Shown: one piece after another, positions 1 to 53,264 of the stretch
Layout of the letters: each line of letters opens with the position of its first letter
Numbering within the stretch: the first letter of the stretch is position 1
NCBI GenBank assembly: GCA_007131245.1
Contig: SLQX01000018.1
Span: 1 to 53,264, forward strand
DNA from: Bacteroidales bacterium
GTDB taxonomy: Bacteria; Bacteroidota; Bacteroidia; Bacteroidales; UBA7960
Direction of reading: 5' to 3'
Length of the DNA: 53,264 nucleotides
Notes under the pieces: generated by a model
Databases searched by the model: none
Told to the model about the DNA's origin: nothing
Seen by the model: the letters and a program-made list of their open reading frames with translations, nothing else
Made by a program: the position numbers and the translations under genes

Positions 1-2012
1 AGGTATTCCCTCAGCCACTCAATCTGGCGCTGTGCGGCGTCAATGGTAAACTTGGGTTCACGGATGCCGTGGGGCTGCCTGGGATAAGTCACCATTTTGG
101 TGTCCACGCCCAGACGTTTCAACGCCACATAAAACTCATGCCCCTGGGTTGGGGGTACGCGAATATCTTCTTCGGGGTGCAAAATCAACGTTGGAGTGGT
201 CACATTTTCCACGTTAAAGATGGCCGAGTGCCGCATGTGGCGTTCATAATTTTCCCAGTATTCGCTTTCGAAGTAATCCGGAAGGAAGCCGGGGATATCC
301 GATGTGCCGGTCATACTGATGAGATTGGATACACCGGCGCCCATCATCGAAGCATTGAAACGGTCGGTGCGGGTGATGGCCATGGAGGACATATACCCAC
401 CATACGACCAGCCCATGATGGCTTGGCGGTCAGGGTCCACTTTGCCCTCCTCGATGAGGATATCGAGCCCGGCCAGCATATCGTCAAGGTCGGCATACCC
501 CCACTCAGAACGGATGGCAAATCGAAAATCCTTGCCATAACCGCCTGAACCCCGGAAATTAGGACGGAGAACAAAATAGCCCTCGGCAGCAAGTTTCTGC
601 AAAGGATAAACGCCGGGAAATGCCACATAGGATTCACCGTAGACGCCTGTAGGCCCACCGTGCACGTGCAGGATCACGGGGTACTGCTTGCCTTCTTCAT
701 AGTCGAGGGGATAGATCAGAGGACCCTCTACAGACATTCCGTCCGGCGCTTCCCATCGCATGATGCGGGCCTCGGCAAGTTCACCCTGCTCGTAGCCGGC
801 ATTGATGTCGGTGAGGCGTACGGGAGCAAAATCTTGCACATCCGAAACAATCACATCAGGCGCTTTATGAAAGTCATGGTGGATGGCACTTATAACCGTA
901 GCATCCTCCGAAAGGGAATACTCGCGAAACTGGCCGGCTCCCTGTGTAATCTGGCGATATACAGCATCCTCACCTGTTACCGGCATGGCAAATAAGTCGA
1001 CCGACGTGTTGTGAAGCTCCCAGTAAAAGATCTCATCTCCTTCGGGCGACCACTGCACCATCCTGGGCTCATCATCATGTGTCTCGCCCAGAAGTGTCAT
1101 CTCACCATTGTCAAGGTTTTTTACCTTGATAACCTCATACCCCGGCCAATTGGTATTCCCCCGGTCGGTGGTGAAGGCCAGGTATTGGCCATCGGGGCTG
1201 TACAATGGATTAGTATCGCTGCCTCCAAGGTCAACGAGCAGCTCCACGGCTCCACTGTCTGCCGGTACGGTTGAAATGTTGGTCTCAGCCCAGTATTCAA
1301 GCCCCGGTCGCGACTGGTGATCGAAAGCTATGGTAGCATCATCCGGCGACCAGTCGAAGTTACCCACATGGAATTCTCCCTGGGTTAGCCGGGTGATTTC
1401 GGCCAGCTCTTCGGCATCCGGGTTTACATCAAATACGTAAAGATGGGCATAGCGGATATCCTGGTCCATCACGTTGACATCACGGCGTTCACGCTGCCGC
1501 TGTTCCTGTTCTTCGCTCAGGGGGTCGGTCATGGTAAAAGCAATTTGCTCACCGCTGTTCGACCACTGATAGCGAGCTACGCTACCTTCTGCCGATGCCA
1601 GCTGCCAGGCCTCTCCCCCCGAGGGGTTAATCAGCCACACCTGATTGCTATCGCCTCCACGGGCAGATGTAAAAGCGAGGTACTCCCCATCAGGAGACCA
1701 TTGCGGATTGGAGGCAGATGCATCGCCCCGGGTAAGTTGGAACTGCTGTTCACCATCTGCACTCACCAGGTGAATGTGCATCAGGTAATCACTTTGCTCT
1801 CCCTCGGTCCGTGGCACCGAAACGGTAAAAGCGATCCACTTGCCATCAGGCGAAATGGATGTACCTCCAACGCGCTTAAAGTTTTCAATCATGTACTCCG
1901 GCGACCAAAGCTCATCGTAATCATTATTTTGTCCATCCCCTGCAAAAGCAAAAGGTTGGCACAGTAAACCTGCTGTTATCAAGCCAGCAAACACAAAAAA
2001 TAGTTTTTTCAT
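1..2012 (-). CDS. S9 family peptidase (prolyl oligopeptidase / DPP-like), C-terminus truncated by window edge
   Basis: Open minus-strand frame from ATG (complement of cat at 2010-2012) with no stop before position 1, so absent from the ORF track. Translation starts MKKLFFVFAGLITAGLLCQPFAFAGDG (signal peptide), with WD40-like PD40 repeats such as TSISPDGKWIAFTVSVP and PQWSPDGEYLAFTSARGG. Confidence 0.85.
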   Translation of the reverse strand, partial: MKKLFFVFAGLITAGLLCQPFAFAGDGQNNDYDELWSPEYMIENFKRVGGTSISPDGKWIAFTVSVPRTEGEQSDYLMHIHLVSADGEQQFQLTRGDASASNPQWSPDGEYLAFTSARGGDSNQVWLINPSGGEAWQLASAEGSVARYQWSNSGEQIAFTMTDPLSEEQEQRQRERRDVNVMDQDIRYAHLYVFDVNPDAEELAEITRLTQGEFHVGNFDWSPDDATIAFDHQSRPGLEYWAETNISTVPADSGAVELLVDLGGSDTNPLYSPDGQYLAFTTDRGNTNWPGYEVIKVKNLDNGEMTLLGETHDDEPRMVQWSPEGDEIFYWELHNTSVDLFAMPVTGEDAVYRQITQGAGQFREYSLSEDATVISAIHHDFHKAPDVIVSDVQDFAPVRLTDINAGYEQGELAEARIMRWEAPDGMSVEGPLIYPLDYEEGKQYPVILHVHGGPTGVYGESYVAFPGVYPLQKLAAEGYFVLRPNFRGSGGYGKDFRFAIRSEWGYADLDDMLAGLDILIEEGKVDPDRQAIMGWSYGGYMSSMAITRTDRFNASMMGAGVSNLISMTGTSDIPGFLPDYFESEYWENYERHMRHSAIFNVENVTTPTLILHPEEDIRVPPTQGHEFYVALKRLGVDTKMVTYPRQPHGIREPKFTIDAAQRQIEWLREY

Positions 2013-2524
2013 GGGTAAAAGCTTTTTTTTAAATTAAGTATCTAACATCCAGGGATGCCTCTGTTTATGTAAAGTAATCAAAACATATAGGTGGTAAAAA
2101 TACAAAAATTCGCAAACTAACAACCTCTTTGGGTTTGAGGTTAGCATTTTGCTCTTGCCGGGGTGACTGTGAAGAGGGGAGTGGCGTCTGTGTGTCAATG
2201 GATGCAAAGGCCAATGGTTGACAAGGAGCCAATATACTGACAGGAAAGCCAGTACCCCAATTAAACAGGACGGCTTCAATGTGGTCGCAATCCTAATTCG
2301 ACCATTGCAGGAATCTACAATCGTTTTTGCAGGGATAGTTTATGCCAGGGGCTCCCTCTTCTACATAGCATACAGGTTGACAGAAAACCTTCACAGGCTT
2401 AACAATAAAAATGCAAAATCAAAACATCTGCACAGGCTGAATGAGTTTCACACAGGCAACATGCATCAACCATAGCCTGAGCAAGCCCACCGGTAGAAAG
2501 TATTCGCCTGTTGTTACAGGCCCT

Positions 2525-4129
2525 TTAAATCTGCTCGTAAGCATCATTCCCTTTGTCATCCACAATGATAAAGGCCGGAAAGTTTTCTACCCTGATTTTT
2601 CTTACTGCTTCCATACCCAGCTCCTCAAAATCGACCAGCTCAACAGATTTAATACTTTCCTGTGCAAGGATGGCGGCCGGACCTCCGATGGATCCCAAAT
2701 AAAAGCCACCATATTTGGCGCATGCATCGGTAACCTGTTTACTGCGGTTACCCTTGGCCAGCATTATTCGAGAACCACCATGCTGCTGAAATGCATCCAC
2801 ATACACATCCATTCGCCCGGCTGTTGTGGGCCCAAAACTCCCTGAAGCCATACCTTTAGGGGTTTTGGCAGGGCCTGCATAATAAATGGGATGGTTTTTG
2901 AAATACGCCGGCATCTGCTGCCCCTCATCCAGCATCTGGCTAATTTGGGCATGGGCTATATCACGGGCTACAATGAGGGTTCCGTTTAGGTTCAGCCGGG
3001 TTTTCACCGGGTATTTACTCAATTGTGCAAGCACTTCTTCCATGGGTTGATCCAGGTCAACATCAACGGCCGGGGTCATTTCAGGAGCTTTTTCAGGGAG
3101 AAACCTTGTGGGATTTTTCTCCAGTTGTTCAACAAAAATCCCCTCTTGGGTAATTTTGGCTTTGATATTTCTATCGGCACTACAGCTCACTCCTATTCCT
3201 ACCGGGCATGAGGCCGCATGGCGTGGCAGACGGATTACACGTACATCGTGCGCAAAATACTTTCCGCCAAACTGTGCACCAATGCCTGTTTGCTGGCAAA
3301 TGGTTTTGATTCGCTCTTCCCATTCCAGATCACGGAAAGCCTGACCAAAGGCATTGCCCTGGGTGGGCAGATTATCGTAATAACCTGCTGAAGCTTTTTT
3401 AACGGCCGTCAGGTTGGCCTCGGCGCTGGTACCACCAATTACTACCGCAAGGTGGTAAGGCGGGCAGGCAGCAGCACCCAGGCTCTTCACCTTTTCTTTG
3501 AAGAAAGCGGTAAGTTTTTCGGGATTCAATAACGATTTGGTTTGCTGGTAAAGGTTGGTTTTGTTGGCTGAGCCACCCCCTTTAGCCACAATGAGAAATT
3601 CATAGGCATCACCCTCCGTGGAAAAAATATCTATTTGCGCCGGCAGATTGGTTCCCGTGTTCTTTTCCTCGGTCATGCTCAGCGGAGCAATCAAGGAATA
3701 TCTCAACGGGTTCTCCTGCCATGTATCGTAGACCCCTTCCGATAGATAACGGGCATCATCCACACCGGTATACACGTTTTCACCTTTTTTTGCCATGATG
3801 ATGGCTGTTCCGGTATCCTGGCAGCTGGGCAATTCACCTTTAGCAGAAATCACCTGGTTCTGGATCATGGTGTAAGCCACAAACTTTTCGTTATCACTGG
3901 CTTCCGGGTCTTTGATAATGTCTGCCAGTTGCTCAAGATGCGATGCCCTGAGGTAATAGGATACATCTTTAAAAGCCTCACGGGAAAGAAGTTTGAGGCC
4001 GTCTGGATCTACTTTCAGAACTTTTCGTCCGTTACACTCTTCCACCGAAACATACGCTTTGGTAAGTAGTCGGTACTGTGCCGTATCCTTTCCCAACGGA
4101 TAGGGGTCTTTGTAAATAAAGTCAGCCAT
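2525..4129 (-). CDS. Fumarate hydratase, class I (Fe-S dependent)
   Basis: 534 aa ORF with class I fumarase features: [25 protein letters not shown], and the C-terminal beta-domain GPTTAGRMD / [28 protein letters not shown]. Confidence 0.95.
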
Positions 4130-4498
4130 AGTGTTTTGATTTTTGGTTAAGGATGAATGGTTTTAGCTTACTCCTAAGTGGATCGATACAATCAACTATC
4201 ATATCGCTTTAGCAAGGCAACCCGATGCAGATCTTTTGCTTATTACCGGGTCGACTACAAATTCTAAATCGTGAATAATATCGACTCATTTTGACTATAC
4301 AAATATAATTTTTTCAGACAAGCAGGACCTAAAAACCGGCAACTTTATTTTATTAACAAACCAAGCTTTCAATCCTGGAATTGAAGAATGGAGATAAACC
4401 ATCAAAAGGTATAAAAACAACTTTTCCCCGGGGCTTTTCGAAAAATGAACGAATTATTTAACAACCGTTCCTTTTTAATCACTAATGGAAGGCTAAAA

Positions 4499-4527
4499 AA
4501 CCCCGGGGATGAATGAACCCCGGGGTT
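4499..4527 (-). terminator. Intrinsic terminator downstream of the 4596-7112 gene
   Basis: Perfect 10-bp stem AACCCCGGGG / CCCCGGGGTT (4499-4508 and 4518-4527). On the minus strand it is followed by a T run (GGGGTTTTTTAGCC). Confidence 0.85.
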
Positions 4528-4595
4528 AAGTGCCATTTTATTTAAACAGATTCTGGAAACATTACATTCCCTTTTTTCTGTAAATTGGACATCAG

Positions 4596-7079
4596 TTATT
4601 GTACGAGCAGCCTTTTAGTAACCACCTGTTGCTGCGCGGTTAACCTCACAAAATACAGCCCACTTTCCATCCATGAAACATCAACCGTGTTGGTATTGCT
4701 TTCCAATTTCTGAGCATGTATCACCCTTCCTCCTGCATCAAAAATCTGAAGTGTCCCGTTTTGCAAATCACCTGCATCTACATAAACATTACTTGTGGCG
4801 GGGTTGGGATACAACCGGAATGAATGGGCAGCCAAAATCACCGTACTTAACAACTCATCCATATCCACCTCAAGCATCAGATCCTGGTCCACCACTGTAA
4901 GCTCTCCCTCAAAAAGAAGGTGGGCATACTGGACAGTGAAAGCAATATTAGCCTCAGGAGCCACCTGGGCAAATTGCGCATTGCCCTGGTTGCATGTATG
5001 TATAGACCCATATCCCGTGAGGTCTACAACAGCGCTCTCAAGAAGTTGGTCACCTTTTCTCACAGTGAATGAAACAGAATATAGCTGGACATCACCGGGT
5101 GTCATGGTGAGGACCCTATCGATGCTCCGGTCAATTTTCACGGTGCCCGTATGGGTATGATATCCCTCTTTTTCCAGGATATAATCAAAAGTCATATCAT
5201 AACTCAGGGTTAAGGGGAATGATATCTTTCCCTGATCATCACTCATCCAGGTCTCATCCATTATGGTCAACTGAGCATCTGCCAATGGTTGCCCCTGGCT
5301 TCGCACCGTAAACTCAACAGGATAGGTGGCAAAGCTTTCAAACGTATTTTGATAATCATATCCTTCAGTTTCTAGTTGATTATGGGAGGAAACCCTTTTT
5401 TTCTCATTTTGGTAATAATCGTATATGTATTCATTTTCTACATATGCGTAATAATCAAAGTTTACATTATCATAGTAATAGTTTTTGAAGAAGGAGGTAT
5501 TTCCATATTCATCATATTGATACTCCTGTTTAGACATACTTGCCCAATTCATGGTTTCCGGATTCTGATTGATTTTAAGTTCCCTGAACAATCTCCTTCC
5601 CAGACCATCAAATACTGTAGTTGAGGTATTGCTGCCATACCAAACATCATGATCAGCCGACCACCACTGAGCCAGGTAATATGTTTGTTGACCATCCGGA
5701 TGGTACTCCCTGAAAACCTGTAAATAATTCAGCCAAACTTCATCTTCAGAGCACCAAACCTCATCAAAACGGTAAGCTTCCCTTTCATCCTCAAGAGTTC
5801 TGCTCATACGCCAGTCACCAACCCATGCCTGATCAACCCAACGTTCGGTAAGCATATAAACGCTCCAAGAGCCCTCCCAATCTGTAACTTGCCGCAAATC
5901 ATTCTCCCAGTCACTATCGACCCAAACCATATTTAAATAAGATATCCGTTGGTTGTTTTCGTTAAATTCGTTGAAAAATTGCCGCACATTCTCCAGGTCT
6001 TCCTGGGGGGAGTGTCTCCTTTTTTCTACCCCTCTAATGAGCAAGTGATTATCGTCACGTTCATAATCCATTTGAAAAGACTGCCACCACTCACCCTCAC
6101 TCCAGGAGTAAAACGAATAGCCCATCATAACATCATCCGTAAAGAAACGCACTGTCCGTTGTGTATTTACCCAAGCCTGGGCATCTCCATCCCACGACTG
6201 ATAATCCATGGATGTGAAACTGTACCCAACATATCCCTCATAAATATTTTTAAATCCACTTATCCACTGCCCGGATTCATTGGCTTGTTTATATAAATAG
6301 GTGTGCACCCTGCCGTCCTCAAACAGTTCCGTTTCTTCCATCTGAACATTAATCCAATCACTTCCATCACCACGTTGGCCAAGATAATATAGCTGTACGT
6401 TATCATGTTCCAGGCTGAACTCTCTAAACCATCGATAATTATTCACAAGTTCCAATTGTTCAGTATCAAAAAAAGAATACATATAATAAATACGATTACC
6501 TGCTTCATCATATTCATATTCAATATAATATGAGGTGTAATACTCATCATCCACATATTCCCAATAATCGTAATTAATCCTTTTCTGACTCGTGATATTT
6601 CCATATTCGTCATAGGTGTATTCAGTTCTTTCGAGCACTTTATCAAAGGGGTCTTCATCATAGGTATACCGATTATAAACAAGCATCAACTCAAGATAGC
6701 CCTCAGCGGTATAATAGTACCTTGTTATATGCATAAGTTCATCCAAATTATTATACGTATAGGTTGAATCCCGCTGCACTCCTCCGGATTTGGCTTTCTC
6801 TATCGATCTAAGAGCCTTTTGATAATCCTGGTCTTGTTGCTTGCGTTGTGCTTCATCCAAACTGGTGTGGGCAATCCTGGCTGGCACTTGTGCTTCTTTT
6901 AAAATATTTGCAGAGGGGGCTGCAAAATCAGGTTCCTCCAAGTCAAGCGGGCACACAACGGCCTGTTCGTACTTTAGGGGTAAGTTTTCAAATTCTTGTT
7001 GTGCTACCTGCCCGGTAGCGTAATGAATCCCCGGAATTAATTTTAACAAAATTAAACCTAAAACCATGCTTTTTTTCAT
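4596..7079 (-). CDS. Secreted aromatic-rich protein with YDEYGN-like repeats and a T9SS type A C-terminal sorting domain
   Basis: The ORF runs to 7112; the more plausible start is MKKSMVLGLILLKLIPGIHYATG (signal peptide) near 7079. Repeated YTYDEYGNITS / YEYDEAGNRIYY / YQYDEYGNTSFF motifs. C-terminal FRLYPNPATSNVYVDAGDLQNGTLQIFDAGGRVI...WMESGLYFVRLTAQQQVVTKRLLVQ is a typical T9SS type A tail. Confidence 0.85.
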   Translation of the reverse strand: MKKSMVLGLILLKLIPGIHYATGQVAQQEFENLPLKYEQAVVCPLDLEEPDFAAPSANILKEAQVPARIAHTSLDEAQRKQQDQDYQKALRSIEKAKSGGVQRDSTYTYNNLDELMHITRYYYTAEGYLELMLVYNRYTYDEDPFDKVLERTEYTYDEYGNITSQKRINYDYWEYVDDEYYTSYYIEYEYDEAGNRIYYMYSFFDTEQLELVNNYRWFREFSLEHDNVQLYYLGQRGDGSDWINVQMEETELFEDGRVHTYLYKQANESGQWISGFKNIYEGYVGYSFTSMDYQSWDGDAQAWVNTQRTVRFFTDDVMMGYSFYSWSEGEWWQSFQMDYERDDNHLLIRGVEKRRHSPQEDLENVRQFFNEFNENNQRISYLNMVWVDSDWENDLRQVTDWEGSWSVYMLTERWVDQAWVGDWRMSRTLEDEREAYRFDEVWCSEDEVWLNYLQVFREYHPDGQQTYYLAQWWSADHDVWYGSNTSTTVFDGLGRRLFRELKINQNPETMNWASMSKQEYQYDEYGNTSFFKNYYYDNVNFDYYAYVENEYIYDYYQNEKKRVSSHNQLETEGYDYQNTFESFATYPVEFTVRSQGQPLADAQLTIMDETWMSDDQGKISFPLTLSYDMTFDYILEKEGYHTHTGTVKIDRSIDRVLTMTPGDVQLYSVSFTVRKGDQLLESAVVDLTGYGSIHTCNQGNAQFAQVAPEANIAFTVQYAHLLFEGELTVVDQDLMLEVDMDELLSTVILAAHSFRLYPNPATSNVYVDAGDLQNGTLQIFDAGGRVIHAQKLESNTNTVDVSWMESGLYFVRLTAQQQVVTKRLLVQ

Positions 7080-7460
7080 AATACATTGTGTTAAATTAAT
7101 ACTACAACACACATCTCATCTTATATTTAAGAACTTAGATGCAAGTTTTTCCCTCTTTCGTATACACTCTCTAAAATTAATCATTTTTAAATAAATCATA
7201 AGTGTTTTAACATAATTATTATTAACAAAAACAGCATGGTAAGCTTTTCGTCCAGGGAACTGGTTTCAAACTCACTTCATCACAAGACAAAGTATGAGTG
7301 CGTTATAATGGCGCTAGCAGGGAATCATCAACTTTTTTCTGGCACCTTTCAAAAACATTTTCCAGCTTGTAATTTCTATTATTGAATGTTAAATATCCTG
7401 TTGCACCAAATCACCTTTCTTATTTTTTCTTACATTTAGCCGAACCTAAAAAACACACAT

Positions 7461-10073
7461 ATGATCAAACAACACATACAAAAATTTTATACAATACTTC
7501 TGGGTATTTGCTTTTTTGCCCTGACAGGCATTCAGGCACAAGTCACCACCCCTGCCAACCATTTTGGTTTCACACCGGGTGACGACCGCATGATGTTCAC
7601 CTACGAAGAAATGATGGATTACATGTTAATCCTGGCAGAAGAATCCCCCATGGTTCATATCAAAACCACCGGCCAAACAGAAATGGGCCGACCCATGTAC
7701 ATCATTTTCATCTCTGCCCCTGAAAACATTGCCAACCTCGACCGTTTACAGCAAATCAACCGCCAGCTGGCCATGGATGAAATCCCTGAACATGCGGACC
7801 GCGACGAACTATTGGAGGAAGGACGGGTGTTTTTCCTTTCTACCCTGAGCATGCATGCCAACGAAGTAGGCCCGGCCCAGGCCCTGCCCCTGACAGCTTA
7901 TGAGCTTATTACCGGCAACGATCCCCGCCGGGAAAGAATCCTGGAAAACACCGTAGCTATGTTTATTCCCCACAACCCCGACGGCATGAATATGGTTGTT
8001 GAACATTACAAAAAACACAAAGGGACCAGGCTGGAGGGTGGCCGCATGCCAGGTGTTTACCACAAATATGTGGGGCACAACATCAACCGCGATTTTATCA
8101 CCCTTACACAAAGTGAAAACCAGGCAGTTGCACGGGCCTATTCCACCACCTGGTTTCCCCAGGCCATGGTGGAGCGCCACCAGATGGGGTCCTACGGCCC
8201 CCGTTTCTATATCTCTCCCCCTCACGACCCCATTGCTGAAAATGTGGATGCCGGCATATGGAACTGGATGCGTGTTTACGGCTCGCGCACACTCACCGAA
8301 ATGACCGACGCCGGCCTGGAAAGTGTTTCGGTGAACTACCTTTTCGACGATTACTGGCCGGGTGCCACCACCACATCCATTTGGAAAGGGGTCGTTGGCA
8401 TGCTCTCCGAAGCGGCGGGAGTAAATGTTGCATCACCCATTTACGTTGAACCCAACGAATTGAGAACCATTGGCAAAGGGATGGGTGAGTACGCCATCAG
8501 TATCAATATGCCTAAACCATGGCAGGGCGGATGGTGGCGTTTGTCTGACATTGTAAGGTATGAAATGGAAAACACCCTTTCTTACCTGCACACCTCAGCC
8601 ATTCACAAAAAAGAGGTTTTGAAGTTCCGCAATGATGTAAGCAAAAGACAAATAGAGCTTGGCAAAACCCAGGCGCCTTACTATTTTATCCTGCCCCAAG
8701 AGCAGCACGACCATAGCGAAATGGCAAACCTGGTCAATCTGCTTGACAAGCATGGAATCAAAACTTATCGCCTCACAGAAGATATCACCTGGAACCAACG
8801 CAGCTTCCACGCTGGTGATGTGGTAGTTCCCCTTGCCCAACCCTACCGTGCTTTTATCAAAGAGATACTGGAAGCACAAAAGTTTCCGGCACGACATTAT
8901 ACTCCCGATGGTGAACTCATTCGCCCTTACGATATCACAAGCTGGTCTTTACCACTACATCGTGGTGTAGAAGCTGTGGAGATCGACTCCCCCATTGCGG
9001 AGCTGGAGCAAAAGCTGGAGCAAATCACGATGCCCTTTGTCCTGAAAACAGAACCTGAAGAAGAACAACAGTGGGCTGTTTTTTCTTCGGGGCACAATGA
9101 AAGCTTTAAAGCAGCTTTTACCGCACTCGGCCAGGGTGTAAGGGTCGAACGTACACGGAAAGCCTTTTCATTCGACATGCAAAGCTTCCCTGCTGGCAGT
9201 TTTCTGATTCCTGTTAATAATGCCTTCGAAAGCATTCAAAACGACCTGGTTGTAGGTCCTGTCTTTTTGGATGAAAAACCTGATGTGGAAACAAAACAGT
9301 TGGAAAGCCCCCGCATCGGGCTGGTAGAAACCTGGTTTCATGATATGGATGGCGGCTGGACCCGGTACATCTTTGACCAGTACCAGGTGCCTTACACCGT
9401 GCTAAGGCCGGCTGACCTGCAAAACGTTAATCTGGAAAGAGATTTTGACATCCTCCTGTTTACCGACCGCCAGAAATCCGTTTTCATGCAGGGTAAGTTT
9501 GAAAGAGGAGGCCAGCCCGTACCTTCAACCTATCCTCCCGATTATGCCAAAGGAATGGAAAAGAAAGGTTTTGACAACCTGATGCAATTTGTCAATAATG
9601 GCGGAAAGGTAATGGCCTGGGGCCCTTCAACAGAGCTCTTCATGGGCTCTATAACCATTGGAGAGGATGACGACAAGGAGGAGTTTATATTGCCCGTCAG
9701 AAATATAGGCGACGATCTTGCCTCCAAAGGGGTATATGCACCCGGTTCGCTACTCAGGGTCAACCTTCGCGAGGACCACCCCCTGACCTACGGGATGCCT
9801 TCTCAGCTGGGTGTTTTTCACCGTGGCACGCCGGTTTTCAGAACATCCATCCCTAACCTGGACATGGACCGCAGGGTTATTGCAACTTTTGCCGATGACA
9901 ACCTGCTTATGAGTGGGTATGCTGAAAACGAAAAATACCTGAAAAAACAAGCTGCTTTGGTGTGGGTGAAAAAAGGTGAGGGACAAATTGTCCTTTCTTC
10001 TTTCAATCCGCAGTTCAGAGCATCCACCCCGATAACTTTCAAGCTCCTTTTTAATGCTGTATTAATGGAATAA
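7461..10073 (+). CDS. M14 family zinc carboxypeptidase, secreted
   Basis: 870 aa with signal peptide. Peptidase M14-like features: LSMHANEVGPAQALPLTAYELITG, IPHNPDGMNMVVEHYKKHKGTRLEG, INRDF, VERHQMG. Confidence 0.85.
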   Translation: MIKQHIQKFYTILLGICFFALTGIQAQVTTPANHFGFTPGDDRMMFTYEEMMDYMLILAEESPMVHIKTTGQTEMGRPMYIIFISAPENIANLDRLQQINRQLAMDEIPEHADRDELLEEGRVFFLSTLSMHANEVGPAQALPLTAYELITGNDPRRERILENTVAMFIPHNPDGMNMVVEHYKKHKGTRLEGGRMPGVYHKYVGHNINRDFITLTQSENQAVARAYSTTWFPQAMVERHQMGSYGPRFYISPPHDPIAENVDAGIWNWMRVYGSRTLTEMTDAGLESVSVNYLFDDYWPGATTTSIWKGVVGMLSEAAGVNVASPIYVEPNELRTIGKGMGEYAISINMPKPWQGGWWRLSDIVRYEMENTLSYLHTSAIHKKEVLKFRNDVSKRQIELGKTQAPYYFILPQEQHDHSEMANLVNLLDKHGIKTYRLTEDITWNQRSFHAGDVVVPLAQPYRAFIKEILEAQKFPARHYTPDGELIRPYDITSWSLPLHRGVEAVEIDSPIAELEQKLEQITMPFVLKTEPEEEQQWAVFSSGHNESFKAAFTALGQGVRVERTRKAFSFDMQSFPAGSFLIPVNNAFESIQNDLVVGPVFLDEKPDVETKQLESPRIGLVETWFHDMDGGWTRYIFDQYQVPYTVLRPADLQNVNLERDFDILLFTDRQKSVFMQGKFERGGQPVPSTYPPDYAKGMEKKGFDNLMQFVNNGGKVMAWGPSTELFMGSITIGEDDDKEEFILPVRNIGDDLASKGVYAPGSLLRVNLREDHPLTYGMPSQLGVFHRGTPVFRTSIPNLDMDRRVIATFADDNLLMSGYAENEKYLKKQAALVWVKKGEGQIVLSSFNPQFRASTPITFKLLFNAVLME

Positions 10074-10185
10074 TAACTGCTTAACTAACGGCCAAACCCA
10101 GCAACACGAAAACACATCGTACTAGCAAAAGCACCCAGGTCCATGTGATGAAAACAAAAAACATGGAAACTTACAAGACAGACAA

Positions 10186-10261
10186 TGAACCATATAAGAC
10201 TTAGGTAGAATTATAAGGAATACTTTTATGAGCTTATAATTTGCAAGTCTTATATGGTTCA
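10186..10261. repeat. Long inverted repeat / hairpin between convergent genes (possible bidirectional terminator or palindromic interspersed element)
   Basis: Outer perfect 17-bp arms TGAACCATATAAGACTT (10186-10202) / AAGTCTTATATGGTTCA (10245-10261). Inner 9-bp arms AATTATAAG / CTTATAATT (10209-10217 and 10233-10241). Confidence 0.8.
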
Positions 10262-10324
10262 AAAATGACTACTTGACCTTAGAACTTAAACCTGGCTTGT
10301 ACAGTCCGGTTTTGACGAACCCTG

Positions 10325-11647
10325 TTAATTGTTCTTTGGTCCGGGTGCCAAGTCATTATATTTATAATTACTTACAAATAACTCAACAGGAGCTTCATCT
10401 GCATTTTTGTCCAAAACATAAAACTGTGCTGATGTGGTATGATGCCCGAACAGGGTACCGTCTTCGACCAAAGCCAACTGTAAATATCCTCCGGCTGTCC
10501 CCAGCTGGTGATATCTTTCCCCCTCTTCTGCATTCAGGTCATACTTAAAAAAGTAGCCCGGCCCATTGGTGGTGCTGCCATAAATAACGTTGTCTTCCGG
10601 ATCATAAGCCAGATCGCCAAACATGAGGTTGGTATTGGTAAAACCACTATCAAACGGTGCATCCAGCCCACCAGCAATAAGCCCATCAGCATCAAATGTA
10701 ACAGCATACAAGTTACTGGTATTATTTTCAATATACCAATAACTTTCATCAGCAAACACAGCACCATAAGAAATACCATTAATAGTACCGGCGTGGGTAT
10801 TATCTCCACTGCTTCGATCAAAAAAATACAACTCGTTACCCATGGCATAATACAAACGGTCATTTGCTTCGTCATAGGCAAGTCCATTGGGCTGGTATAC
10901 ATTACCTGTTTGTGGGACCTCAAAAATCAATGTCTCTGCCTGATTAGCCATATTTATTTCATAAAGAGCCCGTGTACCGGTCTCCCCTACAGTCGTAGCA
11001 CCAAATATGATAACCGGTTCAGGAGTTGGGTCCGGAATTTCGAAAATCGTACAACAGAAATACATAGCCCAGTTTCCTCTTTCCCTGAACCGTTCACCTT
11101 CTCCCCAGGCGGTTTCAGTTTCCCCATTATGGTCCGAATTATTTCTAACCACAGCGTGGGCCCCTATACAAAACTCATCACCCACTTCAGCACCATCAGG
11201 GCCAATATCAGCTAACGGAATAGTGATTGTCCACATACCATTAATCATGTCTCCATCATCAAAATGATATGGAAACTGACCGGGTGCAGGATTTCCAGAC
11301 CGGTTTTGCCATTTGTTGTCCAACCACTCTCCTTCTCCCACAGGATCTGTGGATAATGCCAGGTGTACGTCCACTATTTCCCAATCCAAATCAGTAATCA
11401 TATAGGCTACCGTAAGGTATTCGCTGTCATGAGTTACTGTTACTTCACCAACTTCCAAATGTTGCCCGGCCATAAGAGGTGTACTACAAAAAATATCACC
11501 CGTTGGCTCTGCTACACGAAGGGCAAAAGGAACAGTCTCACCCTTTTCGGTGCTCTTTTCCACACCAAAATCATCTTTTTCGCAGGCAGCAAAGCCAATT
11601 ACTGCTGCAAAAATGACCCAAATCCATAAATACTGAGCTTTTTTCAT
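10325..11647 (-). CDS. Lipoprotein with an N-terminal beta-sandwich-like region and a C-terminal beta-propeller-like region
   Basis: 440 aa. N-terminus MKKAQYLWIWVIFAAVIGFAACEKDD carries a lipobox. Second half has propeller-like repeats (NGLAYDEANDRLYYAMGNELYFFDRSSG, FGDLAYDPEDNVIYGSTTNGPGYFFKYDL). Confidence 0.6.
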   Translation of the reverse strand: MKKAQYLWIWVIFAAVIGFAACEKDDFGVEKSTEKGETVPFALRVAEPTGDIFCSTPLMAGQHLEVGEVTVTHDSEYLTVAYMITDLDWEIVDVHLALSTDPVGEGEWLDNKWQNRSGNPAPGQFPYHFDDGDMINGMWTITIPLADIGPDGAEVGDEFCIGAHAVVRNNSDHNGETETAWGEGERFRERGNWAMYFCCTIFEIPDPTPEPVIIFGATTVGETGTRALYEINMANQAETLIFEVPQTGNVYQPNGLAYDEANDRLYYAMGNELYFFDRSSGDNTHAGTINGISYGAVFADESYWYIENNTSNLYAVTFDADGLIAGGLDAPFDSGFTNTNLMFGDLAYDPEDNVIYGSTTNGPGYFFKYDLNAEEGERYHQLGTAGGYLQLALVEDGTLFGHHTTSAQFYVLDKNADEAPVELFVSNYKYNDLAPGPKNN

Positions 11648-12040
11648 CGTTTTTTGTTTAAGTTAATAAATCACCCTAAGGGGACACTCCCCATTAAAAT
11701 CAACCAAAAGATGCCCTGTTTTGCGCCATTAAATTACATTTTTCCCTCCTGTTAAACAACTGTGAAATACACCTGTTTTTCTACGTAACACATTCGTAAA
11801 ACACACAAATCAACCCATATTTCGGATAAGTGTTTTTACCAATAAATTTATACGTGTACAGGTAAGGAAATCGTCACAAATGAAGAAAACAGGCGAAACC
11901 AGAACCAGGCAATTCAGTTTCTCCTCAGCTGAAGAAATCATCCTCCTCAACAGCTAAAAAAAGCACATTAAGCCCAAAACAATTCACTCCAACACACCAC
12001 AACAGGAAAAGTAGTTTGCCAAAAAGTCACCTCCCGCTCC

Positions 12041-13858
12041 CTACTTTTTCAAATCACCAAAATACCCCTTCAAGATTTCGGCCCGGGCCATGCCAACCTC
12101 CAGGGCAAGCTCTTCCATGCTTGCCTCTTTAATGCCCTGCACCGACTTGAATTTCTTCAAAAGGCGAATACCCGTCTTCTCACCAATACCTTTGATATCC
12201 ATCAGTTCCGATTTCAGGCTCCCCTTTTGCCTGCGCTTACGGTGGTGGGTTATGCCAAAACGGTGAGCTTCGTCACGCAAATGCTGAATAATTTTAAGCG
12301 TTTCCGATTTTTTATCAATAAAAACCGGTATGCTGTCTCCAGGGAAGTATATTTCTTCAAGGCGTTTGGCAATGCCTATGATAGCAATTTTCGAGCGCAA
12401 GCCAAGCTTGTCCAGGGCGGAGACTCCTGCACTCAGCTGCCCTTTCCCTCCATCCACAACTACCAGTTGGGGGAGTGGCAGTTTCTCATCCAACAGACGC
12501 TTATAGCGCCGATGCACCACCTCTTCCATGGAGGCAAAATCATCGGGTCCCTCCACAGTGCGGATGTTGTAAAGCCTGTACTCCCTGTTGGATGGGCGGG
12601 CATCCCTGAACACCACCATTGCTGCCACCGGATAGCTCCCCTGGGTGTTACTGTTATCAAAGCACTCAATATGCTCAGGAAGCTGCTTCAAACCCAGGTC
12701 TTTTTGCATCTTTTCCAGGATGCGTAAAGTATGCCGGCGCGGGTCTACCAGCTCTTTTTGTTTACGTTTTTCCAAACGGTAATATTTGGCATTGCGTTGC
12801 GACAGCTCCAGCAATTTCTTTTTGTCACCCCGCTGGGGCACCGTATAGCGTACATCGGGCAGTTGCATTTCAGGCTCAAGGGGCACAATCATTTCACGGG
12901 CATTGCTTTCAAAGCGCTGACGAATATCGGTAATGGCCATCTCAAGCAAATGACTGTCTTCCTCTTCCAGGCGCTTTTTCAACTCTACCGTATGCGACTG
13001 CACAATGGCTCCGTTCACAACCTTCAGAAAATTAACATATCCAAAATCCTCATCCGACACCACCGAAAAAACATCCACATTGTTCACCGCAGCATTTACC
13101 ACCATCGATTTTGCCTGATACTTCTCCAGCAATTCGAGCTTCTCTTTCACAACCTGCGCCTTCTCAAAAGAAAACTCCCGGGCATAGGTCGCCATCAACC
13201 CCTTGAGCTGCTGCATCACCGTATTTAGATTTCCTTTTAGAATTTCTGCAATTTGCTCAATGGTTTCAAGGTAATCCGCTTCACTTTGTAGCCCTTCGCA
13301 GGGTCCCAGGCAGTTGCCAAGGTGGTACTCCAAACACACTTTAAATTTCCCGGCGGCAATGTTTTCTTCATTAAGGTTGAGCCGGCAAGTACGATACTGA
13401 AACAGCTGACGTACCAAATCAAGCAAGGTATTCATCATCTTCACCGATGCATAGGGGCCAAAATAGCGACTCCCATCCCGAACTACCTTGCGCGTGGAAA
13501 AAATACGGGGAAAAGGCTCACGGGTGATACAAATCCAGGGAAAAGTCTTGTCATCTTTGAGCATCACATTATAACGCGGCTGATACTTCTTGATAAGGTT
13601 GTTTTCCAGCAATAGTGCATCAACCTCTGTATCCACCACCACATGCCTGATATGGGCTATGCGCTTCACCATAACCATGATTTTCCCCGGTTGTGAGCTG
13701 TCGCGGTTAAAGTAAGATGTAACCCGTTTGCGAAGGTTGATAGCCTTGCCAATGTAAATTATTTTTTCCTCTTCATTCAGAAACTGGTACACCCCCGGTT
13801 TGTCGGGTAAGCTTCTAAGTTGAAGTTTCAGTTTTTCAGGGTTTTTGGCAAGAGACAT
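12041..13858 (-). CDS. uvrC: Excinuclease ABC subunit C
   Basis: 605 aa. GIY-YIG N-terminus (LPDKPGVYQFLNEEEKIIYIGKAINLRKRVTSYF), UvrC RNase H-like domain (IECFDNSNTQGSYPVAAMVVF, VVDGGKGQL) and C-terminal HhH (MDIKGIGEKTGIRLLKKFKSVQGI). Confidence 0.97.
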   Translation of the reverse strand: MSLAKNPEKLKLQLRSLPDKPGVYQFLNEEEKIIYIGKAINLRKRVTSYFNRDSSQPGKIMVMVKRIAHIRHVVVDTEVDALLLENNLIKKYQPRYNVMLKDDKTFPWICITREPFPRIFSTRKVVRDGSRYFGPYASVKMMNTLLDLVRQLFQYRTCRLNLNEENIAAGKFKVCLEYHLGNCLGPCEGLQSEADYLETIEQIAEILKGNLNTVMQQLKGLMATYAREFSFEKAQVVKEKLELLEKYQAKSMVVNAAVNNVDVFSVVSDEDFGYVNFLKVVNGAIVQSHTVELKKRLEEEDSHLLEMAITDIRQRFESNAREMIVPLEPEMQLPDVRYTVPQRGDKKKLLELSQRNAKYYRLEKRKQKELVDPRRHTLRILEKMQKDLGLKQLPEHIECFDNSNTQGSYPVAAMVVFRDARPSNREYRLYNIRTVEGPDDFASMEEVVHRRYKRLLDEKLPLPQLVVVDGGKGQLSAGVSALDKLGLRSKIAIIGIAKRLEEIYFPGDSIPVFIDKKSETLKIIQHLRDEAHRFGITHHRKRRQKGSLKSELMDIKGIGEKTGIRLLKKFKSVQGIKEASMEELALEVGMARAEILKGYFGDLKK

Positions 13859-13956
13859 ACAAACAGGTATTTCAACCCGAAGACCGCAGCTTTACCGCAT
13901 CAGCCACCGGGGATTGATAAGAAGCGTACAAAAATAAGGGTTTTAGCCTCAAACAC

Positions 13957-15279
13957 CTAGTCCACCGGATGGTGTTCATGGAACTTCTTCAGCCTGTATT
14001 CCAGGTCTGGGAACTGTTCGCGTCCCACCAAAGACACACACGCCCTCAGCCCTTCCGAACGCTCACTGCCTGTAATAGCCAGCGATATGGCGCTGATACC
14101 GTAATACACAAATTTTTCTATCAGCTCCACACCCGTCATTCCTGGATACGAAATGGTAAAAAAGAATCCATCGGCCAACGGCTTATCCTCATCCCTGTCA
14201 TACACTATTTTAAAGCCATTGTCCGTAAACATCTTCTTCATGATTTTCGCTTTTTCACCATACTCCTTCACCGGCTCCCAAAAATTAAACGCACCCTCAT
14301 TGGCCGCTTTCAACATGGCCAACAGCGCATACTGGGCCGCATGTGCGGTGCCCGAACTCAGCGCATAAACCGTCCCGAAAACCATGGCCCGGCCAAATAA
14401 ATCAGAATTATAATAGCGGCACAAATCTTCTGCCCGGGTCTCAAACAGCTTGTCCGATATCACCATCATACCTATTCGCTGTCCGGCATAACTAAACAAC
14501 TTGGAGCTGCTAATAAACAAAATATAGTTGTCCGTATACTGGGTCACCGATGGCTGGTAGGGCGGCTGCCCAGGCTTTGAATAGTCCTGCCGGAAGTCCA
14601 TGCCAAAATAAGCCAGATCTTCCATCACCACAACATTGTATTTATTAGCCAACTCTCCAATAATTTTCAACTCCGTGTCTGTAAAACAAATCCACGACGG
14701 ATTGTTCGGGTTAGAGTAAAGCAACCCCGCCACATTTCCTTTTTTCAGATGCTCCTCCAGTTTCTCACGCAGCTTTTCTCCACGGTAGTTATAAATATCA
14801 AAAGCATCAAAAGGGATACCCTGCACCTTGCATTGCTGCTTATGCACCGGAAAACCTGGATCAAGAAACAAAATGGTATCCTTTTGTTTGTTCATGCGCA
14901 CAAGCGTGGTGAATGCAGCAAAGCTACCCTGCATACTTCCCACGGTGGGCAGGCAGCTTTTGGGCGACACATCGGTATTCATAAACTGCTTCACAAAACG
15001 CGAAATCTCTTGCTTTAGCGGTTTTATACCGTCTATGTCGGGGTAGATGGCTGCCACCCCTTCCCGCAAGGCTTCAATCTCAGCCTCTACGCCAATTTCC
15101 GAAGGCGGCAACCCGGGTATCCCCATCTCCATACGCACATAACGCTGTCCGGTACCTTCCTCAATATTATCCACCAGGCGTTTTATCTCCCGGATGGATG
15201 CTGTGCCAACCTCCTTAAGGTTCATCAATTCAATTTGCTTTTGTACTTCATTGAAATCTATGGGTGTGTCTTTACGCAT
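13957..15279 (-). CDS. Pyridoxal phosphate-dependent aminotransferase (class I/II fold)
   Basis: 440 aa. YSNPNNPSWICFTDTELKIIGELANKYNVVVMEDLAYFGMDFR and SSSKLFSYAGQRIGMMVIS (PLP-lysine motif). Confidence 0.9.
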   Translation of the reverse strand: MRKDTPIDFNEVQKQIELMNLKEVGTASIREIKRLVDNIEEGTGQRYVRMEMGIPGLPPSEIGVEAEIEALREGVAAIYPDIDGIKPLKQEISRFVKQFMNTDVSPKSCLPTVGSMQGSFAAFTTLVRMNKQKDTILFLDPGFPVHKQQCKVQGIPFDAFDIYNYRGEKLREKLEEHLKKGNVAGLLYSNPNNPSWICFTDTELKIIGELANKYNVVVMEDLAYFGMDFRQDYSKPGQPPYQPSVTQYTDNYILFISSSKLFSYAGQRIGMMVISDKLFETRAEDLCRYYNSDLFGRAMVFGTVYALSSGTAHAAQYALLAMLKAANEGAFNFWEPVKEYGEKAKIMKKMFTDNGFKIVYDRDEDKPLADGFFFTISYPGMTGVELIEKFVYYGISAISLAITGSERSEGLRACVSLVGREQFPDLEYRLKKFHEHHPVD

Positions 15280-15417
15280 ATCTAAAAAAGTTTAATTGTT
15301 TTGATATAAAAAAAAGGGTGCAATCTGCCGCTATTCCCCGGCAGCAAACCGGGCGCAAAATAGTAAATCTTTATTGATAAAAAAAATAAACCATTGGCAA
15401 TATTTTATCCATAATAT

Positions 15418-15567
15418 GGCCGCCCGGGCGGGTGTTCCGCTGCAAGTCCTCAGCGCAGTGGCAATGGCTGTTGGGGGCTGCGGGGGCTCTCTTCGGTCGC
15501 CTCCTCGCTCCCCCCATCCATAGCCACTGCACTTGCGGGCTTTACGCTACACCCCCTGGCGCAAAGC
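15418..15567. repeat. GC-rich imperfect palindromic intergenic element
   Basis: Sharp GC-rich block in AT-rich flanks. Arms gcaagt...gcagtggc (15442-15447, 15455-15462) pair with gccactgc-acttgc (15523-15536). Further imperfect complementarity lies between the G-rich left and C-rich right parts. Confidence 0.65.
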
Positions 15568-15750
15568 AAAAAATCCTGCTCCCCAAAATCAATTTCAACC
15601 TATCACAGCACCCTCAACTCTTTTCTTAAAAAAAACTAAACTCCCTCTATTTAATCTTCATAAACCCAGAAAATATTCACATTCCTTATATCTTTACCCG
15701 GTTATAAAACAATTAATACACCATCAATATTTCTCAAAAAATTCAACATC

Positions 15751-18165
15751 ATGCAAAAACACATTCTCACCCTTATTATGGTAGTGCTGTTTTCCAGCAC
15801 AGGCTTTACACAGGAAACATCCACATACCAGCTACCACCCCAGGAAATCATCGACCTGGTGGATGCTCCCGGCACACCCCGCATCTCTATTGCAAACGAC
15901 CACAGTGCCATTGCTTTTATTGAAAACCCCGGTCTGCCAACCCTGGAAGACCTGGCCAGGGAAGAACTAAGGCTGGGCGGGCTGCGCATCGACCCACTCA
16001 CCAATGGCCGCAGCCGAACTTCCTATGGAACCGGCATAACACTCACTGATATTGATGGCCAAAACGAAAGAGTTGTCACCGGTCTGCCCGAAACCCCCCG
16101 TATCAACAACCTGCGCTGGGCTCCCGACAGTCGTCACATCGCTTTTACCCACACCACAGCCAACAGCATCGAACTTTGGGTTCTCAACGTTCAGAACGCC
16201 ACAGCCCACAAACTATCTCAACAACCTGTCAGCGAAGTAATGGGCAGCCCATTCTCCTGGCTTTCAGATAGCAAAACCATCATCTTCAAAGCCATTCCCG
16301 AAGACCGGGGCCAAATGCCTGTTAAACCCCTTGTAGCCGAAGGACCCGTAATACAGGAAAGCGCCGGACGCAAAGCAGCCGTTAGAACATACCAGGACAT
16401 GATTCGCGACCCTTATGACGAGCAACTTTTTGAATATTATGCCAAAAGCCAGCTGGTAGAAACCGATTTACAGGGCAATCAAAACAATATTGGTGAGCCC
16501 GCAGTCATTTGGTATTTCAGCGTTTCACCCGATGCACAATACATCCTGGTCAATCAAATCCAAAAACCCTTCTCCTATATCGTACCTTTCACCCGCTTCC
16601 CCCAAACCCTTGAAGTGCTCAACCGACAGGGAGAAAGAGTACACCTGGTGGCAGAAGTACCTGTTTCTGATGACCTTCCCCAGGGATTTGGGGCTACACG
16701 CGAAGGGCCTCGCAGTGTTACCTGGCGCAACGACTCCCCGTCCACTCTTTACTGGGTTGAAGCCCTTGACGGAGGCGACCCGGACAATGAAGTGGATTAC
16801 CGCGATCAGCTTTTCTTCCTGGAAGCTCCTTTCAATGCAGACCCTGTAGAAAGTGTAAAGCTGGAACTGCGCTATGGCGGTATTACCTGGGGTAAAGACG
16901 ATTTTGCACTGGTGAGAGAGAACTGGCGCAGAACCCGGCAAACCATCACCAGCAGCTTCAACCCCAACCAGTCACAGGCCGAAAAATCGGTTATTTTCGA
17001 CCGATCTACAGAAGATCGCTACAATGATCCCGGCCGTTTCCAAACCACTACAAACGAACAAGGACAGTCTGTCCTTCTCACCGACCGCAGGGGCCGCACC
17101 CTTTACCTGTTTGGCCAGGGGGCTTCTCCTGAAGGCAACCGCCCTTTTGTGGATGAATATGATATGCGAACGGGAGAAACAACCAGACTTTGGCGTTCCG
17201 AAGCTCCCTATTATGAATATGCCGTAGCAATGATCGACACCCGCAGACCCCGCGTTATCACACGACGCGAATCAAGGGAGATGCCACCCAACTACTTTAT
17301 TCGCGACCTGCGCCGTGATCGTATTTCACAAATCACCAACCTGCCCGACCCCTTTGCTCCTCTGAGCCAGCTGCAGTCTGAAGTGGTACATTATGAACGC
17401 GAAGATGGCATCCCCCTTGATGGCAGACTCTACCTACCCCCGGGATTCGACAGCGAAGAAGATGACCCCCTACCCACCATACTCTGGGCCTATCCCCGGG
17501 AATTTAAAAGCGCTGATGCAGCCGGACAGGTCAGTGGCTCACCCTACACATACACACGCGTTGGACCCACCTCACCTGTAATGTTGGCCACACAAGGATA
17601 TGCCGTTCTCAACAATGCCAGTTTCCCCATCGTGGGCGAAGATGACAAAGAGCCTAACGATACTTTCGTAGAGCAGTTAGTGGCCAACGCAGAAGCAGCC
17701 ATCAACAAGCTTGTAGAAATGGGGGTAACAGACCCACACAGAGTTGGCGTTTCGGGCCATTCCTACGGAGCCTTTATGACGGCCAACCTACTGGCCCACT
17801 CCGATTTGTTTGCAGCAGGCGTGGCACGCAGTGGAGCCTTCAACAGGAGCCTGACCCCCTTTGGATTCCAGTTTGAAGAACGAACCTACTGGGATGACCC
17901 CGAAATTTATCACCGCATGTCGCCATTCTCTTACGCTGATATTATCGACACACCACTGCTCATCATCCACGGTGCCGACGACAACAACTCGGGAACCTAT
18001 CCCATGCAAAGTGAAAGACTCTATGATGCTCTGCGTGGGCACGGTGCTACCGCACGCCTGGTAATGATGCCCCACGAAGGACATGGATACCGGGCCCGCG
18101 AATCTGCCCTTCACATGCACTGGGAATGGATCAACTGGTTTGACAAATACGTAAAAAACAAATAA
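15751..18165 (+). CDS. S9 family peptidase (prolyl oligopeptidase, glutamyl-endopeptidase-like)
   Basis: 804 aa with signal peptide. Catalytic serine motif GVSGHSYGAFMTANLLAHS, Asp/His region LLIIHGADDNNSGTYPMQSERLYDALRGHG...MPHEGHGY. Confidence 0.92.
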   Translation: MQKHILTLIMVVLFSSTGFTQETSTYQLPPQEIIDLVDAPGTPRISIANDHSAIAFIENPGLPTLEDLAREELRLGGLRIDPLTNGRSRTSYGTGITLTDIDGQNERVVTGLPETPRINNLRWAPDSRHIAFTHTTANSIELWVLNVQNATAHKLSQQPVSEVMGSPFSWLSDSKTIIFKAIPEDRGQMPVKPLVAEGPVIQESAGRKAAVRTYQDMIRDPYDEQLFEYYAKSQLVETDLQGNQNNIGEPAVIWYFSVSPDAQYILVNQIQKPFSYIVPFTRFPQTLEVLNRQGERVHLVAEVPVSDDLPQGFGATREGPRSVTWRNDSPSTLYWVEALDGGDPDNEVDYRDQLFFLEAPFNADPVESVKLELRYGGITWGKDDFALVRENWRRTRQTITSSFNPNQSQAEKSVIFDRSTEDRYNDPGRFQTTTNEQGQSVLLTDRRGRTLYLFGQGASPEGNRPFVDEYDMRTGETTRLWRSEAPYYEYAVAMIDTRRPRVITRRESREMPPNYFIRDLRRDRISQITNLPDPFAPLSQLQSEVVHYEREDGIPLDGRLYLPPGFDSEEDDPLPTILWAYPREFKSADAAGQVSGSPYTYTRVGPTSPVMLATQGYAVLNNASFPIVGEDDKEPNDTFVEQLVANAEAAINKLVEMGVTDPHRVGVSGHSYGAFMTANLLAHSDLFAAGVARSGAFNRSLTPFGFQFEERTYWDDPEIYHRMSPFSYADIIDTPLLIIHGADDNNSGTYPMQSERLYDALRGHGATARLVMMPHEGHGYRARESALHMHWEWINWFDKYVKNK

Positions 18166-18184
18166 AACAAGAAGGTAATTATCC

Positions 18185-18217
18185 AAGAGACGCGCCAAAT
18201 AGCGCGTCTCTTATTTT
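18185..18217 (+). terminator. Intrinsic terminator after the S9 peptidase gene
   Basis: Perfect stem AAGAGACGCGC (18185-18195) / GCGCGTCTCTT (18202-18212) followed by ATTTT. Confidence 0.85.
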
Positions 18218-18223
18218 AAACAC

Positions 18224-18916
18224 ATGCTCTATCCCCAAAAACTCATACATGGACATCTTATAAGGAGATATAAAAGATTTCTTACAGATGTTGAGCTTGA
18301 CAATGGTGAAGTTGTCACCGCCCATTGCACTAACTCAGGAAGCATGAAAAGTTGCCTGGAAGAAGGGGCAGAAGTCTATCTTTCTCCCGTCAGTGATCCC
18401 AAACGCAAAACACGTTTCACCTGGGAGATGATAAAAATTAATGGCAGCTGGGTAGGTATTAATACATCAATACCCAACCGTTTGGCTTTTGAGCTCATGC
18501 AAAAAAATATCATCCCCGGCCTGGAAGGGTACACGGAAATCAAACGCGAAGTAAAACACAACGACAGCCGGTTGGATATTTACGCCACAAAACCCGGTGA
18601 AAGATGCTTCGTGGAAGTAAAAAATGTTACCCTGAAAGAGGGTGACATGGCCCTCTTTCCTGATGCCAAAACCCTGCGCGGCCAAAAACACCTGAAAACC
18701 CTCATGGAGCTCAGGGATGAAAACGTGCGGGCAGTCATGCTATACATCATCCAGCGCATGGATATTCATGCCTTTGCCCCGGCTGCAAATATCGACCCCA
18801 AATATTCGCAACTTCTAAAAGAAGCTTATGAGAAAGGGGTGGAAATCATCCCAGTCCAGGTAAAGGTGAGCCCCCGGGAAGTGACATTTCAAAAAATATT
18901 GCCACTGGCCCTGTAG
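18224..18916 (+). CDS. sfsA: DNA/RNA nuclease SfsA (sugar fermentation stimulation protein homolog)
   Basis: 230 aa. RYKRFLTDVELDNGEVVTAHCTNSGSMKSCLEEGAEVYLS, DSRLDIYATKPGERCFVEVKNVTL, FPDAKTLRGQKHLKTLMEL. Confidence 0.95.
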   Translation: MLYPQKLIHGHLIRRYKRFLTDVELDNGEVVTAHCTNSGSMKSCLEEGAEVYLSPVSDPKRKTRFTWEMIKINGSWVGINTSIPNRLAFELMQKNIIPGLEGYTEIKREVKHNDSRLDIYATKPGERCFVEVKNVTLKEGDMALFPDAKTLRGQKHLKTLMELRDENVRAVMLYIIQRMDIHAFAPAANIDPKYSQLLKEAYEKGVEIIPVQVKVSPREVTFQKILPLAL

Positions 18917-19009
18917 AGCTCACCGCTAAACAGCTAGCACAAAAGTGTGTGCGCTTTTCAACCTGAAGAATAGTCTGTTGAGGGCTCCTCCCCTCAAAAA
19001 GGGATCCTG

Positions 19010-20215
19010 TCAGCTGCCGCCTCTGAATTGTGAGGCTTCATCCGAGCCAGCTGTTGCATCTCCGGGGCTGTAGGATTTGGCACCCGTACCAGCCAGCTGG
19101 CCTTTATCTACAATCAGGTACTCATCACGAATGGGTTGGTTTTCCAACCAGCTTTCCAGTATTTCACGCACCCCTGATGCATAGCGTGCCTGGGCAGAAA
19201 GGCTGGTCCCCGAAGTGTGTGGCGTCATCCCATGGTAGGGCATGGTGCGCCATGGATGGTCCCGGGGCGGGGGTTGCGGAAACCAAACATCACCGGCATA
19301 TCCTGCAAGCTTTCCTGTCTCCAATGCCCCTGCAATAGCATCACGATCACAAAGCTTTCCACGGGCTGTGTTGATTATGTAGCTGCCCCGCTTCATTTGG
19401 GATATCATATCATCATCTATCAGGTGCTCTGTCTCAGGGTATAGCGGACAGTGTAAAGAAATCACATCACTTACACCAACCAACGACTCAACTGTTGGAT
19501 GGTAAGTAACCCCCAACTCCTGTTCCACTTCAGGAGCCAGCCTATGACGATCAGTATAATGCAAATTCACATCAAAGGGTACAAGGCGGCGCAATACGCC
19601 CAAACCTATTCTACCAGCAGCAACGATACCCACATTCATACCCTCCAAATCGTAAGAACGTTCAACACAGTCAGCAATATTCCACCCCTTGTCAATAACC
19701 CATTGATACGACGGAATATAGTTGCGAACCAGCGAAAGAATCATCATAACAGTATGCTCTGACACACTCACACTGTTGCACCAGGTTACCTCTGCTACAG
19801 TAATGCCACGCTGCATGGCAGCATCCAGATTAACATGATCAGATCCTATACCTGCGGTTATCCCTAATTTCAATTTTTTAGCTTTGTCAATACGTTCACG
19901 GGTAAGGTAAGCGGGCCAAAATGGCTGTGAAATAACCACATCAGCATCCGGAAGCTCCCTCTCAAACAGAGAGTCTGGCCCATCCTTATCGCTGGTAACC
20001 ACTAACTGATGGCCCTCGCTTTCCAGGAAACGACGAAGACCTAACTCGCCTGAAACACTTCCCAGCAGTTCTCCGGGTTTAAAGTCTATAGATCTGGGAG
20101 CAGGCAGGGACTGACCGTCAGGGTATTTACTAAGGCTGGGGATTTGATCACGAGCATAACTCTTGGGATACCCCTTTACCGGGTCGTCATATAATACACA
20201 CAGAATTTTTGCCAT
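19010..20215 (-). CDS. fdh: NAD-dependent formate dehydrogenase (D-2-hydroxyacid dehydrogenase family)
   Basis: The ORF is open to 20356; the likely start MAKILCVLYDD is at 20215. FDH-specific motifs: SQPFWPAYLT, AGIGSDHVNLDAA, VTWCNSVSVSEHTVMMIL, GRIGLGVLRRL, NTARGKLCDRDAI, GDVWFPQPPPRDHPWRTMPYHGMTPHTSGTSLSAQARYASG. Confidence 0.92.
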   Translation of the reverse strand: MAKILCVLYDDPVKGYPKSYARDQIPSLSKYPDGQSLPAPRSIDFKPGELLGSVSGELGLRRFLESEGHQLVVTSDKDGPDSLFERELPDADVVISQPFWPAYLTRERIDKAKKLKLGITAGIGSDHVNLDAAMQRGITVAEVTWCNSVSVSEHTVMMILSLVRNYIPSYQWVIDKGWNIADCVERSYDLEGMNVGIVAAGRIGLGVLRRLVPFDVNLHYTDRHRLAPEVEQELGVTYHPTVESLVGVSDVISLHCPLYPETEHLIDDDMISQMKRGSYIINTARGKLCDRDAIAGALETGKLAGYAGDVWFPQPPPRDHPWRTMPYHGMTPHTSGTSLSAQARYASGVREILESWLENQPIRDEYLIVDKGQLAGTGAKSYSPGDATAGSDEASQFRGGS

Positions 20216-20480
20216 AACAATTAAGTTTTTAGGTGAATAAATCAACCAGGGTGAAAACAACACCCAGGAAGTTTGGTTATAAAGATTTTTGCAGCCATTA
20301 TCTACATGGATACAGACCTGCAAAAGCATTGAAAAAACAGTTGGTTCAGCAGCCACCGAAAAACGGAACTCACATTAGCAGAACAATGGGTTTTTTAAAA
20401 CCAGATAGACTCAGCGGGCATCATTCCGACAAACAGTTCAGGTCAAGTCTTCAGCAACGCAAACTGAGCAGCTCACCTGT

Positions 20481-21173
20481 TTAATCTTCATCTAAAAACG
20501 ACAGACGAAGACTCAGTCCCAGTGAAAATTGCAGCGGCACCCAGGAGTACTCCTCTATTTCAGTTAAAGGAAGAGAAACACCTGTCTGGAGGGATATTTT
20601 CAGTATATCATACCCAAATCTCAGAAAAAGAGCGGGTTCAATAAAAACATCATTAAATGTTTGGGGATGAACCTGCTCATTGACTGTGAAGTTGCTTACA
20701 CTCAGCAGCAAGGTTGTGGCAGAAACTCCCAAATCCACATAATCCGAAGTAAATGCAAGATTCCCCTGCACAAAAGGTCTGAAATAGTTGGCGGAAGCAT
20801 TACGCGTATGTGGAGAACCAGTCATGGTCCACTCAGAGTAACCTTCACCCCGGCCAAAACCTGCCCCGGCGTATCCTTCTAATAACCCAAAGCCTCCCCA
20901 AAGCGGCCTATACATTCCGGTTGCCGCTTCCAAATAAGCGTGACGATTATGACTTTCCTCAAACCCCGGTTGATAGGAAACAGCTGTTCGTATTCCAACC
21001 CTGTCGGTCAGCGCATAGGCAGCCTGTAAATCAGTACCACCAGTACCCAGATGCACCTCTGCCTGAAAATCCTTTTTTTCCTGCAAAAGGGGAGCATGAA
21101 CAACCGGAGGCACATACACCGGTGTACAGGCATAAAACAAAACCACTACCCATATGAACCAAACTCTCTTCAT
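20481..21173 (-). CDS. Putative outer-membrane lipoprotein, beta-barrel-like
   Basis: 230 aa. Lipobox MKRVWFIWVVVLFYACTP, alternating beta-strand pattern (AYALTDRVGIRTAVSYQPGF, GLLEGYAGAGFGRGEGYSEW), terminal strand FSLGLSLRLSF. Confidence 0.6.
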   Translation of the reverse strand: MKRVWFIWVVVLFYACTPVYVPPVVHAPLLQEKKDFQAEVHLGTGGTDLQAAYALTDRVGIRTAVSYQPGFEESHNRHAYLEAATGMYRPLWGGFGLLEGYAGAGFGRGEGYSEWTMTGSPHTRNASANYFRPFVQGNLAFTSDYVDLGVSATTLLLSVSNFTVNEQVHPQTFNDVFIEPALFLRFGYDILKISLQTGVSLPLTEIEEYSWVPLQFSLGLSLRLSFLDED

Positions 21174-21462
21174 TTACACCTTCTATTTCTTTATATAAAT
21201 TAAACGCAATCCCATATTTAAGGCGACACTTGCTTTCTATTTAAATATACAAATTTAATGCTGATTTTCAAAACTTAAAAGGTTAAATACACTTCATAAT
21301 AATTCATTTAAGTTCTTGTATCCTCTGCTTTTTGTCAAAGCCGGGCCGTGGCAGATCAACCATGCGTTTCAGAAAAAAGAAAAAGACTTAAAGAAATTAA
21401 AATAAATTGTTAATTTTACCGCTGATTTAAATACAACCTCTTTTCAACTAATTTTTATTTCT

Positions 21463-22092
21463 ATGAAAACGAAATTTGTTGCAACCATTGTTGCACTGAC
21501 CATGTCAACAACCCTTATGGGCCAAGCCGCTGAAGGTGGCTATTTTGCAGGTGGATCTTTTAATTTCTCCATTAGCTCATCTTCCTCAACATCTGGCAAT
21601 ACAACGATAGACGGTCCTACAACCACAAGGTTTGGGATAAACCCGATTGCGGGGATGTTTTTGGATGACAATCTGGCAATTGGTGCAGGAGTTGGTTTCA
21701 ACCTGAACTCCCAAAAAACCCCCATGGGAGATAATGATGTTACAGTAACCCAGACGGTTTTTAGCCTTTCACCTTTTGCCCGATATTATATGGGTGCAGA
21801 AAATGTTGGATTATATGCAGAGGCAGGAATTGGCGTTGGATTTGGCGGCTCAAGTGTAAAATCGGGGAATACCACCACCGATGGCCCCAGCATTTTCAAC
21901 TTTGATATTGGTGTGGTTCCTGGCGTCTATTATTACATAGCCCCCGGCTTAAGCCTTGAAGCCCGCTTTGGCTTTTTGGGCCTCGAAAGGTCTCAGCAGA
22001 AAGACGACAACGATGACAAAGAAGTACAAACCGACTTTGGACTTACACTTAATCCCTCTTCCCTCTCATTTGGGATGACCTACCACTTTTAA
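21463..22092 (+). CDS. Outer membrane beta-barrel protein (OMP_b-brl-like)
   Basis: 209 aa. Signal peptide MKTKFVATIVALTMSTTLMGQA, amphipathic strands, ends in LSFGMTYHF (C-terminal aromatic typical of OMPs). Confidence 0.8.
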   Translation: MKTKFVATIVALTMSTTLMGQAAEGGYFAGGSFNFSISSSSSTSGNTTIDGPTTTRFGINPIAGMFLDDNLAIGAGVGFNLNSQKTPMGDNDVTVTQTVFSLSPFARYYMGAENVGLYAEAGIGVGFGGSSVKSGNTTTDGPSIFNFDIGVVPGVYYYIAPGLSLEARFGFLGLERSQQKDDNDDKEVQTDFGLTLNPSSLSFGMTYHF

Positions 22093-22133
22093 AGTAAAAA
22101 TTCCTCATCAAAACGTTATAAGTAAAAAAATCC

Positions 22134-22170
22134 ACCCGGAACCCTATTGTTGGGTTTCCGGGTTTTTATT
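22134..22170 (+). terminator. Intrinsic terminator after the beta-barrel gene
   Basis: Stem ACCCGGAACCC / GGGTTTCCGGGT followed by TTTTATTTTTC. Confidence 0.8.
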
Positions 22171-22685
22171 TTTCAAAAGAGTGGAAAAAGCAGTTCCCCG
22201 AAAATCGAACCTGCTATCTATCCATGTAAAAAACGCACTCTCCAAATATCCAGCCCACAAGGAAAAGCAAAAAATGGTATTGAAGCTTATCATAAGATTT
22301 TATTGTAAGGCAGGGCGGGCATTCAGAAACAACTGCAAGAAAGGAGAAACCTATCTTTTTCTTTATTATATTTTGGCTTAGGTTAGCCATGACTAGACAA
22401 ACAGTAAAAAAAGAGGTTAAAACCAATTAGCAGCGTATAGTTGGGAAGAGAGCACCTCCAATACAGTCAATCTTTTCAGACATACCCGCCTGTCCGTCAG
22501 CTATTAAGCAGCATTGTTCGTAAGAAACCCGTAAACTTTAAGACATCATGGGCTCTCTGAAAAAAGGATTCCATAATATTCACTAAATTTACAGTACAAA
22601 AAACCAATGCATCTAAACATTTTTTATTTTCAATCGTAAATACAAGCGTTCGGTTTAAACTTTTCAAACAAAACAACAAATAAAC

Positions 22686-25600
22686 ATGGTCTATTCCAGC
22701 ATAACTACACAGCAAAAAATAAAAGAGCATTCTATTGTTTCGTTTGATATTTTTGACACCCTGATTATAAGGCCCTATATCAATCCCACGGATGTTTTTC
22801 ACCACATCGAAAGAAATTTGAACCTTAAAAGATATGCCCAAGCCCGCATTAAAGCCGAAAAAAAGGCACGCAGCCATGCCTTAGAAGATGAAATAAGCTT
22901 TGCTGCCATTTATGACAGAATCGATAAAAAGTTTAAGAAAGCCGCACCATATGAGCTTGAATTTGAAAAACAAGTTTGCATTCAAAATCCTGAAATATTT
23001 GCTCTTTATCAGGAAGCCATCAGGCTCAATAAGAGGGTTATTTTTGTTTCTGATATGTACCTGCCAGAAGAGGCAGTGAAAGAAATACTGCAAAAAGCAG
23101 GTTATGATAAGTATGATCATCTGTTTCTTTCTTCATCAGCAAAGAAAAGAAAGCATACAGGAAAACTTTTCGACGAGGTAATACAAAAATACAATGTTCC
23201 CCAGGAAAAAATATTACACATAGGAGATAACAGGGAAAACGATTACAATCAAGCCCGAAAAAAAGGAATTAATGCCATTTTGTACCCCAAGGTAATGGAT
23301 AGATTCCTGGAAAATTACCCTAACCTGAAATTCCTATTGTATAAAAATTATGACTCCAGGTTTAAAGTGGACCCGCTAAGTATTTCCATTATTCTTGGAT
23401 TAAACGCTGTTTTATGGGTAAGTAATCCTAACAGGAGTTACTGGACGCATGTTGGCGCTCTCTATGCCGGACCCTTTTTATATTATTTTTCAAGGTGGAT
23501 ATACGATAGTGCCAAAAAAAAGAATATCAAAAACATTGCTTTAGCAGCCCGTGATGGATACAATCTGTTGAAAATCATAAACCTGTTTAATTCGAAAAAT
23601 GAGCTAAATCCACAGTATGTGTATTTGCCAAGACATGTTTCCGAAACATCAAATATTAATACACTTGATGATCTAAAGACTTTCTTTCAGGAAATTGGCA
23701 AGACCTGCGAAGCCCTTGAGACCTTCATTATCGAATTTTCCAAAGAAAGTACAAAAATCCAAAAAGCCTGGGAGTTGTTCTCTGCTCAAAACCCCAAATA
23801 CACACACGAATCTCTTCAGGAGTTTATATTGCATCATCAGGAAGCATTTTTAAAAACATCGCTCAAAAAGCGAGAAATTGTAAAAGAATACTTGAATCAT
23901 CTGAATCTGCTTTCTGACGATCTTATTGTGGTTGACTCCTCTTGTACCAAAGCACGCCCCCAAAACTTACTCAATAAAATTATAGCTGAAGACAATCTGG
24001 GTATTTCCTTGCAGGGTTTGTATTACAAAATCAATAATCCGCAACGTCATTTAGCACAAATTGATGTTCGGCCGCGGGTAGACAGAAAGTATCAGACTGA
24101 CAAATGGGATTTAATGGAGTTCTTTATGTCTTCCCCTGAAAAACCCATTTTGTCGATAGGAAAAACCAACAACGGCTTCTTTCCTGTCTATAAAGCCATA
24201 GAAAGCAACAAACATGAAGAAGTAAGAATTCGAGCATCCGAATTATTATCCGATGGCATAAACGATTTCGCAAAATTGGCTTATAAGATATTTGGAGACT
24301 CTCTCATTATTAAAGATTTGGATACGGCTGTTGCCTATGTTAACCAATATATAAACTACCCTGGCATACAAGACATCTCCTACCTGAAGCATTTATATCA
24401 CTCCGTGAATAATGATGATGAATATGCTCCCATACTTTTGAAAGACAATATATTTGAAAATAATCTAAGAAAGATCCATGGTCAAAGGGTTAATGTGAAA
24501 CGGGTTACTCCCGAACTTGAAAACTACTTTAACCCCTTGCACTTACACCGAGGAAATAACGCTGAAGAAAATTCCGTGGTGGCTTTAAATGTGGCTTCCG
24601 GCAGACCTGATTCAGTTGGCACGGAAGAGGCCTTAATTATGAAAGGCAAAAATGAATCTTTCAGAGAAATAGCAAGGACAAAACTATGGAGTCAGGATAA
24701 TGCTATAAATATATTTTTAATTCCAGGCACCCCCAAAAAAATTGTTTATAACGATTACGATTCCCCATCAAAAAAAGCTGTGGGAATTTTTACAGATATG
24801 AGCACCGGCGAAAGTGTGAGGTTTGCTCATCCCATTTTACATGTTTCCCATGATGGGAAATGGGTGCTATGGTTAGATGAAAAAGAATTGCCTTCCGAAG
24901 GAACCCCTATAAACACACCAGGCGACATATCAAATTTGACTCTATTAAACAAAACAATATCCATCGCCAACACCCGCATAGTTTTATCCAGCATATCTGA
25001 TAACGCAGAAAACATCGACTTACCTTTTTCATCTATTATTGAGGCCATACATCCTGGAGCCAAAGATGATACCGACCAGGCTATCATCCAAAAAATAAGC
25101 TTTTTCCCGGAGCAAAACAGGTTGTTTTTGGTCATAAGGCTGATTATTTCGGAATCCTCTCCGCTTAATTATATTGTCAGCACTGATTTTTCGGGTGAAG
25201 TTTCTTATAGCATGCGTTTTGAACTTGCAGCTTATTGCTGGAAAGACCGTCAGTCTATTTATGCGATAGGCAAAGACAAACCGGATTCCAATGCCGAAGC
25301 ATTGTATACAATCCATTTTACAAAAAAAGAAATCGAAACCATTAATAAAACGCATTTTCATGGTGTCCGACATTTTAGTGCGCATCCCAAAGGTGATTAT
25401 ATCATTTTTGAGTCTTCTCCGGAGCAGGAAATTCCCTATCGAAAACTCCAGCTATTCGATATCAAAAAGCAGAATACAGTGGTTTTGGGTTATTTTTATT
25501 CTCCCAATATTAACTCCCATATCATTGGAAACCCAACAAACAGTTTGCGCCCCCATTGGGTGGCCCAGGGCGATTTTATTTTTTTAGAATCCAGGCATGA

Positions 25601-25823
25601 AGGTTTTAAGGCCGTGTATACAATCCCGGGGCATGAGGCAATTGGTGAACTAAGTAAAGCGTTTAATATCATTTCTGAAGAAGAAATCCAGAAAACGCTA
25701 AAGCTCATTTCATCACATAGGAACAAAGGCTTTTATCAGCTTGTCAAACAAAAAATGAAGAACAGGCTGAAACCCATCATCTACAGAGCACGAAGGTTGG
25801 TAAACAGAGATTTTCTCAGCTAA
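22686..25823 (+). CDS. HAD-superfamily hydrolase (COG5610-like) with central helical region and C-terminal TolB/PD40-like propeller
   Basis: 1045 aa. HAD motifs VSFDIFDTLI (I), IFVSDMYLP (II), KILHIGDNRENDYNQARKKG (III). Central AARDGYNLLKI. C-terminus has SHDGKWVLWLDEK, HFSAHPKGDYIIFESSPEQ, RPHWVAQGDFIFLES. Confidence 0.8.
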   Translation: MVYSSITTQQKIKEHSIVSFDIFDTLIIRPYINPTDVFHHIERNLNLKRYAQARIKAEKKARSHALEDEISFAAIYDRIDKKFKKAAPYELEFEKQVCIQNPEIFALYQEAIRLNKRVIFVSDMYLPEEAVKEILQKAGYDKYDHLFLSSSAKKRKHTGKLFDEVIQKYNVPQEKILHIGDNRENDYNQARKKGINAILYPKVMDRFLENYPNLKFLLYKNYDSRFKVDPLSISIILGLNAVLWVSNPNRSYWTHVGALYAGPFLYYFSRWIYDSAKKKNIKNIALAARDGYNLLKIINLFNSKNELNPQYVYLPRHVSETSNINTLDDLKTFFQEIGKTCEALETFIIEFSKESTKIQKAWELFSAQNPKYTHESLQEFILHHQEAFLKTSLKKREIVKEYLNHLNLLSDDLIVVDSSCTKARPQNLLNKIIAEDNLGISLQGLYYKINNPQRHLAQIDVRPRVDRKYQTDKWDLMEFFMSSPEKPILSIGKTNNGFFPVYKAIESNKHEEVRIRASELLSDGINDFAKLAYKIFGDSLIIKDLDTAVAYVNQYINYPGIQDISYLKHLYHSVNNDDEYAPILLKDNIFENNLRKIHGQRVNVKRVTPELENYFNPLHLHRGNNAEENSVVALNVASGRPDSVGTEEALIMKGKNESFREIARTKLWSQDNAINIFLIPGTPKKIVYNDYDSPSKKAVGIFTDMSTGESVRFAHPILHVSHDGKWVLWLDEKELPSEGTPINTPGDISNLTLLNKTISIANTRIVLSSISDNAENIDLPFSSIIEAIHPGAKDDTDQAIIQKISFFPEQNRLFLVIRLIISESSPLNYIVSTDFSGEVSYSMRFELAAYCWKDRQSIYAIGKDKPDSNAEALYTIHFTKKEIETINKTHFHGVRHFSAHPKGDYIIFESSPEQEIPYRKLQLFDIKKQNTVVLGYFYSPNINSHIIGNPTNSLRPHWVAQGDFIFLESRHEGFKAVYTIPGHEAIGELSKAFNIISEEEIQKTLKLISSHRNKGFYQLVKQKMKNRLKPIIYRARRLVNRDFLS

Positions 25824-26114
25824 AGAAAAGAAATGACAATTCATTCACAAATTGCAGCCAGAAAATAACTAACCAATTGTTTTTCACCTGATTCGCTGCT
25901 GTCTTTCAAGTAAACAAACCCAATATGATGAATATAGGCTCAGGGCAGGGTATAACAATCTTTTCCGGTTTGTCTCTCCTCAACACGAAGCTTACATAGC
26001 AGCTTGCCATCTTTATAATTTTTTAAAGTTGGTATTGTGATATGCTTGGGAAGTTTTTGGGACGAAATTTCACAGAAACTATGGAAAGTAACTTTAAGCA
26101 AGATTAAACGAAAA

Positions 26115-26150
26115 AAGACGAAACCCCCTGTATTCAGGGCATCTCGTCTT
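26115..26150 (-). terminator. Intrinsic terminator downstream of tRNA-Gln
   Basis: On the minus strand: AAGACGAGATGCCCTGAATACAGGGGGTTTCGTCTTTTTT. Outer stem AAGACGA/TCGTCTT, inner CCCTG/CAGGG, then a T run. Confidence 0.8.
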
Positions 26151-26191
26151 ATTTTGTTTAATGTCAGTCTTGTGGCCTTGACTGGACTTTG

Positions 26192-26262
26192 TTGACCGAC
26201 CAGGATTCGAACCTGGACAGACAGCTCCAAAAACTGTAGTGCTACCGTTACACCATCGGTCA
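26192..26262 (-). tRNA. tRNA-Gln (anticodon UUG)
   Basis: Minus strand TGACCGATGGTGTAACGGTAGCACTACAGTTTTTGGAGCTGTCTGTCCAGGTTCGAATCCTGGTCGGTCA+A. Acceptor TGACCGA/TCGGTCA, anticodon loop TTTTGGA (TTG), T-arm CCAGGTTCGAATCCTGG. 71 nt. Confidence 0.96.
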
Positions 26263-26886
26263 GTATTGGTTGTTTTGCTAACGGATTGCAAAAGTATAAA
26301 AAAAATGATTCCACCACAATTTTTTGAAGAAAAATATTGATTTTTTTTTGCCCTCCTTTATCGTGATAATTTTCTCTTGCTTTTAGAATCCTGATTTTCT
26401 GACATTAAAAAAAAACGCAATGAAAAACTTTGGTTCTTTTTTTTTTTTAAAAACATGGTTTCTTAAAAAAGAGGTAAGGTTTTGGAAGTTGTTGGTTCAA
26501 AACCGCCAATTGAAGCAACTTAAAATATAAATCATGTAAAAACCTTCTGATTGGCATTCCTTTGTTTTTCCAACCCAGGCCACCTCCCACAACATTTTAT
26601 CAACAAAAGCCTGACAACCCATGCTCACCCCTGTAAGCACATGAGGATAAAAGCATGGCTAAACCCTAATCAAATCCTGATTACTCTTGATCATATATAC
26701 TTACAATATTTTGCAGGAGAACCAATAACTTTTTTGGTATTTTTCCAAAATTCACATTACTTTTATGCCGCTTTAATAAAGGAATATTGCTAAGTGCTTT
26801 GTATATAAAAACCTGATTATATTACCAGGCACAGGGGATTCAAAAAAAATGGATAAAAAAATAACAAGTAACAACCATTCGATGTT

Positions 26887-28470
26887 ATGCTGAAATTTCA
26901 AAAAAATCTCACCAATTCATTTTATGCCATGTTGAGCCTGCCTGCCACGGCCATGGGTTTTGCTTTGGCAGTTCAGATAGCGGCCCTCAGCTGGCTTCTC
27001 AGCACAAAATATGGCCTGGAAATCAGGGATATTGGACTGGTATGGGCCACGGGGCCCTTTGCGGGTATTGTGGGGCAAGTAATCATTGGTATCATCAGCG
27101 ACAATGTATGGGTTTGGAATGGCAGGCGCCGGGCTTTTATTTGGATTGGGGGAGTTTTAGCAGCATTGGGATTACTGGCTTTGCCTCACATCGGTCTGAT
27201 ACAAGCCGGCCTGGGCCTTAGCGGTGTCCTGGGGGTGGCCATTACCGTTTCGCTCACCCTGGATCTGGCCATCAACGTTAGTTTCAACCCAACCCGTTCT
27301 ATCATTGCCGATGTAACCCCCGAGGGAAGACCCCGCACCAAAGGATACACATGGATGCAAACCGTTTCAGGTACATTCGGGGTGTTGGCTTACCTTATTG
27401 GTGCCATTTGGGACAACTATGTCCTTATTTACTTTGGCGCTATACTGGTGTTTCTCTTCTCGGTACTCCCCCCGTTTTTCGTTAAAGAGCCAAGATATTT
27501 GGGGCAGTACGGTCGTGAGGATGAAAAGCCCGACCAAAGCAAGCAAGAGGAAACACCTTCCAGCAATGAAGCCTCCTTCATCGAAATACTGAAAACCATC
27601 ATGCCCTTATGGGGTTTCCTGATATATGCCATATATGGCTTTGCAGTAAGGTTGGGAGGAGTCCCCAGGGTGCCTTATTATGCAGTGGAGATTTTTAGCA
27701 TGGCCCTTACAATCGGCCTGATGATTTATACCCTGTCGCGCAAAGAGGAAGGAAAGTCACGCGCCAAAGGAGGGCTCATAGGCTTCCAAAAGGTTCTGTC
27801 AGCTCATGCCTTTACCTGGATAGGAGTTCAAACCATGTTTATCTACATGTTTGCCTTTGTGCGTTACCGTGTACCTGAGATAGCTGACTTTGAAATAGAC
27901 CCTGCATTAATGGAAGCCCTTGACAACGGTTCAGAAAATGCGGCCAACGAGCAGGCATCTGCCCTGGAGGCCATCAACGATACCATCGGTCGAATTGTAA
28001 ACTGGAGTTTCTTTTCTCTGAACCTGGTGGCCGCCATTATTCCGGTGGTTGTGCTGGAGCCACTGGCAGCCCGCTTCGGCAGGGTAAAAGTTCACGCCTT
28101 CAGCATTGCCATCATGGCTGTCGGATACACCAGCCTGGTCTACATGGGTTTTTCGCCGTGGGTAATATATAGTCTGATGGCTATTGTGGGTGTTGGATGG
28201 GCAGCCACCATCAGCCTGCCATTTGCCATTATGTCACAAAAAATTCCACAATCACGAATGGGGCTTTACATGGGCCTTTTCAACCTTTCCGTAGTACTCC
28301 CCCAGTTTGTGTCCAGCCTTGGAGTGGGTGAATTGGTAAATGATGTAGAAGACAAAAGCATTATATTTATTATTAGTGCCATTACGGTGGCGATATCGGC
28401 CATTGCCTGGGCAATGATCAAGGAACCGGTGGATACTTATACTGCCAACCCTGTTGCCAATGATGAATAA
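26887..28470 (+). CDS. MFS transporter, SLC45/sucrose-H+ symporter-like family
   Basis: 527 aa multi-TM. FALAVQIAALSWLLSTKYGLEIRDIGLVWATGPFAGIVGQVIIGIISDNVWVWNGRRRAFIWIGG and GWAATISLPFAIMSQKIPQSRMGLYMGLFNLSVVLPQ. Confidence 0.85.
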   Translation: MLKFQKNLTNSFYAMLSLPATAMGFALAVQIAALSWLLSTKYGLEIRDIGLVWATGPFAGIVGQVIIGIISDNVWVWNGRRRAFIWIGGVLAALGLLALPHIGLIQAGLGLSGVLGVAITVSLTLDLAINVSFNPTRSIIADVTPEGRPRTKGYTWMQTVSGTFGVLAYLIGAIWDNYVLIYFGAILVFLFSVLPPFFVKEPRYLGQYGREDEKPDQSKQEETPSSNEASFIEILKTIMPLWGFLIYAIYGFAVRLGGVPRVPYYAVEIFSMALTIGLMIYTLSRKEEGKSRAKGGLIGFQKVLSAHAFTWIGVQTMFIYMFAFVRYRVPEIADFEIDPALMEALDNGSENAANEQASALEAINDTIGRIVNWSFFSLNLVAAIIPVVVLEPLAARFGRVKVHAFSIAIMAVGYTSLVYMGFSPWVIYSLMAIVGVGWAATISLPFAIMSQKIPQSRMGLYMGLFNLSVVLPQFVSSLGVGELVNDVEDKSIIFIISAITVAISAIAWAMIKEPVDTYTANPVANDE

Positions 28471-28497
28471 TTTTCAGAACATTAATAAACCCTTTTT

Positions 28498-29919
28498 ATG
28501 ATAAAAAAACACCTTTTTTTTTCCCTGTTACTGGCCGCAGTTTTACTATGTGCCTGCACAGCCTGCGAAGACAGTAAAACAGTTGTTGTTGTGAACATCG
28601 AAAATGCAGATTTTGATGAGGCAGAAATCTTTTACATGAAAGATTTCATCAACTATAATCGCCAAACCTATACCGTGAATGCAGAGGAGGAATCCTTCCG
28701 GTTTGAAATGGAAATAGAACATCCCGTAACAGCTTACCTCAGCCTGGGAAATCAACAACTGCCTTTATTTTTGAACCACGACGCCAGCCTCACTGTCTAT
28801 GCTGACATGGAACAATGGCAGGAAACCCTCGGTTTTTCAGGCAGTCTGAAAGATGAAAACCGTTTTATGGCGGCATTCAGAGATCAGGTTGAGCCTAAAT
28901 ATAATCAACGGCAAATGATTGATTATTTCAGGGATGCTTCTCCCGAGGAGTTTGCTGAATTTGGGGCAGAGATGGTCCGTGAGGCCACAAACCTGCTGGA
29001 AGAAGAGCGTTTTTCCACCAGTGAAACGTTCAACAATTACTTCCTTACAGAAATCCATTACCAGATGTTCAGCAACCTGCTGAACTATCCGGTTTATCAC
29101 CAGTATTTCAACCAGGCTGAGACAACCCCTAAGCTACCAGACGATTATTATAGCTTCCTGGGACAAGCCGCTGACTTCCAGGACGAAAAGCTTTTCACAA
29201 GCAGTTATACAAGTTTTTTGACCGAGTATCTGAGGCACATGATCGGTCAGGAAAGAGAAACTATTCCTGAAGGCATGTCGGATTTTGAAAAAAATATGTG
29301 GATGGCTGAAGAACTTTTGGAAGGCAAAACCCTGGATTTTGCCAGGGCATCCCTGATAAATTATCAGCTGAACCACGGAGATTTTGAGACTGCCAGTGAG
29401 GCTTACCATGAATTTTCACAGTTAAGCACCCATCCGGATTTAACAGATTTGTTGGAAGAGACCTATGAGAGTGCTCTGAAGGTATCTCCCGGGAGTGAGG
29501 CTCCTGCCTTTACCCTTTCTGATATGGAAGGGAGCGAAGTATCGTTGTCCGATTTCAGGGGACAGGTTGTATACCTTGATTTTTGGGCAAGCTGGTGCGG
29601 CCCTTGCATGCGGGAAGTACCCTATGCCAAAGAGTTAAAAAAGCGTTTTCAAGAACACAACGACCTGGTTTTTCTTTACATATCAGTGGATGAGGATGAG
29701 GAAGCCTGGCGCAACACGGTGGAAAATCACGAAATACAAGGAGTTCATTTGAATGTAAACGGGATGCGCCATGAAGTTCCGAACAGTTACAATGTCAGGG
29801 GAGTACCTACCTTCTTCCTTATTGACAGGGATGGCTTTATCCTGGATAACAACCCCAGCAGACCTTCGGGTGCATCCATAGATAATGAACTGAAACAGGC
29901 ACTGGGACTTGAAGTGTAA
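28498..29919 (+). CDS. TlpA-family thiol:disulfide reductase lipoprotein
   Basis: 473 aa. Lipobox (LLCACTACED), C-terminal thioredoxin fold APAFTLSDMEGSEVSLSDFRGQVVYLDFWASWCGPCMREVPYAKEL...GVPTFFLIDRDGFIL. Confidence 0.93.
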   Translation: MIKKHLFFSLLLAAVLLCACTACEDSKTVVVVNIENADFDEAEIFYMKDFINYNRQTYTVNAEEESFRFEMEIEHPVTAYLSLGNQQLPLFLNHDASLTVYADMEQWQETLGFSGSLKDENRFMAAFRDQVEPKYNQRQMIDYFRDASPEEFAEFGAEMVREATNLLEEERFSTSETFNNYFLTEIHYQMFSNLLNYPVYHQYFNQAETTPKLPDDYYSFLGQAADFQDEKLFTSSYTSFLTEYLRHMIGQERETIPEGMSDFEKNMWMAEELLEGKTLDFARASLINYQLNHGDFETASEAYHEFSQLSTHPDLTDLLEETYESALKVSPGSEAPAFTLSDMEGSEVSLSDFRGQVVYLDFWASWCGPCMREVPYAKELKKRFQEHNDLVFLYISVDEDEEAWRNTVENHEIQGVHLNVNGMRHEVPNSYNVRGVPTFFLIDRDGFILDNNPSRPSGASIDNELKQALGLEV

Positions 29920-29943
29920 CCTTTTTTACTAAAATCATAAATC

Positions 29944-30444
29944 ATGGAACCTCAATGCAACTTTCAACTTGAACTGGGCGGCAGAAAATACAAAACAACC
30001 CGAATCGGTAATTTGTTGTGGATGGCAGAAAACCTTTCGCTGCTGGTAAAAGAGAGTTGGTTTTATGATGACAATGCCATACATGGTGAAAAGTATGGCC
30101 GTCTTTACACCTGGAAAGCGGCCATGGATGCTTGCCCTGAGGGATGGCGATTGCCTTCCAAAACAGATTGGGAGCAAATGGTTGAACACCTGGGTGGTCA
30201 TATTACAGCCTTTAACAACCTTACCCCGGGCGGCACTTCTGGTTTCAACGCTCTTTTTGCCGGTTACAGAAATTTAGACGGATTGTTTCTTAGCCTGGGA
30301 AGAGCAGCCGATTTCTGGACCTCCACCGAAGCTGGGAAGGCCAATGCCCACCTGTTTTATATGATTCACAAAAAAGAAACCGTTTTCAATATCATCGATG
30401 ACAAAAGGTGTGGCTTTTCAGTGCGCTATGTGAAAAGCTTTTAA
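29944..30444 (+). CDS. FISUMP domain-containing protein (Fibrobacter succinogenes major paralogous domain)
   Basis: 166 aa. KTTRIGNLLWMAENLSLL..., YGRLYTWKAAMDACPEGWRLPSKTDWEQM, GFSVRYVKS. Confidence 0.88.
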   Translation: MEPQCNFQLELGGRKYKTTRIGNLLWMAENLSLLVKESWFYDDNAIHGEKYGRLYTWKAAMDACPEGWRLPSKTDWEQMVEHLGGHITAFNNLTPGGTSGFNALFAGYRNLDGLFLSLGRAADFWTSTEAGKANAHLFYMIHKKETVFNIIDDKRCGFSVRYVKSF

Positions 30445-30529
30445 CGCACCCATGCATCTGTTTTTACAAACACTTAAGCCTATTTCATCACATCCTGCCC
30501 CTTCTAATAAACGAGTATTCATTTTTATG

Positions 30530-30560
30530 TTGGGATTTGAAATCATTTATCGTATTTTTG
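30530..30560 (+). promoter_or_regulatory. Bacteroidetes-type -33/-7 promoter upstream of the arsF-like gene
   Basis: TTG (30530-30532), 20-nt gap, TATTTTTG (30553-30560), about 50 bp upstream of the ATG at 30613. Confidence 0.6.
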
Positions 30561-30612
30561 CGCTGATTAATTAAGAAAAAAATATTCAATATCAGTAAAA
30601 AAACACAAAATC

Positions 30613-31056
30613 ATGAAAAAACCATTTATTACATTTTTAGCATTATGCATGCTTTTTTTAGCGCTGCCAGCCACCGAGAATCATGTGGAAGCCTCCAGCC
30701 AGGGAGCAGAGGAGGTGGATGAGAAAGTAGTTGAAGTATACTATTTTCATCGCAACCGCAGATGCGGACCTTGCAGAAGGATAGAAAATTTTACAAAAAA
30801 AACCATGGAAACCTTCTTTCAAGAAGAAATGGAAACCGGCACGGTGGTTTTTCATATCATGAATGTTCAGCAGGATGAAAATCAGGAGGTAGCTAAAAAA
30901 TTCAATGCTGTGAGCACCGCCCTGCATATCAATACCATCAATGGCCAAGAGGAAGAATCCACGAATCTAACCCGTTTTGCGTACCGCAACGTTAGAAATG
31001 AGGAAGGATTTTTAACAGGTCTTAAAGATCATGTAACCAGCGCACTAAACGACTAA
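30613..31056 (+). CDS. arsF: Thioredoxin-like ArsF-family protein (nitrophenyl compound nitroreductase subunit ArsF-like)
   Basis: 147 aa exported protein. VVEVYYFHRNRRCGPCRRIENFTKKTMETFFQEEMETGTVVFHIMNVQQDENQEVAKKFN. Next to ArsE-like and ArsG-like genes. Confidence 0.7.
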   Translation: MKKPFITFLALCMLFLALPATENHVEASSQGAEEVDEKVVEVYYFHRNRRCGPCRRIENFTKKTMETFFQEEMETGTVVFHIMNVQQDENQEVAKKFNAVSTALHINTINGQEEESTNLTRFAYRNVRNEEGFLTGLKDHVTSALND

Positions 31057-31208
31057 CTGCTCTGGCCTGATTATTGCATTTCATATTATTGCTGATTTTT
31101 TTCTGCGATTCTATTACTTAGAAGGTCTTTCTGCTATTTTTTCAAAAAAGCTTGCAGAAAGGGCAGCAAAAGCAAATCCGGAACGTTTACAATTAAAATA
31201 TCATTATT

Positions 31209-31667
31209 ATGAAATCTACAACAGGTCTTATTATTTTGGCAATAAGCATCATGTTTACGGCCAGTCAAACTGCATTCTCGCAAGAAAAAGAGCATGCTAC
31301 ATTGAAATTTGAAAAAGAAGCAGAGCAACTGGGCACTATCTACACAGATGAACTGGAACCTGTGGAGATGGAAATTGAATTCACCAACCAGGGGAAGGAG
31401 CCACTGGTCATTTCCCACGTCAGGGGTTGCTGTGGCACGCGTATTAAAGATTGGACGAAAAAACCCATTATGGAAGGAGAAACCGGTACAATAAAGATAG
31501 AATTCAGGCTCGCACCCCGCCCTCATAATATCCGCCGCACCGTAAGTGTTGTCTCCAATGATCCGGACGGTATGAAAGTTTTCAGGATACGGGGAGAAGT
31601 AGCCGAACGCTCTGATGAACCATTTGGAGCTAATCACCAGGGTGCGATGGCCCCAAAAGCAGATTAA
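31209..31667 (+). CDS. DUF1573 domain-containing exported protein
   Basis: 152 aa. Signal peptide, then LGTIYTDELEPVEMEIEFTNQGKEPLVISHVRGCCGTRIKDWTKKPIMEGETGTIKIEFR...SNDPDGMKVFRIRGEV. Confidence 0.88.
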   Translation: MKSTTGLIILAISIMFTASQTAFSQEKEHATLKFEKEAEQLGTIYTDELEPVEMEIEFTNQGKEPLVISHVRGCCGTRIKDWTKKPIMEGETGTIKIEFRLAPRPHNIRRTVSVVSNDPDGMKVFRIRGEVAERSDEPFGANHQGAMAPKAD

Positions 31668-31710
31668 CCCTTTTGCAAATATTGCCATTTACGCTACATT
31701 CACACTAATA

Positions 31711-32019
31711 ATGAACAGCACAGTAATTCAGAAACCCACCTATTCACAGGAAGACATACAACTGGCCAAATACATTAAAGCCCTGGCTCATCCTGCACGC
31801 ATTGCTATTATGAAACTGCTTACCCACCGTGATACCTGCATTTGCAATGATATTGTACAGGAGTTGCCCCTTGCCCAGTCCACCGTTTCACAACACCTTA
31901 AAGAACTCAAATCAGCCGGGCTTATCCAGGGAAACATTACTCCGCCAAGGGTAAAATACTGCATCAACCGGGATAACTGGAGCCAGGCAAAAACTTTAAT
32001 TGAAAAATTTCTGCAATAG
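31711..32019 (+). CDS. arsR: ArsR/SmtB-family metalloregulatory repressor
   Basis: ORF open from 31615; MNSTVIQKPTYSQEDIQLAKYIKALAHPARIAIMKLLTHRDTCICNDIVQELPLAQSTVSQHLKELKSAGLIQGN is a classic ArsR winged helix with CxC (TCICND) near the metalloid-binding helix. Confidence 0.93.
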   Translation: MNSTVIQKPTYSQEDIQLAKYIKALAHPARIAIMKLLTHRDTCICNDIVQELPLAQSTVSQHLKELKSAGLIQGNITPPRVKYCINRDNWSQAKTLIEKFLQ

Positions 32020-32020
32020 G

Positions 32021-32061
32021 TTTGGTATTTAAGACAATCATCGTAATTTTGCGATGAATGT
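32021..32061 (+). promoter_or_regulatory. Promoter (TTTG-N19-TAATTTTG) with 28-bp palindrome centred on the -7 box; candidate ArsR operator
   Basis: TTTG 32021-32024, TAATTTTG 32044-32051. ACAATCATCG (32034-32043) and CGATGAATGT (32052-32061) are inverted repeats with 9/10 matches flanking the -7 element. Confidence 0.7.
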
Positions 32062-32080
32062 TTACACCAAATACTACATT

Positions 32081-32323
32081 ATGGAAATTAAAGTACTGGG
32101 AACCGGATGCGCTTCCTGCAAAACCCTGGAAAAAACAACCCGTGAACTGGTTGAAGAATTAAAACTCACCGCTTCTGTTGTCAAAGAAGAGGACATCATG
32201 AACATTATGGCTTATGGTGTGATGCGCACGCCTGGGTTGGTAGTGGATGAAAAAGTTGTGCTCAGCGGAAGAGTTCCATCCAAAAATGAATTAAAAGAAA
32301 TTCTGCAAAAGTCAGCAGGCTAA
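32081..32323 (+). CDS. Small thioredoxin-family protein (redox-active disulfide protein 2 / ArsE-like)
   Basis: Start MEIKVLGTGCASCKTLEKTTRELVEELKLTASVVKEEDIMNIMAYGVMRTPGLVVDEKVVLSGRVPSKNELKEIL. CASC motif and MRTPGLVVD cis-Pro motif. Confidence 0.88.
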   Translation: MEIKVLGTGCASCKTLEKTTRELVEELKLTASVVKEEDIMNIMAYGVMRTPGLVVDEKVVLSGRVPSKNELKEILQKSAG

Positions 32324-32417
32324 ATCCTTGTTCAATAATAAAGCTGGCCTGCAACAGGAGTCATCATGGCAGCTACTCCTGTTGTAAGCCAAGGCATTAC
32401 ATTTCAACTTTACATGC

Positions 32418-33125
32418 ATGGAGTATTTGTACGAATTACTGGACGGCAGCAATGCCCCCATAATATCGGCTTTTATATTGGGGATTATGACAGCCATCAG
32501 CCCTTGCCCCCTTGCTACCAATATCACAGCCACTGCTTATATAAGTAAAGACCTGAGCAACAAGCATAGTATTTTTTACAACGGTCTTTATTACACCCTG
32601 GGCAGAATTATCAGCTACACTTTACTGGGCATTATCATTTTTTTCGGAGCAAGCAGCTTTGAAATGGGCGATTGGTTTTCAACCTACGGAGAGCTGATGG
32701 TAGGGCCTTTATTAATTATCATTGGTATATTTATGCTTGATGTCATCCGAATAAGTTTGCCCTGGGGTCAAGGAGGAGGTCTTACAGAGCGCCTGGCAGG
32801 CAAAACCAAAAAAGGGAGTTCATGGGGAGCATTATTGCTTGGGATGGTCTTTGCCCTTGCGTTTTGTCCATATAGCGGAGTGCTCTATTTTGGCATGCTC
32901 ATACCCCTGACTGTAGCCAACACCCAGGGTCTTATTCTGCCACCCGTCTTTGCCCTGGCCACAGGTTTACCCGTTATAATAATTGCCTGGCTCCTGGCAT
33001 TTAGTTTAAAAGGAGTGGGCAGCTTTTACAATAAGCTACGAACTTTTGAATATTGGTTTCGCAGAGTAGTTGCGGTTATTTTTATACTGGTGGGTGGGTA
33101 CTACATCGTCACTGTTTATTTTTAA
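32418..33125 (+). CDS. arsG: ArsG-family / CcdA-like membrane permease (aromatic aminobenzylarsenical efflux-like)
   Basis: 235 aa, about 6 TM. ISPCPLATNITATAYISKDL and ALAFCPYSGVLYFGMLIPL cysteine motifs. Directly follows the ArsE-like gene. Confidence 0.75.
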   Translation: MEYLYELLDGSNAPIISAFILGIMTAISPCPLATNITATAYISKDLSNKHSIFYNGLYYTLGRIISYTLLGIIIFFGASSFEMGDWFSTYGELMVGPLLIIIGIFMLDVIRISLPWGQGGGLTERLAGKTKKGSSWGALLLGMVFALAFCPYSGVLYFGMLIPLTVANTQGLILPPVFALATGLPVIIIAWLLAFSLKGVGSFYNKLRTFEYWFRRVVAVIFILVGGYYIVTVYF

Positions 33126-33158
33126 TACATTTTACACCACACTTTTAACACATTCTAC

Positions 33159-34457
33159 ATGGAAACCAAAAAGGAGTTGAAAATTTTATTCTGGCTTGTA
33201 GCCTTTTTTCTATTTGCATACTTTCTTCCCGTTGAAAAGGAAACTTTCATGGGAGCCATTTACGAAGGACTTTTCCTTGTAAAATGGTATGCCCGGGAAC
33301 ATGTGTTGCTTTGTCTTATACCTGCCTTTTTCATTGCAGGGGTGATCGCCGTTTTTGTAAGCCAGGGTGCAGTCATCAAATATTTTGGAGCCCAGGCCAC
33401 CAAATGGAAATCATACCTGGTTGCATCGGTGTCAGGAACCATTCTGGCCGTTTGCTCATGTACCATTTTGCCTTTGTTTTCGGGTATTCACAAAAGGGGC
33501 GCAGGCCTTGGGCCTGCCATTGCATTTCTTTACTCCGGACCGGCCATCAACATACTTGCTATTATACTCACAGCACGAATCCTGGGGTTTGAGCTAGGGA
33601 TAGCCCGCATTATCGGGGCTGTTGTGTTTGCCATTATAATCGGCCTGCTCATGGCCTTTTTCTTCCGCAAAGAAGAAAAAGAAAGGGCAGAAGAGGCCAT
33701 GAATTTCCCATCTCCACCGGAGTCAAGACCCATGTGGCAAACATCTTTCCACTTTTTCGTGTTGGTTTTTATTCTCATTTTTGCAAACTGGGGCAAACCT
33801 GATGTGGAAGAGGGTTTCTGGTTCTGGCTTTGGAGTAATAAGTGGACCATAACCGCTATTTTTGGTATCCTGTTTACCGGGTCCTTGCTCTTTATCCTTA
33901 AACTTAAGAAACTGTATGTGGGTCTATCGGTTGCAGGAGTTATTGCCACTGCCATAATCTTTCCGGGCAACCCGCTGGCACCCTTTGTTGTGGCCTTTAT
34001 AGCCCTGAGCATCATCACCGGGTTAACACCGGGAGAACCCAGGGAGTGGCTGTGGTCAACATGGGGGTTTACCAAGCAGATTGTGCCCTTGTTGTTTGCC
34101 GGTGTAATGGTGGCTGGTTTTCTACTGGGTTCACCAGAAAGTGGCGAAGGGATTATCCCAAACCAGTGGGTGGCATCTCTGGTGGGGGGAAATTCGGTCA
34201 CGGCCAACCTGTTCGCTTCTGTTTTTGGAGCATTCATGTATTTTGCCACCCTCACAGAAGTACCCATTATTCAAGGGCTACTTAGCAGCGGAATGGGTAA
34301 AGGACCTGCCCTGGCGCTATTACTTGCCGGACCAGCACTTTCACTACCAAATATGTTGGTGATACACAGCGTTATAGGCACCAAAAAAACAGCTGTTTTT
34401 ATTTCCTTGGTGGTGGTAATGGCCACCATTAGCGGATTGATTTACGGAGCCATTTAA
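33159..34457 (+). CDS. Permease, COG0701 family (ArsP/YraQ-like)
   Basis: 432 aa multi-TM. VSGTILAVCSCTILPLFSGIHKRGAGLGPAIAFLYSGPAINILAIILTARILGFELGIAR, TLTEVPIIQGLLSSGMGKGPALALLLAGPALSLPNMLVI. Confidence 0.88.
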   Translation: METKKELKILFWLVAFFLFAYFLPVEKETFMGAIYEGLFLVKWYAREHVLLCLIPAFFIAGVIAVFVSQGAVIKYFGAQATKWKSYLVASVSGTILAVCSCTILPLFSGIHKRGAGLGPAIAFLYSGPAINILAIILTARILGFELGIARIIGAVVFAIIIGLLMAFFFRKEEKERAEEAMNFPSPPESRPMWQTSFHFFVLVFILIFANWGKPDVEEGFWFWLWSNKWTITAIFGILFTGSLLFILKLKKLYVGLSVAGVIATAIIFPGNPLAPFVVAFIALSIITGLTPGEPREWLWSTWGFTKQIVPLLFAGVMVAGFLLGSPESGEGIIPNQWVASLVGGNSVTANLFASVFGAFMYFATLTEVPIIQGLLSSGMGKGPALALLLAGPALSLPNMLVIHSVIGTKKTAVFISLVVVMATISGLIYGAI

Positions 34458-34479
34458 AAGATTTAAGCGAACAAAAAAA

Positions 34480-34511
34480 ATACCCGGCCATCTTGTCAGC
34501 CGGATATTTTT
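34480..34511 (+). terminator. Intrinsic terminator after the ars-like cluster
   Basis: ATACCCGGC ... GCCGGATAT (8/9 complementary) followed by TTTTT. Confidence 0.65.
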
Positions 34512-34580
34512 GGATATCTGTAGCAATTTAGATCTTACAGTAAGGTGAGATGGCTAATCAGAAGAGACATTGAGAAATGT

Positions 34581-35516
34581 CTACTGTTCCTTTTTATCAA
34601 TACGGTGGTCATTCAAGTCAAGCTTTAACGGATTGATAGCTTCACCCCAATAAACCGTAGTATGTGGGAATGGAATTTCAATGTTACGAAGATCGAAAGC
34701 CTCTTTAAGTCTTTTCCGATATTCACGTCCTACACCCCACTGCCGTATGGGTTTGGTTTTGATGCGGGCTTTGATAACAAGGGCACTGTTGCCAAACTCA
34801 TTCAAACCAAAAACCTCGATGGGCTCAACAATTTCGTCCTTAAACTGTGGGTCTTCCATAAGCTCATCCCCCACCTGTTTCATCACATCCATTACTTTTT
34901 GGGTATCCTCCTTATAAGCCACACCAATATCAAAAACCATGGCCGACCAGTCTTTGGTCATATTGGACAAAGTATTGATCTTTCCGTTTTGGACAATATG
35001 CACCGTGCCTGCAAAATCCCTTAATGTGATGGTACGCAGCTCAATCTTTTCCACAAGACCGCCAGTACCGTTAATAATAGCCACATCACCTGTACGCACC
35101 TGGTCTTCAAGAATAATGAAGAACCCGGAAATAAAATCTCTCACCAGCTCCTGGGCTCCAAATCCAATGGCAAGTCCGATGATGCCTGCACTGGCAAGCA
35201 ATGGACCAATAGCAACACCCAGCTTCTGCATCACCATCATTATAAAAAGCGCCCACAAAACAATCTTTACAAGACCTCGGGTAATACCGGTAATGGTATT
35301 AATACGCTTGGTGGTTTCTTCAATATCCTTACCTCCCTGCTTATCAGCCCGGTGAATCAATGAGGATTTGAGTTTCCTGAATGAAACATTGATCACTTTA
35401 AAAGCTAGAATAAACAAAATAATGACAATAACAAGCCCGGGTAAATCGGATAAAAGCCAGCTTTTTAAACCTTGGCCCAATCCAATTAAAAACTGTTGGT
35501 TAAAAATGTTTTCCAT
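34581..35516 (-). CDS. Mechanosensitive ion channel, MscS family
   Basis: ORF open to 35534. LGVAIGPLLASAGIIGLAIGFGAQELVRDFISGFFIILEDQVRTGDVAIINGTGGLVEKIELRTITLRDFAGTVHIVQNGKI. Confidence 0.95.
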   Translation of the reverse strand: MENIFNQQFLIGLGQGLKSWLLSDLPGLVIVIILFILAFKVINVSFRKLKSSLIHRADKQGGKDIEETTKRINTITGITRGLVKIVLWALFIMMVMQKLGVAIGPLLASAGIIGLAIGFGAQELVRDFISGFFIILEDQVRTGDVAIINGTGGLVEKIELRTITLRDFAGTVHIVQNGKINTLSNMTKDWSAMVFDIGVAYKEDTQKVMDVMKQVGDELMEDPQFKDEIVEPIEVFGLNEFGNSALVIKARIKTKPIRQWGVGREYRKRLKEAFDLRNIEIPFPHTTVYWGEAINPLKLDLNDHRIDKKEQ

Positions 35517-35571
35517 AACCTGATATGTTATCAATTAAAAAGTAATAAACCCCAAAACCCCGGGGATTGTT

Positions 35572-36027
35572 TTACGCTGAAAGATTTACATTTACAGCAT
35601 TATACCCCCTTGGCCCCTGCTCTACCTCAAATGTCACCTTATTACCTTTTGTAATAGGCCCTGAGGCATTATTAATATGAACAAATATGCTTTCCCCGGT
35701 TTTGTCATCCTGGATAAACCCAAAGCCTTTCGCGTCATTAAAAAAAGTAATAACACCGTTTCTGATAAGATCTGTATCATCAAGTTTTTCCTGTTTGGGC
35801 ACGCCATATTGTATGTCTTCTACCTTAACCTCCTCCTTCTCAGATGGATCCGGCGGGGTAGAAACAATATTGCCAAATTCATCGGTATAGGCAATCATGT
35901 CATCAAAACTTTTTCCCTTATCAGAAGTGGCCTGCCGGGCCTCTTTCTTTTTCTGCTTCTCAAGTTTCTTTTTTTGTTTTTTCTTTTCGTTTTCTTTTTT
36001 GTTAAATGTTTGTTGTGATCTTCCCAT
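35572..36027 (-). CDS. Cold-shock domain protein with Lys/Glu-rich N-terminal extension
   Basis: 151 aa. RNGVITFFNDAKGFGFIQDDKTGESIFVHINNASGPITKGNKVTFEVEQGPRGYNAVNV; N-terminal KKENEKKKQKKKLEKQKKKEARQ. Confidence 0.93.
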   Translation of the reverse strand: MGRSQQTFNKKENEKKKQKKKLEKQKKKEARQATSDKGKSFDDMIAYTDEFGNIVSTPPDPSEKEEVKVEDIQYGVPKQEKLDDTDLIRNGVITFFNDAKGFGFIQDDKTGESIFVHINNASGPITKGNKVTFEVEQGPRGYNAVNVNLSA

Positions 36028-36610
36028 AGTGTAAGTTAGTTGTTCTTAAATGATAGTAAGTTAGTGAAACACCGGTATCCTTGCTGTTCTCTAAGGTCCC
36101 AATGCAATGCGCGAAATCTAATGCATTCTCATGCAGAAGTGTTGGTATATAAAGTAATCGTAAAAAATTTTGCAACAGGGATAAGCTTTTCGCCTTCGTT
36201 TTCCACAATCTGAAACATTGCAAGTTGCATTATTACAGTAGAGATCAAAGATATAGCAGATGAGTCAGTTTTTCAAAACCAAAACGATTTTTGGTGATTT
36301 GTAAAAAGTTCATGCAAATCATTGCATTCCAAGTCTGTCATACTAATCACCCCAATTACGATCCAAAATATATTTGGAGATAGGTGTCTGATAAACAACT
36401 TAGAACATTTTTGACGAAGCCTTAAATTTATTCATCAAAAGTAAGCAATTATCAGGACACAGCATGGATAATTTAAATGTTTTTTGCGCTGACATCTTGT
36501 TTAGGCCCCAAATGTAAAGGGTTAAGAACAGCCTGGAATCACGCTGAAACACCACTCTAGAAGTGAGCCTAAATACCCTGCAGTTTTTTAAAAGCATCAG
36601 TAATTGCCTG

Positions 36611-38551
36611 TCAATCTTCTTTCACCAGGACTAAATCCTGACTTTCAACGCGAACAATCCGCCTGTAAAAATCAAAGAAGTCTGCATATTTTTCTGCTGG
36701 AAAAGTACCGGTATAAGTTTCAAATGACCGGATATACAAAAGAGTGTTGTCTTGTATCACTGTTCGGGCTTCATACTTCCCAAATTGAGATTCAGCTGAA
36801 AAATCCTGGATTTCTCGCTCCAGGTAATATCCTTCGGGTAAAGTAAAAATAATGGTATCCTGCATGACCGTCTCAAAAGACAGGATAAAAGGGTTAACAC
36901 GGTTTCTGTTTCTGGGAGGAGCAGACACACTTGAAGAAATCGCATTCATCGGCATAAACATTCTTCGCCCGGAAGTGCTGGCAAAAGATCTAAGAGATAC
37001 ATCCATTGAAATCATCACAAACGGCAAAGTATCGGTACTGGCAACAACTTCGTTAGACTCGATGGTATAATTGGGCAGAGAAAAACGACTGTAGAGCCAC
37101 TCCTTCTGTCTCTGAGAACTTAAACGTGATACGGGCATAAAATCCATAAAGTAAATTCCACCATACCTCCTTTCAACACGTCCACTTCCATGGCCCTGGT
37201 TGTTCAACTCAATTTCCGCATAACTATTACGAATATTTTCCTGCGGATTGTATGCAGGAGTTCGGGCCAAAAACCCTCCATCCTCGCGGATAATAAGTAC
37301 CGGCCGGTTGTCGGTAAAATCGCCAAGATGGTTAAAAGGGAGCAAGTGACTCACGTTTTCCAGCCATACAGTATCTTTCTCCAGGGGCACACAAAGGATT
37401 ACATGGTCAAACTGATTAGCAGAGAAGTCTTCAAAGATGCTATGCCTGCCTTTACCTGATCTTACAAGGGTGTAATAAGCGTTAATACCAACTGCCTGAA
37501 GCATGGCCATCATATAATTGGTAAGGGCTTTGCAATCACCATATCCTGTTTCATCCACTGTTTTGGCATCAAAAGGCTGCATACCACCCACCCCCAGGCT
37601 GATATTTACATACCTTGTGTGAGACTGCAAAAAGTTATAGATGGCTTTGACTTTTTCCTTGTCATTATCCATGTCACTTACCATCTCCCTGAGAAACTTT
37701 TTACGTGCTTCTGGCAATTGGTCACGACCTTCATTTAGGGACCAAATCCATTTGCCAAACTCTTTCCATGATGTATTGCGTCCATGATATCCGGAATACT
37801 CAAACCTGTCAGGGGCAAACATAACCATAGGAATGAAGTTATGTAACCCTGGAGAAAGAACCTCTGATTTACGTGCAGGGATAGCTTCAAACTCCCACAC
37901 AAGACGTTGCCTGCCCCGGGACAAAGTCTCTTCTGTCATGGATTGATCCTCCACATTAAACACTTTGTACTGTATTTCCAGGTCATCGCTAAGTTCAATC
38001 ACCAATGAAGCTACCTCTGCACTAATACCAAAACCCGGAACCGAGTAAAAGCTGGTGGAATGATACATTCCTCTGTCATAGGACACCTCCCAGGTATAAC
38101 TAACGGTATAGGGGTAATCAGAAATCCTTGGCACATACACCATGATACGACTGTCCTCGAACAAAGAAAAATCAGACACATTGCTTTGGTCGGAAAGATC
38201 ACGTCGTCGAATCCTTTGTATCGTATTTCCTCGTGCATCATAAATATGACCACCCCGAAAACGGGCACGGGACACTCCATCATACTGAACTCTCAAAACA
38301 TCCGGTCCCTTACCATTTTCGTTGAGAATGGTAACCACCACTTCTCGTTTAATGGTAAACTGCCCCTCTCCATTAAAAGCTACCTCCATGTGATTGACAC
38401 GGTATACGCTATTTGCATTTTCAAGTAGTGCATCGGGTATTTTTGAAGCACAATACTTTGCATTGGCTGACAGGGGCACAATAAACAACAGCAATACCCC
38501 CAAACCCAAAACCAGGGCAGATTTATAGTAAAGTTTTATCAAATTCTTCAT
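36611..38551 (-). CDS. DUF3857 and transglutaminase-like domain protein
   Basis: 646 aa with signal peptide. Transglutaminase core DKEKVKAIYNFLQSHTRYVNISLGVGGMQPFDAKTVDETGYGDCKALTNYMMAMLQAVGINAYYTLV. Confidence 0.9.
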   Translation of the reverse strand: MKNLIKLYYKSALVLGLGVLLLFIVPLSANAKYCASKIPDALLENANSVYRVNHMEVAFNGEGQFTIKREVVVTILNENGKGPDVLRVQYDGVSRARFRGGHIYDARGNTIQRIRRRDLSDQSNVSDFSLFEDSRIMVYVPRISDYPYTVSYTWEVSYDRGMYHSTSFYSVPGFGISAEVASLVIELSDDLEIQYKVFNVEDQSMTEETLSRGRQRLVWEFEAIPARKSEVLSPGLHNFIPMVMFAPDRFEYSGYHGRNTSWKEFGKWIWSLNEGRDQLPEARKKFLREMVSDMDNDKEKVKAIYNFLQSHTRYVNISLGVGGMQPFDAKTVDETGYGDCKALTNYMMAMLQAVGINAYYTLVRSGKGRHSIFEDFSANQFDHVILCVPLEKDTVWLENVSHLLPFNHLGDFTDNRPVLIIREDGGFLARTPAYNPQENIRNSYAEIELNNQGHGSGRVERRYGGIYFMDFMPVSRLSSQRQKEWLYSRFSLPNYTIESNEVVASTDTLPFVMISMDVSLRSFASTSGRRMFMPMNAISSSVSAPPRNRNRVNPFILSFETVMQDTIIFTLPEGYYLEREIQDFSAESQFGKYEARTVIQDNTLLYIRSFETYTGTFPAEKYADFFDFYRRIVRVESQDLVLVKED

Positions 38552-38557
38552 TTCTGA

Positions 38558-40600
38558 TCACGACAATTTTTTCAGAACAATAACGCGCGCCTGCTCCTCC
38601 ACCACCCTGGCGAAAAACTCACGCAAACGGCTGTACTCTTCGGCTGTAAACAAGGGTTTGCTTAAATCAAACTGTATTTGCACTTCAATGAACTGATCCC
38701 CGTTGATAACAAAAGTACTCTTGTAACTAGCTCCCCCGTTTCGGCCGGGAATTCTGAAATTGGCACCTACGGGAAGCTCATCCACTACATAACCTTCAGG
38801 GATATTCACTTTCACCTTATACTCACGCTGAACCGGATATACAAAATCAACCGGGAAAAGTCTTTCCTCTCTACGGAACGGATTGCTTTCCATCTGATCA
38901 TTCAGTAATGGATTGACATAGATAATATCACGAGGACCGGGATCTGTTTCAGGAATTTCAAATTCATAAACCGTTTCAAGAGGGTTGCCCCAATCATCAT
39001 CATGGGCCATTTCAAATGATATGAGCTCCAGGCCAGCACCGGATGCTTCAAATTCATCCATATAATCTTCCGGTGAATCATAGTCGTTATAATTATCAAG
39101 CATGCGGAGGCGAATCTGATTCTGTTTCTTCCTTACTATTTTTGCTTCAACCGAACCGCAATTTTTAACAAAAAGCTCTGATTCGGTTTTCAGGATATTA
39201 TTTTCATCTCCCTTTAAATCAATCCATTTTCCTTCGCCATCCACGACCAGGCGTCCCTTATCATTAATACACCTTTCGGGCAAGAGGAAATACGGTGTTA
39301 TATCCTCTGTTGCATCCAGCAGGTACTCCTGCCCATCGATGGAGGCCCTGGCTATCACATAGTTAAAGTTTTTAAGCATAATCTGCATGGGCGGAATAAT
39401 CCCATTGGCTCTTGTACTAAGAATGACAGGATCTGCATCTATATCCAGTTCCCGCAGAAGCATTACCAACATGAGATTTATATCTGCTGCATTTCCCTGC
39501 TTATCATCCCAGGAACGTCGCAAACTTTGTGTTGCAAACAACCCGTTATTCCGGTTCCATGTCATCTCACTTTGAATAAGTTTAAAAGCAGCTATCAATC
39601 TTTCTTCGGGTTCCGGGTGTTGCGCCATTATCCGGTCCTTTTCTTCTCCGATAAACCTTGTTCTATTGAACACCCCCCCAAAATTGGAAGATCTCAAAAG
39701 CTGGTCATTCAGCTGGCCCCAGCTGCTGCTGTAATCAGTGACACGGCCATGCGGCATGCGAAAAGACAGAAGCTCATGTTCTATTTTAGACAAATAGTTG
39801 ACAGGGGCATTCATAAATGGCTCGACAGTAAAAGCTGGCGCATCTTCAATCCTCATAAAAAATTGGTTCTCCTCATAGTCAACTCTGGCAGAATGCTTTG
39901 AGGTTTGATTCAAAAAATGATTTTCCTCCCACTCCACGGTAAAGTTTCGATTTTGTCTGCGTTGATCTACACTATCAAGCACCAGAAAACCCTGCATCAT
40001 TGCACGGTAATTAAAATATTCGGGTATCAACATCCTGAACTCACTAAAAACCGTTGGATACTCACTTTGAAAGTACCATGTAGGCAATGTTTGCAAAAAG
40101 GGTGATTCTATGGTATATTCGATTTCAAAAACACTACCCTCCCTTATGGCCGGAAGACTAAAATTAACACTTGTGAGATGATCACTTACCTCCTCTTCAT
40201 AAGCATCACCTCTACTAAAACGAACCCGCTCAACTCTGTTTCCTTCTTTATTAAATGTGTTACCTCTTAACCTGGTGATTCTTTCTCTGCTGGATCCTGA
40301 GCTATAAAGCCTGATGTGGAAGTCAGCAACATCAAAGGCATCTTTATCAAAAATTTTTACCCGCTTATGCCGGGTAAAATAGCTTGTGAACCCTTTATTC
40401 CTGTGATAATTGATTTCAAGAATACCATAATCACCCAACACAACAGCCTTAGCTGTAGTGTCGGAAGGATAATAATCCATGTCCAGATAATAATCATCCA
40501 CATGTCGATAACGCATAGGTACATCCTGAGTCGAGCCACAGGAGGTCATAATAATTAACGGTAAAAGAAGATAACAAAATTGCAAACGACCGATTTTCAT
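38558..40600 (-). CDS. DUF3857-type transglutaminase-like lipoprotein, paralog of the downstream gene
   Basis: 680 aa. Lipobox (LLPLIIMTSCGS). Same architecture (LRGNTFNKEGNRVERVRFSR, FEIEYTIESPFLQTLPTWYFQSEYPTVFSEFRMLIPEY). Catalytic-region equivalent RSWDDKQGNAADINLMLVMLLRELDIDADPVIL. Confidence 0.85.
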   Translation of the reverse strand: MKIGRLQFCYLLLPLIIMTSCGSTQDVPMRYRHVDDYYLDMDYYPSDTTAKAVVLGDYGILEINYHRNKGFTSYFTRHKRVKIFDKDAFDVADFHIRLYSSGSSRERITRLRGNTFNKEGNRVERVRFSRGDAYEEEVSDHLTSVNFSLPAIREGSVFEIEYTIESPFLQTLPTWYFQSEYPTVFSEFRMLIPEYFNYRAMMQGFLVLDSVDQRRQNRNFTVEWEENHFLNQTSKHSARVDYEENQFFMRIEDAPAFTVEPFMNAPVNYLSKIEHELLSFRMPHGRVTDYSSSWGQLNDQLLRSSNFGGVFNRTRFIGEEKDRIMAQHPEPEERLIAAFKLIQSEMTWNRNNGLFATQSLRRSWDDKQGNAADINLMLVMLLRELDIDADPVILSTRANGIIPPMQIMLKNFNYVIARASIDGQEYLLDATEDITPYFLLPERCINDKGRLVVDGEGKWIDLKGDENNILKTESELFVKNCGSVEAKIVRKKQNQIRLRMLDNYNDYDSPEDYMDEFEASGAGLELISFEMAHDDDWGNPLETVYEFEIPETDPGPRDIIYVNPLLNDQMESNPFRREERLFPVDFVYPVQREYKVKVNIPEGYVVDELPVGANFRIPGRNGGASYKSTFVINGDQFIEVQIQFDLSKPLFTAEEYSRLREFFARVVEEQARVIVLKKLS

Positions 40601-40925
40601 AAGTGTTAATTTTTTACATATGATAAAATGTTAACCGAAGGCTTGCAAGGGTTAATTTTCTTTTAAAACAAGTCCTTCATTGTCGACAAATTTATGTTTT
40701 TTTTAATTAATTAAACATAAAATCATATGTTTTAACAATACCCATGACGTTATTTTTTAATGTTTCCAAACAAAACCCCTTATAATTAAGCACACTTTTT
40801 CTTCCACCTGTATGCATACAGATAACAGGACATTGTATCAATAAGATATTTTTTAAGGCTTGTTTAGCATGAGAAATAGTTGCTGCCACCTTTCTATTTT
40901 CTGGTTCAAACAGGCAAAGCAACCA

Positions 40926-41636
40926 TCAGGTGTGGGATACAGGGTATTTCTGCATTACACCGGAGGGTATGATATGCACCCCTTCCGTGTCCTCCTGCAT
41001 TTTGTCCAGCATACAGATAGCTACCTGGGAGGCATGAATGGCTTTTATATTGGCGGGCATAATCCATTTGAAGGTCTTCATGACCCTTTTTCCGATTTCC
41101 TCGCCCAGCCGAAACTCATCCCTATGACCCAGCAGCATAGAGGGTCGAAAGATATGGATAGCTTTAAATGGGAGTTCTCTCAGGGATTCTTCTACCTGCC
41201 CTTTTATCTTGTTGTAAAAAATCCACGAACTGGAATTGGCTCCCATAGCACTAACCAGTGCATACCTGGTGGCACCATTTTCCAGGGCCAGGCGGGCAAT
41301 CTGTAAAGGATATTCATAATCCACCTCCCGGAAGGCCTCCCGGGAACCTGCTTTTTTTATGGTCGTGCCCAAACAACAGTAAATATGATCCGCATTCACA
41401 AAAATCTTCTCAGGTTTTTTGTAATCATACACGTGTTGCTTGAGTCTGGGGTGATCCAGGTTTAAGGGTTTTCTTACCAGTATAATTATCTGCTCATATG
41501 TTTCTCTTTCCAGCAATAGCTGAACCAGGGAAAATCCGGTTAACCCGCTGGCTCCGGCCACCAGGGCTGTCTTTTTGCTGTTCTTTTTTTTCATAACCAT
41601 TTTTCTCAATAAAAAATCAAAATGTTCGGGCAACAA
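40926..41636 (-). CDS. NAD(P)-binding Rossmann-fold oxidoreductase (HTATIP2-like)
   Basis: 236 aa. KKTALVAGASGLTGFSLVQLLLERETYEQIIILVRKPL, YCCLGTTIKKAGSREAFREVDYEYPLQIARLALENGATRYALVSAMGANSSSWIFYNKIKGQVEESL. The start may be one of the internal Met codons. Confidence 0.88.
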   Translation of the reverse strand: MLPEHFDFLLRKMVMKKKNSKKTALVAGASGLTGFSLVQLLLERETYEQIIILVRKPLNLDHPRLKQHVYDYKKPEKIFVNADHIYCCLGTTIKKAGSREAFREVDYEYPLQIARLALENGATRYALVSAMGANSSSWIFYNKIKGQVEESLRELPFKAIHIFRPSMLLGHRDEFRLGEEIGKRVMKTFKWIMPANIKAIHASQVAICMLDKMQEDTEGVHIIPSGVMQKYPVSHT

Positions 41637-41773
41637 GATTTCTCAGCATCTATTTTGACAGGCAAGCCCGCTAAAAAGATGATTGTTTTGAAATCCGACA
41701 GCCCTTACCTGTATTAATTGAAAGTCCAACTTCTACAAACGACAATAATCTCATCACAGAAGAAACAATCGTT

Positions 41774-43129
41774 TTACCTGGAATCTTTGCCCCTGTTATT
41801 GTTTTTACGAGGGCGATCAGAGGGTTTCCGGTCATTGTATCCTTTTCTCCCCCCCTGCTTCGTATTTCGCTTCTCCCCGGAACTGGTTCCTCCATCTTTT
41901 CGGCTGCTTTGGGTAGACTGACGCTTTCGCCGACCACGAAAGCGGCCTGGTCCCCCTTTCCGGTCAAAGCTTTTTTGCTTCTCAGGTGCATATTCAGGTG
42001 AATCTCCAAGAAACTCTGGAACCGGTAGCTTGGGGACACTGGCATCGATAAGTCTTTCAACCCCTGCAAAAGTCCGTTGTTCTGCTTCACCAATAAAAGT
42101 GATTGCAACACCTGTCCGTGCAGCTCGTGCCGTTCGTCCTACCCGGTGAACATAATCCTCAGGGTCACCCGGTGCATCAAAATTGACAACAAGACTGATG
42201 TTATCCACATCAATACCCCTTGCCAATACATCGGTGGCCACAATAACTCTCAGAGCTTTGTTTTTGAAGTTGCGTAGTATTTCGCCCCGCTCACTTTGCT
42301 CCAGGTCCGAATGAAATGCCCGGGCATCGGCCTTTTTGTTTTTAAGTAATTCGTGAATCTTTTTCACCTTTACTTTGGTGCTGGCAAACACCAGTACCGA
42401 ATCATATTCAGGGTTATCGAGCAACGATAAAAGCAATTTTTCTTTCTGACGGTCATAAACGACATAGGCTTGTTGACGTACACCCTCTGCAGGCTTGGAT
42501 AAAGACAAGTTGATTTTTTCGGGTTTATGCAAAATACGATTAGCCAGGGTTTCTATTTTGGGAGGCATTGTGGCGCTAAATAACAAAGTTTGCCGTTGCT
42601 TGGGCAAATAGCTGATAATACGCATGATGTCCTCAAAAAACCCCATGTCGAGCATTCGGTCAGCCTCATCAAGCACCAGGTGCTTTAAGCCTGTAAAGTC
42701 ATAAGTCTCCATGGAAAGCATGGCAATCAACCGACCCGGTGTGGCCACTACAATGTCAGCACCTTTGGTCAGACTTCTTTTCTGAGCTTCCCAGGTTACT
42801 CCATCACCTCCTCCAAAAACAGCCATGGAACTTACCGATACAAAGTATCCCAGCCCTTCAATTTGTTGGTCAATTTGCTGGGCAAGCTCGCGTGTGGGTA
42901 CAATAACAAGGGTGTTAAGTCCATGGGTTTGTTCTTTTCTGATTTTATGTAGTACGGGTAATATAAAAGCGGCCGTCTTGCCCGTGCCAGTTTGAGCGCA
43001 GGCAAGTACATCTTTGTTTTCAAGTATTTTCGGTATAACTTGCTCCTGGACTGGGGTGGCTTTACGGAAACCCATTGCATCCAGCCCTTCAAGCAATGAT
43101 GGATCTAATGCTAAATTTTTAAATTCCAA
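41774..43129 (-). CDS. DEAD-box RNA helicase (RhlE-like) with basic C-terminal tail
   Basis: 451 aa. AQTGTGKTAAFILP, VPTRELAQQ, VATPGRL, VLDEADRMLD, LLFSATMP, VIVATDVLARGIDVDNISLVVNFDAPGDPEDYVHRVGRTARA; C-terminal RKKNNNRGKDSR tail. Confidence 0.97.
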   Translation of the reverse strand: MEFKNLALDPSLLEGLDAMGFRKATPVQEQVIPKILENKDVLACAQTGTGKTAAFILPVLHKIRKEQTHGLNTLVIVPTRELAQQIDQQIEGLGYFVSVSSMAVFGGGDGVTWEAQKRSLTKGADIVVATPGRLIAMLSMETYDFTGLKHLVLDEADRMLDMGFFEDIMRIISYLPKQRQTLLFSATMPPKIETLANRILHKPEKINLSLSKPAEGVRQQAYVVYDRQKEKLLLSLLDNPEYDSVLVFASTKVKVKKIHELLKNKKADARAFHSDLEQSERGEILRNFKNKALRVIVATDVLARGIDVDNISLVVNFDAPGDPEDYVHRVGRTARAARTGVAITFIGEAEQRTFAGVERLIDASVPKLPVPEFLGDSPEYAPEKQKSFDRKGGPGRFRGRRKRQSTQSSRKDGGTSSGEKRNTKQGGRKGYNDRKPSDRPRKNNNRGKDSR

Positions 43130-43232
43130 TTTTTGTAATATTTCGGTTGGTTAAAACTATATTTGTTCCCTGCAAAGTTAATAATATCAAGGAAATATTT
43201 GAACCGCAGGTTATTCAGAAAACAAAACACTC

Positions 43233-43679
43233 ATGAAAAACAAAACACAAAAAATCGCAATCATCTCCATGTTTCTGGCAATGGTGTTTGTATCAGTATC
43301 TGGCAAAGCTTCAGAAAAAGAGGCGGTCAGGGAAGTAGTACAATCTGCTTATGTGGATGGATTTCAAAACCTTGGGGGTAGAAATGCCATGGAAAAAGGT
43401 TTCCACCCTGATTTTGTGATGGTTCTCAACCGCAGTGGTGAACTCTCAGATTTACCCCTGGAGCGCATGATAGAGATTACAGAACAACGCTCAAACAACC
43501 CCGAATACCAACATGTGGAAGTAAAAGCCCGCTTTTTGGATATCGACATAACAGGAAATGCTGCCATGGTAAAAATTGAGCTTTTCCGGGATGGGGAAAA
43601 GCTTTTTACAGACTACCTGGGCCTATATAAGTTTGATGATGGCTGGAAAATTTTCAACAAGCTTTACCATCAGCATTAA
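43233..43679 (+). CDS. Putative lumazine-binding / NTF2-like secreted protein
   Basis: 148 aa. Signal peptide, then EAVREVVQSAYVDGFQNLGGRNAMEKGFHPDFVMV...VKIELFRDGEKLFTDYLGLYKFDDGWKIFNKLYHQH. Confidence 0.82.
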   Translation: MKNKTQKIAIISMFLAMVFVSVSGKASEKEAVREVVQSAYVDGFQNLGGRNAMEKGFHPDFVMVLNRSGELSDLPLERMIEITEQRSNNPEYQHVEVKARFLDIDITGNAAMVKIELFRDGEKLFTDYLGLYKFDDGWKIFNKLYHQH

Positions 43680-43744
43680 GGGTATCAGCAGCCGATGAGT
43701 GCCCCCCCACACCAGGGGTCATGCAATAAAGGTCGGATTTGATT

Positions 43745-44773
43745 TCATCGAACTTTCCCCTCTTCAGCAAACATTTCAAAAAAACCTGCTGTATTGTGGG
43801 CAGCTTCTTCAATGGTACGGAAACTCAGGTTCAGGTCCTGCACAATCTTTTCATTGGAAAACTGAAAGTTGCTGTTGGCACTTCGGGCTGTTTCGCGGGT
43901 AATGAGAGGATTGCTGCCAGTCACGATACTACGGACCTTCTCAAGGCGCCAGGCAGCTTCACTGAGGAGTGGGCCAGCCTTAAAAAACGGCGGTTTTACC
44001 CTGGCATGCCTGGCTATCATCTCAAACAGTGCCTTATAGCTCATGTTTTCACTGTTTACAATATACCTTTCATTTACAATATCCTTCTCCATGAGTTCTT
44101 TCATGGCTTTGGACACATCCCGGGCATCCACAAATCCTGTAGCACCAGTACTGTAAAACCGTAAGCCATTTTTCACTGTGGTAAAAAGCCTTGCACTGGA
44201 ACGGTATGGATCCCCCGGGCCAATAATAACTGAAGGATTGACAATCACCACATTCAACCCTTCCTCCGACCCTCTCCAAACTTCTCTTTCAGCACCAAAC
44301 TTGCTAATGGAGTAATACGAGTTTTTCCGGGATGTTTTCCAAATCAAAGACTCATCCACCCACGTACCTGTATCGGGGCGGCCCACAGCAGAAATACTAC
44401 TGCAATGACAAAATTTTTCAACACCCTCCAGCAAGCAGGCATTTACAAGGTTGGCTGTACCCTCAATGTTTATTTTCAGCATCCAGGGACGCTCCGAGGG
44501 GATAAAAGAAACCACGGCGGCACAATGAAAAACCTTCTTTACCCCTTTCAAAGCTTCCCGCAAACTTATAATATCCGATATATCGCCGTCTACCCATTCA
44601 ATTTTTTCAAATTGCTCCTCATAACCGGTGGGGTTATACCAACGGAAAATCTTTTTCACAATGTCAAGCCGGCTACTTTTGCGTTTCAGCGCCCTTACAC
44701 GCTCTCCGGATGCAGTTAGATCATAAATCAGGTGAGAGCCTACCAGACCGGAACCTCCTGTTAATAATATCAT
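43745..44773 (-). CDS. NAD-dependent epimerase/dehydratase family protein (extended SDR)
   Basis: 342 aa. MILLTGGSGLVGSHLIYDLTASGERVRALKR, VFHCAAVVSF, YYSISKFGAEREVWRG, VVIVNPSVIIGPGD. Confidence 0.93.
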   Translation of the reverse strand: MILLTGGSGLVGSHLIYDLTASGERVRALKRKSSRLDIVKKIFRWYNPTGYEEQFEKIEWVDGDISDIISLREALKGVKKVFHCAAVVSFIPSERPWMLKINIEGTANLVNACLLEGVEKFCHCSSISAVGRPDTGTWVDESLIWKTSRKNSYYSISKFGAEREVWRGSEEGLNVVIVNPSVIIGPGDPYRSSARLFTTVKNGLRFYSTGATGFVDARDVSKAMKELMEKDIVNERYIVNSENMSYKALFEMIARHARVKPPFFKAGPLLSEAAWRLEKVRSIVTGSNPLITRETARSANSNFQFSNEKIVQDLNLSFRTIEEAAHNTAGFFEMFAEEGKVR

Positions 44774-44847
44774 TTTTCACTATTTTTACAAATATACAGT
44801 TGGTTGAAATAAAACTTAAAAATTGCTGGTTTTTAACATTTAGTGCG

Positions 44848-44855
44848 TATTTTTG
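44848..44855 (+). promoter_or_regulatory. Possible Bacteroidetes -7 element (TATTTTTG) upstream of the tyrS leader
   Basis: TATTTTTG at 44848-44855 matches TAnnTTTG; an upstream TTG lies at a 22-nt gap. About 460 bp from the tyrS start. Confidence 0.3.
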
Positions 44856-45315
44856 CCGTTTTTGTTCAACCAGTTACTTTAACAAATATACAACTTAATA
44901 GGTTTGCATAACATCCGGCCTGACAAGACAGCAAAAGCAAAATGGGGCACTGAGTCCGGCTGGCGGTAGCTCTGTCAATTCCCTAACAAGTTTTACCCGA
45001 GTTGGTTTAACTGTCGGTAAAGGAGATTGAAGGTGCTTATCAAACGTTATTTTAGTTGTCACTTACTCTGTAGCTGCCAACCTGGAGAGGAGATGAGGCG
45101 ATAAATAAAGTGCAGCGATAATAACAGAAAACCGGGTACAAAAAAATTTTTACGTTTTCATCAATTTGTACATCACAAACTTTTTACCTTTATTATCATA
45201 TTACCAATAAAAACAGATACATTAACCACAACGGCCAGCATGCAATAGTCTAAAGGCTTAATCAAAACGGCTGGCAGGCTTTGCATCTGACGATACTAAA
45301 ACAATTTCCTATCCA

Positions 45316-46599
45316 ATGAATTTCATTGAAGAACTAAAATGGCGCGGCATGATCCACGATATGATGCCGGGCACCGAAGACCAACTCAACAAAGAAATTA
45401 CTGCAGCCTATGTGGGCATTGACCCAACGGCTGACTCTTTGCACATTGGCCACCTGGTAAGTGTAATGATGCTCAAACATTTTCAGGTAGCAGGCCACAA
45501 ACCCATCGTACTTGTGGGAGGTGCCACGGGAATGATTGGTGACCCATCAGGCAAATCGGCAGAAAGAAACTTGCTTACCGAAGATATGTTACGCCACAAT
45601 CAGGAGTCTATTAAAAAACAGCTTAAACAGTTTCTGGACTTTGACAGCAACACTCCAACACGCGCAGAAATGGTCAATAATTACGACTGGATGAAAGAAT
45701 TCTCCTTCCTTGATTTTATCAGGGATGTGGGCAAGCATATCACGGTTAATTATATGATGGCCAAAGACTCAGTGAAAAAACGAATCAGTGGGGAAGCCCG
45801 CGAAGGGCTCTCTTTTACGGAGTTCACTTACCAGCTGGTGCAAGGATACGATTTTCTGCACCTATACCAGGACAAAAACTGCAAACTGCAGATGGGAGGC
45901 TCCGACCAGTGGGGCAACATCACCACAGGAACTGAGCTTATACGAAGAAAAACCGGGGGCGAAGCCTTTGCCCTTACCTGCCCGCTTATCACCAAAGCCG
46001 ATGGTGGCAAGTTTGGCAAAACAGAAAAAGGAAATATATGGCTTGACCCCAACTATACATCTCCCTACCAATTCTTCCAGTTTTGGCTGAACTGCTCCGA
46101 TGAGGACGCAGCAAAATACATCAGGATTTTCACCCTGTTCTCCAGGGAAAAAATCGAGGAGATTATCCAGGAGCATACCCAGCAACCCCATTTGAGGCTC
46201 TTACAAAAAGAGTTGGCAAAGGATATTACCATACGGGTACACAACCAAAAAGAGTATGATACCGCTGTGGAGGCATCCCAGATTTTGTTTGGCAAAGGAA
46301 CAACAGCAACTTTGAAAAAACTTCCTGAAAATGTCCTGCTGGATGTTTTTGAGGGCGTACCCATGTTTACCATCTCCAGATCATCCCTGGAAGAGGGTAT
46401 ACCCATCGTGGACTTCCTGGGAGACCAAATACTAAAATCAAAAGGAGAAGCCCGACGCGCGCTCAAGGAAGGGAGTATCAGCATCAATAAAAATAAAATA
46501 AACGATCAGTTTACCGTTGACTCAACAACTCTGCTCAACAACAGGTACATCCTTGCCCAGCGGGGCAAAAAGAACTTCTACCTGGTTAAAGCAGAATAA
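45316..46599 (+). CDS. tyrS: Tyrosyl-tRNA synthetase
   Basis: 427 aa. [89 protein letters not shown]-terminal S4-like domain. Confidence 0.98.
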
Positions 46600-46624
46600 T
46601 CTATTCACTCATAACTCAACCAAC

Positions 46625-49021
46625 ATGACAGCAATACCCAAATCCTTTTTACTATTTATTATGGTCGTCTTACCGGGGTTTCTCCTGGTAAGCTGCCAAC
46701 AAAAGCCCGTCCAGCTTTTTGGCGAAGGAAATGACATTTTCGGACTGGCATCACCTATTGAATTGCAGGAGGAGATTACCGAAGTTGTCCTGGCTGACTA
46801 TTTTCGCCTGGAATCGCTGCAACACATTGATTCCGTTGAAGCGCACCCCGCATTCAGGGTAACACTGCAAGAGGGCAACCAACAACTTGAGCTTGCACCT
46901 GTAACCCTCAACATACCCCCACTCTCGGCGCTAACTATTTGGATAGATGGCAACCCTTACAGCCTCCTGGTTAAGCAATCGGTTAAGGAAAACCATACTT
47001 TCCGGTTTGACCCCAGGGATCAACGATACAGAAATGTGGCCATCAGGGGTGAAATGACAGACTGGGCGCCCAGACCCATGACCCTGGTGGATGGAGTTTG
47101 GAAAATAAACATGAACCTCAACCCGGGAAGATACCAGTACCTCATTCAGGTTGACGGCCAGGATATGCTAGACCCTGCCAACCCGCAACAGGTCTCCAAT
47201 AACGCCGGAGGGTACAACTCTCTCATAGAAGTTGGCAACATTGACAGAGCCGGCACACCACAATTTACACCCGTCCGGGAGAATGGTTATACCATAACCA
47301 TAAAAACCCAAAACCAGGTTGAGGAAGTTCTGGTCTTTTGGCAAAACTTCATGCTCCCGAAAACAAACATTGATCTTACTGACGGCAAGCTAGACATCAA
47401 AGTCCCGGGTGATGCACTATTAAACGAAAGAAGTTTTATCAGGGTGTTTTCGTACAATGAAACAGGGCAAGGCAATGATTTGCTCATACCCTTGCAATAT
47501 GGTAATGCTGTTACCCAACCCGATATGTTGACCCGTGAAGACAGGGAGGCCACCATCATGTATTTTCTGATGGTAGACCGGTTTTTCAATGGCAATCCTG
47601 ACCGCGACGATCCGGTGGACGACCCGGAGGTGGCAGACAGGGCCAATTTCCATGGAGGTGATTTGGATGGCGTTCTGCAAAAAATACAGGAGGGGTATTT
47701 TACAGATTTAGGGGTGAATGCTGTTTGGTTTTCGCCCATCACCCAGAACCCCCTGGAGGCCTACATCGAATTTCCGGAACCCAAAAGAAAATATACGGGT
47801 TATCACGGCTACTGGCCCATTACCCTTACCACCATCGATCACCGTTTTGGCACCGATGAAGTCCTGGAGCAACTTGTGGAAAGTGCTCACGACCGAGACA
47901 TCAGTGTTTTGCTGGATTTTGTCTCCAATCATGTTCACAAAAACAATCCGTTGATTATCAACAACCCCGACTGGAAAACCACCCTTGAGTTGCCCGACGG
48001 AAGGCAAAACATCAGGATTTGGGACGAACACCGCCTGACCACCTGGTTTGATGATTTCCTGCCCACCCTGGACTTTTCCAAACCCGAGGTTGTGCAAACC
48101 ATGGTAGATAGTGCGTTTTACTGGATTGACCGGTTTAACCTTGACGGTTTTCGCCATGATGCCACAAAACATGTTCCTCTGGAATTTTGGCGCAGCATGA
48201 CCCAAAAGCTGAAAGAGGAAAAGATGTACCCCGAAGACTTCAGACTGTTCCAGATTGGAGAAACTTTCGGCAGCCGTGAACTTATCGGCAGTTATGTTGG
48301 TTCAGGCCTGCTGGACGGTCAGTTCGATTTTAACCTTTACTGGGACGCCAGAAGTACCTTTGCCCTTGACGAGGTTTCTTTTGAGCGCCTGGATTATTCC
48401 TTACACCAATCCTTTGACTATTATGGCCACCAAAACCTTATGGGCAATATCACAGGAAATCACGACATGCCCCGATTTATATCCTATGCCGGTGGCAGCC
48501 TGAGTTTTGATGAAGACGACACCGAACCCGGCTGGCAAAGGGACGTAGGTGTAGGCGACCCAACAGGTTATCAAAAACTTTCTGCACTAACAGCTTTTAC
48601 CCTTACCATCCCGGGCATACCGGTCATATACTATGGCGATGAAATCGGACTTCCCGGCGCCAGTGACCCCGACAGCCGTAGACCCATGGTTTTTGAAAAC
48701 CTCAGCGAAAATCAACAACAGGTAAAAGACAACCTGAAAAAACTCACTGCCATCAGAAGTGATAACCTGGCTTTTATATATGGTGACTTCAACACCCTGA
48801 AAGTTACCGATCAGGCATATGCCTACGCAAGGTCTTATTTTGACAGCCAGGGAATCGTTTTATTTAATAAAGGAGATGAACCCCTGGAAGTAATCATAGA
48901 TTTGCCCCGGACCTTCAGTCAGTTGACTTATGACTCCCATTTTGATACAGAATACCGCATTGAAAATGGCAAACTAACTGCCACACTGCAACCTTACAGC
49001 TTTGAAGTATTAACCCATTAA
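46625..49021 (+). CDS. GH13 alpha-amylase-family enzyme with N-terminal E-set/CBM48-like modules, lipoprotein
   Basis: The ORF starts at 46517 inside tyrS; the likely start is MTAIPKSFLLFIMVVLPGFLLVSCQQ at 46625 (lipobox). GH13 motifs DFVSNHVH, DGFRHDATKHVP, FQIGETFG, ITGNHDMPRF. Confidence 0.93.
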   Translation: MTAIPKSFLLFIMVVLPGFLLVSCQQKPVQLFGEGNDIFGLASPIELQEEITEVVLADYFRLESLQHIDSVEAHPAFRVTLQEGNQQLELAPVTLNIPPLSALTIWIDGNPYSLLVKQSVKENHTFRFDPRDQRYRNVAIRGEMTDWAPRPMTLVDGVWKINMNLNPGRYQYLIQVDGQDMLDPANPQQVSNNAGGYNSLIEVGNIDRAGTPQFTPVRENGYTITIKTQNQVEEVLVFWQNFMLPKTNIDLTDGKLDIKVPGDALLNERSFIRVFSYNETGQGNDLLIPLQYGNAVTQPDMLTREDREATIMYFLMVDRFFNGNPDRDDPVDDPEVADRANFHGGDLDGVLQKIQEGYFTDLGVNAVWFSPITQNPLEAYIEFPEPKRKYTGYHGYWPITLTTIDHRFGTDEVLEQLVESAHDRDISVLLDFVSNHVHKNNPLIINNPDWKTTLELPDGRQNIRIWDEHRLTTWFDDFLPTLDFSKPEVVQTMVDSAFYWIDRFNLDGFRHDATKHVPLEFWRSMTQKLKEEKMYPEDFRLFQIGETFGSRELIGSYVGSGLLDGQFDFNLYWDARSTFALDEVSFERLDYSLHQSFDYYGHQNLMGNITGNHDMPRFISYAGGSLSFDEDDTEPGWQRDVGVGDPTGYQKLSALTAFTLTIPGIPVIYYGDEIGLPGASDPDSRRPMVFENLSENQQQVKDNLKKLTAIRSDNLAFIYGDFNTLKVTDQAYAYARSYFDSQGIVLFNKGDEPLEVIIDLPRTFSQLTYDSHFDTEYRIENGKLTATLQPYSFEVLTH

Positions 49022-49119
49022 TAAAGCAATTATAAATATTTTGCAAAGGTGGCTTCCTCCTGGTAAGATAAAAATTCAAACCCGTGGGAGTTTCCTGAAA
49101 ACCATTTTACTTTTACAAT

Positions 49120-49587
49120 ATGGAAATACGAAAAACCATTGCCCTGGTGGCACATGACAACAGGAAAAAAGAGCTTGCAGAATGGGCCGATTGGAACCGG
49201 GATGCCTTGCATAACCACAACATCATATGCACCGGCACAACCGGGAAAATGATTGAAGAAACCCTGGCGAAGAACGCTGGTAAAAAACAACAGTATAACA
49301 TAACTCGCTTAAAATCGGGCCCGCTGGGCGGAGATCAACAACTTGGAGCGTTGATTGTGGAAAACAAGATTGATATGATGGTCTTCTTTTGGGACCCCAT
49401 GCAACAGCAGCCCCACGACGTGGATGTAAAAGCTTTGCTGAGAATTACGGTATTGTACAACATCCCCACTGCCTGCAACCGCTCAACCGCCGACTTTTTG
49501 GTTTCATCCGGTTTATTCAACATGAGCTACACCCCCAAACCCATGGATGTTAACGATTACCTGAACAGAAAAATTGACACAGACTAA
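49120..49587 (+). CDS. mgsA: Methylglyoxal synthase
   Basis: 155 aa. IALVAHDNRKKELAEWADWNRDALHNHNIICTGTTGKMIEE, LKSGPLGGDQQLGALIVENKIDMMVFFWDPMQQQPHDVDVKALLRITVLYNIPTACNRSTADFL. Confidence 0.97.
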   Translation: MEIRKTIALVAHDNRKKELAEWADWNRDALHNHNIICTGTTGKMIEETLAKNAGKKQQYNITRLKSGPLGGDQQLGALIVENKIDMMVFFWDPMQQQPHDVDVKALLRITVLYNIPTACNRSTADFLVSSGLFNMSYTPKPMDVNDYLNRKIDTD

Positions 49588-49628
49588 AGCCCAAATCAAT
49601 TCATCTCAACCCATTAAATAATAAAATT

Positions 49629-51029
49629 ATGAAAAAAAGGAAAATGAATGTATCACTGATTATTACAGTTGTGTTTGCCATAACTGTATCCCTATTGGCC
49701 TCTTGCCAGGGTCCCACACCCTCCAATGATGAAGGCCTTGAAGTGCTTGTTAGCACGGTTTCACACCCTGAATGGAGTAAAAACGCCAACATGTACGAAG
49801 TGAATGTTCGGCAGTTTACTCCTGAAGGCACCTTTAATGCTTTTGCAGAGCATCTGCCCCGGCTGAAAGAAATGGGGGTAGATATCCTTTGGTTCATGCC
49901 CATTACACCTATTGGAGAAGTGGAGCGCAAAGGTACTCTGGGTAGTTACTATTCCGTTAAGGATTATACAGCAGTTAACCCCGAATTTGGCACCAAGGAG
50001 GACTTTGTCAACCTGGTGAACAAAATTCACGACATGGGCATGTATGTAATTGTCGACTGGGTAGCAAATCATACTGCATGGGACCACCACTGGACCCAAT
50101 CCAACCCGGAGTTTTACTATACCGATGAAAACGGTGATTTCACACCTCCTCATGACACAGACTGGAGCGATGTAATTCAGCTGGAGTATGACAACCCTGA
50201 CTTGTGGGATGCCATGATTGGCGAAATGCGTTATTGGGTAGAAGATGTGAATGTGGACGGATTCCGTTGTGATGTGGCTTACCTGGTGCCCACAGAGTTT
50301 TGGAACCTGGCCCGCCAGCAACTGGAAGAAATAAAACCACTGTTTTTGTTGGCTGAAGCCGACCACCCTGAGCTTATGGAACACGCTTTTAATGCCGGGT
50401 ATTCCTGGACCTCACACCATGCTATGAACAGTATTGCCCAGGGAGAGGAAGATGTTACAGCACTGGATGAATACTTTTTTGATCAAAACCAGGGAGACTA
50501 CCCCGTTGGAACCTACAAAATCAACTTTATCGATAACCACGATGAAAATTCATGGGCAGGAACCATTGAGGATCGCCTGGGAGATGCAAGAAAAGCCTTT
50601 TCCGTTCTAATAAACACTGCCCCCGGAATGCCTCTGCTCTACAGCGGACAGGAAGCAGGACTGGATAAAATGCTGGAGTTTTTTGAAAAAGATGAAATTG
50701 ACTGGAGTGAGCTTCCTTACGAGAATTTTTACCAAACACTCCTGGAGTTTAAAAAGAAAAATCAGGCTTTATGGAATGGATTGGCAGGGGGCCCAATGGA
50801 GAGAGTATCGACCAATGACGACGAAAAGGTATTTGCTTTTACGCGTCAAAAACAAGAGGATAAGGTGTTTGTGGTACTAAACCTTTCCCCTGAGCCTAAA
50901 ACTGTGGAGTTAACTAGCGGAAATTATACAGGTAATTACACCGATCTTTTCAGCGGACAACAGGAGCTTGTTGAAGCAAACCATACGTTCGATATGGACT
51001 CCTGGGGTTATAGGGTATTTTACAAATAA
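49629..51029 (+). CDS. GH13 alpha-amylase-family lipoprotein
   Basis: 466 aa. Lipobox (VSLLASCQG), IVDWVANHTAWDHHW, VDGFRCDVAYLVP, LLAEADHPE, INFIDNHDENSWAG. Confidence 0.94.
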   Translation: MKKRKMNVSLIITVVFAITVSLLASCQGPTPSNDEGLEVLVSTVSHPEWSKNANMYEVNVRQFTPEGTFNAFAEHLPRLKEMGVDILWFMPITPIGEVERKGTLGSYYSVKDYTAVNPEFGTKEDFVNLVNKIHDMGMYVIVDWVANHTAWDHHWTQSNPEFYYTDENGDFTPPHDTDWSDVIQLEYDNPDLWDAMIGEMRYWVEDVNVDGFRCDVAYLVPTEFWNLARQQLEEIKPLFLLAEADHPELMEHAFNAGYSWTSHHAMNSIAQGEEDVTALDEYFFDQNQGDYPVGTYKINFIDNHDENSWAGTIEDRLGDARKAFSVLINTAPGMPLLYSGQEAGLDKMLEFFEKDEIDWSELPYENFYQTLLEFKKKNQALWNGLAGGPMERVSTNDDEKVFAFTRQKQEDKVFVVLNLSPEPKTVELTSGNYTGNYTDLFSGQQELVEANHTFDMDSWGYRVFYK

Positions 51030-51049
51030 AATCCAGACCCAATAAACTA

Positions 51050-51090
51050 AAAACGGTGGAGATTCCATGTGAAATCTTCACCGTTTTTTT
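51050..51090 (+). terminator. Intrinsic terminator after the GH13/mgsA/GH13 gene group
   Basis: AAAACGGTGGAGATT ccatgtg AAATCTTCACCGTTTTTTT: long stem followed by a T run. Confidence 0.85.
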
Positions 51091-51318
51091 AATGAACTTA
51101 TATGTGCAATACCGTCAAAAAAAAAGAATGAAACTTGCATGAGCACTGTGCTATCAAAAGAAGATGAACCGAACGAAGTGAGCTCATGAGCACCAATATA
51201 AATGTAATTTGCGAATAAAGCAGCACCATGCAAGCTCCCCTGTATATGGCGCGAAAGGTATTTAACCCATTATTTAATACAAACTTATTCGAATAAATAT
51301 CCGTTTAAAGATCTACTT

Positions 51319-52113
51319 CTAAACCTTATAACAAGCCTCTGTGAAACTATCCAAAAAATCCAGGGATTGTACTTTGGCTTCAATAAAGCCCATATGGCCA
51401 GTATTACGCAAAATCAGGGAATAAGCTGTTTCGGTTAATGCCATTTGTACCCAAATATTTTCAAAAGGGACTCTGCTGTCTTTTTGCCCGGCAATAAACA
51501 TAACCGGGAAGGGTGCATTGATTAAAACATCCAGGGTACTTGTGCGGTTTTTCATCCCTTCCTGGGCTGCCAGAATTGCTTTGGGATCCATCAAAGAGGC
51601 TTCATCAATCAGAGATTGAATCTCATCCTTGTACAAGTCTTTGGTTTCAGGGGCAAACAAATCGGGGATAAAGTTCAGCAAAAATCGGTTGTGATTGTTT
51701 TGAATAACCTCTATGGCGCGTTCCCGTGCTTCTTTAGCCTCATCGCTGTCGGCGAGAGAAGTACTGTGAAACAAACCCAAACCCCGGAGCATGGAAGAAT
51801 ATTTCCGGGCAAATGCAAGAGCAACATAACCGCCCATGGAATGACCTGTAATAACTGCCGATGGTATATTGAGGTGATCTAAAACGGCTTTTACACTGTC
51901 GGCCATCAATTCCATAGAGTGCACCTCGCTGAGTATACTGCTTCGCCCATGTCCAGGCAAGTCAATCAAAACAAGCCGGTAGCTGGCAGAGAGGGTTTGC
52001 TTAAACTCATGCCAGATTTTCAAAGATTCCGTAAATCCATGCAGAAGAACCAATACATCTCCACTGCCATATTCTTCAAAGTGAATCGAGCCTTTCTTGT
52101 AATCTAAATACAT
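51319..52113 (-). CDS. Alpha/beta hydrolase
   Basis: 264 aa. VLLHGFTESLKIWHEF, LVLIDLPGHGRSS, VITGHSMGGYVALAFARKYSSMLRGLGLFHSTS, and catalytic-His region NTGHMGFIE. Confidence 0.94.
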   Translation of the reverse strand: MYLDYKKGSIHFEEYGSGDVLVLLHGFTESLKIWHEFKQTLSASYRLVLIDLPGHGRSSILSEVHSMELMADSVKAVLDHLNIPSAVITGHSMGGYVALAFARKYSSMLRGLGLFHSTSLADSDEAKEARERAIEVIQNNHNRFLLNFIPDLFAPETKDLYKDEIQSLIDEASLMDPKAILAAQEGMKNRTSTLDVLINAPFPVMFIAGQKDSRVPFENIWVQMALTETAYSLILRNTGHMGFIEAKVQSLDFLDSFTEACYKV

Positions 52114-52289
52114 GAGATTTCTTTTAATTATCGTTTTGCTTCAATTAAATTCACATTTTCTAGAATAAAGATAATGCTTTTTTTATACATGAGAAATAAA
52201 ATTAGTTTTGTTTATTTTTTATAACTTTATGCACTCATGTTTTAATTGTTTATCTTAATTTTTACATCTTTATTATTTTTCAACCAACC

Positions 52290-53264
52290 ATGCCGGCCCC
52301 TCCTGAAAGAAAAATTCATATCATTGATGACGATTCCCAGACCATTCAGGTTCTGGAGTTTGTTTTAGCCCGCAATGGTTATCATGTCTCAGGCTCGCAC
52401 TCGGGAGAGCAGGCATTAAGCACACTAAAAAGTTACACCCCAGATTTGATTATGCTTGATATTTTCATGCCAGGAATGGACGGATATGAGGTTTGTGCAA
52501 AAATTAAAGAAGATGCTCAACTGAAAGATGTTCCGGTCATTTTTATCACAGCTGCTGGTCAGACCCAGGAACTTGTAAGGGGTTTTGAAGCCGGTGCAGT
52601 AGACTTTATCTCAAAACCTTTCAACAAAGCTGAACTGCTGGCAAGGGTTAACACCCACATTGAACTCAAACGCAGCAAGGATACCATTACCAATAAAAAC
52701 CTGGAATTGCAAACCGAAATTGAAAACCGCAAGCAAGCGGAGGAAAAATTCAGAGCCTTGTCTGAAACTGCCTTTGAAGCTGTGGTATTCGTTCATAATA
52801 ACATCATCATAGAAGCCAATAAAGCAGCCTCACGATTGTTTGGCCTTAATAAAAACAATACAAAAAACAAAAATATTTTTTACTTAACCAACGAAAAAAC
52901 AGCACTGGGAAGCATCCTGAACAAAAAGGAGAAAGAGGGGCCATGGGAAATAAACTTTATCGATCACAAACAGCAAAGCTTTCACGGACTTTTGCAAAAG
53001 CAGGAAATCCGGTACAAAGGAAAAACCGTCAATGTGCTGGCTGTCAGAGACATTACTCGCCAAAAAGAAATAGACAAGGAAATTTTGAATGCCGTATTGG
53101 AAACAGAGGATAAAGAAAGGAAAAGATTTTCAAGAGATTTGCACGATGGACTGGGAGCAATCCTTTCCACATTGAAAATTTATCTCACCCTGATCCAAAA
53201 AGAAAATAAAACACCCGATGAAAAGAAAATGCTGATTGCAGAAATGAAGGAGACGATTAATAAT
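52290..53264 (+). CDS. Response-regulator receiver / PAS / HisKA_3-type histidine kinase, truncated at window end
   Basis: Open frame from ATG 52290 to the window end. KIHIIDDDSQTIQVLEFVLARNGY, DLIMLDIFMPGMDGYEVC, VIFITA, FISKPF receiver; PAS-like FRALSETAFEAVVFVHNNIIIEANKAASRLFG; KRFSRDLHDGLGAILSTLKIYL (HisKA_3). Confidence 0.9.
   Translation, partial: MPAPPERKIHIIDDDSQTIQVLEFVLARNGYHVSGSHSGEQALSTLKSYTPDLIMLDIFMPGMDGYEVCAKIKEDAQLKDVPVIFITAAGQTQELVRGFEAGAVDFISKPFNKAELLARVNTHIELKRSKDTITNKNLELQTEIENRKQAEEKFRALSETAFEAVVFVHNNIIIEANKAASRLFGLNKNNTKNKNIFYLTNEKTALGSILNKKEKEGPWEINFIDHKQQSFHGLLQKQEIRYKGKTVNVLAVRDITRQKEIDKEILNAVLETEDKERKRFSRDLHDGLGAILSTLKIYLTLIQKENKTPDEKKMLIAEMKETINN

Follow-up and report, generated by a model that had tools for sequence, protein, structure and literature searches.

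In the window, i.e., the whole 53,264-nt stretch of DNA that was analyzed, an ars locus was found on the plus strand. The first gene of the locus, arsF (30613–31056), encodes a nitroreductase subunit of the ArsF family (NF040494, 98.5 bits; cut-off 60). It is followed by a gene for a DUF1573 protein (31209–31667, PF07610), for which a weak match to the NCBIfam OS_HP2 family (seleno)protein profile was also noticed (35 bits against a cut-off of 100). The arsR gene (31711–32019) encodes a repressor assigned to the winged HTH ArsR/SmtB family by both PF01022 (45.5 bits; cut-off 22) and NF033788 (62.8 bits; cut-off 55), with the recognition helix A55-Q56-STVSQHL and cysteines at positions 43, 45 and 84. 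Downstream of arsR are located arsE (32081–32323), encoding an MTH895/ArsE thioredoxin-like protein (TIGR00412, 114.8 bits; cut-off 62), arsG (32418–33125), encoding an efflux permease of the ArsG family (NF040495, 304.9 bits; cut-off 200), and a gene for an ArsP_1 family permease (33159–34457, PF03773). The conserved start of arsE is the ATG at 32081 and not the ATG at 32054 further upstream. The latter opens an 89-aa ORF beginning within the operator described below, and ORF callers may place the arsE start there. A terminator-like hairpin lies 3' of the permease gene (34476–34511); it was scored on the minus strand, its plus-strand stem is visible in the sequence, and it probably marks the end of the ars unit. 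Homologues of ArsE, ArsF and ArsG are all present at the locus, as in the arsEFG organoarsenical resistance genes named in the title of Chen, Zhang and Rosen (2019, cited in PMC9144182). The order arsF-DUF1573-arsR-arsE-arsG-arsP-like, split by a predicted internal operator-promoter, differs from arsEFG as that title gives it.

The candidate ArsR operator is an imperfect 10-8-10 palindrome 3' of arsR (plus strand, 32034–32061). Its left arm ACAATCATCG (32034–32043) and right arm CGATGAATGT (32052–32061) agree at nine of ten positions, and the entire 8-bp spacer TAATTTTG (32044–32051) is a predicted -7 element matching the TAnnTTTG consensus of Bacteroidota as cited in PMC7366714. A predicted -33 element, TTTG (32021–32024), was located 19 nt 5' of the -7 box and starts at the second base after the arsR stop codon (TAG, ending at 32019). 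The first-pass annotation had described a 28-bp palindrome centered on the -7 box of a promoter beginning directly past arsR, and the coordinates bore out this geometry in every part. The conserved core of the palindrome, ATCG-TAATTTTG-CGAT (32040–32055), has the ATCG-N8-CGAT form of ArArsR-type operators, and both sequence features of a Bacteroidota housekeeping promoter (-7 TAnnTTTG and -33 TTTG) were present and conserved.

As many as nine inverted repeats with an 8-bp spacer and at least 9 of 10 matching arm positions were counted in the window, and 66 when spacers of 0–12 bp were allowed, so the palindrome by itself is not unusual. Such a count speaks for a palindrome that surrounds an ordinary promoter by chance and bears no relation to ArsR. 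The TTTG-N17-21-TAnnTTTG pair occurred once per strand in 53 kb and, unlike the palindrome alone, is unusual within the window. The 12-bp core CGTAnnTTTGCG had seven matches in the 3.88-Mb genome, four of them ars promoters, and the reversed-pattern control had nine. Judged from sequence comparison, the case for an operator is carried by conservation and not by the palindrome itself.

Conservation of the arms in orthologous loci, on which the earlier reading had been staked, was indeed found. All same-genus orthologues (L005–L009) carry AATCATCG-TAnnTTTG-CGATGA (ATCATCG-TAnnTTTG-CGATGA) unchanged with an invariant TTTG 19 nt upstream, the adjacent bases being variable, and the operator arms of the relatives form perfect palindromes of 8–10 bp. 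Remoter members of the family retain ATCG-TAnnTTT[GA]-CGAT 3' of arsR, some immediately before arsE and some farther off. A scan for inverted repeats around arsR that presupposed no motif found spacers of 8 bp most often (88 vs. 39 in shuffled sequences). A published footprint provides further support. ArArsR of Arsenicibacter rosenii, like the window protein a Bacteroidota ArsR, was shown by DNase I footprinting and EMSA to bind TTTTATCGTAATATTGCGATCACAATC, covering ATCGTAATATTGCGAT (PMC11868830). This site is likewise ATCG-N8-CGAT, and ATCGTAATATTGCGAT is one base off the window 16-mer (15 of 16 core bases). The two sites differ in placement, as that of A. rosenii lies upstream of arsR, over the -35 element according to the authors, whereas that of the window lies after arsR, over the -7 box and before arsE. 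Moreover, one promoter was described for the A. rosenii arsRMC genes (PMC11868830), whereas an internal promoter is predicted before arsE in the window.

The specificity residue of ArsR-type regulators offered another line of evidence. In NolR and RexT it stands at the start of helix alpha4, as in the window ArsR, although both proteins respond to other signals and have half-site spacings of N9 and N15 (PMC8960804). In NolR, contacts to A or T bases are made by Gln56; RexT has Lys50 at the equivalent position and binds ATTCG/CGAAT half-sites (PMC8960804). In a phmmer comparison, the window ArsR and NolR align over residues 14–88 of both proteins, an alignment that, if ungapped, would place Gln56 on Gln56. 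A survey covered 112 ArsR loci (a few contigs being counted under two handles), taken from the family of the window and from named records of Bacteroidota and Ignavibacteria. A site with the 4-8-4 layout was present in 105 of them. The half-site was ATCG for all 58 proteins with Gln at position 56, and TTCG for all 35 with Lys, 10 of 11 with Arg and the only one with Leu; the exceptional Arg locus (SRTTVN helix) has GACG/CGTC. Conversely, perfect ATCG sites all belonged to Q-type ArsR proteins, and TTCG sites to K, R or L types.

The linkage was also seen in the opposite direction. A motif-first search of class genomes gave 38 matches to ATCG...CGAT against 7 for the control, and an ArsR gene was found at 23 of 30 motif-first loci. 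Wherever the helix could be read, the predicted residue was present (Q 21/21, K 3/3, R 2/2). At the remaining seven loci (L047, L048, L049, L059, L068, L069 and L070), ATCGTAnnTTTGCGAT sites had no recognized ArsR nearby; flanks were similar within the pairs L047/L048 and L069/L070. With these data, a chance palindrome became scarcely credible and was rejected, as it is contradicted by the phylum-wide conservation, the helix linkage and the motif-first recovery of ArsR genes, as well as by the footprint of the relative. Proof of the helix code from phylogenetically independent events was sought on an ArsR tree built with the helix columns left out. About four switches of the code were counted on the best tree, with only one forced by well-supported branches, which was too few for such a proof, and residue 56 is therefore inseparable from residues linked to it. 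As far as sequences can tell, the helix code is consistent throughout but founded on few independent events.

Three ArsR paralogues of the window's genome have the TAnnTTTG in common but each differ in the half-sites that surround it. One of the two paralogues besides the window ArsR (L002/L036, G000:C194) has a TTTCG/CGAAA operator around the -7 box in an arsR-rhodanese-like-DUF1573-like arrangement, and the other (L003/L034, G000:C52) has a GACG/CGTC operator, also around the -7 box, in an arsD-like-arsR-arsC-like arrangement. A search of 293 class genomes turned up GACG-type operators in none but the genome of the window, which leaves the third code class with one example. The existence of further paralogues raises the alternative that the palindrome after arsR serves another regulator of the cell. 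This is improbable, as each of the two closest paralogues has its own operator, in which the half-sites differ from ATCG, and as ATCG pairs with the Gln56 type, to which the local ArsR belongs.

An RNA element was considered as well. The palindrome could form a hairpin in the arsR-arsE transcript, acting as a terminator or attenuator, and its folding energy (-12.0 kcal/mol in the window, reaching -15.5 in L005) is in line with such a role. However, many post-arsR sites fold poorly (e.g., -1.8 for L095 and -1.6 for L116), no T-run terminator was found on the plus strand of the window, and an Rfam search gave no match. In addition, other loci carry the motif upstream of arsR at the -7 box, where it is not transcribed, and the half-sites track the recognition helix of the protein. 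This reading, which we regard as very improbable, was rejected on the fold energies, the missing plus-strand terminator and the lack of an Rfam match.

The best explanation is that the adjacent ArsR uses the palindrome as its operator, and that the spacer doubles as the -7 box of a promoter internal to the locus, serving arsE-arsG-permease. We assign this reading a probability of about 0.88 based on the sequence, the conservation, the linkage of half-site and helix residue, and the footprint of the related ArsR on an almost identical 16 bp. The site would represent a new form of a known operator type.

The first-pass annotation had also split the locus into two transcription units, arsF-DUF1573-arsR and a repressible arsE-arsG-permease unit. 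The internal promoter for the second unit was supported by the analysis, whereas a clean separation was not. The arsR-arsE interval contained no plus-strand terminator, so the two units probably overlap by read-through. Furthermore, a candidate degenerate ArsR operator, ATCG-TATTTTTG-CGCT (plus strand, 30549–30564), was identified on the arsF promoter with TATTTTTG (30553–30560) as its predicted -7 element. Because of this operator copy, both units look ArsR-controlled, and the arsF-DUF1573-arsR unit probably is. In six same-genus loci the left half-site of this operator is intact, and the right one is CG[CGT]T, never CGAT. The alteration in all six loci suggests a weaker operator, which would leave arsF-DUF1573-arsR leaky and arsE-arsG-permease tightly shut. 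The first unit is thus probably under leakier ArsR control than the second.

In the proposed mechanism, the two ATCG half-sites, separated by 8 bp, would each receive one recognition helix of an ArsR dimer. Since the spacer is the -7 element, the bound protein would hide it and block initiation at the internal promoter. A trivalent arsenical would bind the cysteines of ArsR, causing its departure from DNA and the expression of the efflux genes. The weaker operator on the arsF promoter would keep arsF-DUF1573-arsR leakier, so that some repressor would remain present.

The cysteine pattern bears on the nature of the inducer. The window ArsR differs from the type 1 As(III) repressor R773 (Cys32, Cys34 and Cys37), as it has Cys43-x-Cys45 with Ile48 at the Cys37 position (TCICNDI), the third cysteine being missing there. 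ArArsR senses As(III) via Cys41, Cys80 and Cys82 (PMC11868830), and this set is also incomplete in the window ArsR. By spacing, Cys43 and Cys84 correspond to Cys41 and Cys82 of ArArsR, Lys82 takes the Cys80 position and Cys45 is additional. In ArArsR, the C80S mutation abolished the response to As(III) and left that to MAs(III) in place (PMC11868830), and Lys82 in place of Cys80 may reflect a preference of the window ArsR for trivalent organoarsenicals. The arsEFG and ArsP-like genes adjoining arsR make a trivalent organoarsenical a reasonable inducer, and such compounds would fit the gene content and the cysteine pattern no less well than As(III) does.

An operator after arsR was not confined to the window's family. 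At 56 of 112 loci, a 4-8-4 site of matching type lay no more than 70 nt past the arsR stop, compared with 0.2 in shuffles and none for the reversed motif. Such operators mostly begin 14–27 nt beyond the stop. The -7 box was inside the operator at 65 of 67 upstream sites and at 19 of 60 post-arsR sites. Twelve of the 19 also have a -33 TTG, nearly all of them from the window's family. The other 41 post-arsR operators, from many families, have no promoter in the spacer, and extra TAnnTTTG boxes nearby were as frequent as by chance (4 vs. 3.8). Promoterless operators 14–27 nt after the stop were noticed, among others, at L029, L032, L083, L095, L101, L105 and L116. The genes behind promoterless operators are arsE-like, arsM-like or arsF-like (arsM and arsF were identified by eye, using the protein starts). 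Since most of the phylum lacks a promoter at the post-arsR operator, the position of an operator alone does not imply one.

These sites raise a competing explanation, in which the post-arsR operator acts mainly as a roadblock, with bound ArsR halting polymerase that arrives from the arsF promoter, and with only a minor contribution of the internal promoter. On sequence, the 41 promoterless sites of other lineages agree with the definition of a pure roadblock (a repressor site that lies 3' of a promoter and has none of its own), and in many families the operator is kept at its distance from the stop even though a promoter is missing. The stronger induction of arsM (351-fold) and arsC (297-fold) than of arsR (158-fold) in A. 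rosenii (PMC11868830) fits a roadblock without being a test of it. The same applies to E. coli bioreporters, in which a second ArsR site engineered downstream of arsR lowers the background (Stocker 2003, as described in PMC3918153). The window site itself has both -7 and -33 boxes, which lie 19 nt apart, are conserved among the closest relatives and would be needless for a pure roadblock. A mainly roadblocking operator in the window is possible but less likely than not; the two roles can coexist.

With the operator-promoter reading retained for the window, its family appears from the sequences to be a variant in which the post-arsR operator was turned into a full -33/-7 promoter. Elsewhere, the post-arsR operator may be a natural roadblock, by analogy with the engineered E. 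coli arsenic biosensors. As described in PMC3918153, the second operator of those bioreporters likewise stands between arsR and the output gene; it was engineered there and is natural here, and, unlike the engineered site, that of the window's family carries a promoter. The open-access literature that was searched contained no earlier description of this motif throughout Bacteroidota and none of a naturally occurring second ArsR site 3' of arsR, most subscription journals being outside the search.

The post-arsR pattern is a more interesting lead than the single window operator. We give even odds to a broader proposal, in which a natural, phylum-wide second ArsR operator, fixed 14–27 nt past the arsR stop and usually promoterless, would be an arsenical-relieved transcription roadblock uncoupling repressor supply from effector output. 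In this proposal the window's family would have made it an operator-promoter, and a half-site code, read through residue 56 of the helix, would keep paralogous ArsR proteins apart. For Bacteroidota, the data suggest a rule of a 4-8-4 ArsR site, in which the -7 box can fill the spacer and one helix residue allows the half-site to be predicted. Insulated arsenical-inducible promoters for Bacteroidota could be designed from this rule, and the conserved post-arsR operator raises the question of whether the roadblock introduced by biosensor engineers is already at work in nature.
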